Virus record (IMG/VR): IMGVR_UViG_3300049825_000361
Location: 1 to 33,942 of that record
Length of the DNA: 33,942 nucleotides
Reading direction: 5' to 3' (one strand)
Source: a virus
The notes below the pieces were generated by a model that did no database searches, had not been told where the DNA came from, and saw only the letters and a program-made list of their open reading frames with translations. Made by a program: the position numbers and the translations under genes. Every line of letters starts with the position of its first letter. Positions within the stretch are counted from its first letter, which is position 1. Shown piece after piece: positions 1 to 33,942 of the stretch.

Positions 1-2
1 GG

Positions 3-191
3 CGTTGCAGTGACGTTGACGCCGGGGGAAACGCAGGCACTTTGAGTGCACAACTTGCACAGCGTGCCCAACTTGCCCAACTTGCCCAACTTGCCCAACT
101 TGCCCAACTTGCACGAGTTGCACGAGTTGCCCAACTTGCACGGCGTGCACAATGCAACTCACAGCAAAGCAAGCTGAAGCCGAAGCCCTGA
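3..191 (+). CDS. Partial upstream gene, possibly small terminase C-terminus (low-complexity Ala-Gln-Leu tail)
   Basis: An open frame enters from the left edge and stops at TGA 189-191, overlapping the terminase start by 40 bases. Its end is a tripeptide repeat, (Ala-Gln-Leu)n drifting to Ala-Arg-Val, followed by a basic tail. The position just before the large terminase is where a small terminase usually lies, and translation through the overlap would explain why the terminase ATG has no Shine-Dalgarno. The alternative is a different frame that enters at base 1 and stops at TGA 43-45 (ending TPGETQAL), which would leave the repeat noncoding. The sequence in the window does not decide between them. 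Confidence 0.35.
   Translation, partial: RCSDVDAGGNAGTLSAQLAQRAQLAQLAQLAQLAQLARVARVAQLARRAQCNSQQSKLKPKP
48..149. repeat. 9-bp tandem repeat before terminase
   Basis: The unit GCCCAACTT is repeated five times in perfect tandem at 66-110. It is flanked by diverged copies such as GCACAACTT, GCACGAGTT (twice) and GCACGGCGT. Because the unit is a multiple of three, copy-number change would not shift a frame read through it. It may be a coding low-complexity tail or a packaging-site-like repeat beside terL. Confidence 0.85.
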
Positions 192-1489
192 TAGCCGGGC
201 CACAGACGCACACTCTGCTAGCGGGCGGAAGCCGAAGCGGTAAGACAGCTCTCATCTGCAAGACCATTGCTGCCCGGGCAATCGCAGCCCCTGGTAGCCG
301 GCATGCCATCCTGCGGTACAGGTTCAACGCTTGCAAGCAGAGTATCGGGATGGATACGCTCCCCAAGGTTCTGGGCATGCGCTTCCCGGAGATTCAATAC
401 CGGGAGGACAAGCAGAACGGCGTGTTCCACCTGGCTGGCTCCGAGATATGGCTCGGCGGACTGGATGACAAGGAACGCACCGAGAAGATTCTCGGCCTCG
501 AATTTGCAACCATCTTCCCCAACGAGTGCAGCCAAATCCCATGGGGTAGTATCGAGCTGGTCCGCACCCGGCTTGCCCAGGTGTGCAAGATACCCGCCAA
601 CGGCAAGACGCTACGGCAGCTGATGCTGTATGACTGCAACCCACCCAACAAAGGTCACTGGACCTACAAGTATTTCGTGCTCGGCAAAGACCCGGCAACA
701 GGAGCGCCACTGTCAAACCCGGCCGAACGGGCGTGGATGCGGATCAACCCTGAGGACAACCAAGCGAACCTGCCTGCTGACTACGTCACCAAGACCCTCG
801 GGGGCATGTCTGCCAGGCAGCAAAAGCGATTCCTGCACGGTGAGTTCGCAGACGCGGCGCCGAATCAGCTGTTCAGCGAGGAAATCATCGACACCTACCG
901 CGTGCTCGATGCCAAGCTGCCGGATATGGTGCGGATCGTCGTCGCTGTAGACCCGAGCGGCTCGGGCGACATTGACAACGCAGACAACGACGCCATCGGG
1001 ATCGTCGTTGCAGGGCTCGGGACCGATGGCAACGCCTATCTGCTTGAGGACTGCACGGTGAAGGCAGGCCCAGCTACGTGGGGCCGGGTCGCCTGCTCTG
1101 CCTACGATCGGCATGCAGCCGATGTGATCGTGGGCGAGGCTAACTATGGTGGCGCGATGGTCGAGGCCACAATCCAGGCAGCCAGGCGCGAGCTAGGCGG
1201 GCGGCGCAGCGCCTACAAGGCGGTGACAGCTACACGAGGCAAGGTAGTCCGAGCCGAGCCAATCAGTGCGCTCTACGAAACGGGTAAAGTGCGCCACGTC
1301 GGTTATTATCCGGAACTGGAGGAAGAACTGATGTCCTTTAGCACCGTGGGTTATATAGGCGAGAAGAGCCCGAATCGGGCCGATGCGGCTATCTGGGCGC
1401 TGACCGAGCTATTCCCGGGCGTGGTGTCTGAGCGCAACAAGCCCAAAGCCATGGTGTACGCCAATCTTGGGATGCCGGGGCGCCGATGA
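152..1489 (+). CDS. terL: Terminase large subunit
   Basis: This is the DNA-packaging motor: an N-terminal ATPase that translocates DNA into the prohead and a C-terminal RNase-H-like nuclease that cuts the concatemer. A Walker A motif, GGSRSGKT, lies at residues 25-32. A Walker-B-like strand, FATIFPNECSQ, carries the acidic residue around 125. A coupling-type segment YDCNPPNKGHW sits near 160-170. The nuclease domain opens with VVAVDPSGSG near 263-272, and a late acidic motif NRADAAIWALTE lies near the C-terminus. The 445-residue length is normal. The ATG has no visible Shine-Dalgarno, so start by coupling to the upstream frame is likely. The 3' end overlaps the next gene as ATGA. Confidence 0.95.
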   Translation: MQLTAKQAEAEALIAGPQTHTLLAGGSRSGKTALICKTIAARAIAAPGSRHAILRYRFNACKQSIGMDTLPKVLGMRFPEIQYREDKQNGVFHLAGSEIWLGGLDDKERTEKILGLEFATIFPNECSQIPWGSIELVRTRLAQVCKIPANGKTLRQLMLYDCNPPNKGHWTYKYFVLGKDPATGAPLSNPAERAWMRINPEDNQANLPADYVTKTLGGMSARQQKRFLHGEFADAAPNQLFSEEIIDTYRVLDAKLPDMVRIVVAVDPSGSGDIDNADNDAIGIVVAGLGTDGNAYLLEDCTVKAGPATWGRVACSAYDRHAADVIVGEANYGGAMVEATIQAARRELGGRRSAYKAVTATRGKVVRAEPISALYETGKVRHVGYYPELEEELMSFSTVGYIGEKSPNRADAAIWALTELFPGVVSERNKPKAMVYANLGMPGRR

Positions 1490-1680
1490 GCATGCAATTT
1501 CTGGCGTGGGTGAAAGACCTGCGAACGCGGCAGGCTGCGGCAGATGCTGCGCTGCTGGAACTCGCGGAGAAGGTCGAAGCGCTAGAGGTGGAAGTGGCAG
1601 AGCACGCGGAGCATATTGCCATGCTTGTCGGCAGGAAGCGCGCAACTCCAGGCATGAAAGCGATCAATGGCAAGCCGTGA
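1486..1680 (+). CDS. Small coiled-coil protein between terminase and portal
   Basis: A 64-residue protein starts in an ATGA overlap with the terminase stop and overlaps the portal start by 14 bases. Residues about 12-50 form a heptad-rich, Ala/Glu/Leu helix (KVEALEVEVAEHAEHIAML), followed by a basic tail. This suggests a short coiled coil that oligomerises or binds terminase or portal. I do not recognise a family. The reading frame is supported by the tight overlaps on both sides. Confidence 0.75.
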   Translation: MSMQFLAWVKDLRTRQAAADAALLELAEKVEALEVEVAEHAEHIAMLVGRKRATPGMKAINGKP

Positions 1681-4135
1681 AGACCGCAATCAAGACCTGC
1701 TGAACGCCATCGAGTCTGCTGAGGCGGAGTCCTACGGCTCGGAGCATTCTGGCGGTAGCGGCAACCTCAGTGACGAGCGAGCAGCTGCGCTTGATGCCTA
1801 CTTCGGCTTGAACACCAATCCTGCGCCCGAGGGAAACAGCCAGGTTGTCAGTCGGGACGTGTTCGACACGATCGAATGGATCCTGCCGAGCTTGGTTCGC
1901 ATCTTCGCCGGTACCGACGAGGTGGTGAAATTCAAGGCGGTCAGCAAGGAAGACGAGCCCGCAGCCCGGCAGGAAACGCTCTACGTCAACCATGTGGTGA
2001 CCCAGAGGAACCAGTGGACGCAGACATTCCACGACTGGGCGTGGGACGCGCTGGTGACCAAAAACGCCTATTGCATGGCGTACTGGGACGACGCAAAGCA
2101 AGTCGAATACGAAACCTATGCCAGGCAGAGCGACGACGCATTCGCCCTGCTGATGGAGGATGCTGACGACATCGAGGTGCTGGAACACTCGGCCGAACAA
2201 GACGAGGATACGGCGAAGGAACTCGCCCAGGCCTACGCCATGCAGTTGCAGCAATGGCAGATGGGCATGCAGCAAATGGGAATGCAATGGCAGCAAGCCG
2301 CAGCCCAAGCTCAAGCCCAAGGTGCGCCGCCTCCTCCTGAGCCGCAATACCCGCCGCAGCCGACTCCGCCCCCTGAGCCGATGCTGCACACGGTGAAACT
2401 TCGCCGCACGGAGAACGAAGGCAAAGTGTGCCTGCGAGTGCTCCCTCCTGAGCGGTGCGTAGTTCATCAGCAAACCCCGGATTACACGCTCGATAAGTGT
2501 GACTTCTTCGAATATTGGGAGGATGTCTCGATTTCCAGTCTTCGGCAGATGGGGCTGAAGGTGAACGACGACATCGACGCGGCCGAACGCGGGGTGATGA
2601 CGACGCAAGAGGATTCGTCGCGCGACCGATTCGGCGAGGATCAATCGCAGCCTGGATGGGAGCCGGCGATGCGCAAGGTTCGCCTGCGCATGTGCTGGAT
2701 CCGGCACGACTACGATGACGACGGAATTTCTGAGCTTCAGTTCGTCATGGTGGTCGGACGCAATGTGCTCTACCGCGACGAGTGCAACCGAATTCCCGTG
2801 GGCTCGATCGTTGCCACACCGGTGCCGCATCGACATCTTGGCGTGTCCATTGCCGAAGTCGTGATGGAAATTGCCGAAACCAAGCAAGCGATGCTGCGGC
2901 AAGGAATTGACAACCTGTTCCACGCGAACAATCCGCGAACCTTCATCAATGACGACAAGGTGAACCTGGATGATGCCCTGGTCACTCGGCCGGGTGGGGT
3001 GGTCCGTGGGGTGCAGGGCCAGAACGCCGAGTTCGGGCGCGATATTGCCGTGCTCCAGATCCCGAACATCTTCCCGCAAGCGGTTCAGGGCATGGAGTAC
3101 ATGGACCGGCTTGCCGAGCGCAGAACCGGTGTGAACGGTGTTTTCTCCGGCAATGTGAGCCCCGAGGTACTGACGCAAACCACCGGCATGGCAATGAGCC
3201 AGATGGGGTCTGCTGCTGCACAGAAGGTCGAGCAGATCGCCCGCATGATCGCCCCGAGCGTGGAGTACCTGTTCGGCTGCGTGCACGAACTGATCCTGAA
3301 ACATGGGCACAAGCGCGAAACGGTCCAACTTGCGGGCGAGTGGACCGTAATCGACCCGAGCAACTGGCGCAAGCGCAAGGATTTGAAGATTGCGGTAGGA
3401 CTGGGCAGCGGGAACAAGGATGCGGTGCTCGGGCATTTGAGCCAGATGTTCCAGATGCAGATGGCTCTACTCCCGATGGGCGTTACCGAGCCGAAGCTGA
3501 TCTATAACACCGTGTCCGAAATCAGCAAAATGAGTGGGTTCGGAAGCCCCGATCTGTTCTGGAAACTACCCGGACCGCCGCAGCAACCGCCACCGCCTCC
3601 GGAAGTCATCAAAGAGCAGATGCGCCAGCAGTTCGAGACGCAGCAGGCGGATGCTGACCGCAAGTTCGAGGTACAAAAGATTCAGCAGACCTGGCAGTAC
3701 GAGCAGCAGCAGGCGGCTATGCAACAACGCTTCGAGGCGCAGAGCCAAGATACCGAGTTGAGCTTCAAACAGTGGGCCGAGCAGTTCAAGGCGCAATCTG
3801 ATGGCGAGAAAGTCGCAATGCAGGAGCAGAACAAGGCCGACATCGCACAGTTGCAAGCCCAGAACGCACAGACAATCGCGCTGATTCAGGGCTATCTGAC
3901 AGCGTCGCAGTCGGCCATGGATGCGCAGATTGCATCAGGGCAAGAAGAGACGAGCCGCATGAAAACCGAGCGCGCACTTGCGAAGGAACTCGGCAAGGCG
4001 CTCGAAGGGCTCGCCTCCAAGATGGATGGAAGCCGCACGGTAGCGATTCAGAAGATCAAGGGCCCCGACGGCAAGATGATCGGCGGGCGGGTTATCTCTG
4101 CTGACGGCACGAGCCGAGACGTTGGCATTCAATAG
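1667..4135 (+). CDS. Portal protein, SU10-like, with long Gln-rich C-terminal helix
   Basis: This protein forms the dodecameric ring at the unique head vertex through which DNA enters and leaves and onto which the adaptor and nozzle assemble. The N-terminal part (RDVFDTIEWILPSLVRIF, then VNHVVTQRNQW) is characteristic of large podovirus portals of the SU10 type. A low-complexity Gln/Pro stretch lies around residues 190-240. From about residue 650 to 770 there is a long Gln/Ala/Glu-rich helical region that fits the barrel or crown extension lining the head interior. At 822 residues it is long, as expected for portals with a C-terminal barrel. Confidence 0.9.
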   Translation: MASREDRNQDLLNAIESAEAESYGSEHSGGSGNLSDERAAALDAYFGLNTNPAPEGNSQVVSRDVFDTIEWILPSLVRIFAGTDEVVKFKAVSKEDEPAARQETLYVNHVVTQRNQWTQTFHDWAWDALVTKNAYCMAYWDDAKQVEYETYARQSDDAFALLMEDADDIEVLEHSAEQDEDTAKELAQAYAMQLQQWQMGMQQMGMQWQQAAAQAQAQGAPPPPEPQYPPQPTPPPEPMLHTVKLRRTENEGKVCLRVLPPERCVVHQQTPDYTLDKCDFFEYWEDVSISSLRQMGLKVNDDIDAAERGVMTTQEDSSRDRFGEDQSQPGWEPAMRKVRLRMCWIRHDYDDDGISELQFVMVVGRNVLYRDECNRIPVGSIVATPVPHRHLGVSIAEVVMEIAETKQAMLRQGIDNLFHANNPRTFINDDKVNLDDALVTRPGGVVRGVQGQNAEFGRDIAVLQIPNIFPQAVQGMEYMDRLAERRTGVNGVFSGNVSPEVLTQTTGMAMSQMGSAAAQKVEQIARMIAPSVEYLFGCVHELILKHGHKRETVQLAGEWTVIDPSNWRKRKDLKIAVGLGSGNKDAVLGHLSQMFQMQMALLPMGVTEPKLIYNTVSEISKMSGFGSPDLFWKLPGPPQQPPPPPEVIKEQMRQQFETQQADADRKFEVQKIQQTWQYEQQQAAMQQRFEAQSQDTELSFKQWAEQFKAQSDGEKVAMQEQNKADIAQLQAQNAQTIALIQGYLTASQSAMDAQIASGQEETSRMKTERALAKELGKALEGLASKMDGSRTVAIQKIKGPDGKMIGGRVISADGTSRDVGIQ

Positions 4136-4273
4136 CTAAGGGGCCAGTCGGTTATGGGAGCACTTCAAGAAGCCTTTGGGTCTGCCCCGCAAATTGGTGC
4201 ATTCAAGGCAGTCATCTAACCCCTTCAAGACCACCTAAATGGCAGCAGTCAACAATTCGTAGGAGAGTAGTCA

Positions 4274-4747
4274 ATGGCAGTAGGTCTGATGTACACGAGC
4301 CAGTTCACGGCTGTCTCGATCACGAACGCGACGCAGGACATCTGGGAGCTTGTGGCGGCGGCCGGGGTGTCGGTGATCGTGCACTGGGTGCAGATCGACT
4401 TCGAGCCGGTCATCACCAGTGGCGTTGCCCAGGACGTGCGCGCCAGGCTTCAACTGGTCGAGCGATCGACGACTGGAACGGGCGGCGCCGCGGTCACGCC
4501 GGCTGGCCTGCACCCGCGTAATTCCGTTGCGGCGAGCACGGTCACCACGCGCACCGTGACGACGCCGGGGACCATTGGAGACATTCGATGGTCAGATGCA
4601 AAGTCGATCATCGTGCCGATTGAGAAAATCTGGACGCCAGACACTCGGCAGCCGATTCAGGGCGGCGGGCGACTGTGCGTGTTCTTGCAAACCGCGCTCG
4701 GTGCTGCGTTCAATGCTTCGAGCACGATCTGCTTTGAGGAGATTTGA
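4274..4747 (+). CDS. Hypothetical virion protein
   Basis: A 157-residue protein rich in Thr, Val and Ala with an all-beta look. It starts at ATG 4274 behind a good AGGAGAG ribosome site at 4261-4267. The gap 4136-4273 before it holds only a weak 21-codon frame and no clear terminator. It lies between portal and scaffold among other beta-rich genes, so a head or tail surface component is likely. No family is recognised. It is coupled to the next gene, which starts directly after its stop. Confidence 0.7.
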   Translation: MAVGLMYTSQFTAVSITNATQDIWELVAAAGVSVIVHWVQIDFEPVITSGVAQDVRARLQLVERSTTGTGGAAVTPAGLHPRNSVAASTVTTRTVTTPGTIGDIRWSDAKSIIVPIEKIWTPDTRQPIQGGGRLCVFLQTALGAAFNASSTICFEEI

Positions 4748-5044
4748 TTGGCCACCGGTCGCGGCACCATCACATTCGATTTCGGCGCAGCTCCGGGAAC
4801 GAATGTTGTCAGCACAGCGGTTGCGGACGCGGCAATCGGCGCGGCGTCGGACATCGAGATTTACTTGTCGGGCCTGGATTCGACGGCGACGCACAACGCT
4901 TATGAGCACGGCCTGATGGCTGCGCTGGCGCCGTTGCAAATGACGCCAATTTCTCGCTCTGCGGGCGTCGGGTTCACGGGCCAGATCGCTACGCAACTCA
5001 GGCTGACCGGCACCGTTGCAGCCAGGTACATCTGGGCAGACTAA
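4748..5044 (+). CDS. Hypothetical virion protein (TTG start)
   Basis: A 98-residue beta-rich protein. Its TTG start immediately follows the TGA of the gene before, with GAGGAG at 4736-4741, six bases upstream, as ribosome site. The ending (TGQIATQLRLTGTVAARYIWAD) suggests a compact beta domain. Neighbours indicate a structural role, possibly with 4274-4747 as one assembly. No family is recognised. Confidence 0.7.
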   Translation: MATGRGTITFDFGAAPGTNVVSTAVADAAIGAASDIEIYLSGLDSTATHNAYEHGLMAALAPLQMTPISRSAGVGFTGQIATQLRLTGTVAARYIWAD

Positions 5045-5053
5045 GGGCACACC

Positions 5054-6562
5054 ATGGCAGGAATTCGAGTCGAGGGAAGCACATCTGGCAACGTCGCGGA
5101 AGTTGATACAAATCTGAACCTGAAGGTCGTGCTGCCGACGACGGCGACGCAAGCCGGTTACACGCAACTCGCCTACGTGCCTTCGACAGCCGTAGCTGGG
5201 CGCGTGCCCAAGGTCACGACGAACGGGCGCCTGTACATCGCGCCGCATCACCAGTTGTTTGACGAGACGTTCAACGCGGCCTCAACGAACTGGGCGAGCA
5301 AGTTCGGCACCGTCGCGACGACGATGACCAAGGCCGTCGTGAACGGCTTCATGCAGCTCAACTCCGGTGCGATCGTGACGACGACGACCGGGATTTCGAT
5401 GTACACGAACCGAGTCTTCGCGCTGGAAGAGGCGGCGGAGTTGCGCGTGAAGTGCGAAGTGAAGCACTCGAATGCGACAGCCACGAACAAGCAAGTGGAC
5501 CTCGGCCTTGGCTACTACGCCTTCGCGGCCGGCCAAGCCGCGGCGATGAACGAGTTCATCGGGTTCCGCTGGACGACAGCCGGCGGGTACCAGGCGGTCG
5601 TCGAGACCACCACAGGCGGCGCGCCGACGAGCCAGACGGTCAACCTGAACGGGAACGTGCCGCTCAGCGACAACGTGTCGCGCGAGTACGAGATGGTGAT
5701 CTCGGACGACCAGGTGGACTTCTTTGTCGCAGGCGCCTACCAGACCACCATCGTGCGCGACCCCGCGACATGGGGCCTGCTCAAGAGTTTGGCGCTCCCG
5801 TGGATGTACCGACAGTTCCACTCCGGCGCGGCTTCGGCGGCGCCAGTGTTCAACGTTGGCCGCCTCGCCGTCACGCGCATGTGCGACGATGAGATTCCGT
5901 TCAGCCAGATCAAGGGCGGGATGTCCAGCCTGTCGTACTACTGGCAGCCTTCGATCACGACCGGCGTGGTCAACACGCACAACTTCCCGAACTCAGGCAC
6001 CGCGCCGACTGCGGCGACCGGCAGCAATACCGCTTCAGTGCTGAACACCCTGTCCAATATGGGCGGGTTCTATCGCATGAACGGCGCGTCGATCATCGCC
6101 ACGGTGCATTCGAACGTCTTGATCGCGGGATTCCAGAATCCGGCGCTGCCGACGGCGGCCGGCGCGGCGACCAGCGCGCGCAACTTCCTGTGCAAGTCGA
6201 TCACGGTCTCGCCATTGATCGTGACGACCTTGCTTGTGGGTGGAACATTCACAGCCAACTGGTTCGCCACCATCGGGGCGACAGCACTGTCGCTCGCGAC
6301 CACCGATGCAGACGGCACCACGGCGGTGGCACAGAAGGCTCCGCGCCTCGTGCCCATGCCGCGCGTCGTACAGTTCGCCTCGGGTGCCGCGGTCGGAACG
6401 ATCGAGACCGGGATGGGCGACTTCACCCTGAACTTCGACCCGCCACTGCCGATCCTGCCAGGTGAGGTGTTGACGGTTGGACTGCGCATCATCACAGCCT
6501 CCGCGGCGGTCACGGCCGGCACGCTGGACGGTTCGGTCGGTGTGCAGGGCTATTGGGAATGA
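5054..6562 (+). CDS. Large beta-rich virion structural protein
   Basis: A 502-residue protein without Cys-rich or enzymatic motifs. Residues about 70-260 read like a jelly-roll or lectin-type sandwich (FDETFNAASTNWASKF, ... DDQVDFFVAGAYQTTI). The rest is Ala/Thr/Gly-rich beta sequence ending in a GSVGVQGYWE C-terminus. It lies between portal and scaffold and is translated with its neighbours. A head fibre or decoration protein is the most reasonable guess. The jelly-roll call is from sequence pattern only. Confidence 0.7.
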   Translation: MAGIRVEGSTSGNVAEVDTNLNLKVVLPTTATQAGYTQLAYVPSTAVAGRVPKVTTNGRLYIAPHHQLFDETFNAASTNWASKFGTVATTMTKAVVNGFMQLNSGAIVTTTTGISMYTNRVFALEEAAELRVKCEVKHSNATATNKQVDLGLGYYAFAAGQAAAMNEFIGFRWTTAGGYQAVVETTTGGAPTSQTVNLNGNVPLSDNVSREYEMVISDDQVDFFVAGAYQTTIVRDPATWGLLKSLALPWMYRQFHSGAASAAPVFNVGRLAVTRMCDDEIPFSQIKGGMSSLSYYWQPSITTGVVNTHNFPNSGTAPTAATGSNTASVLNTLSNMGGFYRMNGASIIATVHSNVLIAGFQNPALPTAAGAATSARNFLCKSITVSPLIVTTLLVGGTFTANWFATIGATALSLATTDADGTTAVAQKAPRLVPMPRVVQFASGAAVGTIETGMGDFTLNFDPPLPILPGEVLTVGLRIITASAAVTAGTLDGSVGVQGYWE

Positions 6563-6575
6563 AGAGGACGCCACC

Positions 6576-6986
6576 ATGTCAATGATCGAGGCGATCGAAA
6601 CGCAACCCGCGCCGGCGCTCGCGGGCTACCCCGCTGGCGCGACCCCGCTGAGCGCGGGCACAGCCAACTTGGCGGCCGCCGCCGGCACGGCGACGCTCAC
6701 GGCGGCGGCGGGCGCCCCGACCTACATTACTGGGTTCGAGATCACGGGTGCCGGCGCGACGGCCGCGTCGGTTGTCCAGGTCACGGTGACTGGCCTTCTC
6801 GGTGGCACGTGCACGTACATTGTGGCGGTCCCGGCGGGAGCCGCTGTCGGCGTCACACCTTTGCTCGTGAACTTCATTCGGCCGGTCCCGGCCAGTGCGG
6901 TGAACACGACGATCGTCGTGAACATCCCCTCATTCGGCGCCGGCAACACGAACGCGACAGCCAGCGTGCACGGCTTCCGGCTCTGA
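6576..6986 (+). CDS. Decoration-like virion protein, paralogue of 12856-13239
   Basis: A 136-residue protein starting at ATG 6576 behind AGAGGA. Its core (ITGFEITGAGATAASVVQVT, then VTGLLGGTCTYIVAVPAGA and GAGNTNAT near the end) closely matches the gene at 12856-13239, so the phage carries two copies of one domain. The extra N-terminus here (about 25 residues, Ala/Pro-rich) is a linker-like extension. A surface or decoration role is inferred from all-beta composition and position. Confidence 0.75.
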   Translation: MSMIEAIETQPAPALAGYPAGATPLSAGTANLAAAAGTATLTAAAGAPTYITGFEITGAGATAASVVQVTVTGLLGGTCTYIVAVPAGAAVGVTPLLVNFIRPVPASAVNTTIVVNIPSFGAGNTNATASVHGFRL

Positions 6987-6994
6987 GGTAATTC

Positions 6995-7873
6995 ATGTCC
7001 CTGCTGCTGGTCCTCGCCGGCCCGGCAGCGCCACCCGCAATCATCGGGGCACGCTTCGCCCTCGCCGCAGTCCCGCGCCGCGACACGCCAGAGGAAGAAG
7101 ATGCAGTTCGCACGGACCACGCCCTTCGTCTGCTCTTTGGCCGCACCCCGGCCGCAGCAGCAACCGCTGGCGCGCCGTGGTACCTGTGGCGTGCGCCGAC
7201 CCAGCGCGCCGAGCCTGAGGAGGATGCGCGCCGCGCCGATCACAGCCTGCTCCACCGCTACCGAGTCGGCTACCAGACGGTCGGCCAGCCTGCCGCGATG
7301 TGGCCGCGCCCTCAGGCCCGCCTGGATGACCTCGAATTTGAGCCCCCGCGCCAGATCGGCCTGGAGGCATTCCGCAAAACTGCCCTCGTCGCCACTGCCG
7401 GTCAACCCTGGTGGATGTGGCCGCGGGCCGTTGCCGATCAGTGGGTGGAGCCGAACCCGATCGTCATCGACCACGCAGCGGCACTTTACCCGTTCCGGCC
7501 GCACGATGCAGTTACGCCGACAGTCCCACCGACAGCGGATGTACAGGTTCCTGCCGGGCGCAAGCGTCATAAACGGTACATCGCGGTATTCAAGGAGCAG
7601 GAATACGAATTCCCCACACTTGAACAACTGGAAGAGTTTGTCGAACAGGTTAGAGCATCGCAAACTCCGAAGCCAAAACGAATCCGCGAACCGATCAGGA
7701 TTAAGCTTGCCAAAGAATTCGCCGAGGAAGTCGCAGAGGTTATAGAACCGCCGCAACGCCTGTCAGCAATGCCGATAAGCGCAGCGCTGGCCCAAGTTCG
7801 GAGAATCGAGCAGGCAATGCTCAAACAGAGAGAGGAAGACGATGAAAACGAGGTCCTTTTATGGCTGATGTGA
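6995..7873 (+). CDS. Hypothetical protein with degenerate Trp-motif repeats
   Basis: A 292-residue protein. The N-terminal half carries three loose repeats ending in Trp-rich motifs (APWYLWRAP, PAAMWPRP, QPWWMWPRA), each roughly 60-80 residues apart and interspersed with acidic DH segments. The C-terminal half is charged and helical, with a Lys/Arg/Glu-rich region (about 185-250) and a Gln/Glu tail. It overlaps the next gene by 13 bases. No family is recognised. Position suggests a head-associated or internal protein. Confidence 0.65.
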   Translation: MSLLLVLAGPAAPPAIIGARFALAAVPRRDTPEEEDAVRTDHALRLLFGRTPAAAATAGAPWYLWRAPTQRAEPEEDARRADHSLLHRYRVGYQTVGQPAAMWPRPQARLDDLEFEPPRQIGLEAFRKTALVATAGQPWWMWPRAVADQWVEPNPIVIDHAAALYPFRPHDAVTPTVPPTADVQVPAGRKRHKRYIAVFKEQEYEFPTLEQLEEFVEQVRASQTPKPKRIREPIRIKLAKEFAEEVAEVIEPPQRLSAMPISAALAQVRRIEQAMLKQREEDDENEVLLWLM

Positions 7874-8163
7874 ATCTAAGCGATAAAGGCCAGATCAGCC
7901 GGGCGCTCAAAGCCCAGGCGCTTCTATCCGATCCGGAACTGACTGAAGCATTCGTGGCGGTTCGCGCCAGCCTGCTGCGCAAGATCGAGGAATGCCCGAT
8001 CCGGGACTACGAAGGAGTGCATGAGTTGAAATTGCAGCTCAAACTGCTTTCAGACGTGCGAGCAAATCTGCATTCTGTTGTCAACAACGGAAAAGTCATA
8101 GAATCGCGCATCAATATGCTCGAAAGAGCGAAGAAGGGAATATCGAATGCCTTCAGACGTTGA
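7861..8163 (+). CDS. Small helical protein upstream of scaffold
   Basis: A 100-residue, mostly helical protein with mixed charge and no membrane segment. It overlaps the genes on both sides (13 and 17 bases), so it is part of the head-assembly block. It could be a head-assembly chaperone or co-scaffold. I do not recognise a family. Confidence 0.7.
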   Translation: MADVNLSDKGQISRALKAQALLSDPELTEAFVAVRASLLRKIEECPIRDYEGVHELKLQLKLLSDVRANLHSVVNNGKVIESRINMLERAKKGISNAFRR

Positions 8164-9127
8164 CCAAGGCGTGCAAGCCGGTGGAACCGGCGAGCCCCAG
8201 TCAGTTGAAAGCAAAATCGCCAAAATGGCGGCCGCATTTGACGGCACCGATGGCGAGCCCGTTCAGCAACAAACGGACGATGAAACCCCCGACCAAGGCG
8301 ATGAGGACGAGCCGCAAGGCACTCAGACGCCAGTCGATGAGGTAGAAGTCGAGTTTGAGAACTGGAGGGGCAAACTGCCGGCCAAGCTCAAGGCCGAGAT
8401 CGACAAGGGCGCGGACTATACCCGCAAGACGCAGGAACTCGCAGAGAGGGGCAGACTGTTTGACACCGAACAGCGCATTCGACACGAGCAATCCGCGTTC
8501 CAGCAGGCGGCCCAGAAGGAAATCGATCAGTTTCGACAAATCGAAACTCAGCTGGAGCAGTACCGCACGGTAGACCTGTCACAAATTGACGGCGAGACAC
8601 TCTCTCGGATGTCGATGGCGGCGGCGAACCTGCGTGAAGAGCGCGCCAAACTGAAAGACGCAATCGAGGGCAAGCGCGGAGAATTCCGCCAGAAGCTCTT
8701 GGGAGCGTGGGACGATATGACCGTCAAGGCGCGGGAAGTCATCACGAAAAGTATTCCGAACTGGGACAAGGTTGCCGGCCAAGTTGCCGAGCACGCCCTC
8801 AATGAGGGATTTCCGTTCGAACACATCACCGGCTTTGATCGCGTCACTCGCGAACGAGTCGGCCCCGGCGTGGTTGATCCGACGTTTGCGCGAACACTGT
8901 ACAAGGCTATGCAGTGGGACAAGTTGCAGGCGGGTAAGGCGACCAATCTGGGCAAGGCCACAAACGCGCCACCGGTCACGCGCCCGGGGGCAACAGACAC
9001 TCGCTCTAGACAGCAAGTGGCTACCCAAAATTTCCGGAAGGAACTGCGCGCCGCTGGATCGCCAACACAGAAGGCGAACCTGATCGGTGACAACGTTGCA
9101 CGCCGGCTTGAAAGATTAGGACGATGA
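8147..9127 (+). CDS. Capsid scaffolding protein
   Basis: A scaffold directs assembly of the coat into a prohead and leaves before or during packaging. The protein has an acidic, disordered N-terminus (about 1-75, many Asp/Glu/Gln). A long charged coiled coil follows (about 85-190, RTYRK-type helices rich in Gln/Glu/Arg). The C-terminus is basic (about 285-326), the usual coat-binding end. It lies directly before the major capsid gene, with two bases between stop and start. Length (326) is typical. Confidence 0.8.
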   Translation: MPSDVDQGVQAGGTGEPQSVESKIAKMAAAFDGTDGEPVQQQTDDETPDQGDEDEPQGTQTPVDEVEVEFENWRGKLPAKLKAEIDKGADYTRKTQELAERGRLFDTEQRIRHEQSAFQQAAQKEIDQFRQIETQLEQYRTVDLSQIDGETLSRMSMAAANLREERAKLKDAIEGKRGEFRQKLLGAWDDMTVKAREVITKSIPNWDKVAGQVAEHALNEGFPFEHITGFDRVTRERVGPGVVDPTFARTLYKAMQWDKLQAGKATNLGKATNAPPVTRPGATDTRSRQQVATQNFRKELRAAGSPTQKANLIGDNVARRLERLGR

Positions 9128-9128
9128 A

Positions 9129-10100
9129 ATGGCTGTTCTCACTGGTACCACGTCAACCTATGGCGTGACGACCGCGGGCGGTAACCGCGAAGACCTGGAA
9201 GATGTAATTTGGGATCTCTTCCCAGATGAAACCTATTGCCTGACAACCTTCGACAAAGTCGATGCGTCGGCGACCTACCACGAGTGGTTGCTCGACCGCC
9301 TTGTGGCTCCTGCTGCGAACTTGCAGATTGAAGGCGACGACCCGACGTTCACCTCGATTGTGAGCGCGTCACGGGTTGGCAACTTCCAGCAAATCAGCTC
9401 GAAGAAGTTCCTCGTTTCGCGTACCCAAGAACGGGTGGCGAAGGCCGGGCGGCGCACGGAAACTGCCCGTCAGATGGTCAAGCAGATGCGAGAGCTTAAG
9501 AACGACATGGAATTCGCCATTGTGCGAAACCAGGCCAGTTCGACGGGTGGCGCGGCAACGGGCCGGGCAACGGCGAGCATCGAGTCGTGGCTCTCTACGA
9601 ACCCGGTGCGGGCAACGACTACGGCCTCGGCCGCAACGACGGGCTTCTCGGGTGGTGTGGTTGCTGCACCGACGGACGGCACGACGTTTGCCGCGATGAC
9701 CGTCGCTTCGCTGAACCTGGCGCTGCAAGGCGCATGGTCGGCGGGCGGCTCGCCGACGCAGATTCTGGTCGGCCCCACGCAGAAGCAGGTGATCGATACC
9801 TTCACCGGTATCGCAACCCGGTTTGTGGATGTGGACAAGAGCGCTCAGGCGAGCATCATCAACGCGGCGAACATCTACGTGTCCAGCTTCGGCCGGCACA
9901 CGGTACGGATGCACCGTCACGTGCGAAGCTCGATCGTGTTGTGCCTGGACCCGGACTTGTGGGCGATTTCGTTCATTGACCGACCGTTCATGGAACCACT
10001 GGCTCAGACCGGCGACGCGAAGAAAACCATGATCCTCAGCGAATGGGGTTTGGTGAGTCGCAACGAAGCCGGTAACGGCAAGGTGGTAGCGGCGCTGTAA
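9129..10100 (+). CDS. Major capsid protein, SU10/DUF5309-type HK97 fold
   Basis: The shell protein. The N-terminal pattern (GGNREDLEDVIWDLFPDETYCLTTF, given here only as a motif around residues 17-41) is typical of the SU10-like major head family. The central basic segment around 100-130 is followed by a helix (TARQMVKQMRELKNDMEFAI) matching the long spine helix of the HK97 fold. A strong terminator follows at 10106-10128, fitting the usual high expression of coat genes. I rely on recognition of the family pattern and the gene order portal, scaffold, capsid. Confidence 0.85.
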   Translation: MAVLTGTTSTYGVTTAGGNREDLEDVIWDLFPDETYCLTTFDKVDASATYHEWLLDRLVAPAANLQIEGDDPTFTSIVSASRVGNFQQISSKKFLVSRTQERVAKAGRRTETARQMVKQMRELKNDMEFAIVRNQASSTGGAATGRATASIESWLSTNPVRATTTASAATTGFSGGVVAAPTDGTTFAAMTVASLNLALQGAWSAGGSPTQILVGPTQKQVIDTFTGIATRFVDVDKSAQASIINAANIYVSSFGRHTVRMHRHVRSSIVLCLDPDLWAISFIDRPFMEPLAQTGDAKKTMILSEWGLVSRNEAGNGKVVAAL

Positions 10101-10105
10101 CTCTG

Positions 10106-10128
10106 GGGCCCCTTCGGGGGCCCTATTT
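10106..10128 (+). terminator. Rho-independent terminator after capsid gene
   Basis: A perfect seven-base-pair stem, GGGCCCC and GGGGCCC, with a TTCG tetraloop is followed by TATTT. It lies six bases after the capsid stop and before the next ATG at 10134. It probably attenuates rather than stops the operon, since no promoter is visible just downstream. Confidence 0.85.
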
Positions 10129-10133
10129 CAAAC

Positions 10134-10475
10134 ATGTCTTACGCGCAGTTTTCATACGACCCGCTGACGGGTGTCCGCACCCTGATGGACTTCGACGAGT
10201 CCACGAACACGGCTCACTTTCTCCGGCAGGAAGACGTAGAACCGCTGATCGAGCGCGCTGCGGCGAATCGCGCCGCCAGAGGCGACGACGCGATGATGAA
10301 GAAGAGCGAGTACTTCTGCCTCTACGCATCCGTCCCTCCGACCATCGAGCATGAGTTGCTGAAGAAGGGCTTGAACCTCAGCCGCACCGATGACATGCCC
10401 AAGATCATCAAGGAAATCGAGGCGAACTACCCATACCTCAAGCACACGGAGCGCAAGCTGTGGCGGCCACGCTAG
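10134..10475 (+). CDS. Hypothetical post-capsid protein
   Basis: A 113-residue soluble protein (start ATG 10134, just after the terminator). It resembles the short protein of unknown role often found after the capsid gene in podoviruses (an N-terminal FSYDPLTGVRTLMDFDES strand region, a central helix, and a C-terminal NYPYLKHTERKLW). It overlaps the next gene by 16 bases. The family resemblance is from memory of pattern, not a search. Confidence 0.65.
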   Translation: MSYAQFSYDPLTGVRTLMDFDESTNTAHFLRQEDVEPLIERAAANRAARGDDAMMKKSEYFCLYASVPPTIEHELLKKGLNLSRTDDMPKIIKEIEANYPYLKHTERKLWRPR

Positions 10476-11815
10476 CCAGGCTTGCCGAAGCGCGGGACTT
10501 CGCTGACGAGAAGCAATACGACAAGGCATGGCCGATCCTCACTGAACTCCTCTATGAAGAGCCAGACGACCCGAAGATTCTGACCGTCGTTTGTGCCGTG
10601 CTGGACAAACAAGGCAATGCCCCCCTGGCCTACCAAATCGCCAAGCGAGTAACCGAACTGGCACCCAAAGCAGTAGCCCCATGGGTGAACCTGGGCAAGA
10701 CCGCAGATGCCCTCTGGCGGTATGCGGAGTCCGCCAACGCCTACCAGCGGGCCATGACGCTCGTTGACACACGAGACACAGAGACCAAGGCCAGCATCTT
10801 CAATAACCTGGCAGCCCTGCAAGTGCAGCACGGTGAGTTCAATCGCGCCAAGGGAAACTCCGAGCAAGCGCTGAAGTTCGACCCGGGGTTTCTCCGAGCG
10901 ACGCACAACCTCGGTATCTCGCAACTCGCCTTGAGGGACTGGGCAGGCTGGGACAACTTCGCCGCATCCCTCGGGTCGGACCATCGGGCCCTCTGGAAGT
11001 ACGGGGAAGAGCCGACGTGGACTGGCGAGCCCGGCAAGACGGTCGTGATCTACGGCGAGCAGGGTCTAGGGGACGAAATCTGCGCCGCCTCGATGGTGGA
11101 AGATGCCATTGACAGAGCAGGTAAAGTGATTCTCGACTGCGACGAAAGGCTAGCGACGCTGTTCGCCAGATCGTTCCCGCAAGCCAAAGTGTACGGCACC
11201 AGAACAGCCAAGGTGCTGAACTGGGACGAGGAAGATCACCAGGTTGACTACTCCATTGCTGCCATGCAGCTCGGGGCGATTTTCAGGACAACGGATGACA
11301 GTTGGAAGACAAAGCCCTACCTGAAAGCCGACCCAGAAGCTGTTCTGATGTGGAGGGCGCTGTGGGCGGCCAAGAAGAAACCTGCTGTTGGAATTGCCTG
11401 GACCGGTGGGATTCAATCGACGGCCAGGCACGTCCGCTCAATCGACCCTGCGATGCTCGCCCCGCTTCTCGGGATTGACGCGCACTTCGTGAACCTGCAA
11501 TACCAGAACGGACCGAGCCCTGCCGGCGTAAACACCTACGCGAACGTCACACTGAACAAGCAGGACTACGACCACACGGCCGCCCTGGTGGCATCCCTGG
11601 ATGCGGTGGTGTCGGTGCCAACAACTGTATGTCACTTAGCGGGAGCGTTGGGTGTTCCAACGGTCGCGATGAAGGCTAAAATCTCCTGCTGGAAGTATCA
11701 CAGCGGGCTCCAGTTTCACCCGTGCACCTTGGTCGAAAACGGCGGCGACTGGGGGAAGACAATCGATGCCGCTGCAATTGAGCTGCGCCGCATCCTGGCG
11801 CATCGAAAGGACTGA
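10460..11815 (+). CDS. TPR-domain glycosyltransferase
   Basis: The start is GTG 10460, inside the preceding gene. Residues about 5-155 form tandem tetratricopeptide helices (for example GKTADALWRYAESANAYQRA). A C-terminal domain of the GT-B TPR-glycosyltransferase kind follows: YGEQGLGDEI at 198-207, VGIAWTGG at 310-317, and a donor-site-like region DYDHTAALVASLDAVVS then PTTVCHLAGALG at about 369-398 with His392. Such proteins add sugars to protein or carbohydrate acceptors, the TPR part often choosing a protein partner. Located inside the head-tail operon, it plausibly glycosylates a virion protein. The sugar and target are unknown. Confidence 0.85.
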   Translation: MAATLARLAEARDFADEKQYDKAWPILTELLYEEPDDPKILTVVCAVLDKQGNAPLAYQIAKRVTELAPKAVAPWVNLGKTADALWRYAESANAYQRAMTLVDTRDTETKASIFNNLAALQVQHGEFNRAKGNSEQALKFDPGFLRATHNLGISQLALRDWAGWDNFAASLGSDHRALWKYGEEPTWTGEPGKTVVIYGEQGLGDEICAASMVEDAIDRAGKVILDCDERLATLFARSFPQAKVYGTRTAKVLNWDEEDHQVDYSIAAMQLGAIFRTTDDSWKTKPYLKADPEAVLMWRALWAAKKKPAVGIAWTGGIQSTARHVRSIDPAMLAPLLGIDAHFVNLQYQNGPSPAGVNTYANVTLNKQDYDHTAALVASLDAVVSVPTTVCHLAGALGVPTVAMKAKISCWKYHSGLQFHPCTLVENGGDWGKTIDAAAIELRRILAHRKD

Positions 11816-11816
11816 A

Positions 11817-11966
11817 ATGGGCGCGACCAAGCAAGCCATCCACCAACACCGAGCCAAAGTGGCGTCGGCCAAACACGCAAGCACCGTTCCCCCGCTGCAA
11901 AAGGCAGAGAAGAACATGGCCGGCAAAGTGCAGGCATACCAAATGAAAGGCCCGAAAGGCAAATGA
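11817..11966 (+). CDS. Small basic protein
   Basis: A 49-residue, Lys/Ala/Gln-rich basic peptide from ATG 11817, one base after the stop of the glycosyltransferase. It ends in an ATGA overlap with the next gene. An upstream in-frame ATG at 11766 lies inside the glycosyltransferase and is less likely. Composition suggests nucleic-acid or acidic-protein binding. Function unknown. Confidence 0.65.
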   Translation: MGATKQAIHQHRAKVASAKHASTVPPLQKAEKNMAGKVQAYQMKGPKGK

Positions 11967-12205
11967 AATTCGAACTCAATCCAGACCTGTTTAACGCTGT
12001 CATCGGCCTGATGCGGGAGGCGCCGGTTCCTCACAAAGTGAGCGATCCGGTGATTCAGGCGCTATTGCAGCAGGCAAACAACCAGCCAACAAACCCACCG
12101 CCCGAGATGCCAGCCGTGGCAGCGGTCAAGCGGCGCGGGCGCACGCCTGGTTCGAAGAACAAAGCCAAGGCGGTGAACGGGCACGACGCACAACCGGCCG
12201 CCTGA
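11963..12205 (+). CDS. Hypothetical protein with AT-hook-like basic motif
   Basis: An 80-residue protein coupled by ATGA to the gene before. Residues about 56-67 read KRRGRTPGSKNK, an AT-hook-like basic motif, after a Pro-rich linker. It could touch DNA or serve as a disordered tail. It is sandwiched between the two glycosyltransferase genes. Function unknown. Confidence 0.65.
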   Translation: MKFELNPDLFNAVIGLMREAPVPHKVSDPVIQALLQQANNQPTNPPPEMPAVAAVKRRGRTPGSKNKAKAVNGHDAQPAA

Positions 12206-12859
12206 ATGGAGCCTTTGCGTGTCTTCATCGGAGTTGACGGCCGCCAGCCGGTTGCGCTGACGGTGGCCGCGCATTCGGTCAGCGCACATTCAAGTAAACC
12301 AGTAGCTGTCACGGCGCTGCGGTTGAACCAACTCCCGATCACCCGAAGAGGTCTGACCGAATTTACCTACAGCCGCTGGCTGGTGCCATGGCTCTGTGGG
12401 TTCAAGGGCAAGGCGCTGTTCATGGATGGCGACATGCTAGTGCGCGGCGATGTAGCGGAACTATTCGAGCACGGCGGCATGAACGCAGTGAGCGTAATGC
12501 AGCAGCAGGAGCGGTTCGAGTGGGCGAGCTTGATGCTATTCAACTGCGGGGCGTGCCACATCCTCACCCCTGAGTACGTGCAGGACGAGAAGAACAAGCT
12601 CTTCCCGCTCGACTGGGCACCCTACGTCGGAGAGTTGCCGAGGGATTGGAACCACTGCGTTGGCTACATGGACCCGATCTATGCGGCCACGGCCAAGCTG
12701 ATCCACTACACGGCAGGGCTGCCGGTGTGGGAGGAAACGCAGGGCAATCAGGAGGCCGATTACTGGTTCAAGGAGTTCGACGAGGCTATCTCGACGTGCT
12801 CCTACAATGACCTTATGGGCCAGTCGATTCACCACGAACGCAAGAAGGCAGCAGCATGA
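12206..12859 (+). CDS. Glycosyltransferase, GT8-like (GT-A fold)
   Basis: A 217-residue protein starting directly after the preceding stop (TGA then ATG). The opening PLRVFIGVDGRQPVA and the metal-binding DGD motif (Asp74-Gly-Asp76, in ALFMDGDMLV) are those of retaining GT-A enzymes of the GT8 type. A conserved-looking SLMLFNCGA strand follows at about 108-116, then PRDWNH at 145-150 and KLIHYTAG at 164-171, a likely second metal-ligand His167. It is shorter than bacterial GT8 enzymes but has the core. With 10460-11815 it makes two unlike sugar transferases in one structural operon. Confidence 0.85.
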   Translation: MEPLRVFIGVDGRQPVALTVAAHSVSAHSSKPVAVTALRLNQLPITRRGLTEFTYSRWLVPWLCGFKGKALFMDGDMLVRGDVAELFEHGGMNAVSVMQQQERFEWASLMLFNCGACHILTPEYVQDEKNKLFPLDWAPYVGELPRDWNHCVGYMDPIYAATAKLIHYTAGLPVWEETQGNQEADYWFKEFDEAISTCSYNDLMGQSIHHERKKAAA

Positions 12860-13239
12860 ACATCACCCTGAACCGATTCGGCCGAAAACAAGTCAACGCG
12901 ACCTCTGGTAACGTCGCTGCGGCCGTGGCGACCGCGACCCTCCCGGCGGTTGCCGGACGGATCAACTTCCTGACCAGCTTCGAAGTGACCGGGGGTGGCG
13001 CAACGGCCGGTTCGCTGGTTGTCGTCACTGTCACAGGGCTGCTTGGTGGAACGCTGAGCTACATCTTCGCCCCGCCTGCCGGAGCGACACTCGGAGCAAC
13101 CCCTCTGACGGTTGCATTTCCCTACCCACTGGAGGCCACAGGCACGAACACCGCCATTGCGGTGTCGTGCCCAAGTCTCGGAGCGGGGAACACGAATGCC
13201 GCAGTCTGTGCCCACGGGTACACCATCGCGTCGCAATGA
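12856..13239 (+). CDS. Decoration-like virion protein, paralogue of 6576-6986
   Basis: A 127-residue beta-rich protein (ATGA overlap with the glycosyltransferase). It shares with 6576-6986 a run of matching segments in the same order: FEVTGGGATAGS, VTVTGLLGGT, PPAGATLGATPL and GAGNTNAAVCAHGY. Probably a surface protein. Being located between a glycosyltransferase and a methyltransferase makes it a candidate substrate, which is inference. Confidence 0.75.
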   Translation: MNITLNRFGRKQVNATSGNVAAAVATATLPAVAGRINFLTSFEVTGGGATAGSLVVVTVTGLLGGTLSYIFAPPAGATLGATPLTVAFPYPLEATGTNTAIAVSCPSLGAGNTNAAVCAHGYTIASQ

Positions 13240-13246
13240 AATAGCG

Positions 13247-13795
13247 ATGAGCGCACTGTTCAGCAGAGGCTATATGGCGCAGCAGACCGCAATGCATGCG
13301 GATGCTGCCCACCCCTACGGCATCGCCTCGGCCCAATACGCCCCGATGGTCGCCAAAATCATCGACCAGTACGCGGTGGATGCTCTGCTCGACTACGGGG
13401 CGGGGTCGCGACTCACGCTCATTAAAACCATTTCGGAGCAGCGCCTTGTCAAACGCAAGTTCGAATACCACGCCTACGAACCTTCAGGCGACGCTCACTC
13501 CGCCACCCCAGAGCCCACGGAGATGGTTGCCTGTATCGATGTTCTGGAGCACATCGAGCCGGAGTGCCTAGCTGCGGTGCTCGACGATCTCAAGCGCCTG
13601 ACGCTGAAGATCGGCCTGTTCACTGTGTCCACAGTACTGGCAGGCAAGACTCTCCCGGATGGTAGAAACGCACACCTGATCGTCGAGCCGGCAGAATGGT
13701 GGTTGCCGAAGATCACCGACCGCTTCCGGTTGCAGAGCTTCCAGCGCAACAAGGGCGGGTTTGTCGTGCTCGTCTCACCGATTGAAGAACCATGA
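13247..13795 (+). CDS. Class I SAM-dependent methyltransferase-like protein
   Basis: A 182-residue protein. I place the start at ATG 13247, just after the stop of the preceding gene, rather than at upstream in-frame codons inside that gene. The AdoMet-binding loop DYGAGSR lies at 49-55, and the motif IDVLEHIEPE at 97-106 is the usual post-strand-4 signature. An EPS acidic position near 78-80 fits motif II. The fold is complete but small. Neighbours suggest methylation of a sugar or virion protein rather than DNA. The substrate is not visible. Confidence 0.8.
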   Translation: MSALFSRGYMAQQTAMHADAAHPYGIASAQYAPMVAKIIDQYAVDALLDYGAGSRLTLIKTISEQRLVKRKFEYHAYEPSGDAHSATPEPTEMVACIDVLEHIEPECLAAVLDDLKRLTLKIGLFTVSTVLAGKTLPDGRNAHLIVEPAEWWLPKITDRFRLQSFQRNKGGFVVLVSPIEEP

Positions 13796-14415
13796 GCATC
13801 ACGACCTACGGCGAACTGAAAACCGCAGTCGGGGTATGGTTGAACCGCACCGACCTGACTAGCTACATCCCGGATTTCATCCGCCTGGGTGAGCAGCGAA
13901 TCTACTACGGCAGCAGCGACCCGTTTCCATCGACCCCTCTGCGAGTGCCGGCGATGCAGACGCAAGCAACTGGGACGCTTTCCGCAAGTTCGATTGCCTT
14001 TCCGACACGGTGGTTAGAGCCGATCCGCATCGCCGTATCGAGTGGGGGAACGTCAATCTCGCTCCAATACATGCCGCCTGAGAGGTTTTCGGAAGCGCAG
14101 AACAGCTCCGCCCCGCCTAGTGCCTACACCTACCTGAACAACACGATCCAGACCGCGGGGACAGGAGCCGCAAGCTACACGCTGGACTACTACGCGGCAT
14201 TTGCCACGCTCACGGCCGATGCCGATACGAACTGGATATTCTCGAATGCTCCAGGCATCTACCTGTATGCCGCACTCATCGAATCCGCACCGTTCATCGG
14301 CGATGCACCCATGCTCAACGGGTGGCTTGCGATGTTTAAATCGCAGATTGCAGCAGTGAACCGGGCGACGAAGTATCAGGGTGGCGGTGCGCTCGCCACG
14401 CGCGTGGTGCAATGA
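13792..14415 (+). CDS. Head-tail adaptor protein, SU10-like
   Basis: A 207-residue protein coupled by ATGA on both sides. The N-terminal pattern ITTYGELKTAVGVWLNRTDL then IPDFIRLGEQRI is characteristic of the adaptor ring that joins portal to tail in SU10-type podoviruses. A later beta region (LDYYAAFATLT) and a helical C-terminus fit the family. It precedes the nozzle gene, as expected. Confidence 0.8.
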   Translation: MSITTYGELKTAVGVWLNRTDLTSYIPDFIRLGEQRIYYGSSDPFPSTPLRVPAMQTQATGTLSASSIAFPTRWLEPIRIAVSSGGTSISLQYMPPERFSEAQNSSAPPSAYTYLNNTIQTAGTGAASYTLDYYAAFATLTADADTNWIFSNAPGIYLYAALIESAPFIGDAPMLNGWLAMFKSQIAAVNRATKYQGGGALATRVVQ

Positions 14416-15896
14416 ACAACCTGCTGGGATTCGCGCCGGACCTGCCGACGACGACACCCGGCATCATCATCGATTGCACGCAGTTCATTCCCTATGACTC
14501 AGGGATGCGCGCGGCTCCGAGCCTAAACACCCAAGCGGATGCACTGGCGGCAGCATGTAGAGGGGCTGCAACGCTGACCAAGCTCGACGGCACGCGCCGG
14601 GTCTTCGCAGGCACTGCCGCTGACATGTACGAACTGAGCGGCTCCACTTGGGGAGATGTCAGCCGAGCAGCAAACTACACGCTCGGGGCAGACACCCGGT
14701 GGTCGTTCACACAGTTCGGGGATACCTCGGTTGCCTCCAGTATCGACAACGTGATTCAGACGAGCGTTGCGGGTGCTTTCGCAGACCAGGCCACAGCCCC
14801 ACAAGCCAGAATTGTCGAGTCCGTTCTGTCCAGTGGCGGCGGGTTCGTGTTCGCGTTCAACACCATCGACGCGACCTACGGGACGAGCCAGGACAGATGG
14901 TGGTGCTGCGCGCTGAACAACGTGACGAGCTGGACACCAAGCGTAGCAAGCCAAGCCACAACGGGCCGGCTACTCGGAGTGGAAGGCCCGATCACAGCTG
15001 CGAAGAAACTCGGTGCTGACCGAATCGTCGCCTACAAAGCACAAGCTCTCTACACCGGGGTCTACGTTGGCCCTCCAACGGTGTGGGCGTGGACTGAGTT
15101 GCCGACGTTCGGAGTAGCCGGCCCGGATGCCGTGGCGGACATCGGAACAGCACACTTCTGCGTGAGCGAAGATGACCTGTACATCTTCGACGGAGCGCGA
15201 CCGATCCCGGTGGCGACGAACAAGGTGCGGCAGTGGTTCATCGACAATTCGTCAGGAACCTACCGCTACCGCACGACAGTGCAGCACGACCGGCAGCATG
15301 ACTTGGTGTGGGTGTTCTTCGTCAGCGAAGGATCAAGCACTGGCGACCGGGACCGGTGCCTGGTCTACCATCTGAAGACCCAACAATGGGGCAAGGCGGA
15401 TAGGACGGTAGAGGCGGCGCTGATCTTCAACCAGCCGACCGTGACGTTCGACTCAGATGCGGGTACGTTCGACTCAGCAACCGACCCGTTCGATGCAGTG
15501 AGCCCTGGGAACCGGCTTGTTGCGGTGTTCGACTCGTCGCACGTCCTGAGCACGCTGGACGGGACTCCTGGGGCTACGAGCTTCACCCTGCACGACATCG
15601 GGGACGACAACGTAGTGTCGAAAATCTGTGTGAACGCCAAGAGAGAAGCAGAGCCGATCCGCTTGCAGTACATGACCACCCCAAGCAGTGCGAGCATTGA
15701 CGGGTTCTACACCATGGCGACGGGGCTGACCCAAACTACCGGTGTAACGCAGAGCGCATCGGATGTGCCTGCCAACGGCTCGAACGCGTTCTTCATCCGG
15801 CAAACCGCCAGATGGCACCGGTTGAAGTTCAACTTCACGGGGCTTTGCAGGGTCGCTGGGTACAATGTGCCACTCGCCGAGGCTGGGAAAAGATGA
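14412..15896 (+). CDS. Tail nozzle / stabilisation protein (beta-propeller-like)
   Basis: A 494-residue protein after the adaptor. It shows repeated beta-blade patterns (TKLDGTRRVFAG, YELSGSTW, DDLYIFDGARPIPV) and the C-terminal repeat TFDSDAGTFDSATDPFDA, both typical of the hub or nozzle proteins that close podovirus tails. It caps the tail channel and binds fibres. It overlaps the next gene as ATGA. I am confident of the structural class and less so of the precise subunit name. Confidence 0.75.
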   Translation: MNNLLGFAPDLPTTTPGIIIDCTQFIPYDSGMRAAPSLNTQADALAAACRGAATLTKLDGTRRVFAGTAADMYELSGSTWGDVSRAANYTLGADTRWSFTQFGDTSVASSIDNVIQTSVAGAFADQATAPQARIVESVLSSGGGFVFAFNTIDATYGTSQDRWWCCALNNVTSWTPSVASQATTGRLLGVEGPITAAKKLGADRIVAYKAQALYTGVYVGPPTVWAWTELPTFGVAGPDAVADIGTAHFCVSEDDLYIFDGARPIPVATNKVRQWFIDNSSGTYRYRTTVQHDRQHDLVWVFFVSEGSSTGDRDRCLVYHLKTQQWGKADRTVEAALIFNQPTVTFDSDAGTFDSATDPFDAVSPGNRLVAVFDSSHVLSTLDGTPGATSFTLHDIGDDNVVSKICVNAKREAEPIRLQYMTTPSSASIDGFYTMATGLTQTTGVTQSASDVPANGSNAFFIRQTARWHRLKFNFTGLCRVAGYNVPLAEAGKR

Positions 15897-16435
15897 GCGC
15901 ATGGCAGAGCCCATGGACCGACGCTGAGTTGTCGGCGATGTCGTTCCTCGACCTGGTGAAGTTGCGCGAGCAGAACAAAAGCAAGGCCGCGCAGAACCAT
16001 CTAGCCCCATACGAGCATCAAGCCTTCGTGCGGTATGCCACCCAGGAAGACGGCCCCCTCATGGGAGGGCTGCTTGCTGCTGGAGGAGCCCCGTACTACT
16101 TGGCGAAGAAACTCTCATCCGACAACTTCGGCGCGCGCAGTGACCCATCGCTAGGCCAGATCGGGGCTGGACTGATGGGATTCGGCCAAGGGCTTCAGAA
16201 CTGGAATGCATCGAAGGTCAAAACCAAGGTCCGGGACGCGGGGCTGCTTCCCTATACCGAACCCGACCTACCGAGTATCGCGACGAGAGCCGCACCGATG
16301 ACTGATTTCGCAGCCCAGCAAGACCCAGAAACCCCGGCGACGCCGGAAGACATCGCAGCCGAGATGAAACGCAGGGCAGAACTCAAGCAGATGCTGACAG
16401 GCAGGTATCTGCAAACCCGTGGCGGGGCGCTGTGA
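15893..16435 (+). CDS. Hypothetical structural/internal protein
   Basis: A 180-residue protein starting in an ATGA overlap at 15893. It has a helical N-terminus (SFLDLVKLREQNKSKAAQN), a Gly/Ala/Leu hydrophobic patch around 57-67 and an acidic helical C-terminus. It could be a small ejection or tail-core protein, since the larger internal proteins follow nearby. No family recognised. Confidence 0.65.
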   Translation: MSAWQSPWTDAELSAMSFLDLVKLREQNKSKAAQNHLAPYEHQAFVRYATQEDGPLMGGLLAAGGAPYYLAKKLSSDNFGARSDPSLGQIGAGLMGFGQGLQNWNASKVKTKVRDAGLLPYTEPDLPSIATRAAPMTDFAAQQDPETPATPEDIAAEMKRRAELKQMLTGRYLQTRGGAL

Positions 16436-16836
16436 AAGTCAATGCCGATGGCCGCCTTCCGATTGGGATGGACAAGACAGATGCATTTGCGCTGTACGCC
16501 ATCTTCCGAGACTTCGCGCGCCAGATCAACGCCCTGACCGACCACACCATGACCAAAGCAACCCACAGCGCAGCCCTCACAGCGGATACTCTGGTGAGGA
16601 CCGGTGCCTCAACTTACCGAGGGTTCACGGTAACCACCGTGACCGCTGTCGGCCTGATTGACATCAGAGATGGGGTTGCTGCTGGCGGAGGTGTGATAAT
16701 CGACACGATCCCAGTGGGAACGGCGGCCGGAACGCGGGTGGAAAAGCAAGTCGGTGTAACCTGCGAAAACGGCATCTTTGTCGATTTCGCAGCCGGGACG
16801 ACCGGAACAGTAAACATTCTTTACGAGGGCGAGTGA
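16432..16836 (+). CDS. Hypothetical tail-associated protein (GTG start)
   Basis: A 134-residue protein starting at GTG 16432 in a GTGA overlap. A short helix (TDAFALYAIFRDFARQINAL) is followed by a beta-rich Gly/Val/Thr domain ending TGTVNILYEGE. This helix-plus-beta layout is common in small fibre or appendage proteins. No family recognised. Confidence 0.65.
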   Translation: MKVNADGRLPIGMDKTDAFALYAIFRDFARQINALTDHTMTKATHSAALTADTLVRTGASTYRGFTVTTVTAVGLIDIRDGVAAGGGVIIDTIPVGTAAGTRVEKQVGVTCENGIFVDFAAGTTGTVNILYEGE

Positions 16837-17225
16837 TGGAAGGTATGCAAACCGCCTTCGATGTGATTTCGAGAGCGGTCATGTCGGCCAAGGGGACAGG
16901 ACGTGAGTATCGATCGGACGATGCGGCGACCTACCACGTCGGGGCAATTTTCATCAAGCATATGCCACTCAAGCGCACGGGCGATTGCATCGTGCAGCAC
17001 TCGCACACGCACCCGCATGTGACGCTGATTGCCAGCGGGGCAGTGTTGATGTCTTTGGACGGCGCAGAGGATTCGGTACACACCGCCCCGGCGTTCATCG
17101 AGATCAAGGCAGGGGCTCACCATGCATTCACGGCGATTGAAGACGACACAAACGCCTATTGCATTCACGACCTGACCGGCCTGGACTACCAGTCCGACGC
17201 CGATCTCGGAACGGCCTTCACATGA
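16836..17225 (+). CDS. Cupin-like protein
   Basis: A 129-residue protein, placed at ATG 16836 although a GTG at 16833 is also in frame. A His cluster, QHSHTHPHVTL (His55, 57, 59, 61), followed by a Gly turn and later His95/His96 fits the two metal-binding motifs of a single-domain cupin. Cupins are beta-barrel enzymes or binders, often with Fe or Mn. It is coupled to the 2-oxoglutarate oxygenase that follows, so the two may act in one modification. The reaction is unknown. Confidence 0.7.
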   Translation: MEGMQTAFDVISRAVMSAKGTGREYRSDDAATYHVGAIFIKHMPLKRTGDCIVQHSHTHPHVTLIASGAVLMSLDGAEDSVHTAPAFIEIKAGAHHAFTAIEDDTNAYCIHDLTGLDYQSDADLGTAFT

Positions 17226-17758
17226 AGAAGATCGAACTCGTTTCGTCTGGCGCCAGAGTGGACTCGATCTATTGGGCGCTGCGAGCGCACCCGGAGTTGT
17301 GGAACACGCACACCACTCGCACGGCAGACCCTGCCAGCCCGCACCACGGGCTAGATGACATCTGGGCGCGGTTTGGCGAAGAGGCGAGAGCGGAGGACGG
17401 GTTGCCGCACGATTCGGTGTGGTATCCCTCGGCGGATGTACTGGGGATCAAGCCCTTATGCTTCGACCTGATGCGCGCCGTGTGCGGGGTGGGACTTGGT
17501 GGGGTGCTCATTACGAGGATTCCAGCCGGAGCCACATGCAAGCCGCACAAAGACCCAGGATGGCACGCGCGGCGGTATCAAAAGTTCGGGGTCCAGATCG
17601 CCAGCGCTCCAGGGCAGAAGTTCTGCTTCGACAATGAAGAGCTAGAGACGAAGCCAGGCGATGTGTTTTGGTTCGACAATCAGCATACGCACTGGGTCAC
17701 GAACGACACGCCATATGAGCGTGTAACGATGATCGTGTGTATCAGGAAGGACGGGTAA
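17222..17758 (+). CDS. Aspartyl/asparaginyl beta-hydroxylase-like 2-oxoglutarate Fe(II) oxygenase
   Basis: A 178-residue protein starting in an ATGA overlap at 17222. The metal triad reads KPHKD (His109, Asp111) and QHTHW (His157), with Arg167 in PYERVTMIV as likely 2-oxoglutarate anchor. PGDVFWFDNQHTHWVTND is the characteristic C-terminal beta strand pair of the family. Known members hydroxylate Asp or Asn side chains, or small amino-acid-containing products. In a virion operon a structural-protein substrate is plausible but inferred. Confidence 0.85.
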   Translation: MKKIELVSSGARVDSIYWALRAHPELWNTHTTRTADPASPHHGLDDIWARFGEEARAEDGLPHDSVWYPSADVLGIKPLCFDLMRAVCGVGLGGVLITRIPAGATCKPHKDPGWHARRYQKFGVQIASAPGQKFCFDNEELETKPGDVFWFDNQHTHWVTNDTPYERVTMIVCIRKDG

Positions 17759-17762
17759 GGCT

Positions 17763-18773
17763 ATGCCGTGGGGCGCAGTAGCGGGTGCGGGGGCGACGTG
17801 GCTTCTGAACAGATTCGGCAGTGATTCCGGGGGCGGCGGAAGCACGAGCACGCAGAGCTTCAATCCTGCCTTTCAGCCCCTGGCGGACCAGGTGGCGCAG
17901 CGGGGCATGCAGTTCGGCGACATGCCGTACACGCCCTATCCGTATAGCCAGACGGCGGACTTCAACCCGTACCAGTTCGCCGGCATGGACATGAACGCCG
18001 ATCAGGCGATGAACAACCAGCTGCCGCAGTACGCGCAGCAAGGGTTGACCGACACGCTGTCCGGGGCCTACCTTGGCGGAGGCGGGACAAACCCCTATGC
18101 AGGAGCGAACCCCTACCTTGAACAGAACATCAGCAACACGCTCGGGGACATCACCAAGAACTACAACACGAGTGTTGCGCCGACGATGGCGGCCAATGCG
18201 TACCAATCAGGTTCGTTTGGCAATTCAGGACAAGCGGAAATGGAAGCCGCTTCGAGGGATCAACTGCAACGCAACCTAGGCAGAACCGCAGGGGACATGC
18301 GCATGCAGGACTATGGCATGCAGCAAGACCTCGCAGAAAAGGGACTGAACCGCAATCAGCAGGGTTTCGACGCTGAGCGCAACCGGATGACCCAGAGCCT
18401 TGGGCTTGCCCCAAGCATCTACGGCCTCGGCTACGCCCCTGGGCGGGAGATGATGGGCATCGGCGGGACCATGCAGCAGCAACAGCAGAACGTGCTCGAC
18501 AAGCAGTATGGGCAGTTCCAGGATGCCAACCAGTGGCCCTTCAAGACCTACGACGCCATGATGGCGCCGTTCGGCCGGGCCAGCGGTGGCTCGACCACAA
18601 CCACAGGACCGAGCGGGAATACTGCTGCGGGATTGTTCGGCGGGGCGATGATGGGCAACCGACTGTGGCAGCAGTACCAGAACCAGAGCCCTGCCCCGCA
18701 GCAAAACCCAGTGTACGGTGGCGGCCAGGACTATGGGACCGGCGGCTACCCCACTGACTACATGGGGCGATAG
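17763..18773 (+). CDS. Internal/ejection core protein candidate
   Basis: A 336-residue protein with a short hydrophobic N-terminus (GAVAGAGATWLLN), Gly/Tyr/Asn/Gln-rich low-complexity stretches, and a helical centre (EMEAASRDQLQRNLGRTAGD around 160-180) with a Gln run near 240. This mix is common in podovirus internal virion proteins that are ejected with DNA to form a trans-envelope channel. It is the first of four such genes in a row. Confidence 0.7.
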   Translation: MPWGAVAGAGATWLLNRFGSDSGGGGSTSTQSFNPAFQPLADQVAQRGMQFGDMPYTPYPYSQTADFNPYQFAGMDMNADQAMNNQLPQYAQQGLTDTLSGAYLGGGGTNPYAGANPYLEQNISNTLGDITKNYNTSVAPTMAANAYQSGSFGNSGQAEMEAASRDQLQRNLGRTAGDMRMQDYGMQQDLAEKGLNRNQQGFDAERNRMTQSLGLAPSIYGLGYAPGREMMGIGGTMQQQQQNVLDKQYGQFQDANQWPFKTYDAMMAPFGRASGGSTTTTGPSGNTAAGLFGGAMMGNRLWQQYQNQSPAPQQNPVYGGGQDYGTGGYPTDYMGR

Positions 18774-18776
18774 TCG

Positions 18777-19337
18777 ATGTGGAACATGATGGGTATGCAG
18801 GATTTGGTGGGCCCGCCGGGGCCTGTCGGACCTCCGCAGCCTTATGCGGTAGACCCGCGCAGCGCGCACATGGCGGGGGTGTTCGGTATGCCCAATCAGA
18901 TGCAGGGCGGCCCGATGAGCCGCCCGCAGATGCCGGGGCGCATGCAGCAGGGTTCAAGCATGCCCCCGATGATGCAAGGCGGGGGGCGCATGCCGGGCTC
19001 CGCAGGGCTGTTCGACCAGTATATGCAGGGCGGGATGATGCCGCGCTACCGCCCACCTGCAATTGCAGGAGTCTATGGCGACACCGGCAGAGGGTATACG
19101 GGCTTCCTGGCTCCGCAGATGCCGAAATACACACCACCACAGATTCCAGCATGGATCGCCGGGCTACTTGGCGTGCCGCCGAACGCCGGAGCCGGTGGGA
19201 CGAACAGCAATGGCGCGGGCGGCACGGGCCCTGGCGACACTGGCGACTCAAGCCCAGGGAGTGGGGTCGGAAGCTCCAGTGGCGGGATCGGGAATTCTGC
19301 GGGCTCAGAAGGTGGCGGCGCAGCAGGAGATAGGTAA
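18777..19337 (+). CDS. Gly/Pro/Met-rich virion protein
   Basis: A 186-residue protein of extreme composition: Met/Pro/Gly/Gln in the first two thirds (for example GPPGPVGPPQPY, MPGRMQQGSS) and Gly/Ser/Ala in the last third. It ends one base into the start of the next gene. Low complexity suggests a disordered or collagen-like virion part. A second open frame runs through almost the same bases (18779-19333) but lacks sensible junctions. Confidence 0.6.
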   Translation: MWNMMGMQDLVGPPGPVGPPQPYAVDPRSAHMAGVFGMPNQMQGGPMSRPQMPGRMQQGSSMPPMMQGGGRMPGSAGLFDQYMQGGMMPRYRPPAIAGVYGDTGRGYTGFLAPQMPKYTPPQIPAWIAGLLGVPPNAGAGGTNSNGAGGTGPGDTGDSSPGSGVGSSSGGIGNSAGSEGGGAAGDR

Positions 19338-20593
19338 TGCCAGGGCTATTTGATCTACTCATGAGCGGCGGCTACGATGACTCGGAGCCTGGACGAAACG
19401 CGCAGCTCGCGCTAGCAGCAGGATTGCTGGGCGGGAAGGGCTCGTTCGGCTCGATCTTGGGTAACTCCATGCTCGGGGCTCAGGACACCTACCGATCCTC
19501 GAAGAAAGACCAGCAAGCGGCAGAACTGAACGCTGCGCACCTGAGCGAAATCAAACTGCGGGCAGAAGCGGAACAGCGCAGGATTGCTGCGGAACAAAGA
19601 GCACTCGCCGCGCAAGAAGCATTCAGGGGCTCGCTGACATCTCCGCAAATGCAAGCCAGCCAGGCGGCGCTATCCGGTGGCGGAGGGCCGACGATCGCAA
19701 ATGCGGCTCAGATCCCGAAGACTGACCCGACGCAAGACCTGATGTACAAAGCCATGCAGGGCGGGCTGATGTCGCCGCTGGACTACGTGAAGATGACGCA
19801 GAAAGACACTGCGCCGATCAAGCTCGGGGCGGGCGACAAACTGCTATCTCCGGGGACGTTCAAAGAACTCGCGAACAACCCGAAAGACGCGGGGAGCGCG
19901 GATCACAATGCGTTTCTGCTGCTGATGAAAACAGCCAACATCGACCCCAATTCGCCGCAGGGCCAGACGCTGCTCGCAGCCAAACTCAAGAAAGATTCGG
20001 AGCATGGCGCGCTGGTGAACATGCAGGTTGGGCTGCAAACTCCGACGATGGTTACCCGAGCAGATGGTTCGCAAGTGATGGTGCAGCCGGCGAATAAACC
20101 CGGCGCAGCAGCGCAGATCATGACAGACCCGGCGACCGGAAAGCCATTCGGTCCTCCTGTAAAAGAGCCGCCTGCCGGGCTGAAAGAGAAAATCGCGCAA
20201 AACAATGTCGAACTCGGAAAGATCGATAAGGCGATTGAAGCCGTGACGGCGTACCCGAACGCAGTCGGCCTGAAAAATGTTTTGCCCGACACGATGATGC
20301 AGCGCATAGACCCGGGCGGGGTGGACGCGCGCGCACGCATCGCGGCGATCGGGGCTGTGAAGATTCACGATATGGCGGGGGCAGCGCAGAGCGTAAAGGA
20401 GGTGGCGCGCCTGGCTCCATATGTGCCGAGCGCAACGGACGAGCCAGCGGTGGTGAAGCAAAAGCTGAAACTGTTCCGCGATGAATACGCGGCGATGCAA
20501 CGCGAACTATCCGGCGGCAAGTCACTGGCCGAAGCTGGCGCGCCAGCAATGAGTTCTACGCGTGCCGCTGCCGATGCAATTCTGGGGCGATGA
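19337..20593 (+). CDS. Internal virion protein candidate
   Basis: A 418-residue Ala/Lys/Gln-rich protein. A Gly-rich N-terminus is followed by a helical region (about 55-95, SEIKLRAEAEQRRIAAEQRALAA shown only as a pattern), a middle beta/linker segment and a C-terminal helical domain about 280-400. Placement between two other internal-protein candidates and the absence of enzymatic motifs support an ejection or core role. It overlaps the next gene as ATGA. Confidence 0.7.
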   Translation: MPGLFDLLMSGGYDDSEPGRNAQLALAAGLLGGKGSFGSILGNSMLGAQDTYRSSKKDQQAAELNAAHLSEIKLRAEAEQRRIAAEQRALAAQEAFRGSLTSPQMQASQAALSGGGGPTIANAAQIPKTDPTQDLMYKAMQGGLMSPLDYVKMTQKDTAPIKLGAGDKLLSPGTFKELANNPKDAGSADHNAFLLLMKTANIDPNSPQGQTLLAAKLKKDSEHGALVNMQVGLQTPTMVTRADGSQVMVQPANKPGAAAQIMTDPATGKPFGPPVKEPPAGLKEKIAQNNVELGKIDKAIEAVTAYPNAVGLKNVLPDTMMQRIDPGGVDARARIAAIGAVKIHDMAGAAQSVKEVARLAPYVPSATDEPAVVKQKLKLFRDEYAAMQRELSGGKSLAEAGAPAMSSTRAAADAILGR

Positions 20594-22209
20594 TGGCAAC
20601 CGCTGACGAATACGCAGCATGGATCGTGAAGAACGAATCGAAGAAGGGGACGCCCGACTTCGAAACGGTCGCGAAGGCGTATGCGGAAGCCAAGGTGGCT
20701 GAACAGCCAAGCGCAAAGCAGATCGTAGCAGCCGACACGCCAACACACCCGGCGCTGCAAGCGCTGCTGAATGTGCCAGGCAGCGCGGCCAACTTTGCCA
20801 AGGGCATAGCGCAGACGGTCATGCACCCCATCGATACCGCCGGTGGCATGCTCGATGCGGCGGCGGGTGGTTTGCGGAACATCACCCCAGGACCACTGCA
20901 ACGCCTGATTGACAAAGCAGATACGACCCCGGAGGCTAAGACTGCGCAGGCTCGCGCCGGAACGGCTGCGGATGCGCTCGGGCAGCACTTCAACGGGCGC
21001 TACGGCGGCGCGAACGAAATCGGCACAACGCTTGTGGCTGACCCGGTGGGAGCAGCGGCAGACTTGTCCACACTGCTCACTGGCGGCGCCACGCTTGCAG
21101 GCCGCCTGCCGATGGTTGCCGGGCCGCTCGCCCAGGCAGCAAGGCTCACCAATCCTCTAAGTGCAGTGGCGCCGGCAGCGCAAGTGCTAGGCACTGCCGG
21201 CAAAAGCGCTCTTGGACTCACTACCGGCGTAGGGGCAGAGAATATCGCCCAGGCCGCTCGAAGCGGGTTCAAAGGAGGGGTGGATGACTTCGCCGCGAAC
21301 CTTAAGGGTGCGGCTGCGCAAACCGATGTGCTCGACAAGGCGAAGCTCGCCCTGGAAAACATGGCCCGAGAGAAGGCTGCAAGCTACCGGGCGAATATGG
21401 CTGATGTCTCGAAAGACAAGGCCATTCTCGACTTCAAAGGCATCGACAAGGCCCTCAGCGAAGCGAAGGATGTGACCTCCTACAAGGGTCAGACCACGAA
21501 CGTGAAAGCGAGCGACGCTGTAGGCAAGATGGCCGATGCTGTGGACGAATGGAAGGCGCTCGACCCGAAAGAGTTTCACACCCCCGAGGGGCTGGATGCG
21601 CTGAAGAAGCGCCTGGGGGGGGTGCTGGAAAGCATCCCCTACGAAGAGAAAACAGCCAGACTCGCGGCGGGGAAGGTGTACAGCGCAGTGAAGGCGGAAA
21701 TCACGCAACAGGCGCCGACCTACGCGAGGGCAATGAGTGAGTACTCGAACCTCTCCGACGAAATCACCCAGATCGAGCGCGCCCTGTCGCTCGGCAAGAA
21801 GGCGAGCGTTGATACGGCAATGCGAAAACTGCAATCGCTCGCGCGCAACAACGCGAACACGAACTACGGTGAGCGTTTGAGCATGGCGAAGACGTTGGAG
21901 GGCAAGGGAGGGGTTGAACTGATGCCCGCAATTGCGGGGCAGGCTCTGAATTCCTGGACTCCGCGCGGGCTTGCCGGTCAGATGGGCAGCATTGGCTCTG
22001 CCGCCATGGCGTACAACAATCCAGCGACTTTGAGCCTGCTGCCATTCATGAGCCCCAGGTTAATGGGTGAGGCCGCCTATCGTGGTGGGCGAGTAGCGGG
22101 AACGGCCGGCAGAGGGTTAGAGTCGATTGGGGTCAACCCGGAACGCGCACGGATCGGTGGGTTACTTGCTTCCCAGTCTGGCCTTTTCCCAGGCCCTGCG
22201 GATTGGTAG
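20590..22209 (+). CDS. Large internal/ejection protein
   Basis: A 539-residue protein with two adjacent in-frame ATGs (20590 and 20593). The N-terminus (TADEYAAWIVKNESKKGTPD) resembles the short modules that begin many ejected podovirus proteins. The centre alternates Gly/Ala-rich hydrophobic stretches (about 60-200) with a long charged helix, and the end is again Gly/Ala/Leu rich. Possibly a membrane-interacting component of the ejection channel. No transglycosylase motif is seen. Confidence 0.7.
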   Translation: MMATADEYAAWIVKNESKKGTPDFETVAKAYAEAKVAEQPSAKQIVAADTPTHPALQALLNVPGSAANFAKGIAQTVMHPIDTAGGMLDAAAGGLRNITPGPLQRLIDKADTTPEAKTAQARAGTAADALGQHFNGRYGGANEIGTTLVADPVGAAADLSTLLTGGATLAGRLPMVAGPLAQAARLTNPLSAVAPAAQVLGTAGKSALGLTTGVGAENIAQAARSGFKGGVDDFAANLKGAAAQTDVLDKAKLALENMAREKAASYRANMADVSKDKAILDFKGIDKALSEAKDVTSYKGQTTNVKASDAVGKMADAVDEWKALDPKEFHTPEGLDALKKRLGGVLESIPYEEKTARLAAGKVYSAVKAEITQQAPTYARAMSEYSNLSDEITQIERALSLGKKASVDTAMRKLQSLARNNANTNYGERLSMAKTLEGKGGVELMPAIAGQALNSWTPRGLAGQMGSIGSAAMAYNNPATLSLLPFMSPRLMGEAAYRGGRVAGTAGRGLESIGVNPERARIGGLLASQSGLFPGPADW

Positions 22210-22320
22210 CAGCACCGACTCATGGATGGTCTGAGCCAGCGCCACGCAAAGCACGAAGCCCCAAAACAGCCACAAATAGACTTCGGCCAGAGAAGCTAGA
22301 AAGTCAAGAATTGCATACAT
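22162..22320 (-). CDS. Small membrane protein candidate, antisense
   Basis: A 52-residue frame with one strong membrane helix (LAEVYLWLFWGFVLCVALA) and a basic, helical C-terminus (PIRRAWEKARLGSK). It overlaps the last 48 bases of the 20590-22209 gene on the other strand and lies just downstream of the minus-strand HNH gene. No Shine-Dalgarno is visible, so it is tentative. The protein-like pattern is the only support. Confidence 0.35.
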   Translation of the reverse strand: MYAILDFLASLAEVYLWLFWGFVLCVALAQTIHESVLLPIRRAWEKARLGSK

Positions 22321-22353
22321 GACGCGACAATACCGCAAGCCAGAGACAAAGCA

Positions 22354-22379
22354 ATAGGGAGAAACCCTTGCCCATTCTA
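22354..22379 (+). pseudogene. Possible displaced 5' end of the tail-fibre gene
   Basis: AGGGAGAAACCC then TTGCCCATTC reads like a ribosome site followed by Met-Pro-Ile. It resembles the working start at 22951-22970 (AGGGATCCAA then GTGCCTATACC). The HNH gene lies exactly between the two. It is short, so chance is possible. Confidence 0.3.
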
Positions 22380-22877
22380 AAGTGTGCACCCCGGATGAAG
22401 TCGGCGTTTCGCTTCGACGTAGGCGGCGTGTGCGAGTTCGGGGGTCTGGAATGTGCCGAGATGGCGTTGCTTGCCGGCTACGCGCAGGATGGCACTCCAG
22501 CTATGGCTGCTAGGGTGTTGATGAACGCCAAGCAACTTGGGCCCGCGTTTGTTGGCATACGGCCGGCGTATGTTTTGACAATTAGTTTGGTGCGACACAT
22601 CGCGCAAGTTGTCAAGTCGGTTGTCCCAACAGAGGCCATTTTTGTGGTCGATTTCCTCCGCCGGCCAGTGTCCATACGTGTAAAGCCAAGCGAGTCGATG
22701 CGCGCGGTAATTTCGCCCGTCAATCTCTATGACAAGAAATCCTCGTGGTTTGAGGGTACCGGCAGCGGTGCCTACGACACAACGACCACGGGTGCGAAGC
22801 CGTGTGAAAACCCCAGTCCCTGGGGAGTAGTGAAGAAGTTCGCGCAGGCGCTCTGCGGTAAGATCGGCAACAGCCAT
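22377..22877 (-). CDS. HNH homing endonuclease with AP2 DNA-binding domain
   Basis: A 166-residue protein. I chose ATG 22877 because GAGGTG lies seven bases upstream and because the N-terminus then aligns with the second HNH gene (26112-26603). HNH core: HRLAW at 60-64, IDHKNG at 76-81 with His78, DNRLDNLRD at 85-93. An AP2-type DNA-binding domain follows at about 117-161 (LGVHQHPSSHSWSAIL). Such free-standing endonucleases cut uninserted alleles and spread into them. It sits antisense between the last internal protein and the tail fibre. Confidence 0.9.
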   Translation of the reverse strand: MAVADLTAERLRELLHYSPGTGVFTRLRTRGRCVVGTAAGTLKPRGFLVIEIDGRNYRAHRLAWLYTYGHWPAEEIDHKNGLCWDNRLDNLRDVSHQTNCQNIRRPYANKRGPKLLGVHQHPSSHSWSAILRVAGKQRHLGTFQTPELAHAAYVEAKRRLHPGCTL

Positions 22878-22959
22878 GATGCACCTCGAATGCTGAGTGG
22901 TCAGAGGCCCACCAGTGTTCAACGCACTGTGTGGGCTCTCGCATTATAAAGGGATCCAA

Positions 22960-24222
22960 GTGCCTATACCGTCAACTCTGCAATCGCTGTCTACTACCGC
23001 CGCTTCCAACGGGCCGGCCGGGAGCGAGCAAAGAACGCTTGCGGATGATGGATTGCGCGCTGCTTACAGTTTCATTAAGCAATTGACATCTCTCGGGGCA
23101 AATATTGCCTCCGCATCATCTATCACGCCACCAAGCACCGGTTCGTCATTCAACATCACCGGTACCACGGCAATTACAGCCATAGCGTCTACAGAGTCAT
23201 GGGACGGCCGGATCATCACGCTGATCTTCGCCGGGGCTCTGACGCTCACTCACTCGGCGAATCTTGCCCTGCCTGGATCGGTGAACATCACCACAGCGGC
23301 GAATGACTCGGCTATCTTCATCCAGACCGGTTCCGGCGCGTGGCGGCTGCTGAACTACCAGCCGACATCGGGAGCGCTGACGGTTACCGACTTCACAGCG
23401 ACTGGCATAACGACCCTGAATGGTCCTGTCACTCTAGGCGACGCCATTGGCGACACCATCGCGATTGGCGGGGGCTCGTCCAAGAGCGCGACGGGAAACT
23501 GGGTCTTCGCTGCGCCGAGTAGTGGCTACACGGTGTCTGTCGCCGGGAGTAGCGGGATCGCGATGACTACCAGCGGAACGACCATAGACTTCACCAACAC
23601 CGGCGGCAACGTAAGTCAGATCAATTACTATGGCTCCGTCTTCATGGAGCTGCTTACCCGTAATGCCGCGGCCGGGTGGAAGTTGTACGTTGCGAACGCG
23701 GTTCTCTCGACCACATGGAGTTCTGCCGGCAACGTCACCATCGCTGCGCCAACCGCAGGTGTAGGCTTCACTCAAACAGGCTTTGCGGGATCGAATGCTG
23801 CCAACTTCAACGGCGGGTCGAGCGGGACGTTTTCAGTTACCACGACTGGCGGCGCGACAACGAACGAGAATATCCGGGCAACTGGGGCAAGTTCGACTAT
23901 TGGGTATGGCACCGGTTCTGGAGGATCGGCAACGCAGATCACAAGTCGAGCTACCGGCATTTCTTTAAGCAAAGCGACTGGGCGCATTACGCTTTTCTCA
24001 GCCAATCTAGCATCGCTTGCGACGGATACCTTTACATGGACGAATACGCTATTTGCGTCCGGTGATGTCGTGGTGCTCGAACAAGTAGCCGGAAACCTAG
24101 GGGCTTACGCATTTGGCGTGATCCCGTCCACGGGACAATTTTGGATCAAAAACACAACTGCGGCCGGCATAAATGAGGCGCCAATTTTTGATTTTGTACT
24201 GATTAAAGGCGTTGCGTCGTGA
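22960..24222 (+). CDS. Tail fibre / receptor-binding protein
   Basis: A 420-residue protein. The start is GTG 22960 with AAGGGA eight to ten bases upstream, which makes the N-terminus MPIPSTLQSLSTTAASNGPA, the usual short virion-attachment module of podovirus fibres. The rest is Ser/Thr/Gly/Ala-rich beta sequence with a repetitive, triple-helix-like character (AAPSSGYTVSVAGSSGIAM). The C-terminus (LKIGEAP-like IFDFVLIKGVAS) is globular. It probably binds the host surface. No enzymatic depolymerase motif is seen. Confidence 0.75.
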   Translation: MPIPSTLQSLSTTAASNGPAGSEQRTLADDGLRAAYSFIKQLTSLGANIASASSITPPSTGSSFNITGTTAITAIASTESWDGRIITLIFAGALTLTHSANLALPGSVNITTAANDSAIFIQTGSGAWRLLNYQPTSGALTVTDFTATGITTLNGPVTLGDAIGDTIAIGGGSSKSATGNWVFAAPSSGYTVSVAGSSGIAMTTSGTTIDFTNTGGNVSQINYYGSVFMELLTRNAAAGWKLYVANAVLSTTWSSAGNVTIAAPTAGVGFTQTGFAGSNAANFNGGSSGTFSVTTTGGATTNENIRATGASSTIGYGTGSGGSATQITSRATGISLSKATGRITLFSANLASLATDTFTWTNTLFASGDVVVLEQVAGNLGAYAFGVIPSTGQFWIKNTTAAGINEAPIFDFVLIKGVAS

Positions 24223-24569
24223 AGTATTTTATCGCTCTCTTCCTCGCGTGCTCTTTCTCCGCGCAAGCCGAGCCATGGACCGAGACACAGCAAGTCCTAG
24301 CTGCCACCTACCTGACCGCGCACACTATTGACTGGGCGCAGACGCGCAACATCGGCCGCAACCCGAAGTACGAAGAGAAGAATCCGGCGCTCGGCCGCAA
24401 GCCATCAAGCGGCAAGACCGATGCCTATTTCGTCCTCACCCCGCTGATCGGCTACTTCGTACTCGACGCACTCCCGCAGTACCGCACCGGCATCCTCGCG
24501 GTGGCGAACGTGCTTGAGATTGGGGTCGTGGCTCACAACTTTTCCATCGGCATCAAGGCCAGCTTTTGA
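24219..24569 (+). CDS. Exported or membrane protein of unknown function
   Basis: A 116-residue protein with GTG start in a GTGA overlap. A signal peptide is evident (MKYFIALFLACSFSAQA, likely cleavage after Ala17). Two further hydrophobic stretches follow around 68-82 and 90-108. It opens the lysis block, so a role in lysis or in envelope modification is possible. Family not recognised. Confidence 0.7.
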   Translation: MKYFIALFLACSFSAQAEPWTETQQVLAATYLTAHTIDWAQTRNIGRNPKYEEKNPALGRKPSSGKTDAYFVLTPLIGYFVLDALPQYRTGILAVANVLEIGVVAHNFSIGIKASF

Positions 24570-24823
24570 TGACCACCTCCGAATCCGAAATCGCACGCCA
24601 ACTCGGCAAGCTCGAAGCCGAGCGGGCGGAGCAAATTCGCGTGAACGCCCAGATTATGGAGCGGCTAGGGGCGATGGAAAAGTGCCTCACCACGATCAGC
24701 CGCACGATGAATGAACAGCGTGGGGCCGGCAAGATGCTGCTGCTGCTCGGAGGGGCTTTCGGAATGATCTTCGGCGGTGCTGCTGCGGCTGCGTGGCATT
24801 GGCTGATTACGGGGAAAGCATGA
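24569..24823 (+). CDS. Small membrane protein, holin candidate
   Basis: An 84-residue protein. I use ATG 24569; a TTG at 24566 is also in frame. The N-terminal two thirds is a charged amphipathic helix (SEIARQLGKLEAERAEQIRV), and one membrane helix lies near the C-terminus (MLLLLGGAFGMIFGGAAAAAW). This shape fits a single-span (N-in) lysis protein. It is placed just before the DUF5675 gene. Confidence 0.6.
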   Translation: MTTSESEIARQLGKLEAERAEQIRVNAQIMERLGAMEKCLTTISRTMNEQRGAGKMLLLLGGAFGMIFGGAAAAAWHWLITGKA

Positions 24824-25221
24824 AACTCACCCTGGCCCGCAAATGGTTCGAGCCCACCTGTACGATAGGGACGCTTGACATCGACGGGCATGCAGAGTGC
24901 CTAATTCTGGAGGACGTAGAACGTGACATCAAAATCCCCGGTGAAACTTGCATCCCGCTCGGAACCTACGTCATCGTCATCGACTACAGCGAGCGATTCA
25001 AACGAAGGCTCCCGCACCTTCTGGACGTACCAAACTACACTGGGGTCCGCATCCACCCCGGAAACTCTGCAGTTGACACCAGCGGCTGTTTGCTGCCTGG
25101 ACTGGAGAAATATGATGACTCTCTCGGGCACTCCGTGATGGCGTTCGACCGCTTGTTCGGCCAACTGTTGCAAGCCGAGTCCCTGCAAGACCTGATGACC
25201 ATCGAGATCAAGCATGCGTGA
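24820..25221 (+). CDS. DUF5675-family protein, candidate lysis enzyme
   Basis: A 133-residue protein from ATG 24820 (in an overlap with the previous stop). The pattern TLARKWFEPTCTIGTL, then ILEDVERDIKIPGETCIPLG and VRIHPGN with SGC, is that of DUF5675 phage proteins. His79 and Ser88-Gly89-Cys90 recall the His and SHGC active site of L,D-transpeptidases, though I cannot show homology. It occupies the place of an endolysin in the lysis cassette, and no lysozyme, amidase or transglycosylase is visible elsewhere in the window. Confidence 0.75.
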   Translation: MKLTLARKWFEPTCTIGTLDIDGHAECLILEDVERDIKIPGETCIPLGTYVIVIDYSERFKRRLPHLLDVPNYTGVRIHPGNSAVDTSGCLLPGLEKYDDSLGHSVMAFDRLFGQLLQAESLQDLMTIEIKHA

Positions 25222-25564
25222 CTGGCTAATGCTGCACGTCGCCAATGATGTGCCGTTGGTTCTGCTGATCGTTCTTGTACTGGCAAGCGTGCTTCTGCTT
25301 TGGTGGGCACAAGGCCAGTCGGACACGCCAAGCAAGTTCAACGCAGCGAACATGCTGCGAGACGAGAACGGCAAAGAGAGCGTGCTCAGGTACACCGCGG
25401 CTCTAGGCTTCGCCTGGTCGAGCTGGGCGCTGATGAAAGACGTGCTTCGCCCCGAGGGAGTGGATTCGCAAATCTTCCTGATCTACTGCGTGACATGGAG
25501 CGGGGCCCTGGTGTTTGTGAAGTTCGCAGACAAATGGGACGGTCAATTGCCGTGGACTAAGTGA
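25214..25564 (+). CDS. Membrane protein, holin candidate
   Basis: A 116-residue protein. The first membrane helix is at about 13-32 (VPLVLLIVLVLASVLLLWW), and two shorter hydrophobic segments lie near 60-76 and 87-105. A charged cytoplasmic loop (RDENGKESVLRY) separates the helices. It overlaps both neighbours (8 bases before, 4 after). Location between the DUF5675 gene and the spanins makes it the best holin candidate with three spans, ahead of 24569-24823. Confidence 0.6.
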   Translation: MRDWLMLHVANDVPLVLLIVLVLASVLLLWWAQGQSDTPSKFNAANMLRDENGKESVLRYTAALGFAWSSWALMKDVLRPEGVDSQIFLIYCVTWSGALVFVKFADKWDGQLPWTK

Positions 25565-26115
25565 TCGGCTGGTTACTCAAAGTCGTGCCATGGTGGGGCT
25601 ATGTAGCCGCAGGAGCGCTCGCAGTGACCCTACTGACAGGCTACCACCTCAGTGCAATCTCACAAGCCAAGAAGGCTGGCATTGCACAAGACAAAGCCCG
25701 AAGCGACGGCGTGATCGCCAAGATGGTCACCCAGCACAGCGAAGCGCTAGGAGCTGCAAACGCCAAGACTGACGCCACGAGCGCGATGTTCGAGAAGGTA
25801 AAGCAAGGAGCACAGGATGCACTCAGAACTGCGAACGCAGCGAACGCGAAGATTCGGGCCGCTTTTGCTGCTGTTGTCGGCGAGCGCGATCAGTTGCGCG
25901 ACGAAAGAGCCCGCAGTGCCATCGTTACCGGTGGTGTCCAGGCAAGTGACGATACCGTCACCGCCTGCCGTGAGCGAACCGAAAGAACGTGGTTATCACT
26001 GGAAAAGGCACTGCGCACTAGTCGCGAGTGTGCAGGAGATGCTTCAAACTCCGATGAAGGAATACGAAGTTTGCTCAGAGCTTGGCCTAATCCAATAGTG
26101 GCTGAAGCACCCTAA
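25561..26115 (+). CDS. Rz: i-spanin (Rz-like)
   Basis: A 184-residue inner-membrane spanin with GTG start in a GTGA overlap. One N-terminal membrane helix (WWGYVAAGALAVTLLTGY, about 11-28) is followed by a long periplasmic coiled coil (about 55-120) rich in Ala/Lys/Glu/Asp. It pairs with the o-spanin encoded inside it to fuse inner and outer membranes at lysis. The start of the nested gene lies one frame on. Confidence 0.85.
   Translation: MIGWLLKVVPWWGYVAAGALAVTLLTGYHLSAISQAKKAGIAQDKARSDGVIAKMVTQHSEALGAANAKTDATSAMFEKVKQGAQDALRTANAANAKIRAAFAAVVGERDQLRDERARSAIVTGGVQASDDTVTACRERTERTWLSLEKALRTSRECAGDASNSDEGIRSLLRAWPNPIVAEAP
25817..26098 (+). CDS. Rz1: o-spanin lipoprotein (Rz1-like), nested in Rz
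   Basis: A 93-residue lipoprotein in the +1 frame wholly inside the i-spanin gene, the classic nested arrangement. A short basic N-terminus is followed by LLLLLSASAISC, with the lipobox Cys at 27, and then a Pro-rich periplasmic segment (PAVPSLPVVSRQ). The C-terminal part (about 60-93) is longer than in lambda Rz1. Its last 20 codons have a diverged copy at 26617-26676 beyond the HNH gene. Confidence 0.85.
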   Translation: MHSELRTQRTRRFGPLLLLLSASAISCATKEPAVPSLPVVSRQVTIPSPPAVSEPKERGYHWKRHCALVASVQEMLQTPMKEYEVCSELGLIQ

Positions 26116-26603
26116 AGAGTGTTACCTACATGAATCGCGCGCTTTTCCTTAAGGTAAGCTGCGTAGGCTTTTTCCTTGGTGCTATGTAAACCCAAATGGC
26201 GTTTGCATCCATCGAGAGAAATTGATGCTTGCCATAGGTTCGATGCAGAGTGGAACGTCACACCAAGCAAACCAGACGATTGATTGTCACTCCGCGCTTT
26301 CTTGAGGTTGTGGTGATTCAATCCGCCAGGTGCTTCTCGAAGATTGCAGATTCTGTTGTCTGACCGGTCTCCGTTTATGTGGTCGAGGAGTGGTGAAGGC
26401 AACACGCCGTAGAAGTGCATCCATGCCAAACGATGCGCGTAATAGCGTCCACCACATATCCCGATAAGGCGATAGCCATCGGCTCTGACAGTGCCTGCCA
26501 AAGTCCCGAGACGTGCAGTACCGCCGCGTGCAACTTTCCACAGCAGTGATCCGGACTCAAATTCGTACTCAAGCAATTCTCTGACGTGCTCAGGTGTGAG
26601 CAT
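26112..26603 (-). CDS. HNH homing endonuclease with AP2 domain, second copy
   Basis: A 163-residue paralogue of the gene at 22377-22877, also antisense to the late operon. AGGA lies seven bases before ATG 26603. HNH core: YAHRLAWM at 55-62, LDHINGDRSDNR at 73-84, NLRE at 87-90. The AP2-type domain spans about 113-157. The stop lies four bases inside the i-spanin gene end. It separates the intact o-spanin end on the left from a remnant o-spanin end on the right. Confidence 0.9.
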   Translation of the reverse strand: MLTPEHVRELLEYEFESGSLLWKVARGGTARLGTLAGTVRADGYRLIGICGGRYYAHRLAWMHFYGVLPSPLLDHINGDRSDNRICNLREAPGGLNHHNLKKARSDNQSSGLLGVTFHSASNLWQASISLDGCKRHLGLHSTKEKAYAAYLKEKRAIHVGNTL

Positions 26604-26616
26604 GATTTAGTCCTTT

Positions 26617-26676
26617 CTTGAGACGCTGAGGACGCCTCTGAAGGAGAGCGAAGTCTGCTTACAGCTTGGCCTGTGA
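26617..26676 (+). pseudogene. Displaced 3' end of the o-spanin gene
   Basis: Read in frame this gives LETLRTPLKESEVCLQLGL then TGA, against EMLQTPMKEYEVCSELGLIQ at the intact Rz1 end. Over the 50 aligned bases, 36 match. An in-frame stop (TAG at 26608-26610) precedes it, so it is not expressed as part of Rz1. It lies directly beyond the HNH start codon. Confidence 0.7.
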
Positions 26677-26694
26677 CACGCTGATTTTTGGGTG

Positions 26695-26777
26695 GCCTAA
26701 AACAGCAAAACATCGATACGCCACCGATTTAGGCTGTATCCGATGGTCTTAAGCATGCAGTCTACTTTACGTTATGC
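26695..26777. repeat. Inverted repeats, possibly a decayed attC site
   Basis: GCCTAAA (26695-26701) and TTTAGGC (26728-26734) form a perfect seven-base dyad. CATCGATAC (26711-26719) pairs with GTATCCGATG (26736-26745) with one bulge. GTTATGC at 26771-26777 occupies the position that GTTAGGC occupies in the intact attC sites relative to the adjacent ORF stop. Arm symmetry is poor, so attC identity is weak. Confidence 0.3.
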
Positions 26778-26975
26778 AGCACCATCCACCAGCGGCGCCA
26801 GCTTGTCGGTTTTGCACATCCACAAGCTGCATCGCGGGCACAGTTCTCCGCTGTAGTCGCGCGGCAGTCGCCGCATTGCGCACGACCGAAAAATGTGGGT
26901 GAACTCGCCGCAGTGGCACGGCGCGTGGCCTTGCCTGTATTCGTCCGCCGTCATCGGCCTAGCTTGCGTTTCCAT
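26772..26975 (-). CDS. Small Cys-rich (zinc-binding-like) protein, cassette gene
   Basis: A 67-residue protein with Cys pairs spaced like a zinc ribbon (APCHCGE, then SCAMRR, then ELCPRCSLWMC). AAGGA lies seven bases before ATG 26975, in a leader (GAAGGACAAGACG) nearly identical to that of 27054-27278. The start is about 30 bases from attC site 27006-27059 and the stop TAA lies in GTTATGC at 26771. It therefore fits the same cassette layout as its neighbour. Function unknown. Confidence 0.7.
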   Translation of the reverse strand: METQARPMTADEYRQGHAPCHCGEFTHIFRSCAMRRLPRDYSGELCPRCSLWMCKTDKLAPLVDGAA

Positions 26976-27005
26976 CGTCTTGTCCTTCGTCGGTTTACCA
27001 GTGCT

Positions 27006-27059
27006 GCCTAACAGTTCGCTGAACCGGACCGAGTACGGCCGGTTAGCTGGCCGTTAGGC
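27006..27059 (+). mobile_element. attC: Integron attC recombination site 1
   Basis: GCCTAAC (27006-27012) and GTTAGGC (27053-27059) are the outer R boxes. The inner arms CTGAACCGG and CCGGTTAGC pair, with an extra A in the left arm, as in classical 54-60-base attC sites. The plus strand matches the usual top strand (AGTTCG next to the left box). No integron integrase is in the window. Confidence 0.85.
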
Positions 27060-27278
27060 GTCATCCGAATCAACGCTTTCCAATTTCCCGCGCTTGCGCA
27101 CAATTCGCTGTGCCCATCCACAGTGCGCGCAGGATCGCGTCGTTTTGCTGCAAGCTGGCCCGTTGTACCAGCGCCCGTCGCTGTCTTTCCATGCGCTATG
27201 GTTGTCAGCCGTGCTGAAACCGACCTGGCTCCACATCGGGCATTCGCACTTTGGGCACTTGTCTGCAATCTTGTCCAT
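27054..27278 (-). CDS. Zinc-ribbon protein in an integron cassette
   Basis: A 74-residue protein. I chose ATG 27278, which has AAGGA seven bases upstream; longer versions would run into the attC site. The Cys pattern KCPKCECPMW and later PACSKTTRSCAHCGW is that of a zinc ribbon. The stop TAA is formed by GTTAGGC of attC 1 and the start lies about 27 bases from attC 2, so gene and site spacing are those of a mobile cassette. It reads opposite to the attC orientation. Confidence 0.75.
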   Translation of the reverse strand: MDKIADKCPKCECPMWSQVGFSTADNHSAWKDSDGRWYNGPACSKTTRSCAHCGWAQRIVRKRGKLESVDSDDA

Positions 27279-27299
27279 TCTTTGTCCTTCACCAATGAT

Positions 27300-27409
27300 G
27301 CCTAACCATTCGCTCAAGCGGAATACCAAAAGCGGGCCGAGCTACAGCGCTGCGCTTTAGAACTTCCGCTCGGCCCGCTTTCAGTATCCGCTTAGCTCAA
27401 ACGTTAGGG
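27300..27409 (+). mobile_element. attC: Integron attC recombination site 2
   Basis: GCCTAAC (27300-27306) and GTTAGGG (27403-27409) are the R boxes. CATTCGCTCAAGCGG and CCGCTTAGCTCAAAC are the textbook inner arms. A long imperfect palindrome (AAAGCGGGCCGAGC with GCTCGGCCCGCTTT) closes the 110-base site. The asymmetry (extra A in the left arm) marks the plus strand as top strand, as in site 1. Confidence 0.92.
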
Positions 27410-27410
27410 C

Positions 27411-28001
27411 TCAAAACCCCATGCCCTGCTGTTCAGCCACCGGGGCGGCTTCTTCGTCCAGCAGGGAACCTTGCGCCTGCGCTTGCCGTATGCGCTCGCA
27501 GGCAATGTCGAAGTAGGAGCGTTCACGCTCAATGCCGATGAACTCGCGCCCTTGCTGCACGGCTGCAACGCCAGTCGTTCCGCTGCCCATGAATGGGTCT
27601 AACACCGTCTCGCCGCGCCTGGTCGTCAGCGCCACAAGCCAGCGCATCCAGCCCACCGGCTTGGGCACCGGATGGCCGTTCTTCTCGGCCGTCTCGTTGC
27701 TGGCAATCACGGTCGGGTAGTGCGCGCCCTTGTGCAAGTCCGGGTAGGTGCCGTACAGCAGCACCGGCAGGAAGTTCTTAAAACCCCACTGGTGGCGCCC
27801 GGTCGCAGCGGAGCAGTACACGCCGCCCAGCGCGTCAAACTTCGGCAGTTCGTGAATATGGGGGCCAATGAACACAGCGGCGCGTCCGGTCAGTTGCATA
27901 GCTTGCGTCAGGGCTGGCACCACCTCGGCCACGTAGTTCGCGTAGGTGTCGGCATAGCTGGCATAGGCTTGCAGTTGCAGCCCGTGCGCGCGCCCATGCA
28001 A
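27411..28001 (-). pseudogene. 5'-truncated DNA methyltransferase (N4/N6 class)
   Basis: The frame can start at TTG 28001, directly after the stop of the upstream gene. The remaining 196 residues carry the AdoMet motif DPFMGSGTTGVAA and the following IGIERERSYFDIACERI, plus YASYADTYANYV, which normally comes just after the catalytic SPPY/DPPY motif. That catalytic motif is absent, so the N-terminus is lost and the protein should be inactive as a methylase. The stop is two bases from attC 2. A TTG-initiated fragment may still be made. Confidence 0.7.
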
Positions 28002-28304
28002 TCACGGCATCCACGCAAGTTCAATCGGAAGTCGGTTTTCAATAGCCGATTTGACAACCTCATCCGCGCTTGGTTTTGGCTCTGGATCATCCTCATCTGC
28101 TGTGACTTCGGCAGCGATGTAGTAGTAGTGGTAGTTTTGGGTAATGCCGCTTCGAAGCAAATCACCCTCAGCCACACCTCGGCAAATCGCAGCATTGACC
28201 TGAACCCTGCTGAGCTTTGTTGCTTTCTGAATCTGCTGTGAAGTCATGGGCTTGTTTGCGCAGAGTAAACATATCTGTTGCAGGATTCCATTGTTTGCAG
28301 CCAC
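28002..28304 (-). CDS. Winged-helix-like small protein
   Basis: A 100-residue protein. The first 50 residues (ILQQICLLCANKPMTSQQIQ and SRVQVNAAICRGVAEGDL) read as a winged helix-turn-helix, followed by a beta pair (YHYYYIAAEV) and an acidic linker. It is likely a DNA-binding regulator or replication helper in the early operon. GGGGG precedes the ATG. The last codon is followed immediately by the truncated methyltransferase frame. Confidence 0.65.
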   Translation of the reverse strand: MAANNGILQQICLLCANKPMTSQQIQKATKLSRVQVNAAICRGVAEGDLLRSGITQNYHYYYIAAEVTADEDDPEPKPSADEVVKSAIENRLPIELAWMP

Positions 28305-28305
28305 G

Positions 28306-28668
28306 CTAGCCCCCTTTGATCTTGCGCCTTGCCTCTAGTAACTTTGCCCTGCCTGCAGCTACTGCTTCAGGTGTCTGCACCACATCTTCGAACTTGTGCT
28401 CGGGAACTGCGCCTGACACCTGCACAGGCTGGAATCTCCTATCCTTCAAGGGCCACACATCCAGATGGTTCGAGCGGATCGCCTGGGCCAGTACTGCGTT
28501 CGGTGGGTTCCCTGCCTGGCGCAGCTTGTCGAGTTCTATGATGATGAGCTTCTTTGCGTATTCAGTGCAGGCGTAGCGCTTGCCCATCTTCTTGCGGTTG
28601 TCAAGGAATGCGGCCCATATCTCTGGATCAATCCAGTCGGGGAGCAACTCTCCGAACAGGCTATTCAC
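28306..28668 (-). CDS. Hypothetical early protein, replication-type C-terminal domain
   Basis: A 120-residue protein with pattern DPEIWAAFLDNRKKM, a helical EYAKKLIIIELDKLRQAG, and AVLAQAIRSNHLDVWPLKD. That order recalls the small C-terminal domain of phage replication or DnaT-like proteins. A basic tail ends it (LLEARRKIKGG). It overlaps the gene before by eight bases. The resemblance is from memory of the pattern. Confidence 0.6.
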   Translation of the reverse strand: MNSLFGELLPDWIDPEIWAAFLDNRKKMGKRYACTEYAKKLIIIELDKLRQAGNPPNAVLAQAIRSNHLDVWPLKDRRFQPVQVSGAVPEHKFEDVVQTPEAVAAGRAKLLEARRKIKGG

Positions 28669-28897
28669 GATAACCTTCCACCAACTTACGCGCGACGATC
28701 AGAATTGCCTCAAGCTCTTCAATGTCGAATGTCACTTTACCTGGTTCGGCTTCTTCTCTGTTTTGTTCGAGAACAATGTAGCCTCCACCAGCCTCGTCAT
28801 CCAGCTTAACGTGCGTCGCTTCTGTTCCGTATATTGCATTGCAATCGCTTGGATGAACAGAGACGACTAGCGTCGTTGTTTTGTAATATTTGATCAT
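28661..28897 (-). CDS. Hypothetical early protein
   Basis: A 78-residue acidic protein from ATG 28897, in an ATGA overlap with the gene upstream. It has a beta-rich first half (KYYKTTTLVVSVHPSD) and an acidic helical end (DIEELEAILIVARKLVEGY). No family recognised. Confidence 0.65.
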   Translation of the reverse strand: MIKYYKTTTLVVSVHPSDCNAIYGTEATHVKLDDEAGGGYIVLEQNREEAEPGKVTFDIEELEAILIVARKLVEGYRE

Positions 28898-29088
28898 TTG
28901 CCATCCAATGCGTATTGTGCAAGTTGCCTGCAAGCCTCTCTATCTCTGTTCCATGTCCCATCTGGGCGCATTGGGGTGGCGATGAGTTGAAGAACCTCAC
29001 GGCATCTGACCCAATCTCGATCGTGTTTTTCTATCCGCTCAATAAGGCGAAGAACGCGAATGGTGTGCTGCGGGCTGCTTGTTGTCAT
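28894..29088 (-). CDS. Hypothetical early protein
   Basis: A 64-residue charged, helical protein (VLRLIERIEKHDRDWVRCRE). It is coupled by ATGA at both ends. It could be a small regulator or inhibitor of a host function, but nothing identifies it. Confidence 0.65.
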   Translation of the reverse strand: MTTSSPQHTIRVLRLIERIEKHDRDWVRCREVLQLIATPMRPDGTWNRDREACRQLAQYALDGK

Positions 29089-29336
29089 TTGATCGCCCTA
29101 TACGCCTTGACTCTCTTGCCGTTGGGTAGGTCTACCCACTTGTCAATGATTGCTGGCGGTGGTTTGTAGTTTGCCGGAACGCCGCGCGCCCACCCGTGCC
29201 AGTCAGCTAGTTCCCTCTCCCTCCTGAACTCACCACACCTTTGGCTGAGGCTGAAGCAGTTGCAGTCCTTCCGCGCATCGACAAGAGTTGTCCATCCTTT
29301 GAGTAGGCGGGCCATGAGGTCTTGTTTCATGGTCAT
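29085..29336 (-). CDS. Hypothetical early protein
   Basis: An 83-residue protein starting at ATG 29336 in an ATGA overlap with the 37-residue gene upstream. It has a Cys pair (CNCFSLSQRC), a Trp-rich centre (ELADWHGWARG) and a C-terminal beta end (KWVDLPNGKRVKAY). No family recognised. Confidence 0.65.
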   Translation of the reverse strand: MTMKQDLMARLLKGWTTLVDARKDCNCFSLSQRCGEFRRERELADWHGWARGVPANYKPPPAIIDKWVDLPNGKRVKAYRAIK

Positions 29337-29446
29337 TTCTTCTCTCCAAGAGCATACGCAATTGCAGCCTCAAGCTCCGCGATAGTGTCTTGCGATTTGG
29401 CGTGCTTGTATTTCGGTAACTTGAATCCGCATTCTCTTGTGGTCAT
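29333..29446 (-). CDS. Very small early protein
   Basis: A 37-residue frame (MTTRECGFKLPKYKHAKS then a helix DTIAELEAAIAYALGEKK) exactly fills the gap between its neighbours. It begins two bases after the stop of the gene upstream and ends in an ATGA overlap. The perfect fit supports it as real. Function unknown. Confidence 0.6.
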   Translation of the reverse strand: MTTRECGFKLPKYKHAKSQDTIAELEAAIAYALGEKK

Positions 29447-29448
29447 GG

Positions 29449-29997
29449 CTAGTACCTCGGGTGAGTATTCGTCCAGAACACCTTTTTCGGCAACGGTTCA
29501 GCGTAGGTGTACTTTGTCTTCGCTGTCTCGTGCATAGGGTCATCCCGACCCCATCCCACCTTGCTCCGTGAGCTTCTGATGGTCACGCCGTTCGAAAGCA
29601 CCTTCGGTTGTGCTTTGAGCCTTGCGAATCCTGCGAGTTGTTCGTCAGCGAAGTACCGAACGTGTTTGTGGGAAATCTCCACCTTGAACAACTTGCGTTC
29701 CTTGACCAACACCTCGGCCCGCTTCCACACGCTGTCTTTCTTGTACCCGCCTTCGATGTCTGCCAGGCGCATGCCATTGGGTTGTTCGGCCGCATGCAAA
29801 ATATCAGAAGTTAGTGAGGTCGGGAACCTGCGCGTCACGCCCAGCTTGTTGGCCTGCTTTTGTATGGCAGATGCCGGTCGCTCCAGGATGCGACTCAATT
29901 GCTCCATCGGTGTATGAGCGTAGTGCTTCAGCAAGTAAGCGTTGTCTGTCAGCCCTGTGGACGCACGGACTGTCGTCCATGGAAGACCTGTTGTCAT
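29449..29997 (-). CDS. Helix-turn-helix DNA-binding protein
   Basis: A 182-residue protein. A SANT/HTH-like region sits at about 17-55 (NAYLLKHYAHTPMEQLSRIL and ASAIQKQANKLGV) and a winged-helix-like region at about 60-120. A Gly/Arg/Ser-rich tail follows (SSRSKVGWGRDDP). It is the largest early gene and a good candidate for the regulator that reads the dyads near the two early promoters. That link is inference. Confidence 0.7.
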   Translation of the reverse strand: MTTGLPWTTVRASTGLTDNAYLLKHYAHTPMEQLSRILERPASAIQKQANKLGVTRRFPTSLTSDILHAAEQPNGMRLADIEGGYKKDSVWKRAEVLVKERKLFKVEISHKHVRYFADEQLAGFARLKAQPKVLSNGVTIRSSRSKVGWGRDDPMHETAKTKYTYAEPLPKKVFWTNTHPRY

Positions 29998-30188
29998 GCA
30001 CCCTCCGCAAGTCGTCTGAGTTGGGCTGCTGCAACGATTACTGTCACTCTGTCAGGGTTGGTCCAGTGCAGTTTCCAGGCCAGCGCATCCAGATTTAACG
30101 CTACTTGTTGCAAGCGCTTTGATTGATCCAAAGCCGCAGCCCTGATCCGGTCGCGATCTTCCTGTGTGCAGAGAGCGTCTTGGGTCAT
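29994..30188 (-). CDS. Hypothetical early protein
   Basis: A 64-residue helical protein (QDALCTQEDRDRIRAAALDQ, then LHWTNPDRVTVIVAAAQLRR). ATGA-coupled to the HTH gene and preceded by the ten-codon frame. Function unknown. Confidence 0.65.
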   Translation of the reverse strand: MTQDALCTQEDRDRIRAAALDQSKRLQQVALNLDALAWKLHWTNPDRVTVIVAAAQLRRLAEGA

Positions 30189-30217
30189 GGCAGCCTATTC
30201 ATCTGGTGTTGAGTCAT
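30185..30217 (-). CDS. Ten-codon mini-cistron linking two early genes
   Basis: ATG 30217 to TGA 30187-30185 reads MTQHQMNRLP. Its start overlaps the previous stop as ATGA and its stop overlaps the next start as ATGA. It therefore carries ribosomes from one gene to the next. It may be only a translational bridge rather than a functional peptide. Confidence 0.4.
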   Translation of the reverse strand: MTQHQMNRLP

Positions 30218-30489
30218 GCCGTCTCCTTGTTTGGGTAGCCGGCAATGCGAAGGATTTCGTCTTCGCCGTCGTTGTCGTGGAGCGGGCGCAGATATTTGTC
30301 ATCTGATCTCCCCTCCGTTCCTGGAGGGTAATTCACGCCGTCGCATACGCACCAATTCAGAATTGTGTAATTCCACACCGGTGGGCTAGCCGAATGCAGG
30401 CTATTGATCCGCACAAGTGTTCCGATGTTCCGCCGCTTTCCAAAGCAAGCTGTTACAGCAATCGCTAAATCACCTTGTTTGCAGTTCAT
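30214..30489 (-). CDS. First gene of the leftward early operon
   Basis: A 91-residue acidic protein (CKQGDLAIAVTACFGKRRNI, then ... DKYLRPLHDNDGEDEILRIAGYP) of a type common in phage early regions. The likely promoter -10 ends about seven bases before the ATG, so the message may be nearly leaderless. No good Shine-Dalgarno is present (CGTGGC only). The C-terminus is followed by the ten-codon frame. Confidence 0.7.
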   Translation of the reverse strand: MNCKQGDLAIAVTACFGKRRNIGTLVRINSLHSASPPVWNYTILNWCVCDGVNYPPGTEGRSDDKYLRPLHDNDGEDEILRIAGYPNKETA

Positions 30490-30496
30490 GCCACGA

Positions 30497-30524
30497 ATCG
30501 TAGGCGCAAAAAAAAGTGCGTCAA
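30497..30524 (-). promoter_or_regulatory. Leftward early promoter
   Basis: On the minus strand TTGACG (30524-30519), a 16-base spacer and TACGAT (30502-30497) make a sigma70-type promoter. The -35 lies one base from the dyad at 30526-30539. The start would be near 30490. Confidence 0.55.
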
Positions 30525-30525
30525 C

Positions 30526-30539
30526 TAGGGCAAACCCTA
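30526..30539. promoter_or_regulatory. Early operator-like dyad 1
   Basis: TAGGG, CAAA, CCCTA on the plus strand, i.e. TAGGGTTTGCCCTA on the minus strand, one base upstream of the leftward -35. The same 14-base element with one base changed sits at 31248-31261 beside the rightward promoter. Confidence 0.7.
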
Positions 30540-30550
30540 ATGGACGGGGC

Positions 30551-30580
30551 TTGACAAGCCGAATTGTTCGGTTCTATCAT
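30551..30580 (+). promoter_or_regulatory. Promoter of ncRNA 1
   Basis: TTGACA (30551-30556), an 18-base spacer and TATCAT (30575-30580), followed by TGCTCTGTC. The other RNA promoter (33586-33615) has the same -35, the same 18-base spacer, TATGAT, and the same TGCTCTGTC. The transcript should begin near 30587. Confidence 0.75.
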
Positions 30581-30586
30581 TGCTCT

Positions 30587-30950
30587 GTCGTTGGCTGGCC
30601 CTGACGGTGAATGCAGAACCCACAGCGTTTTGCATCCAACCCCTAAGACGGGTGAAGCGGGGCCAGCCGCTGGGTGCACAAACGCTGTGGGTTTTGTGCG
30701 TTCTGGGAGTCGGTTTTGTGGTGGTGCGGTTCGGAAGGACGGACGTGCACGAATTCGCTGGGACTGGGCGTATCCCATTCCGTGCTGATGCTGTTACGGG
30801 CTCGCGACCGTAATGATTCGGCAAACCCCAGCAGCAGGTGTCGAGCCCTGCCGCCACCACAAAACCGATTGGGTTTGGGGTGTTTTGATGGTGGTGCAGG
30901 ACAGAAGAAAGGCTGAGCGCTTGCTGAGTCTTCAGCCTTTCTTCTTCCTT
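30587..30950 (+). ncRNA. Structured ncRNA 1 with loop-loop (kissing) interactions
   Basis: Hairpin I: stem 30587-30591/30604-30608 (two wobbles). II: ATGCA 30611-30615/TGCAT 30631-30635. III: AGCGG 30656-30660/CCGCT 30667-30671. IV: GCACAAA 30676-30682/TTTGTGC 30693-30699. Loop I CTGGCC pairs loop III GGCCAG (30661-30666). Loop II ACCCACAGCG pairs loop IV CGCTGTGGGT perfectly. A 14-base closing stem runs 30711-30724/30854-30867. Inside it the loop GCTCGCGA (30800-30807) pairs by GCTCG with CGAGC of the loop at 30839-30846. A terminator follows. No convincing ORF lies within. Confidence 0.8.
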
Positions 30951-30952
30951 TT
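30903..30952 (+). terminator. Terminator of ncRNA 1
   Basis: AGAAGAAAGGCTGA (30903-30916) and TCAGCCTTTCTTCT (30932-30945) form a perfect 14-base-pair stem with a 15-base loop, followed by a pyrimidine tail. It gives a transcript of about 360 bases. The U-run is broken by Cs, so strength is uncertain. Confidence 0.7.
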
Positions 30953-31247
30953 CTTTCTTCGTTTCCGGAGCGTTACCGGTAATTCCAACCAAGCAAAGTT
31001 CTTGGGGGGTAAGGGGGGTTTGGTTCAGTTCGGTTTCCTTGGTTCTTTCAGGGAATAACCCTGAACGAATCGATTCCTCCTGGGTACTCTGGGAGGGTGT
31101 TTTGATGGATTGTGTAGGTGACGCCTGTAACAGCAGGACACATGCCAAGGCAACAAGCGCGGTAGGTCTGTTGAAGTCCGCTGAGCCCCATGCTACCTAG
31201 ACAATCCTTCACAGCACCTTCCGGGCGAAGGGCTATTTGAACTGACC
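30953..31247. other. Noncoding gap before rightward operon
   Basis: About 300 bases without a credible gene. It holds TTCAGGG/CCCTGAA (31047-31065, five-base loop), a G-rich tract near 31000-31020 and a weak CCTCC/GGAGG hairpin (31076-31096). Antisense frames here have no ribosome site. Confidence 0.5.
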
Positions 31248-31261
31248 TAGGGTTTCCCCTA
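31248..31261. promoter_or_regulatory. Early operator-like dyad 2
   Basis: TAGGG, TTTC, CCCTA on the plus strand, i.e. TAGGGTTTCCCCTA. It matches the minus-strand dyad 1 (TAGGGTTTGCCCTA) at 13 of 14 positions and lies one base before the -35 candidate of the rightward promoter, mirroring dyad 1. Confidence 0.7.
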
Positions 31262-31262
31262 A

Positions 31263-31290
31263 TTGCAAGCCCTTGACGAAGCCATAAAGT
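31263..31290 (+). promoter_or_regulatory. Rightward early promoter
   Basis: TTGCAA (31263-31268), a 16-base spacer and TAAAGT (31285-31290). The geometry copies the leftward promoter. TTGACG at 31273-31278 is a second -35 candidate but has no good -10. The start would be near 31297, 18 bases before the first ATG. Confidence 0.5.
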
Positions 31291-31314
31291 AGCAGCATCG
31301 ATCAAGGAGCAATC

Positions 31315-31536
31315 ATGACCGACAAGCAGCACTCAGAAGCTCTGATCCATCACAGAGCAGCGCTCGCAGCCAAGTTTGCCAAAGTCATGGCCGACTGCCG
31401 GCGCGAAGATGAGAGAGACGCAGCAGCTCATGCTGTGCTCATCGAATGCGGGAACTGCGAGGGCTCCGGGATTGGCCGGCTGTTCAGCGCCTGCATCAGT
31501 TGCCGCGGGAGTGGAGTGATTGAGGAGGAAGAATGA
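31315..31536 (+). CDS. Small DnaJ-type zinc-finger protein
   Basis: A 73-residue protein with AAGGAG six bases before ATG 31315. Two CxxCxGxG motifs are present (CGNCEGSG about 45-52, CISCRGSG about 60-67), as in DnaJ zinc fingers and many small phage proteins. A helical N-terminus and acidic tail flank them. It overlaps the next gene as ATGA. Possibly a host-interaction protein. Confidence 0.75.
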   Translation: MTDKQHSEALIHHRAALAAKFAKVMADCRREDERDAAAHAVLIECGNCEGSGIGRLFSACISCRGSGVIEEEE

Positions 31537-31835
31537 AACATACACCAGGGCCGTGGCATCGCGGGGATGGCGAGCATTGGTGCCGCGAGATTCGCGGGCA
31601 TGACGGGACTGGCGTTGCATGGTGCGGCCACTTCCCGTTCGATGCTGACGCTCGCCTCATCGCCGCCGCACCTAAAATGCTCAAAACATTGAAACATCTA
31701 GCTGCAAACTGTCTAAAAATGCGCGCATTCGAACATGATGTTCGGCAGGTGATCGGCAATACGAATTGGCAAGTTCTTGACGATTATGTGTCGGAAGCCT
31801 ACGTGGTCATTGCCGAAGCAGAGGGGAAGTCATGA
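31533..31835 (+). CDS. Phage early protein with HTPGPW / DARLIAAAPKM motifs
   Basis: A 100-residue protein beginning MKHTPGPWHRG, with DADARLIAAAPKMLKTLK in the middle, a pattern very common in small early proteins of many phages. Function is not known for the family. It is ATGA-coupled on both sides. Confidence 0.75.
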   Translation: MKHTPGPWHRGDGEHWCREIRGHDGTGVAWCGHFPFDADARLIAAAPKMLKTLKHLAANCLKMRAFEHDVRQVIGNTNWQVLDDYVSEAYVVIAEAEGKS

Positions 31836-31921
31836 CTGTTTCGGTAACTCTGTCCAAGCCGATCCCACTCGCTCTGTATGCCGGGGTTGATGGATCGGAG
31901 AGAGGGAAAAGTGATGGCTAG
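31832..31921 (+). CDS. 29-residue peptide
   Basis: ATG 31832 overlaps the previous stop as ATGA and reads MTVSVTLSKPIPLALYAGVD then stops at TAG 31919-31921, eight bases inside the next gene. Tight overlap is the only support. It may be a coupling peptide. Confidence 0.45.
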   Translation: MTVSVTLSKPIPLALYAGVDGSERGKSDG

Positions 31922-32162
31922 ACACTGGCGCACACTTCTACCGAAGCACGACTTTATGTCACTTCCAAGGCACGACCCGTTGACGTTTGAGCATGCACGC
32001 TTCCCGTATGAAAGCGCAAGCCCTGCTGACTACGCCAAGAGCACAGAGGTTCACGAGCCCATCGACGGGGCAAACCCTTGGTGGACGATTTCCACTGTAC
32101 TGGCTGCTTTGTCGGCAATTGGTGTTGTTGGAATGCTCATCATCGAAGGTGTGACGAAATGA
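31914..32162 (+). CDS. Small membrane protein
   Basis: An 82-residue protein from ATG 31914 (AGAGGG upstream), preferred over a longer version starting at 31878. The soluble N-terminal part (DFMSLPRHDPLTFEHARFPY) ends in one C-terminal membrane helix (WWTISTVLAALSAIGVVGML). Function unknown. Confidence 0.65.
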   Translation: MARHWRTLLPKHDFMSLPRHDPLTFEHARFPYESASPADYAKSTEVHEPIDGANPWWTISTVLAALSAIGVVGMLIIEGVTK

Positions 32163-32184
32163 ACCGCGCGAGAAGAACATAAGG

Positions 32185-32475
32185 ATGCGCCGCGCCATGG
32201 ATGAAATGCAGATGGCTCCTAGGACGCCAGAGCAAATTGCGGAATTGCAGCGCCAATCAATGAATGCCAGTATGAACACTGGCCATGACGGGCTTGCTGC
32301 GCGCAACGGATGGCCTCCGCGCCCATTTGAGGGCGTGCGAATCCATCCGGGAAGCGACTTCGCCGACACCGAGCCCGCAGCACCACCCGGTAGCGAAGGA
32401 CGTTTGATTGTGCTTGCTGCTGTGATTGGGGTGGTTGTCCTCGTTATTCTGGGAGTGTGGCATGCGTACTTCTGA
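32185..32475 (+). CDS. Small membrane protein
   Basis: A 96-residue protein with an amphipathic N-terminus (TPEQIAELQRQSMNASMN), an acidic Pro-rich middle and a C-terminal membrane helix (RLIVLAAVIGVVVLVILGVW). ATG 32185 is used; 32197 is an alternative. It overlaps the next gene by 14 bases. Confidence 0.65.
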   Translation: MRRAMDEMQMAPRTPEQIAELQRQSMNASMNTGHDGLAARNGWPPRPFEGVRIHPGSDFADTEPAAPPGSEGRLIVLAAVIGVVVLVILGVWHAYF

Positions 32476-32668
32476 GCGGTTGAAATATTCCGCACTTTAC
32501 AAACGCGGTGGGGCTCGCCTGGGCGCATGGTTCGCATGGGCTTATGACAGTGACGCTTTCAAGTTCGCTTTTGACACTTTGATGCCGGAAAACCTGCCCG
32601 CTTTCCACACTGCTGAAGATACCGAGCGCAGGATGTTCCTTCTCTTTTGTGCGGAGGCTTACGAATGA
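32462..32668 (+). CDS. Hypothetical early protein
   Basis: A 68-residue protein from ATG 32462 (MRTSERLKYSALYKRGGARL), an aromatic and charged helical protein. An upstream in-frame ATG at 32426 lies inside the previous gene and is less likely. It ends in an ATGA overlap. Confidence 0.6.
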   Translation: MRTSERLKYSALYKRGGARLGAWFAWAYDSDAFKFAFDTLMPENLPAFHTAEDTERRMFLLFCAEAYE

Positions 32669-32796
32669 CCACCTGGTACGTTGCACACAGCCGCAAGCAG
32701 CTCTGGCTTCTCTACCGTTTGATTCGTCGCACACGCGGCCCTATCGCTAGCCTGGTGGCGCTTTGGCGTTACTGGCGTGCTCCGCTGAAGTTTTGA
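32665..32796 (+). CDS. Small basic membrane-associated protein
   Basis: A 43-residue basic, Trp/Leu/Arg-rich peptide (WYVAHSRKQLWLLYRLIRRT) starting in an ATGA overlap. It probably lies on or in the membrane. Its stop overlaps the next ATG by one base. Confidence 0.55.
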   Translation: MTTWYVAHSRKQLWLLYRLIRRTRGPIASLVALWRYWRAPLKF

Positions 32797-32888
32797 TGCT
32801 GTTCATGGCGTTGGCGATCTTGCTCTTTGCCTTCGGGCATTGGGGCTGGGCACTGTTTGCCCTGTTGATCGCGGTTATGGAATCCTGA
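32796..32888 (+). CDS. 30-residue membrane peptide
   Basis: Reads MLFMALAILLFAFGHWGWAL then FALLIAVMES, one continuous membrane helix. It begins inside the stop of the gene before (TGATG). Such short hydrophobic peptides in early phage operons often act on host membrane proteins. That role is inference. Confidence 0.55.
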   Translation: MLFMALAILLFAFGHWGWALFALLIAVMES

Positions 32889-32944
32889 ACAGGCTCTGGA
32901 TGCTGGCCTGAATCAACAGCACCGACAACTCGCAAGGACTCTCC

Positions 32945-33361
32945 ATGCCAAACATCAACCAGATGATGCCTTCCAAGTACCTCAAGAAAGAGGACTTTCC
33001 GCAACCCGCACTCGTCACTATCCGCAATCTCAAACAGGACATGGTCGCAGGACAGCAAGGGAAACCAGACGAAAAACTGTGGATCATGTATTTCGAGGAA
33101 CTCGAACAGGGACTTGTCATGAAATCCACGAATCTGCAACTCGCTGCAATGGCGCTTGGTAGTGAGGATACAGACGACTGGATCGGCAAACAGATTGTGA
33201 TCTTCGCCGACCCGAATGTATCTTTCGGGACAAAACTGGTTGGCGGTTTGCGGCTCAGGGCCGTTCGACGCAAACAGCCTGAACCTGTCACCCCAAAGCG
33301 TATCGCTCCACGCGACGATGAACCCGGATCGCTTGGCGGAGAGTTTGACGAGCAATATTGA
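32945..33361 (+). CDS. Hypothetical early protein (OB-fold-like, DNA-transaction candidate)
   Basis: A 138-residue protein of a type common in phages (INQMMPSKYLKKEDFPQPAL, ... WIMYFEELEQGLVMKSTNLQ, ... DDWIGKQIVIFADPNVSFG). A beta-rich core and basic C-terminus recall small OB-fold proteins, but I cannot name a function. It has its own 56-base leader. Confidence 0.7.
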   Translation: MPNINQMMPSKYLKKEDFPQPALVTIRNLKQDMVAGQQGKPDEKLWIMYFEELEQGLVMKSTNLQLAAMALGSEDTDDWIGKQIVIFADPNVSFGTKLVGGLRLRAVRRKQPEPVTPKRIAPRDDEPGSLGGEFDEQY

Positions 33362-33364
33362 TTC

Positions 33365-33589
33365 ATGAAGCCTCTACCTGACCTGCAAGATGTAGAGGCC
33401 ATGGCGGCCATAGGGCGAGTTTCGGCTCTGTGGTCTGCCAGGAATCAAACGCTGGAGCAATTGCGCGACAAACTCACTGCGATGAATTCGGCCCAGTTCG
33501 GCCCGGAACTGGAGAAACTATCAACGGAAGCGATTGCACTGTGTGCTCGACTGAATCAGATTGCGCTGATGTGGGCGAAAAGTGCTTGA
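33365..33589 (+). CDS. Hypothetical early protein
   Basis: A 74-residue helical protein (DVEAMAAIGRVSALWSARNQ, then EQLRDKLTAMNSAQ). It lies four bases after the gene before. Its stop codon lies inside the -35 of the ncRNA 2 promoter. Function unknown. Confidence 0.65.
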   Translation: MKPLPDLQDVEAMAAIGRVSALWSARNQTLEQLRDKLTAMNSAQFGPELEKLSTEAIALCARLNQIALMWAKSA

Positions 33590-33615
33590 CAACTGAGAAA
33601 GTGTCGATTTATGAT
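33586..33615 (+). promoter_or_regulatory. Promoter of ncRNA 2
   Basis: TTGACA (33586-33591), an 18-base spacer and TATGAT (33610-33615), followed by TGCTCTGTC. It is the twin of the ncRNA 1 promoter. The start should be near 33622. Confidence 0.8.
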
Positions 33616-33621
33616 TGCTCT

Positions 33622-33942
33622 GTCATCGCGCACACGATGGAAGATTTCGAGGCCCCTAGCCTCGGCTTCAAGCCCTTAGATGGGAACCGATGTGTGCGCA
33701 TCGGGGAGCCGATACTAGGGGCTTCGGCTCGTTCTGGGGTTCGTTTGGACGACTGCGGCGAACCGACAAAGCCAGCAGCAGGGTTAAGCTGGATGACGGG
33801 TTTTAGCGTAATGCGGCGAAGACAACTCGAACAGGGTTAGCTTCGCTTCGCCCGCTCAACCGCTCACCAAGAAGCTGAGCATTGAAGAACAGATACAAAG
33901 TCAAGCGGGTGCGAATCCCGCCCTGCGGCCCACCAGGCCCTG
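33622..33942 (+). ncRNA. Structured ncRNA 2, same architecture, runs off the window
   Basis: Hairpin I: CATCG/CGATG (33624-33639), loop CGCACA. II: CGAGG/CCTCG (33648-33664), loop CCCCTAG. III: CCGATG/CATCGG (33687-33704), loop TGTGCG. IV: GAGCCGA/TCGGCTC (33706-33730), loop containing CTAGGGG. Loops I-III and II-IV are perfectly complementary, as in ncRNA 1 but with other sequences. A third pair is TTCGC in the loop 33842-33853 with GCGAA in the T-arm-like loop 33910-33916. It shares CAAGCCCTTAGATGGG and GTTCTGGG with ncRNA 1. The 3' end is not in the window. Confidence 0.8.

Follow-up and report, generated by a model that had tools for sequence, protein, structure and literature searches.

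An integrase-less integron cassette array with inverted genes in a phage genome, and related arrays in viral contigs

The DNA analysed here (the window), a virus record from IMG/VR that is 33,942 bases long, carries an island of integron attC sites and gene cassettes. Judging from its sequence, this island is likely an integrase-less, partly decayed array (CALIN) of phage-type inverted cassettes, which would be exchanged between phages by an integron integrase (IntI) supplied in trans. The reading is based on the structure of two attC sites, the polarity of the cassette genes in the window and in other viral loci, the position at which DNA shared between viral loci ends, and a clade of phage-encoded IntI in related contigs.

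Results

attC sites and cassettes in the window

We searched for attC sites with a custom structural scanner, which evaluates the R boxes, the L arms and one extra base in L'', so that the calls below are those of this scanner and not of IntegronFinder. At a fixed score of at least 20, the window gave exactly two calls, with scores of 23 and 21. The two sites (attC1 and attC2) lie about 240 bp apart on the plus strand, both within 404 bp. Across 300 dinucleotide shuffles of the window, the scanner made 16 calls of 21–22 and none of 23, and both strands of both sites fold into hairpins with z values of −4.4 to −7.6 against shuffles. Their R'' and R' boxes are complementary and follow RYYYAAC and GTTRRRY. 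In attC1, GCCTAAC and GTTAGGC pair at 7/7 positions; in attC2, GCCTAAC and GTTAGGG pair at 6/7, the last base being G instead of Y. The L arms of each site pair at 8/8 positions, with one extrahelical base on the L'' side. No integron integrase was found among the window ORFs that were read or scanned by profile, and a scan of the window with Rfam gave no match. Two close attC sites with no intI nearby constitute a CALIN.

A preliminary description of this DNA had proposed two genuine attC sites, a 350-bp cassette between them, no integrase and a phage genome as the carrier, all of which are borne out by our analysis. The cassette is delimited by the R' cuts of the two sites (Table 1), and profile matches identify a terminase, an SU10-type portal, DUF5675, HNH and replication genes in the window. 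The same description placed a partial cassette on each side. On the right this holds, since a cut methyltransferase cassette follows attC2, whereas the left one turns out to be a whole cassette.

Table 1. Features of the cassette island and its flanks (window coordinates)
Feature	Position	Strand	Basis
HNH endonuclease gene, left flank, separate insertion	26112–26603	−	PF13392 / phrog_99
Degenerate R' box GTTATGC, left end of cassette A	26771–26777	+	Homology start in L136
Cassette A (282 bp)	26772–27053		R' cuts 26771/26772 and 27053/27054; relatives in viral contigs L136, L223, L193, L240
Gene for 67-aa Cys-rich protein, inverted relative to attC	26772–26975	−	ORF; stop TAA inside R' box
attC1 (54 bp)	27006–27059	+	Scanner, fold, shuffles
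Cassette B (350 bp)	27054–27403		R' cuts 27053/27054 and 27403/27404
Gene for 74-aa Cys-rich (zinc-ribbon-like) protein, inverted relative to attC	27054–27278	−	Start about 20 nt from attC2, stop in attC1 R'
attC2 (110 bp)	27300–27409	+	Scanner, fold, shuffles
Cassette C remnant, right end lost	27404–27998 (to about 28000)		L003/L004 homology
N6/N4 DNA methyltransferase, C-terminal fragment, inverted relative to attC	27411–28001	−	PF01555 profile positions 151–219 of 221
Phage gene abutting the truncated methyltransferase end	28002–28304	−	Weak Ren-like/MarR-like match
Replication-initiator O-like phage gene, right flank	28306–28668	−	phrog_678, 1.2e-9; orthologue in L087

No convincing attC hairpin was found to the left of cassette A, and a candidate third attC at 26690–26777 was dismissed because it has no stable attC fold. 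The left boundary instead comes from homology. Similarity to L136, L223 and L193, all of them viral contigs, sets in at window positions 26765–26777, and the match to L136 starts at window position 26770, which corresponds to the R' box of an attC site in that contig (10588–10648). This start at an R' box, together with the GTTATGC at 26771, defines cassette A. Its 67-aa protein has homologues of 52–90% identity in the four viral contigs given in Table 1. For cassette B, contig L083 has 27054–27297 in common with the window, beginning precisely at the R' cut, and relatives of the 74-aa protein, 64–87% identical, occur in L083/L085 and L084. From 27402, in the R' box, to 27989 the window is 91% identical to L003 and L004, after which the homology ends; the N-terminal part of the methyltransferase with its DPPY motif is present in L003 and missing in the window. 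Meanwhile, beside the intact methyltransferase cassette on the minus strand of L003 (about 6594–7600), we notice an attC site seemingly split by unrelated DNA between the G and the TT of R'. The right end of the window array is gone, and so, probably, is the attC on its left. With no integrase and no recoverable left attC, it may be immobile.

In a bacterial-type cassette, the gene is followed by its attC on the same strand. All three cassette genes of the window (3/3) are on the strand opposite to the attC sites, starting near R'' of the right-hand site and stopping in or beside R' of the left-hand site. They share their strand with the phage genes to the right of the island.

The preliminary description had set the left edge of the island at 26617, but the stretch 26617–26676 was once the 3' end of the spanin-like (Rz1-type) frame upstream, from which it is now displaced, and a copy stands at 26053–26098; the stretch lies outside the cassettes, and we dismissed it as a partial cassette. 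The two copies of this 3' end flank the HNH gene, which seems to have supplied the gene that it invaded with a new C-terminus. A second ORF resembling this HNH protein is located at 22377–22922 on the minus strand, against the late-gene direction. At the right flank, the PHROG match of the 28002–28304 gene to Ren is weak and the identity was set aside. The first 150 bases of the contig consist of short tandem repeats, translated as repeated QLA, which may explain why the assembly stops at this point. Near-identical phages were not found, no plasmid in the plasmid collection carries the island, and cultured phage records show single-gene homology only (mostly to HNH), with no attC in V45v66 or MW202489.

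Cassette genes run against attC in viral arrays

In order to compare polarity in viral and bacterial cassettes, IMG/VR was scanned with two attC patterns and GTDB genomes, as the bacterial control, with one of them. In 199 viral loci selected by pattern, the same caller gave at least 518 attC sites, with two or more sites in 116 of the loci; these are counts of the loci listed, and so lower bounds rather than a measure of prevalence. attC arrays are common in IMG/VR. The earlier view that such sites are unusual in a phage is at odds with their presence in well over 100 IMG/VR loci, itself a minimum, and with the CALINs of virulent phages published in 2023 (PMC9892861).

Cassette genes of the bacterial control read into their own attC. 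When the longest ORF covering more than 60% of an attC-to-attC cassette was scored in the listed loci, 173 viral cassettes were inverted and 40 canonical, against 29 and 190 in the bacterial control, which is dominated by Rubrivivax and other Burkholderiales. Scored per listed locus, the figures are 74 inverted and 10 canonical for viruses, against 3 and 60 for bacteria; the viral loci are partly near-identical contigs, so that the viral counts are not fully independent. A stricter test demanded an ATG start with a Shine-Dalgarno-like motif and scored each cassette by the longer such ORF. By this test, the listed viral loci have 183 inverted cassettes and no canonical one (86 loci), compared with 22 and 83 in bacteria. 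We take the 40 viral cassettes that are forward by the longest ORF alone as antisense artefacts, because those with an ATG start lack ribosome sites (0/27). In records with a terminase or SU10 portal match, the ribosome-site ORF is inverted in 58 cassettes and forward in 3. The inverted layout is found throughout the viral cassettes examined.

Among 75 inverted ORFs, some match DNA methyltransferases, Lar restriction-alleviation proteins, Acb2/Tad1-type proteins, RNA ligase, DHH phosphoesterase, HNH and many PHROGs, which indicates that the inverted frames do code for proteins. Diversity in the pool is very high, as 180 cassette proteins fall into 156 clusters.

Shared DNA often ends at the R' cut

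In pairwise matches of viral loci, 125 of the 335 distinct ends of shared DNA that were near attC sites lay no more than 8 nt from the R' cut (G^TT), while the mirror point in R'' accounts for 17 of 349. As R' and R'' are near mirror images, plain homologous recombination is not expected to prefer one of them. Without recourse to the extra hairpin base, the bias also supports the polarity assigned to the sites. Other viral contigs have boundaries at R' in common with the window cassettes, and the near-identical contigs L239 and L282 differ by single cassettes. A different kind of event is seen between L172 (4714–5162) and L269 (4796–4815). These contigs are 99.6–99.9% identical over about 9.6 kb and one cassette has been lost, with the crossover in a 20-bp R''-L'' repeat and not at R'. 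By its sequence, this loss fits homologous recombination better than IntI acting at R'.

Phages with their own integron integrase

One of 50 array-bearing records (G022) encodes a true integron integrase, matching TIGR02249 with 426.8 bits at a cut-off of 265. Together with 3300048837 it forms a clade with support of 100/100, about 53% identical to bacterial IntI. In this phage clade, located in related contigs and outside the window, the proteins match TIGR02249 and carry the IntI-specific region and the catalytic residues, the conserved columns including R, H, R, H and Y. IMG/VR contains 298 IntI-related stretches, and the viral counts given next come from the best 80 of these 298. Enough upstream sequence was present in 62 viral loci, and in 52 of them the first gene upstream of intI shares its strand. 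Bacterial intI loci show the reverse, with the nearest gene lying on the other strand in 18 of 20. Upstream of viral intI, the genes with a ribosome site that lie between two attC sites are inverted in 46 cases and canonical in none, and the polarity of attC relative to viral intI is the usual one.

Directly before intI, five loci (G022, 3300048837 and three more) share a conserved site, CNAACTTSAATTCNNNGACACC..CCTGTC.GNTAAC, with GTTRRRY-like boxes, which has the look of an attI site. In one clade, which consists of temperate phages, intI closes the cassette side of a co-directional operon made up of inverted cassettes, the attI-like site, intI and a phage integrase. The phage integrase lies downstream of intI, and in L448 it is accompanied by Erf, exonuclease, SSB, endolysin and spanin genes. 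A cassette of G022 is 93% identical over 506 bp to one in L087, a contig whose portal is 63% identical to that of the window. This match indicates that phages with IntI and integrase-less phages like that of the window share cassettes.

Of 401 genomes sampled from a single Burkholderiales family, 171 have an intI relative, and among the matches listed for these 401 genomes no IntI is more than 56% identical to the phage clade. In one bacterial locus, L559 (2846–10202; genome G362, contig C2), an intI 56% identical to the phage clade is found with an inverted cassette array of phage-type genes, the first of them DUF5131-like, and an adjacent phage-type integrase; it is probably a prophage integron in a sequenced strain. 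We also notice that an 'integrase-like' gene of Virus Rctr41k (KX853513, 4680–5678) is an IntI relative (41%), co-directional with the upstream genes and with two attC-like calls downstream.

Discussion

We propose that IntI would cut the folded bottom strand of attC at R', exchanging single-gene cassettes between phages in a common host. For an integrase-less phage, the enzyme could be encoded by a temperate phage that co-infects or resides in the cell, or by the host chromosome. The cassette genes, presumably small accessory or counter-defence functions, would be transcribed from phage promoters reading towards intI and not from the integron Pc promoter. Joining R' to R' fixes polarity, so a cassette from a bacterial integron would enter a phage array antisense to the operon. 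Inverted cassettes would then be kept, and the phage pool would stay largely separate from that of the host.

The preliminary description regarded the island as a piece of a host chromosomal integron, captured once by illegitimate recombination. The attC sequences do resemble the sites that the same pattern brought up in chromosomal integrons of Burkholderiales, intI relatives occur in the sampled Burkholderiales family, and integron pieces in normal orientation have been published for phages (PMC9892861); the attC that we call in TJE1 comes after a methylase gene in the canonical way. However, the window genes run opposite to attC, as they do in other phages but not in bacterial integrons (183:0 inverted to canonical in viruses, 22:83 in bacteria), the closest relatives found for the window cassettes sit in other viral contigs with boundaries at R', and the plasmid collection held no match. 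We consider a single host capture quite unlikely. A metagenomic contig could conceivably be misassembled, or be a bacterial integron contig wrongly classed as viral. The probability of this is very small, given that the contig also carries terminase, portal, spanin-like and replication genes, that other array-bearing records have terminases or portals, and that the polarity is opposite to that of bacterial integrons.

Another explanation is that the attC-like hairpins now serve only as linkers or terminators, and that modules are shuffled at these shared hairpins by phage homologous recombination of the Erf/RecE type, without IntI. Such phages carry Erf-like and exonuclease genes, IntI is missing from most array-bearing records, and the deletion between L172 and L269 crossed over in the 20-bp R''-L'' repeat. 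Against this stand the clustering of breakpoints at R' rather than R'' despite near-mirror boxes, the maintenance of the extra L'' base and the paired arms, and the many viral genomes that encode IntI beside such arrays. We regard it as unlikely, and retain exchange of inverted cassettes by IntI in trans as the preferred account of the window.

We lean towards a broader reading, in which phages have integrons of their own. Inverted cassettes, attI and intI would form one phage operon. IntI-encoding temperate phages and integrase-less lytic phages would draw on one fast-moving, largely counter-defence pool of single-gene cassettes, separated from host integrons by polarity, with the inversion placing the attC bottom strand on the coding strand. 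In Vibrio, excision is strongly raised when attC bottom strands are on the lagging-strand template (PMC11023631). We speculate that cassette exchange could be tied to phage transcription or lagging-strand exposure, since with inverted genes the attC bottom strand is the coding strand, and a replication fork running with phage transcription would expose it.

If this is correct, site-specific cassette exchange by an integron integrase would provide a concrete mechanism for modular gene exchange in phages, which is often attributed to illegitimate or homologous recombination, and phages would be a major, separate reservoir of integron cassettes. It would also guide annotation, as small accessory or anti-defence genes could be sought between two attC sites and facing against them. 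The question of cassette orientation would become directly testable, both polarities occurring in nature.

Comparison with known integrons

The inverted phage cassette architecture appears undescribed: in the open literature searched, with subscription journals and preprints outside its scope, there was no report of inverted phage cassettes or of a cassette-attI-intI operon layout. The closest published work, by Qi et al. (2023), described CALINs in 17 phages, virulent ones included, showed five phage attC sites to be active with IntI1 and noted methyltransferase cassettes (PMC9892861). These integrase-less attC arrays in phage genomes, with their methyltransferase cassettes, are like that of the window. 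The arrays of TJE1 and PH101 were described as typical (PMC9892861), and our own call in TJE1 has normal polarity, whereas the window genes are inverted throughout. The shared cassette pool and the R' breakpoints were found here and not reported in that study.

The sedentary chromosomal integrons of Burkholderiales (Rubrivivax and relatives) are like the phage ones in attC sequence type, array position and attC polarity relative to intI. Their cassette genes are forward and divergent from intI, whereas those of phages are inverted and co-directional with it. Phages of Vibrio anguillarum and Shewanella (M16-3) resemble the phage clade in having an integron integrase in a phage genome, but in M16-3 the neighbour genes are divergent from intI as in bacteria, and its IntI is only about 40% identical. 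In Treponema integrons, as in the phage ones, intI and the cassette genes are on one strand (PMC3607928). The two arrive at this arrangement differently: in Treponema it is intI that is turned round and reads towards attI (PMC3607928), whereas in phages intI is normally placed and the cassette genes are turned, reading towards intI.

Follow-up and report, generated by a model that had tools for sequence, protein, structure and literature searches.

Two sites near one end of a phage record as predicted members of a new structured RNA family with a freely drifting loop-loop contact

Results

Two promoter-led sites near one end of the record

The window analyzed here comprises all 33,942 nucleotides of the IMG/VR virus record IMGVR_UViG_3300049825_000361. 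Two sites near one of its ends, copy 1 and copy 2, carry similar arrays of hairpins, and each would be transcribed from a strong sigma-70 promoter (Table 1). Copy 1 precedes a gene cluster at 31315-33589, within which no promoter-like site was found on that strand; copy 2 lies at the record end, and the opposite end begins inside a terminase small subunit gene. An earlier note on this DNA had placed hairpins I to IV in the same order and spacing in both copies, and we found them to start at 30585, 30612, 30656 and 30676 in copy 1 and at 33624, 33648, 33687 and 33706 in copy 2, within 2 bases of that description. The loop complementarities it gave are exact, both in copy 1 (CTGGCC/GGCCAG for I-III and ACCCACAGCG/CGCTGTGGGT for II-IV) and in copy 2 (CGCACA/TGTGCG and CCCCTAG/CTAGGGG, respectively). 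Its shared ‘unpaired block’ CCC(T/A)..GGG, on the other hand, is actually a small hairpin, P3, and it missed both that arms II and IV pair with each other at long range, as a nested stem, and that copy 2 retains remains of a conserved 3' domain.

Table 1. Predicted promoters and RNA elements of the two copies in the window.
Feature	Position	Strand	Remarks
Copy 1 sigma-70 promoter	30551..30580	+	TTGACA-18-TATCAT, consensus 11/12
Copy 1 P1 (hairpin I)	30585..30607	+	loop includes GGCTGGCC
Copy 1 P2 5' strand	30613..30637	+	MFE nested stem; includes hairpin II of the earlier note (start 30612)
Copy 1 P3 hairpin CCCCTAAGACGGG	30640..30652	+	the ‘unpaired block’ of the earlier note
Copy 1 P4 (hairpin III)	30656..30671	+	loop GGCCAG pairs with P1 loop
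Copy 1 P2 3' strand	30672..30699	+	MFE nested stem; includes hairpin IV of the earlier note (start 30676)
Copy 1 GTTCTGGG element after P2	30700..30707	+	homologues have similar YTTCTGG
Copy 1 remainder, long hairpin TCGGTTTTGTGGTGG..CCACCACAAAACCGA	30708..30870	+	from fold; without conserved 3' core (no R1 match)
Terminator-like hairpin AAGAAAGGCTGA..TTCAGCCTTTCTT and pyrimidine tail, after copy 1	30903..30958	+	
Copy 2 sigma-70 promoter	33586..33615	+	TTGACA-18-TATGAT, consensus 11/12; -35 overlaps stop codon of preceding gene
Copy 2 P1 (hairpin I)	33624..33639	+	loop CGCACA
Copy 2 P2 5' strand (hairpin II of the earlier note)	33648..33669	+	MFE nested stem
Copy 2 P3 hairpin CCCTTAGATGGG	33673..33684	+	
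Copy 2 P4 (hairpin III)	33687..33704	+	loop TGTGCG pairs with P1 loop
Copy 2 P2 3' strand (hairpin IV of the earlier note)	33705..33727	+	MFE nested stem; hairpin IV start 33706
Copy 2 P5 hairpin	33738..33764	+	invariant ACGAC in loop; alignment A2
Copy 2 P6 hairpin GCCAGC-AGCAGGGTTAA-GCTGG	33771..33792	+	alignment A2
Copy 2 shortened 3' core: GGTTTTAGCGTAATGCGG, then CAGGGTTAGCTTCGCTTCGCC..CTCAACCGCTCACCAAGAAGC	33799..33875	+	~100 nt of core missing

The alignment of copy 2 with its homologues extends over P5 and P6 into the start of the 3' core. Its core remnant gives a blastn match to the homologous locus L031 and scores 17.3 bits with the R1 model, and the alignments agree. Rfam matches to mir-207 and mir-577 at 30886-30962 correspond to the terminator-like hairpin after copy 1 and were rejected as chance.

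The architecture recurs in homologous phage loci

A descriptor requiring four hairpins and two kisses of at least 7 bp each matched only the two sites on the + strand of the window, and on the - strand a mirror of copy 2, as expected from symmetry. In shuffled sequence the same descriptor gave 7 matches per 959 kb (about 0.5 per 68 kb), all of them weaker; one site alone is therefore not overwhelming. The case becomes overwhelming with two sites that have common flanking sequence and with homologues, found independently, that show the same architecture. With a fuller descriptor, eight family members scored 25.5-33.0, whereas shuffled sequence (1.07 Mb) peaked at 22.5; three unrelated real sites scored 25-27.5.

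IMG/VR phage contigs yielded eleven more distinct homologous loci, 10 of which keep the 5' domain; one locus, L108, has the 3' core and no 5' domain. A twelfth, L126, was found later via the 3' core alone, which is recognized there by sequence, and it keeps both pairings (GCAGCCAC/GTGGCTGC for I-III and AAGCCTTGAG/CTCAAGGCTT for II-IV). The family comprises only 13 distinct loci, several of which are closely related. Among 66 relatives recruited via the terminase, the core RNA was present in L031 only. The core model run over whole related records yielded no additional member, and the 5'-domain descriptor run over 2.1 Mb no further 5' domain.

Beyond these contigs, no family in Rfam 15 matched, a comparison that the earlier note had proposed. 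Distant blastn searches of GenBank phages with the window region and four other family members returned no homologues; weak matches in PhiW-14 and Pluto were inspected and dropped. The plasmids searched held no family match, and a core motif scan of 84,980 bacterial and archaeal genomes gave 14 matches, none of which had neighbouring core motifs. An exact pattern of promoter plus GCTCTGTC, built from both copies, had 0 matches, and the exact pattern CCCTWAGAYGGG..GTTCTGGG had five chance matches, one of them inside a levivirus-like coat gene, and no homologue.

Pairing of loops I and III is kept while their sequence drifts

A swap test compared the pairing of each member's own loops with pairing to the loops of other members. 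Own loops I and III paired over a mean of 6.3 bp versus 2.8 bp with other members' loops, and own II and IV over 6.4 bp versus 3.4 bp (0 of 20,000 permutations in each case), while the control combinations I-IV and II-III showed no excess. The claim that pairing rather than sequence is conserved thus held for both loop pairs. Complementarity between P1 and P4 (hairpins I and III) reaches at least 6 bp, with unrelated sequences, in nine members and in L126; it is broken in L079 (2 bp) and kept only as 4-5 bp with a bulge in L031 and L090. The earlier note had proposed an RNA family with homologues, to be abandoned if none kept the I-III and II-IV complementarity. The proposal is borne out by the loci found, by their retention of both pairings with unrelated sequences and by a covarying 3' core.

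Arms II and IV are better read as one nested stem

Folding of 12 members paired arm II with arm IV in every case, as a single nested stem, P2, which was 8-35 kcal/mol better than the local hairpins. The duplex energy of this stem averaged -42.8 kcal/mol with its own strands versus -23.2 kcal/mol for cross combinations, its length is about 19-25 bp, and a junction with P3 and P4 caps it. In these models II-IV is thus better read as a long nested stem than as a second kiss: because the two arms nest, II-IV becomes an ordinary helix and a single kiss, I-III, is left. Of the double-kissing fold that had been suggested, the I-III kiss stands and the II-IV kiss is not supported. On the sequence comparisons above, I-III is the sole true loop-loop kiss, predicted to span 6-12 bp with a freely drifting sequence.

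Local hairpins II and IV are possible as alternatives to P2. The RNA could then be a switch, in which the four-hairpin double-kissing fold alternates with the nested stem and the inner P2 3' strand swaps between an upstream and a downstream partner. Such a switch would account for the repetition of the upstream partner by a downstream element, as with TGCGTTCC and TGCGTTTC in L107, and local hairpins II and IV beat shuffles in every member (z -0.2 to -5.1). However, most of these hairpins are individually non-significant, the members compared are related, and the energy margin favors the nested stem in every one; we consider a switch rather unlikely.

A covarying 3' core points to an RNA of the + strand

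A 3' core of about 160 nt, with strong covariation, is present in most members. Among 11 members, 96.3% of cells in its alignment are paired, 15 pairs show double changes, and the covariation score is 0.376 versus 0.165 in shuffles (0 of 500). Because most members carry this core, which the earlier note overlooked, the RNA is usually larger than supposed there; copy 1 is without the core.

Recurrent G-U pairs on the + strand of the core argue for an RNA of that strand. Complementarity is of course present in the DNA as well, and some members adjoin terminase genes, as might a cruciform or a recombination or packaging site. Against such a DNA element stand the promoters immediately 5' of the sites, the strand-specific G-U pairs and covariation of the core, and the many unlike genes beside which members sit, and we regard it as very improbable. 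Taken as RNA, the two sites are, on sequence evidence, members of a new family of structured phage RNAs.

Members lie at the head of unlike operons

Nine of the 12 other members have a same-strand gene start no more than about 200 nt from the RNA, and the products of these genes differ (Erf-like, exonuclease VIII, replication O-like, terminase small subunit). In L080, L126 and L108 no same-strand gene starts close to the RNA. Because the RNA heads unlike operons, a cis-acting leader, perhaps with put-like antitermination, is favored over a stand-alone RNA like GOLLD.

A stand-alone RNA would be ornate like GOLLD and ROOL, either processed or terminated, and trans-acting, with loop-loop pairing between molecules building a multimer, as in the homo-oligomeric cage of GOLLD and ROOL, and would predict an RNA of about 400 nt with an end near CACCAAGAAGC. 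The family is phage-borne and large, and it shares with GOLLD, as described, a conserved 3' domain, a variable 5' domain and kissing loops (PMC12286853). Furthermore, own loops match own loops, a need of self-assembly, the genes downstream are unrelated among members, and a terminator-like hairpin follows copy 1. Yet many members have a gene start 20-40 nt after the RNA without a terminator, a self-contained intramolecular fold exists, Rfam shows no GOLLD or ROOL match, and ARAGORN finds no tRNA within the window, in contrast to the tRNA-island location of GOLLD and ROOL. We therefore give this alternative a limited chance. Copy 1, without the core and followed by the terminator-like hairpin, fits a stand-alone RNA and an antiterminated leader equally.

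Discussion

A proposed architecture and role

Our analysis describes an RNA in which P1 would be followed by P2, capped by the P3/P4 junction, with a kiss between P1 and P4, then P5 with its invariant ACGAC, P6 and, in most members, the 3' core. Since the stacked P1-kiss-P4 (15-19 bp) is about as long as P2, the two could pack side by side, locking the 5' domain. In that case the kiss would serve as an architectural clamp, with the working surface perhaps formed by the conserved loops and 3' core. As the leader of phage operons for early recombination/replication or terminase, the RNA would act in cis on operon expression. That a new RNA family, usually of about 400 nt, has both this architecture and a role as cis-acting operon leader seems to us reasonably probable. 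For the functional step alone we suggest, tentatively and by analogy, that the leader acts most likely on the transcribing polymerase, as the HK022 put RNAs do. A bolder reading, which we hold to be unlikely, is that these phage RNAs form a new class: protein-free and operon-leading, they would modify host RNA polymerase, with one RNA for every major operon and a private kissing-loop lock on each; on that same reading, a private loop pair would keep copies within one genome from misfolding together.

Phages have few large structured RNAs, and most of these are obscure in function. The present family is missing from Rfam 15 and the annotated phage collection searched, though its core covaries and its operon-head position is consistent. 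The I-III loop pair would be a natural case of a tertiary contact selected for pairing rather than for sequence, and the P1-P4 contact is testable and can be re-programmed by compensatory swaps. With a covarying core, a swappable contact and an operon-head position, control of operon transcription is directly testable as the function.

Comparison with known systems

The resemblance to GOLLD and ROOL noticed earlier holds in style only: all are large phage or prophage RNAs with kissing loops, but the family RNA is smaller and has no sequence or covariance match to them (none in Rfam at gathering score, and nothing relevant at E up to 5).

The C4 RNA of phage P1 with its a1/b1 targets likewise has short complementary loop pairs of variable specificity in one phage leader (PMC5320573). 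A C4-like immunity RNA, in which an antisense part uses its loops to pair with target hairpins of its own leader as well as with a second, translated target, would explain this arrangement, and L031 has a weak c4-a1b1 match (E = 1.9, 16.6 bits; gathering 46.7). However, no member matches the C4 (RF01695) or c4-a1b1 model at gathering score, while the phage P1 control scores 68.8 and 51.0 bits, respectively, its own C4 being found easily. Phage P1 has the order a1 b1 b' a', with a' unpaired, and is nested, whereas the family order is interleaved and its RNA much larger. Moreover, neither the window nor the loci searched contain the loop I and loop II sequences a second time as a pair, or an a2/b2 target pair in downstream mRNA. 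A C4-like reading is disfavored, and its probability is slight.

The phi29 packaging RNA is a phage RNA with two mutually complementary loops. Family members share this feature, and some adjoin terminase; many others lie in replication/recombination regions, and the likeness may be one of form only.

HK022 carries two put RNAs of about 70 nt, each with two stem-loops, 3' of its two early promoters (PMC9378689). The family RNA is bigger and differs in fold; it usually measures about 400 nt and has a kissing loop as well as a 3' core, and its action on polymerase is putative. This RNA resembles putL and putR as a structured, putative phage leader that follows promoters at operon heads, two per genome at two operons, and put needs no protein.

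Homologues of the two RNAs

Both promoters and all named hairpins (I to IV) that the earlier note had placed in the two RNAs of the window, copies 1 and 2, were found, with the spacings it described. A descriptor requiring four hairpins in order within 170 nt, with 7 bp or more of complementarity both between loops I and III and between loops II and IV, matched only these two copies on the + strand and a mirror of copy 2 on the - strand. Shuffled sequence gave one match per ~137 kb; the window by itself, without homologues, is thus suggestive as evidence beyond chance, and homologues were needed.

Patterns built from the two copies found no homologue. Relatives of the window's terminase led to L031 (L-numbers denote other phage contigs or loci), whose non-coding region was 89% identical to copy 2 over 53 nt, and motifs conserved between L031 and copy 2 then located further members. 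The distinct members (L031, L079, L080, L081, L085, L086, L087, L089, L090, L107, L108 and L126; L083 has the RNA of L031) all derive from metagenomic phage contigs and are a small sample, several being closely related. GenBank phages, plasmids and 84,980 prokaryote species (one genome each) yielded no comparable sequence, and Rfam 15 gave no match. Judged from sequence, the two window sites and their homologues almost certainly constitute a real RNA family, one that is new and unnamed among structured phage RNAs.

Loop pairing and fold of the 5' domain

The I-III and II-IV complementarity claimed earlier was kept in homologues. In a loop-swap test of 12 RNAs, with loops read and 5'-domain hairpins delimited by hand, loops I and III paired over a mean of 6.33 bp within their own RNA versus 2.80 bp with other members' loops, and loops II and IV over 6.42 versus 3.37 bp; in neither case was this matched in 20,000 permutations. 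Own loops had no such advantage in the control pairings I-IV and II-III. L126, read only after the pairing rule was set, retained both (GCAGCCAC/GTGGCTGC and AAGCCTTGAG/CTCAAGGCTT), with a weak P1 stem (hairpin I). Exceptions to I-III pairing were L079 (2 bp) and L031 and L090 (4-5 bp with a bulge), and L108 had no P1-P4-type 5' domain. A loop-loop kiss between P1 and P4 (hairpin III) is very likely.

In the minimum-energy structure of every member, the arms of II and IV were fused into one stem, P2, favoured over the local hairpins by about 8-35 kcal/mol, and the X:Y duplex was own-specific (-42.8 versus -23.2 kcal/mol). The modelling thus makes a nested P2 stem likely, and the double kissing proposed in the earlier note is probably not the resting fold; likewise, its shared unpaired block is predicted to form a hairpin, P3 (often CCCCGAAAGGGG). 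P3 and P4 would make up a junction capping P2, with a single P1-P4 kiss reaching along P2 from its foot to the opposite end. P2 has 19-25 bp, and P1 stem, kiss and P4 stem together have nearly as many (15-19 bp), so they could possibly lie alongside it. A switch between nested P2 and local hairpins II and IV is also possible, because in all members the local hairpins exceeded shuffled sequence in stability, although for most individual hairpins the difference was not significant, and because an element 3' of P2 duplicates the inner helix's upstream partner.

The 3' core

Eleven members share a sequence-conserved RNA of ~160 nt (mean column identity 81%), in whose predicted structure 96.3% of cells were paired and 15 pairs changed on both sides. 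The covariation score was 0.376 versus 0.165 +/- 0.013 in shuffles, and the signal was lost when partners were slid. RNA of the + strand is the functional molecule, as shown by G-U pairs retained in most members at core columns 18-56, 33-47, 37-43 and 122-156. Against the core model, the members that went into it necessarily scored high (138-180 bits). Copy 2 reached just 17.3 bits (E = 0.09); it lacks ~100 nt of the core and still aligns ahead of it (invariant ACGAC loop, P6 and GGTTTTAGCGTAATGCG). The core is absent from copy 1. L108 keeps the core with unrelated hairpins in place of the P1-P4 5' domain; 5' domain and core may thus be modules that can be exchanged.

Genomic setting and comparison with known RNAs

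The window covers an entire IMG/VR record (33,942 bases), and its phage encodes an SU10-type portal and a terminase large subunit. The record is a fragment, because its left end, which matches L012, falls within a terminase small subunit gene. The RNAs start just downstream of their promoters, and in 9 of 12 other members a same-strand gene starts within about 200 nt of the RNA end; these genes are unlike (Erf-like annealing protein, exonuclease VIII, replication O-like protein, terminase small subunit, small unknown proteins). Copy 1 precedes a gene cluster in which a simple scan of that strand found nothing resembling a promoter; copy 2 lies 3' of this cluster and probably ahead of the terminase operon.

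Coordinates of features in the window and related loci
Feature	Position	Strand	Remark
Promoters of copies 1 and 2	30551-30580; 33586-33615	+	
Terminator-like hairpins	30903-30945; 31075-31097		Between copy 1 and gene cluster
Gene cluster	31315-33589		
phrog_21613 gene	32945-33361		Between the two RNAs; phage family of unknown function; apparent relative (by eye) in L087, downstream of the RNA and exonuclease VIII gene there
Near-palindromes CTAGGGCAAACCCTAA and CCTAGGGTTTCCCCTAA	30525-30540; 31246-31262		First just upstream of copy 1 promoter; possible phage repressor operators
Similar GGGTAAACCCTAA	L012, near 1311-1323		In promoter-like stretch
Short tandem repeats (GCCCAACTTGCCCAACTT...)	45-150		Between terminase small subunit gene end and large subunit gene
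HNH endonuclease and partial N6/N4 DNA methylase	26112-26603 and 27411-28001	-	Opposite to most genes
10-mer ACCCACAGCG of copy 1 P2 strand	16561		Recurs once, inside coding region; 0.03 expected per strand
GCGGGTGCGAATCCCGCCCTGCGGCCCACCA	33905-33935		Resembles tRNA 3' end (T arm + CCA); no ARAGORN tRNA; could be an attachment site
L108 RNA	L108, 654-1070		

With two such RNAs, each heading an operon, the window is reminiscent of HK022 with its putL and putR (PMC9378689). Given this likeness, the promoter-proximal position and the operon heads, we tentatively favour an operon leader that would work in cis and act on transcription over a stand-alone RNA, perhaps multimeric, which we think somewhat less likely. 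The structural claim is much firmer than the functional one.

Rfam gave no model match to GOLLD or ROOL, and ARAGORN called no tRNA in the window. C4 membership is very unlikely: the C4 RNA of phage P1, the positive control, was detected easily and the new family was not. No second target pair was found in the window and loci searched, whereas C4 of phage P1 has second targets; its order is nested, in contrast to the interleaved order of the new family.
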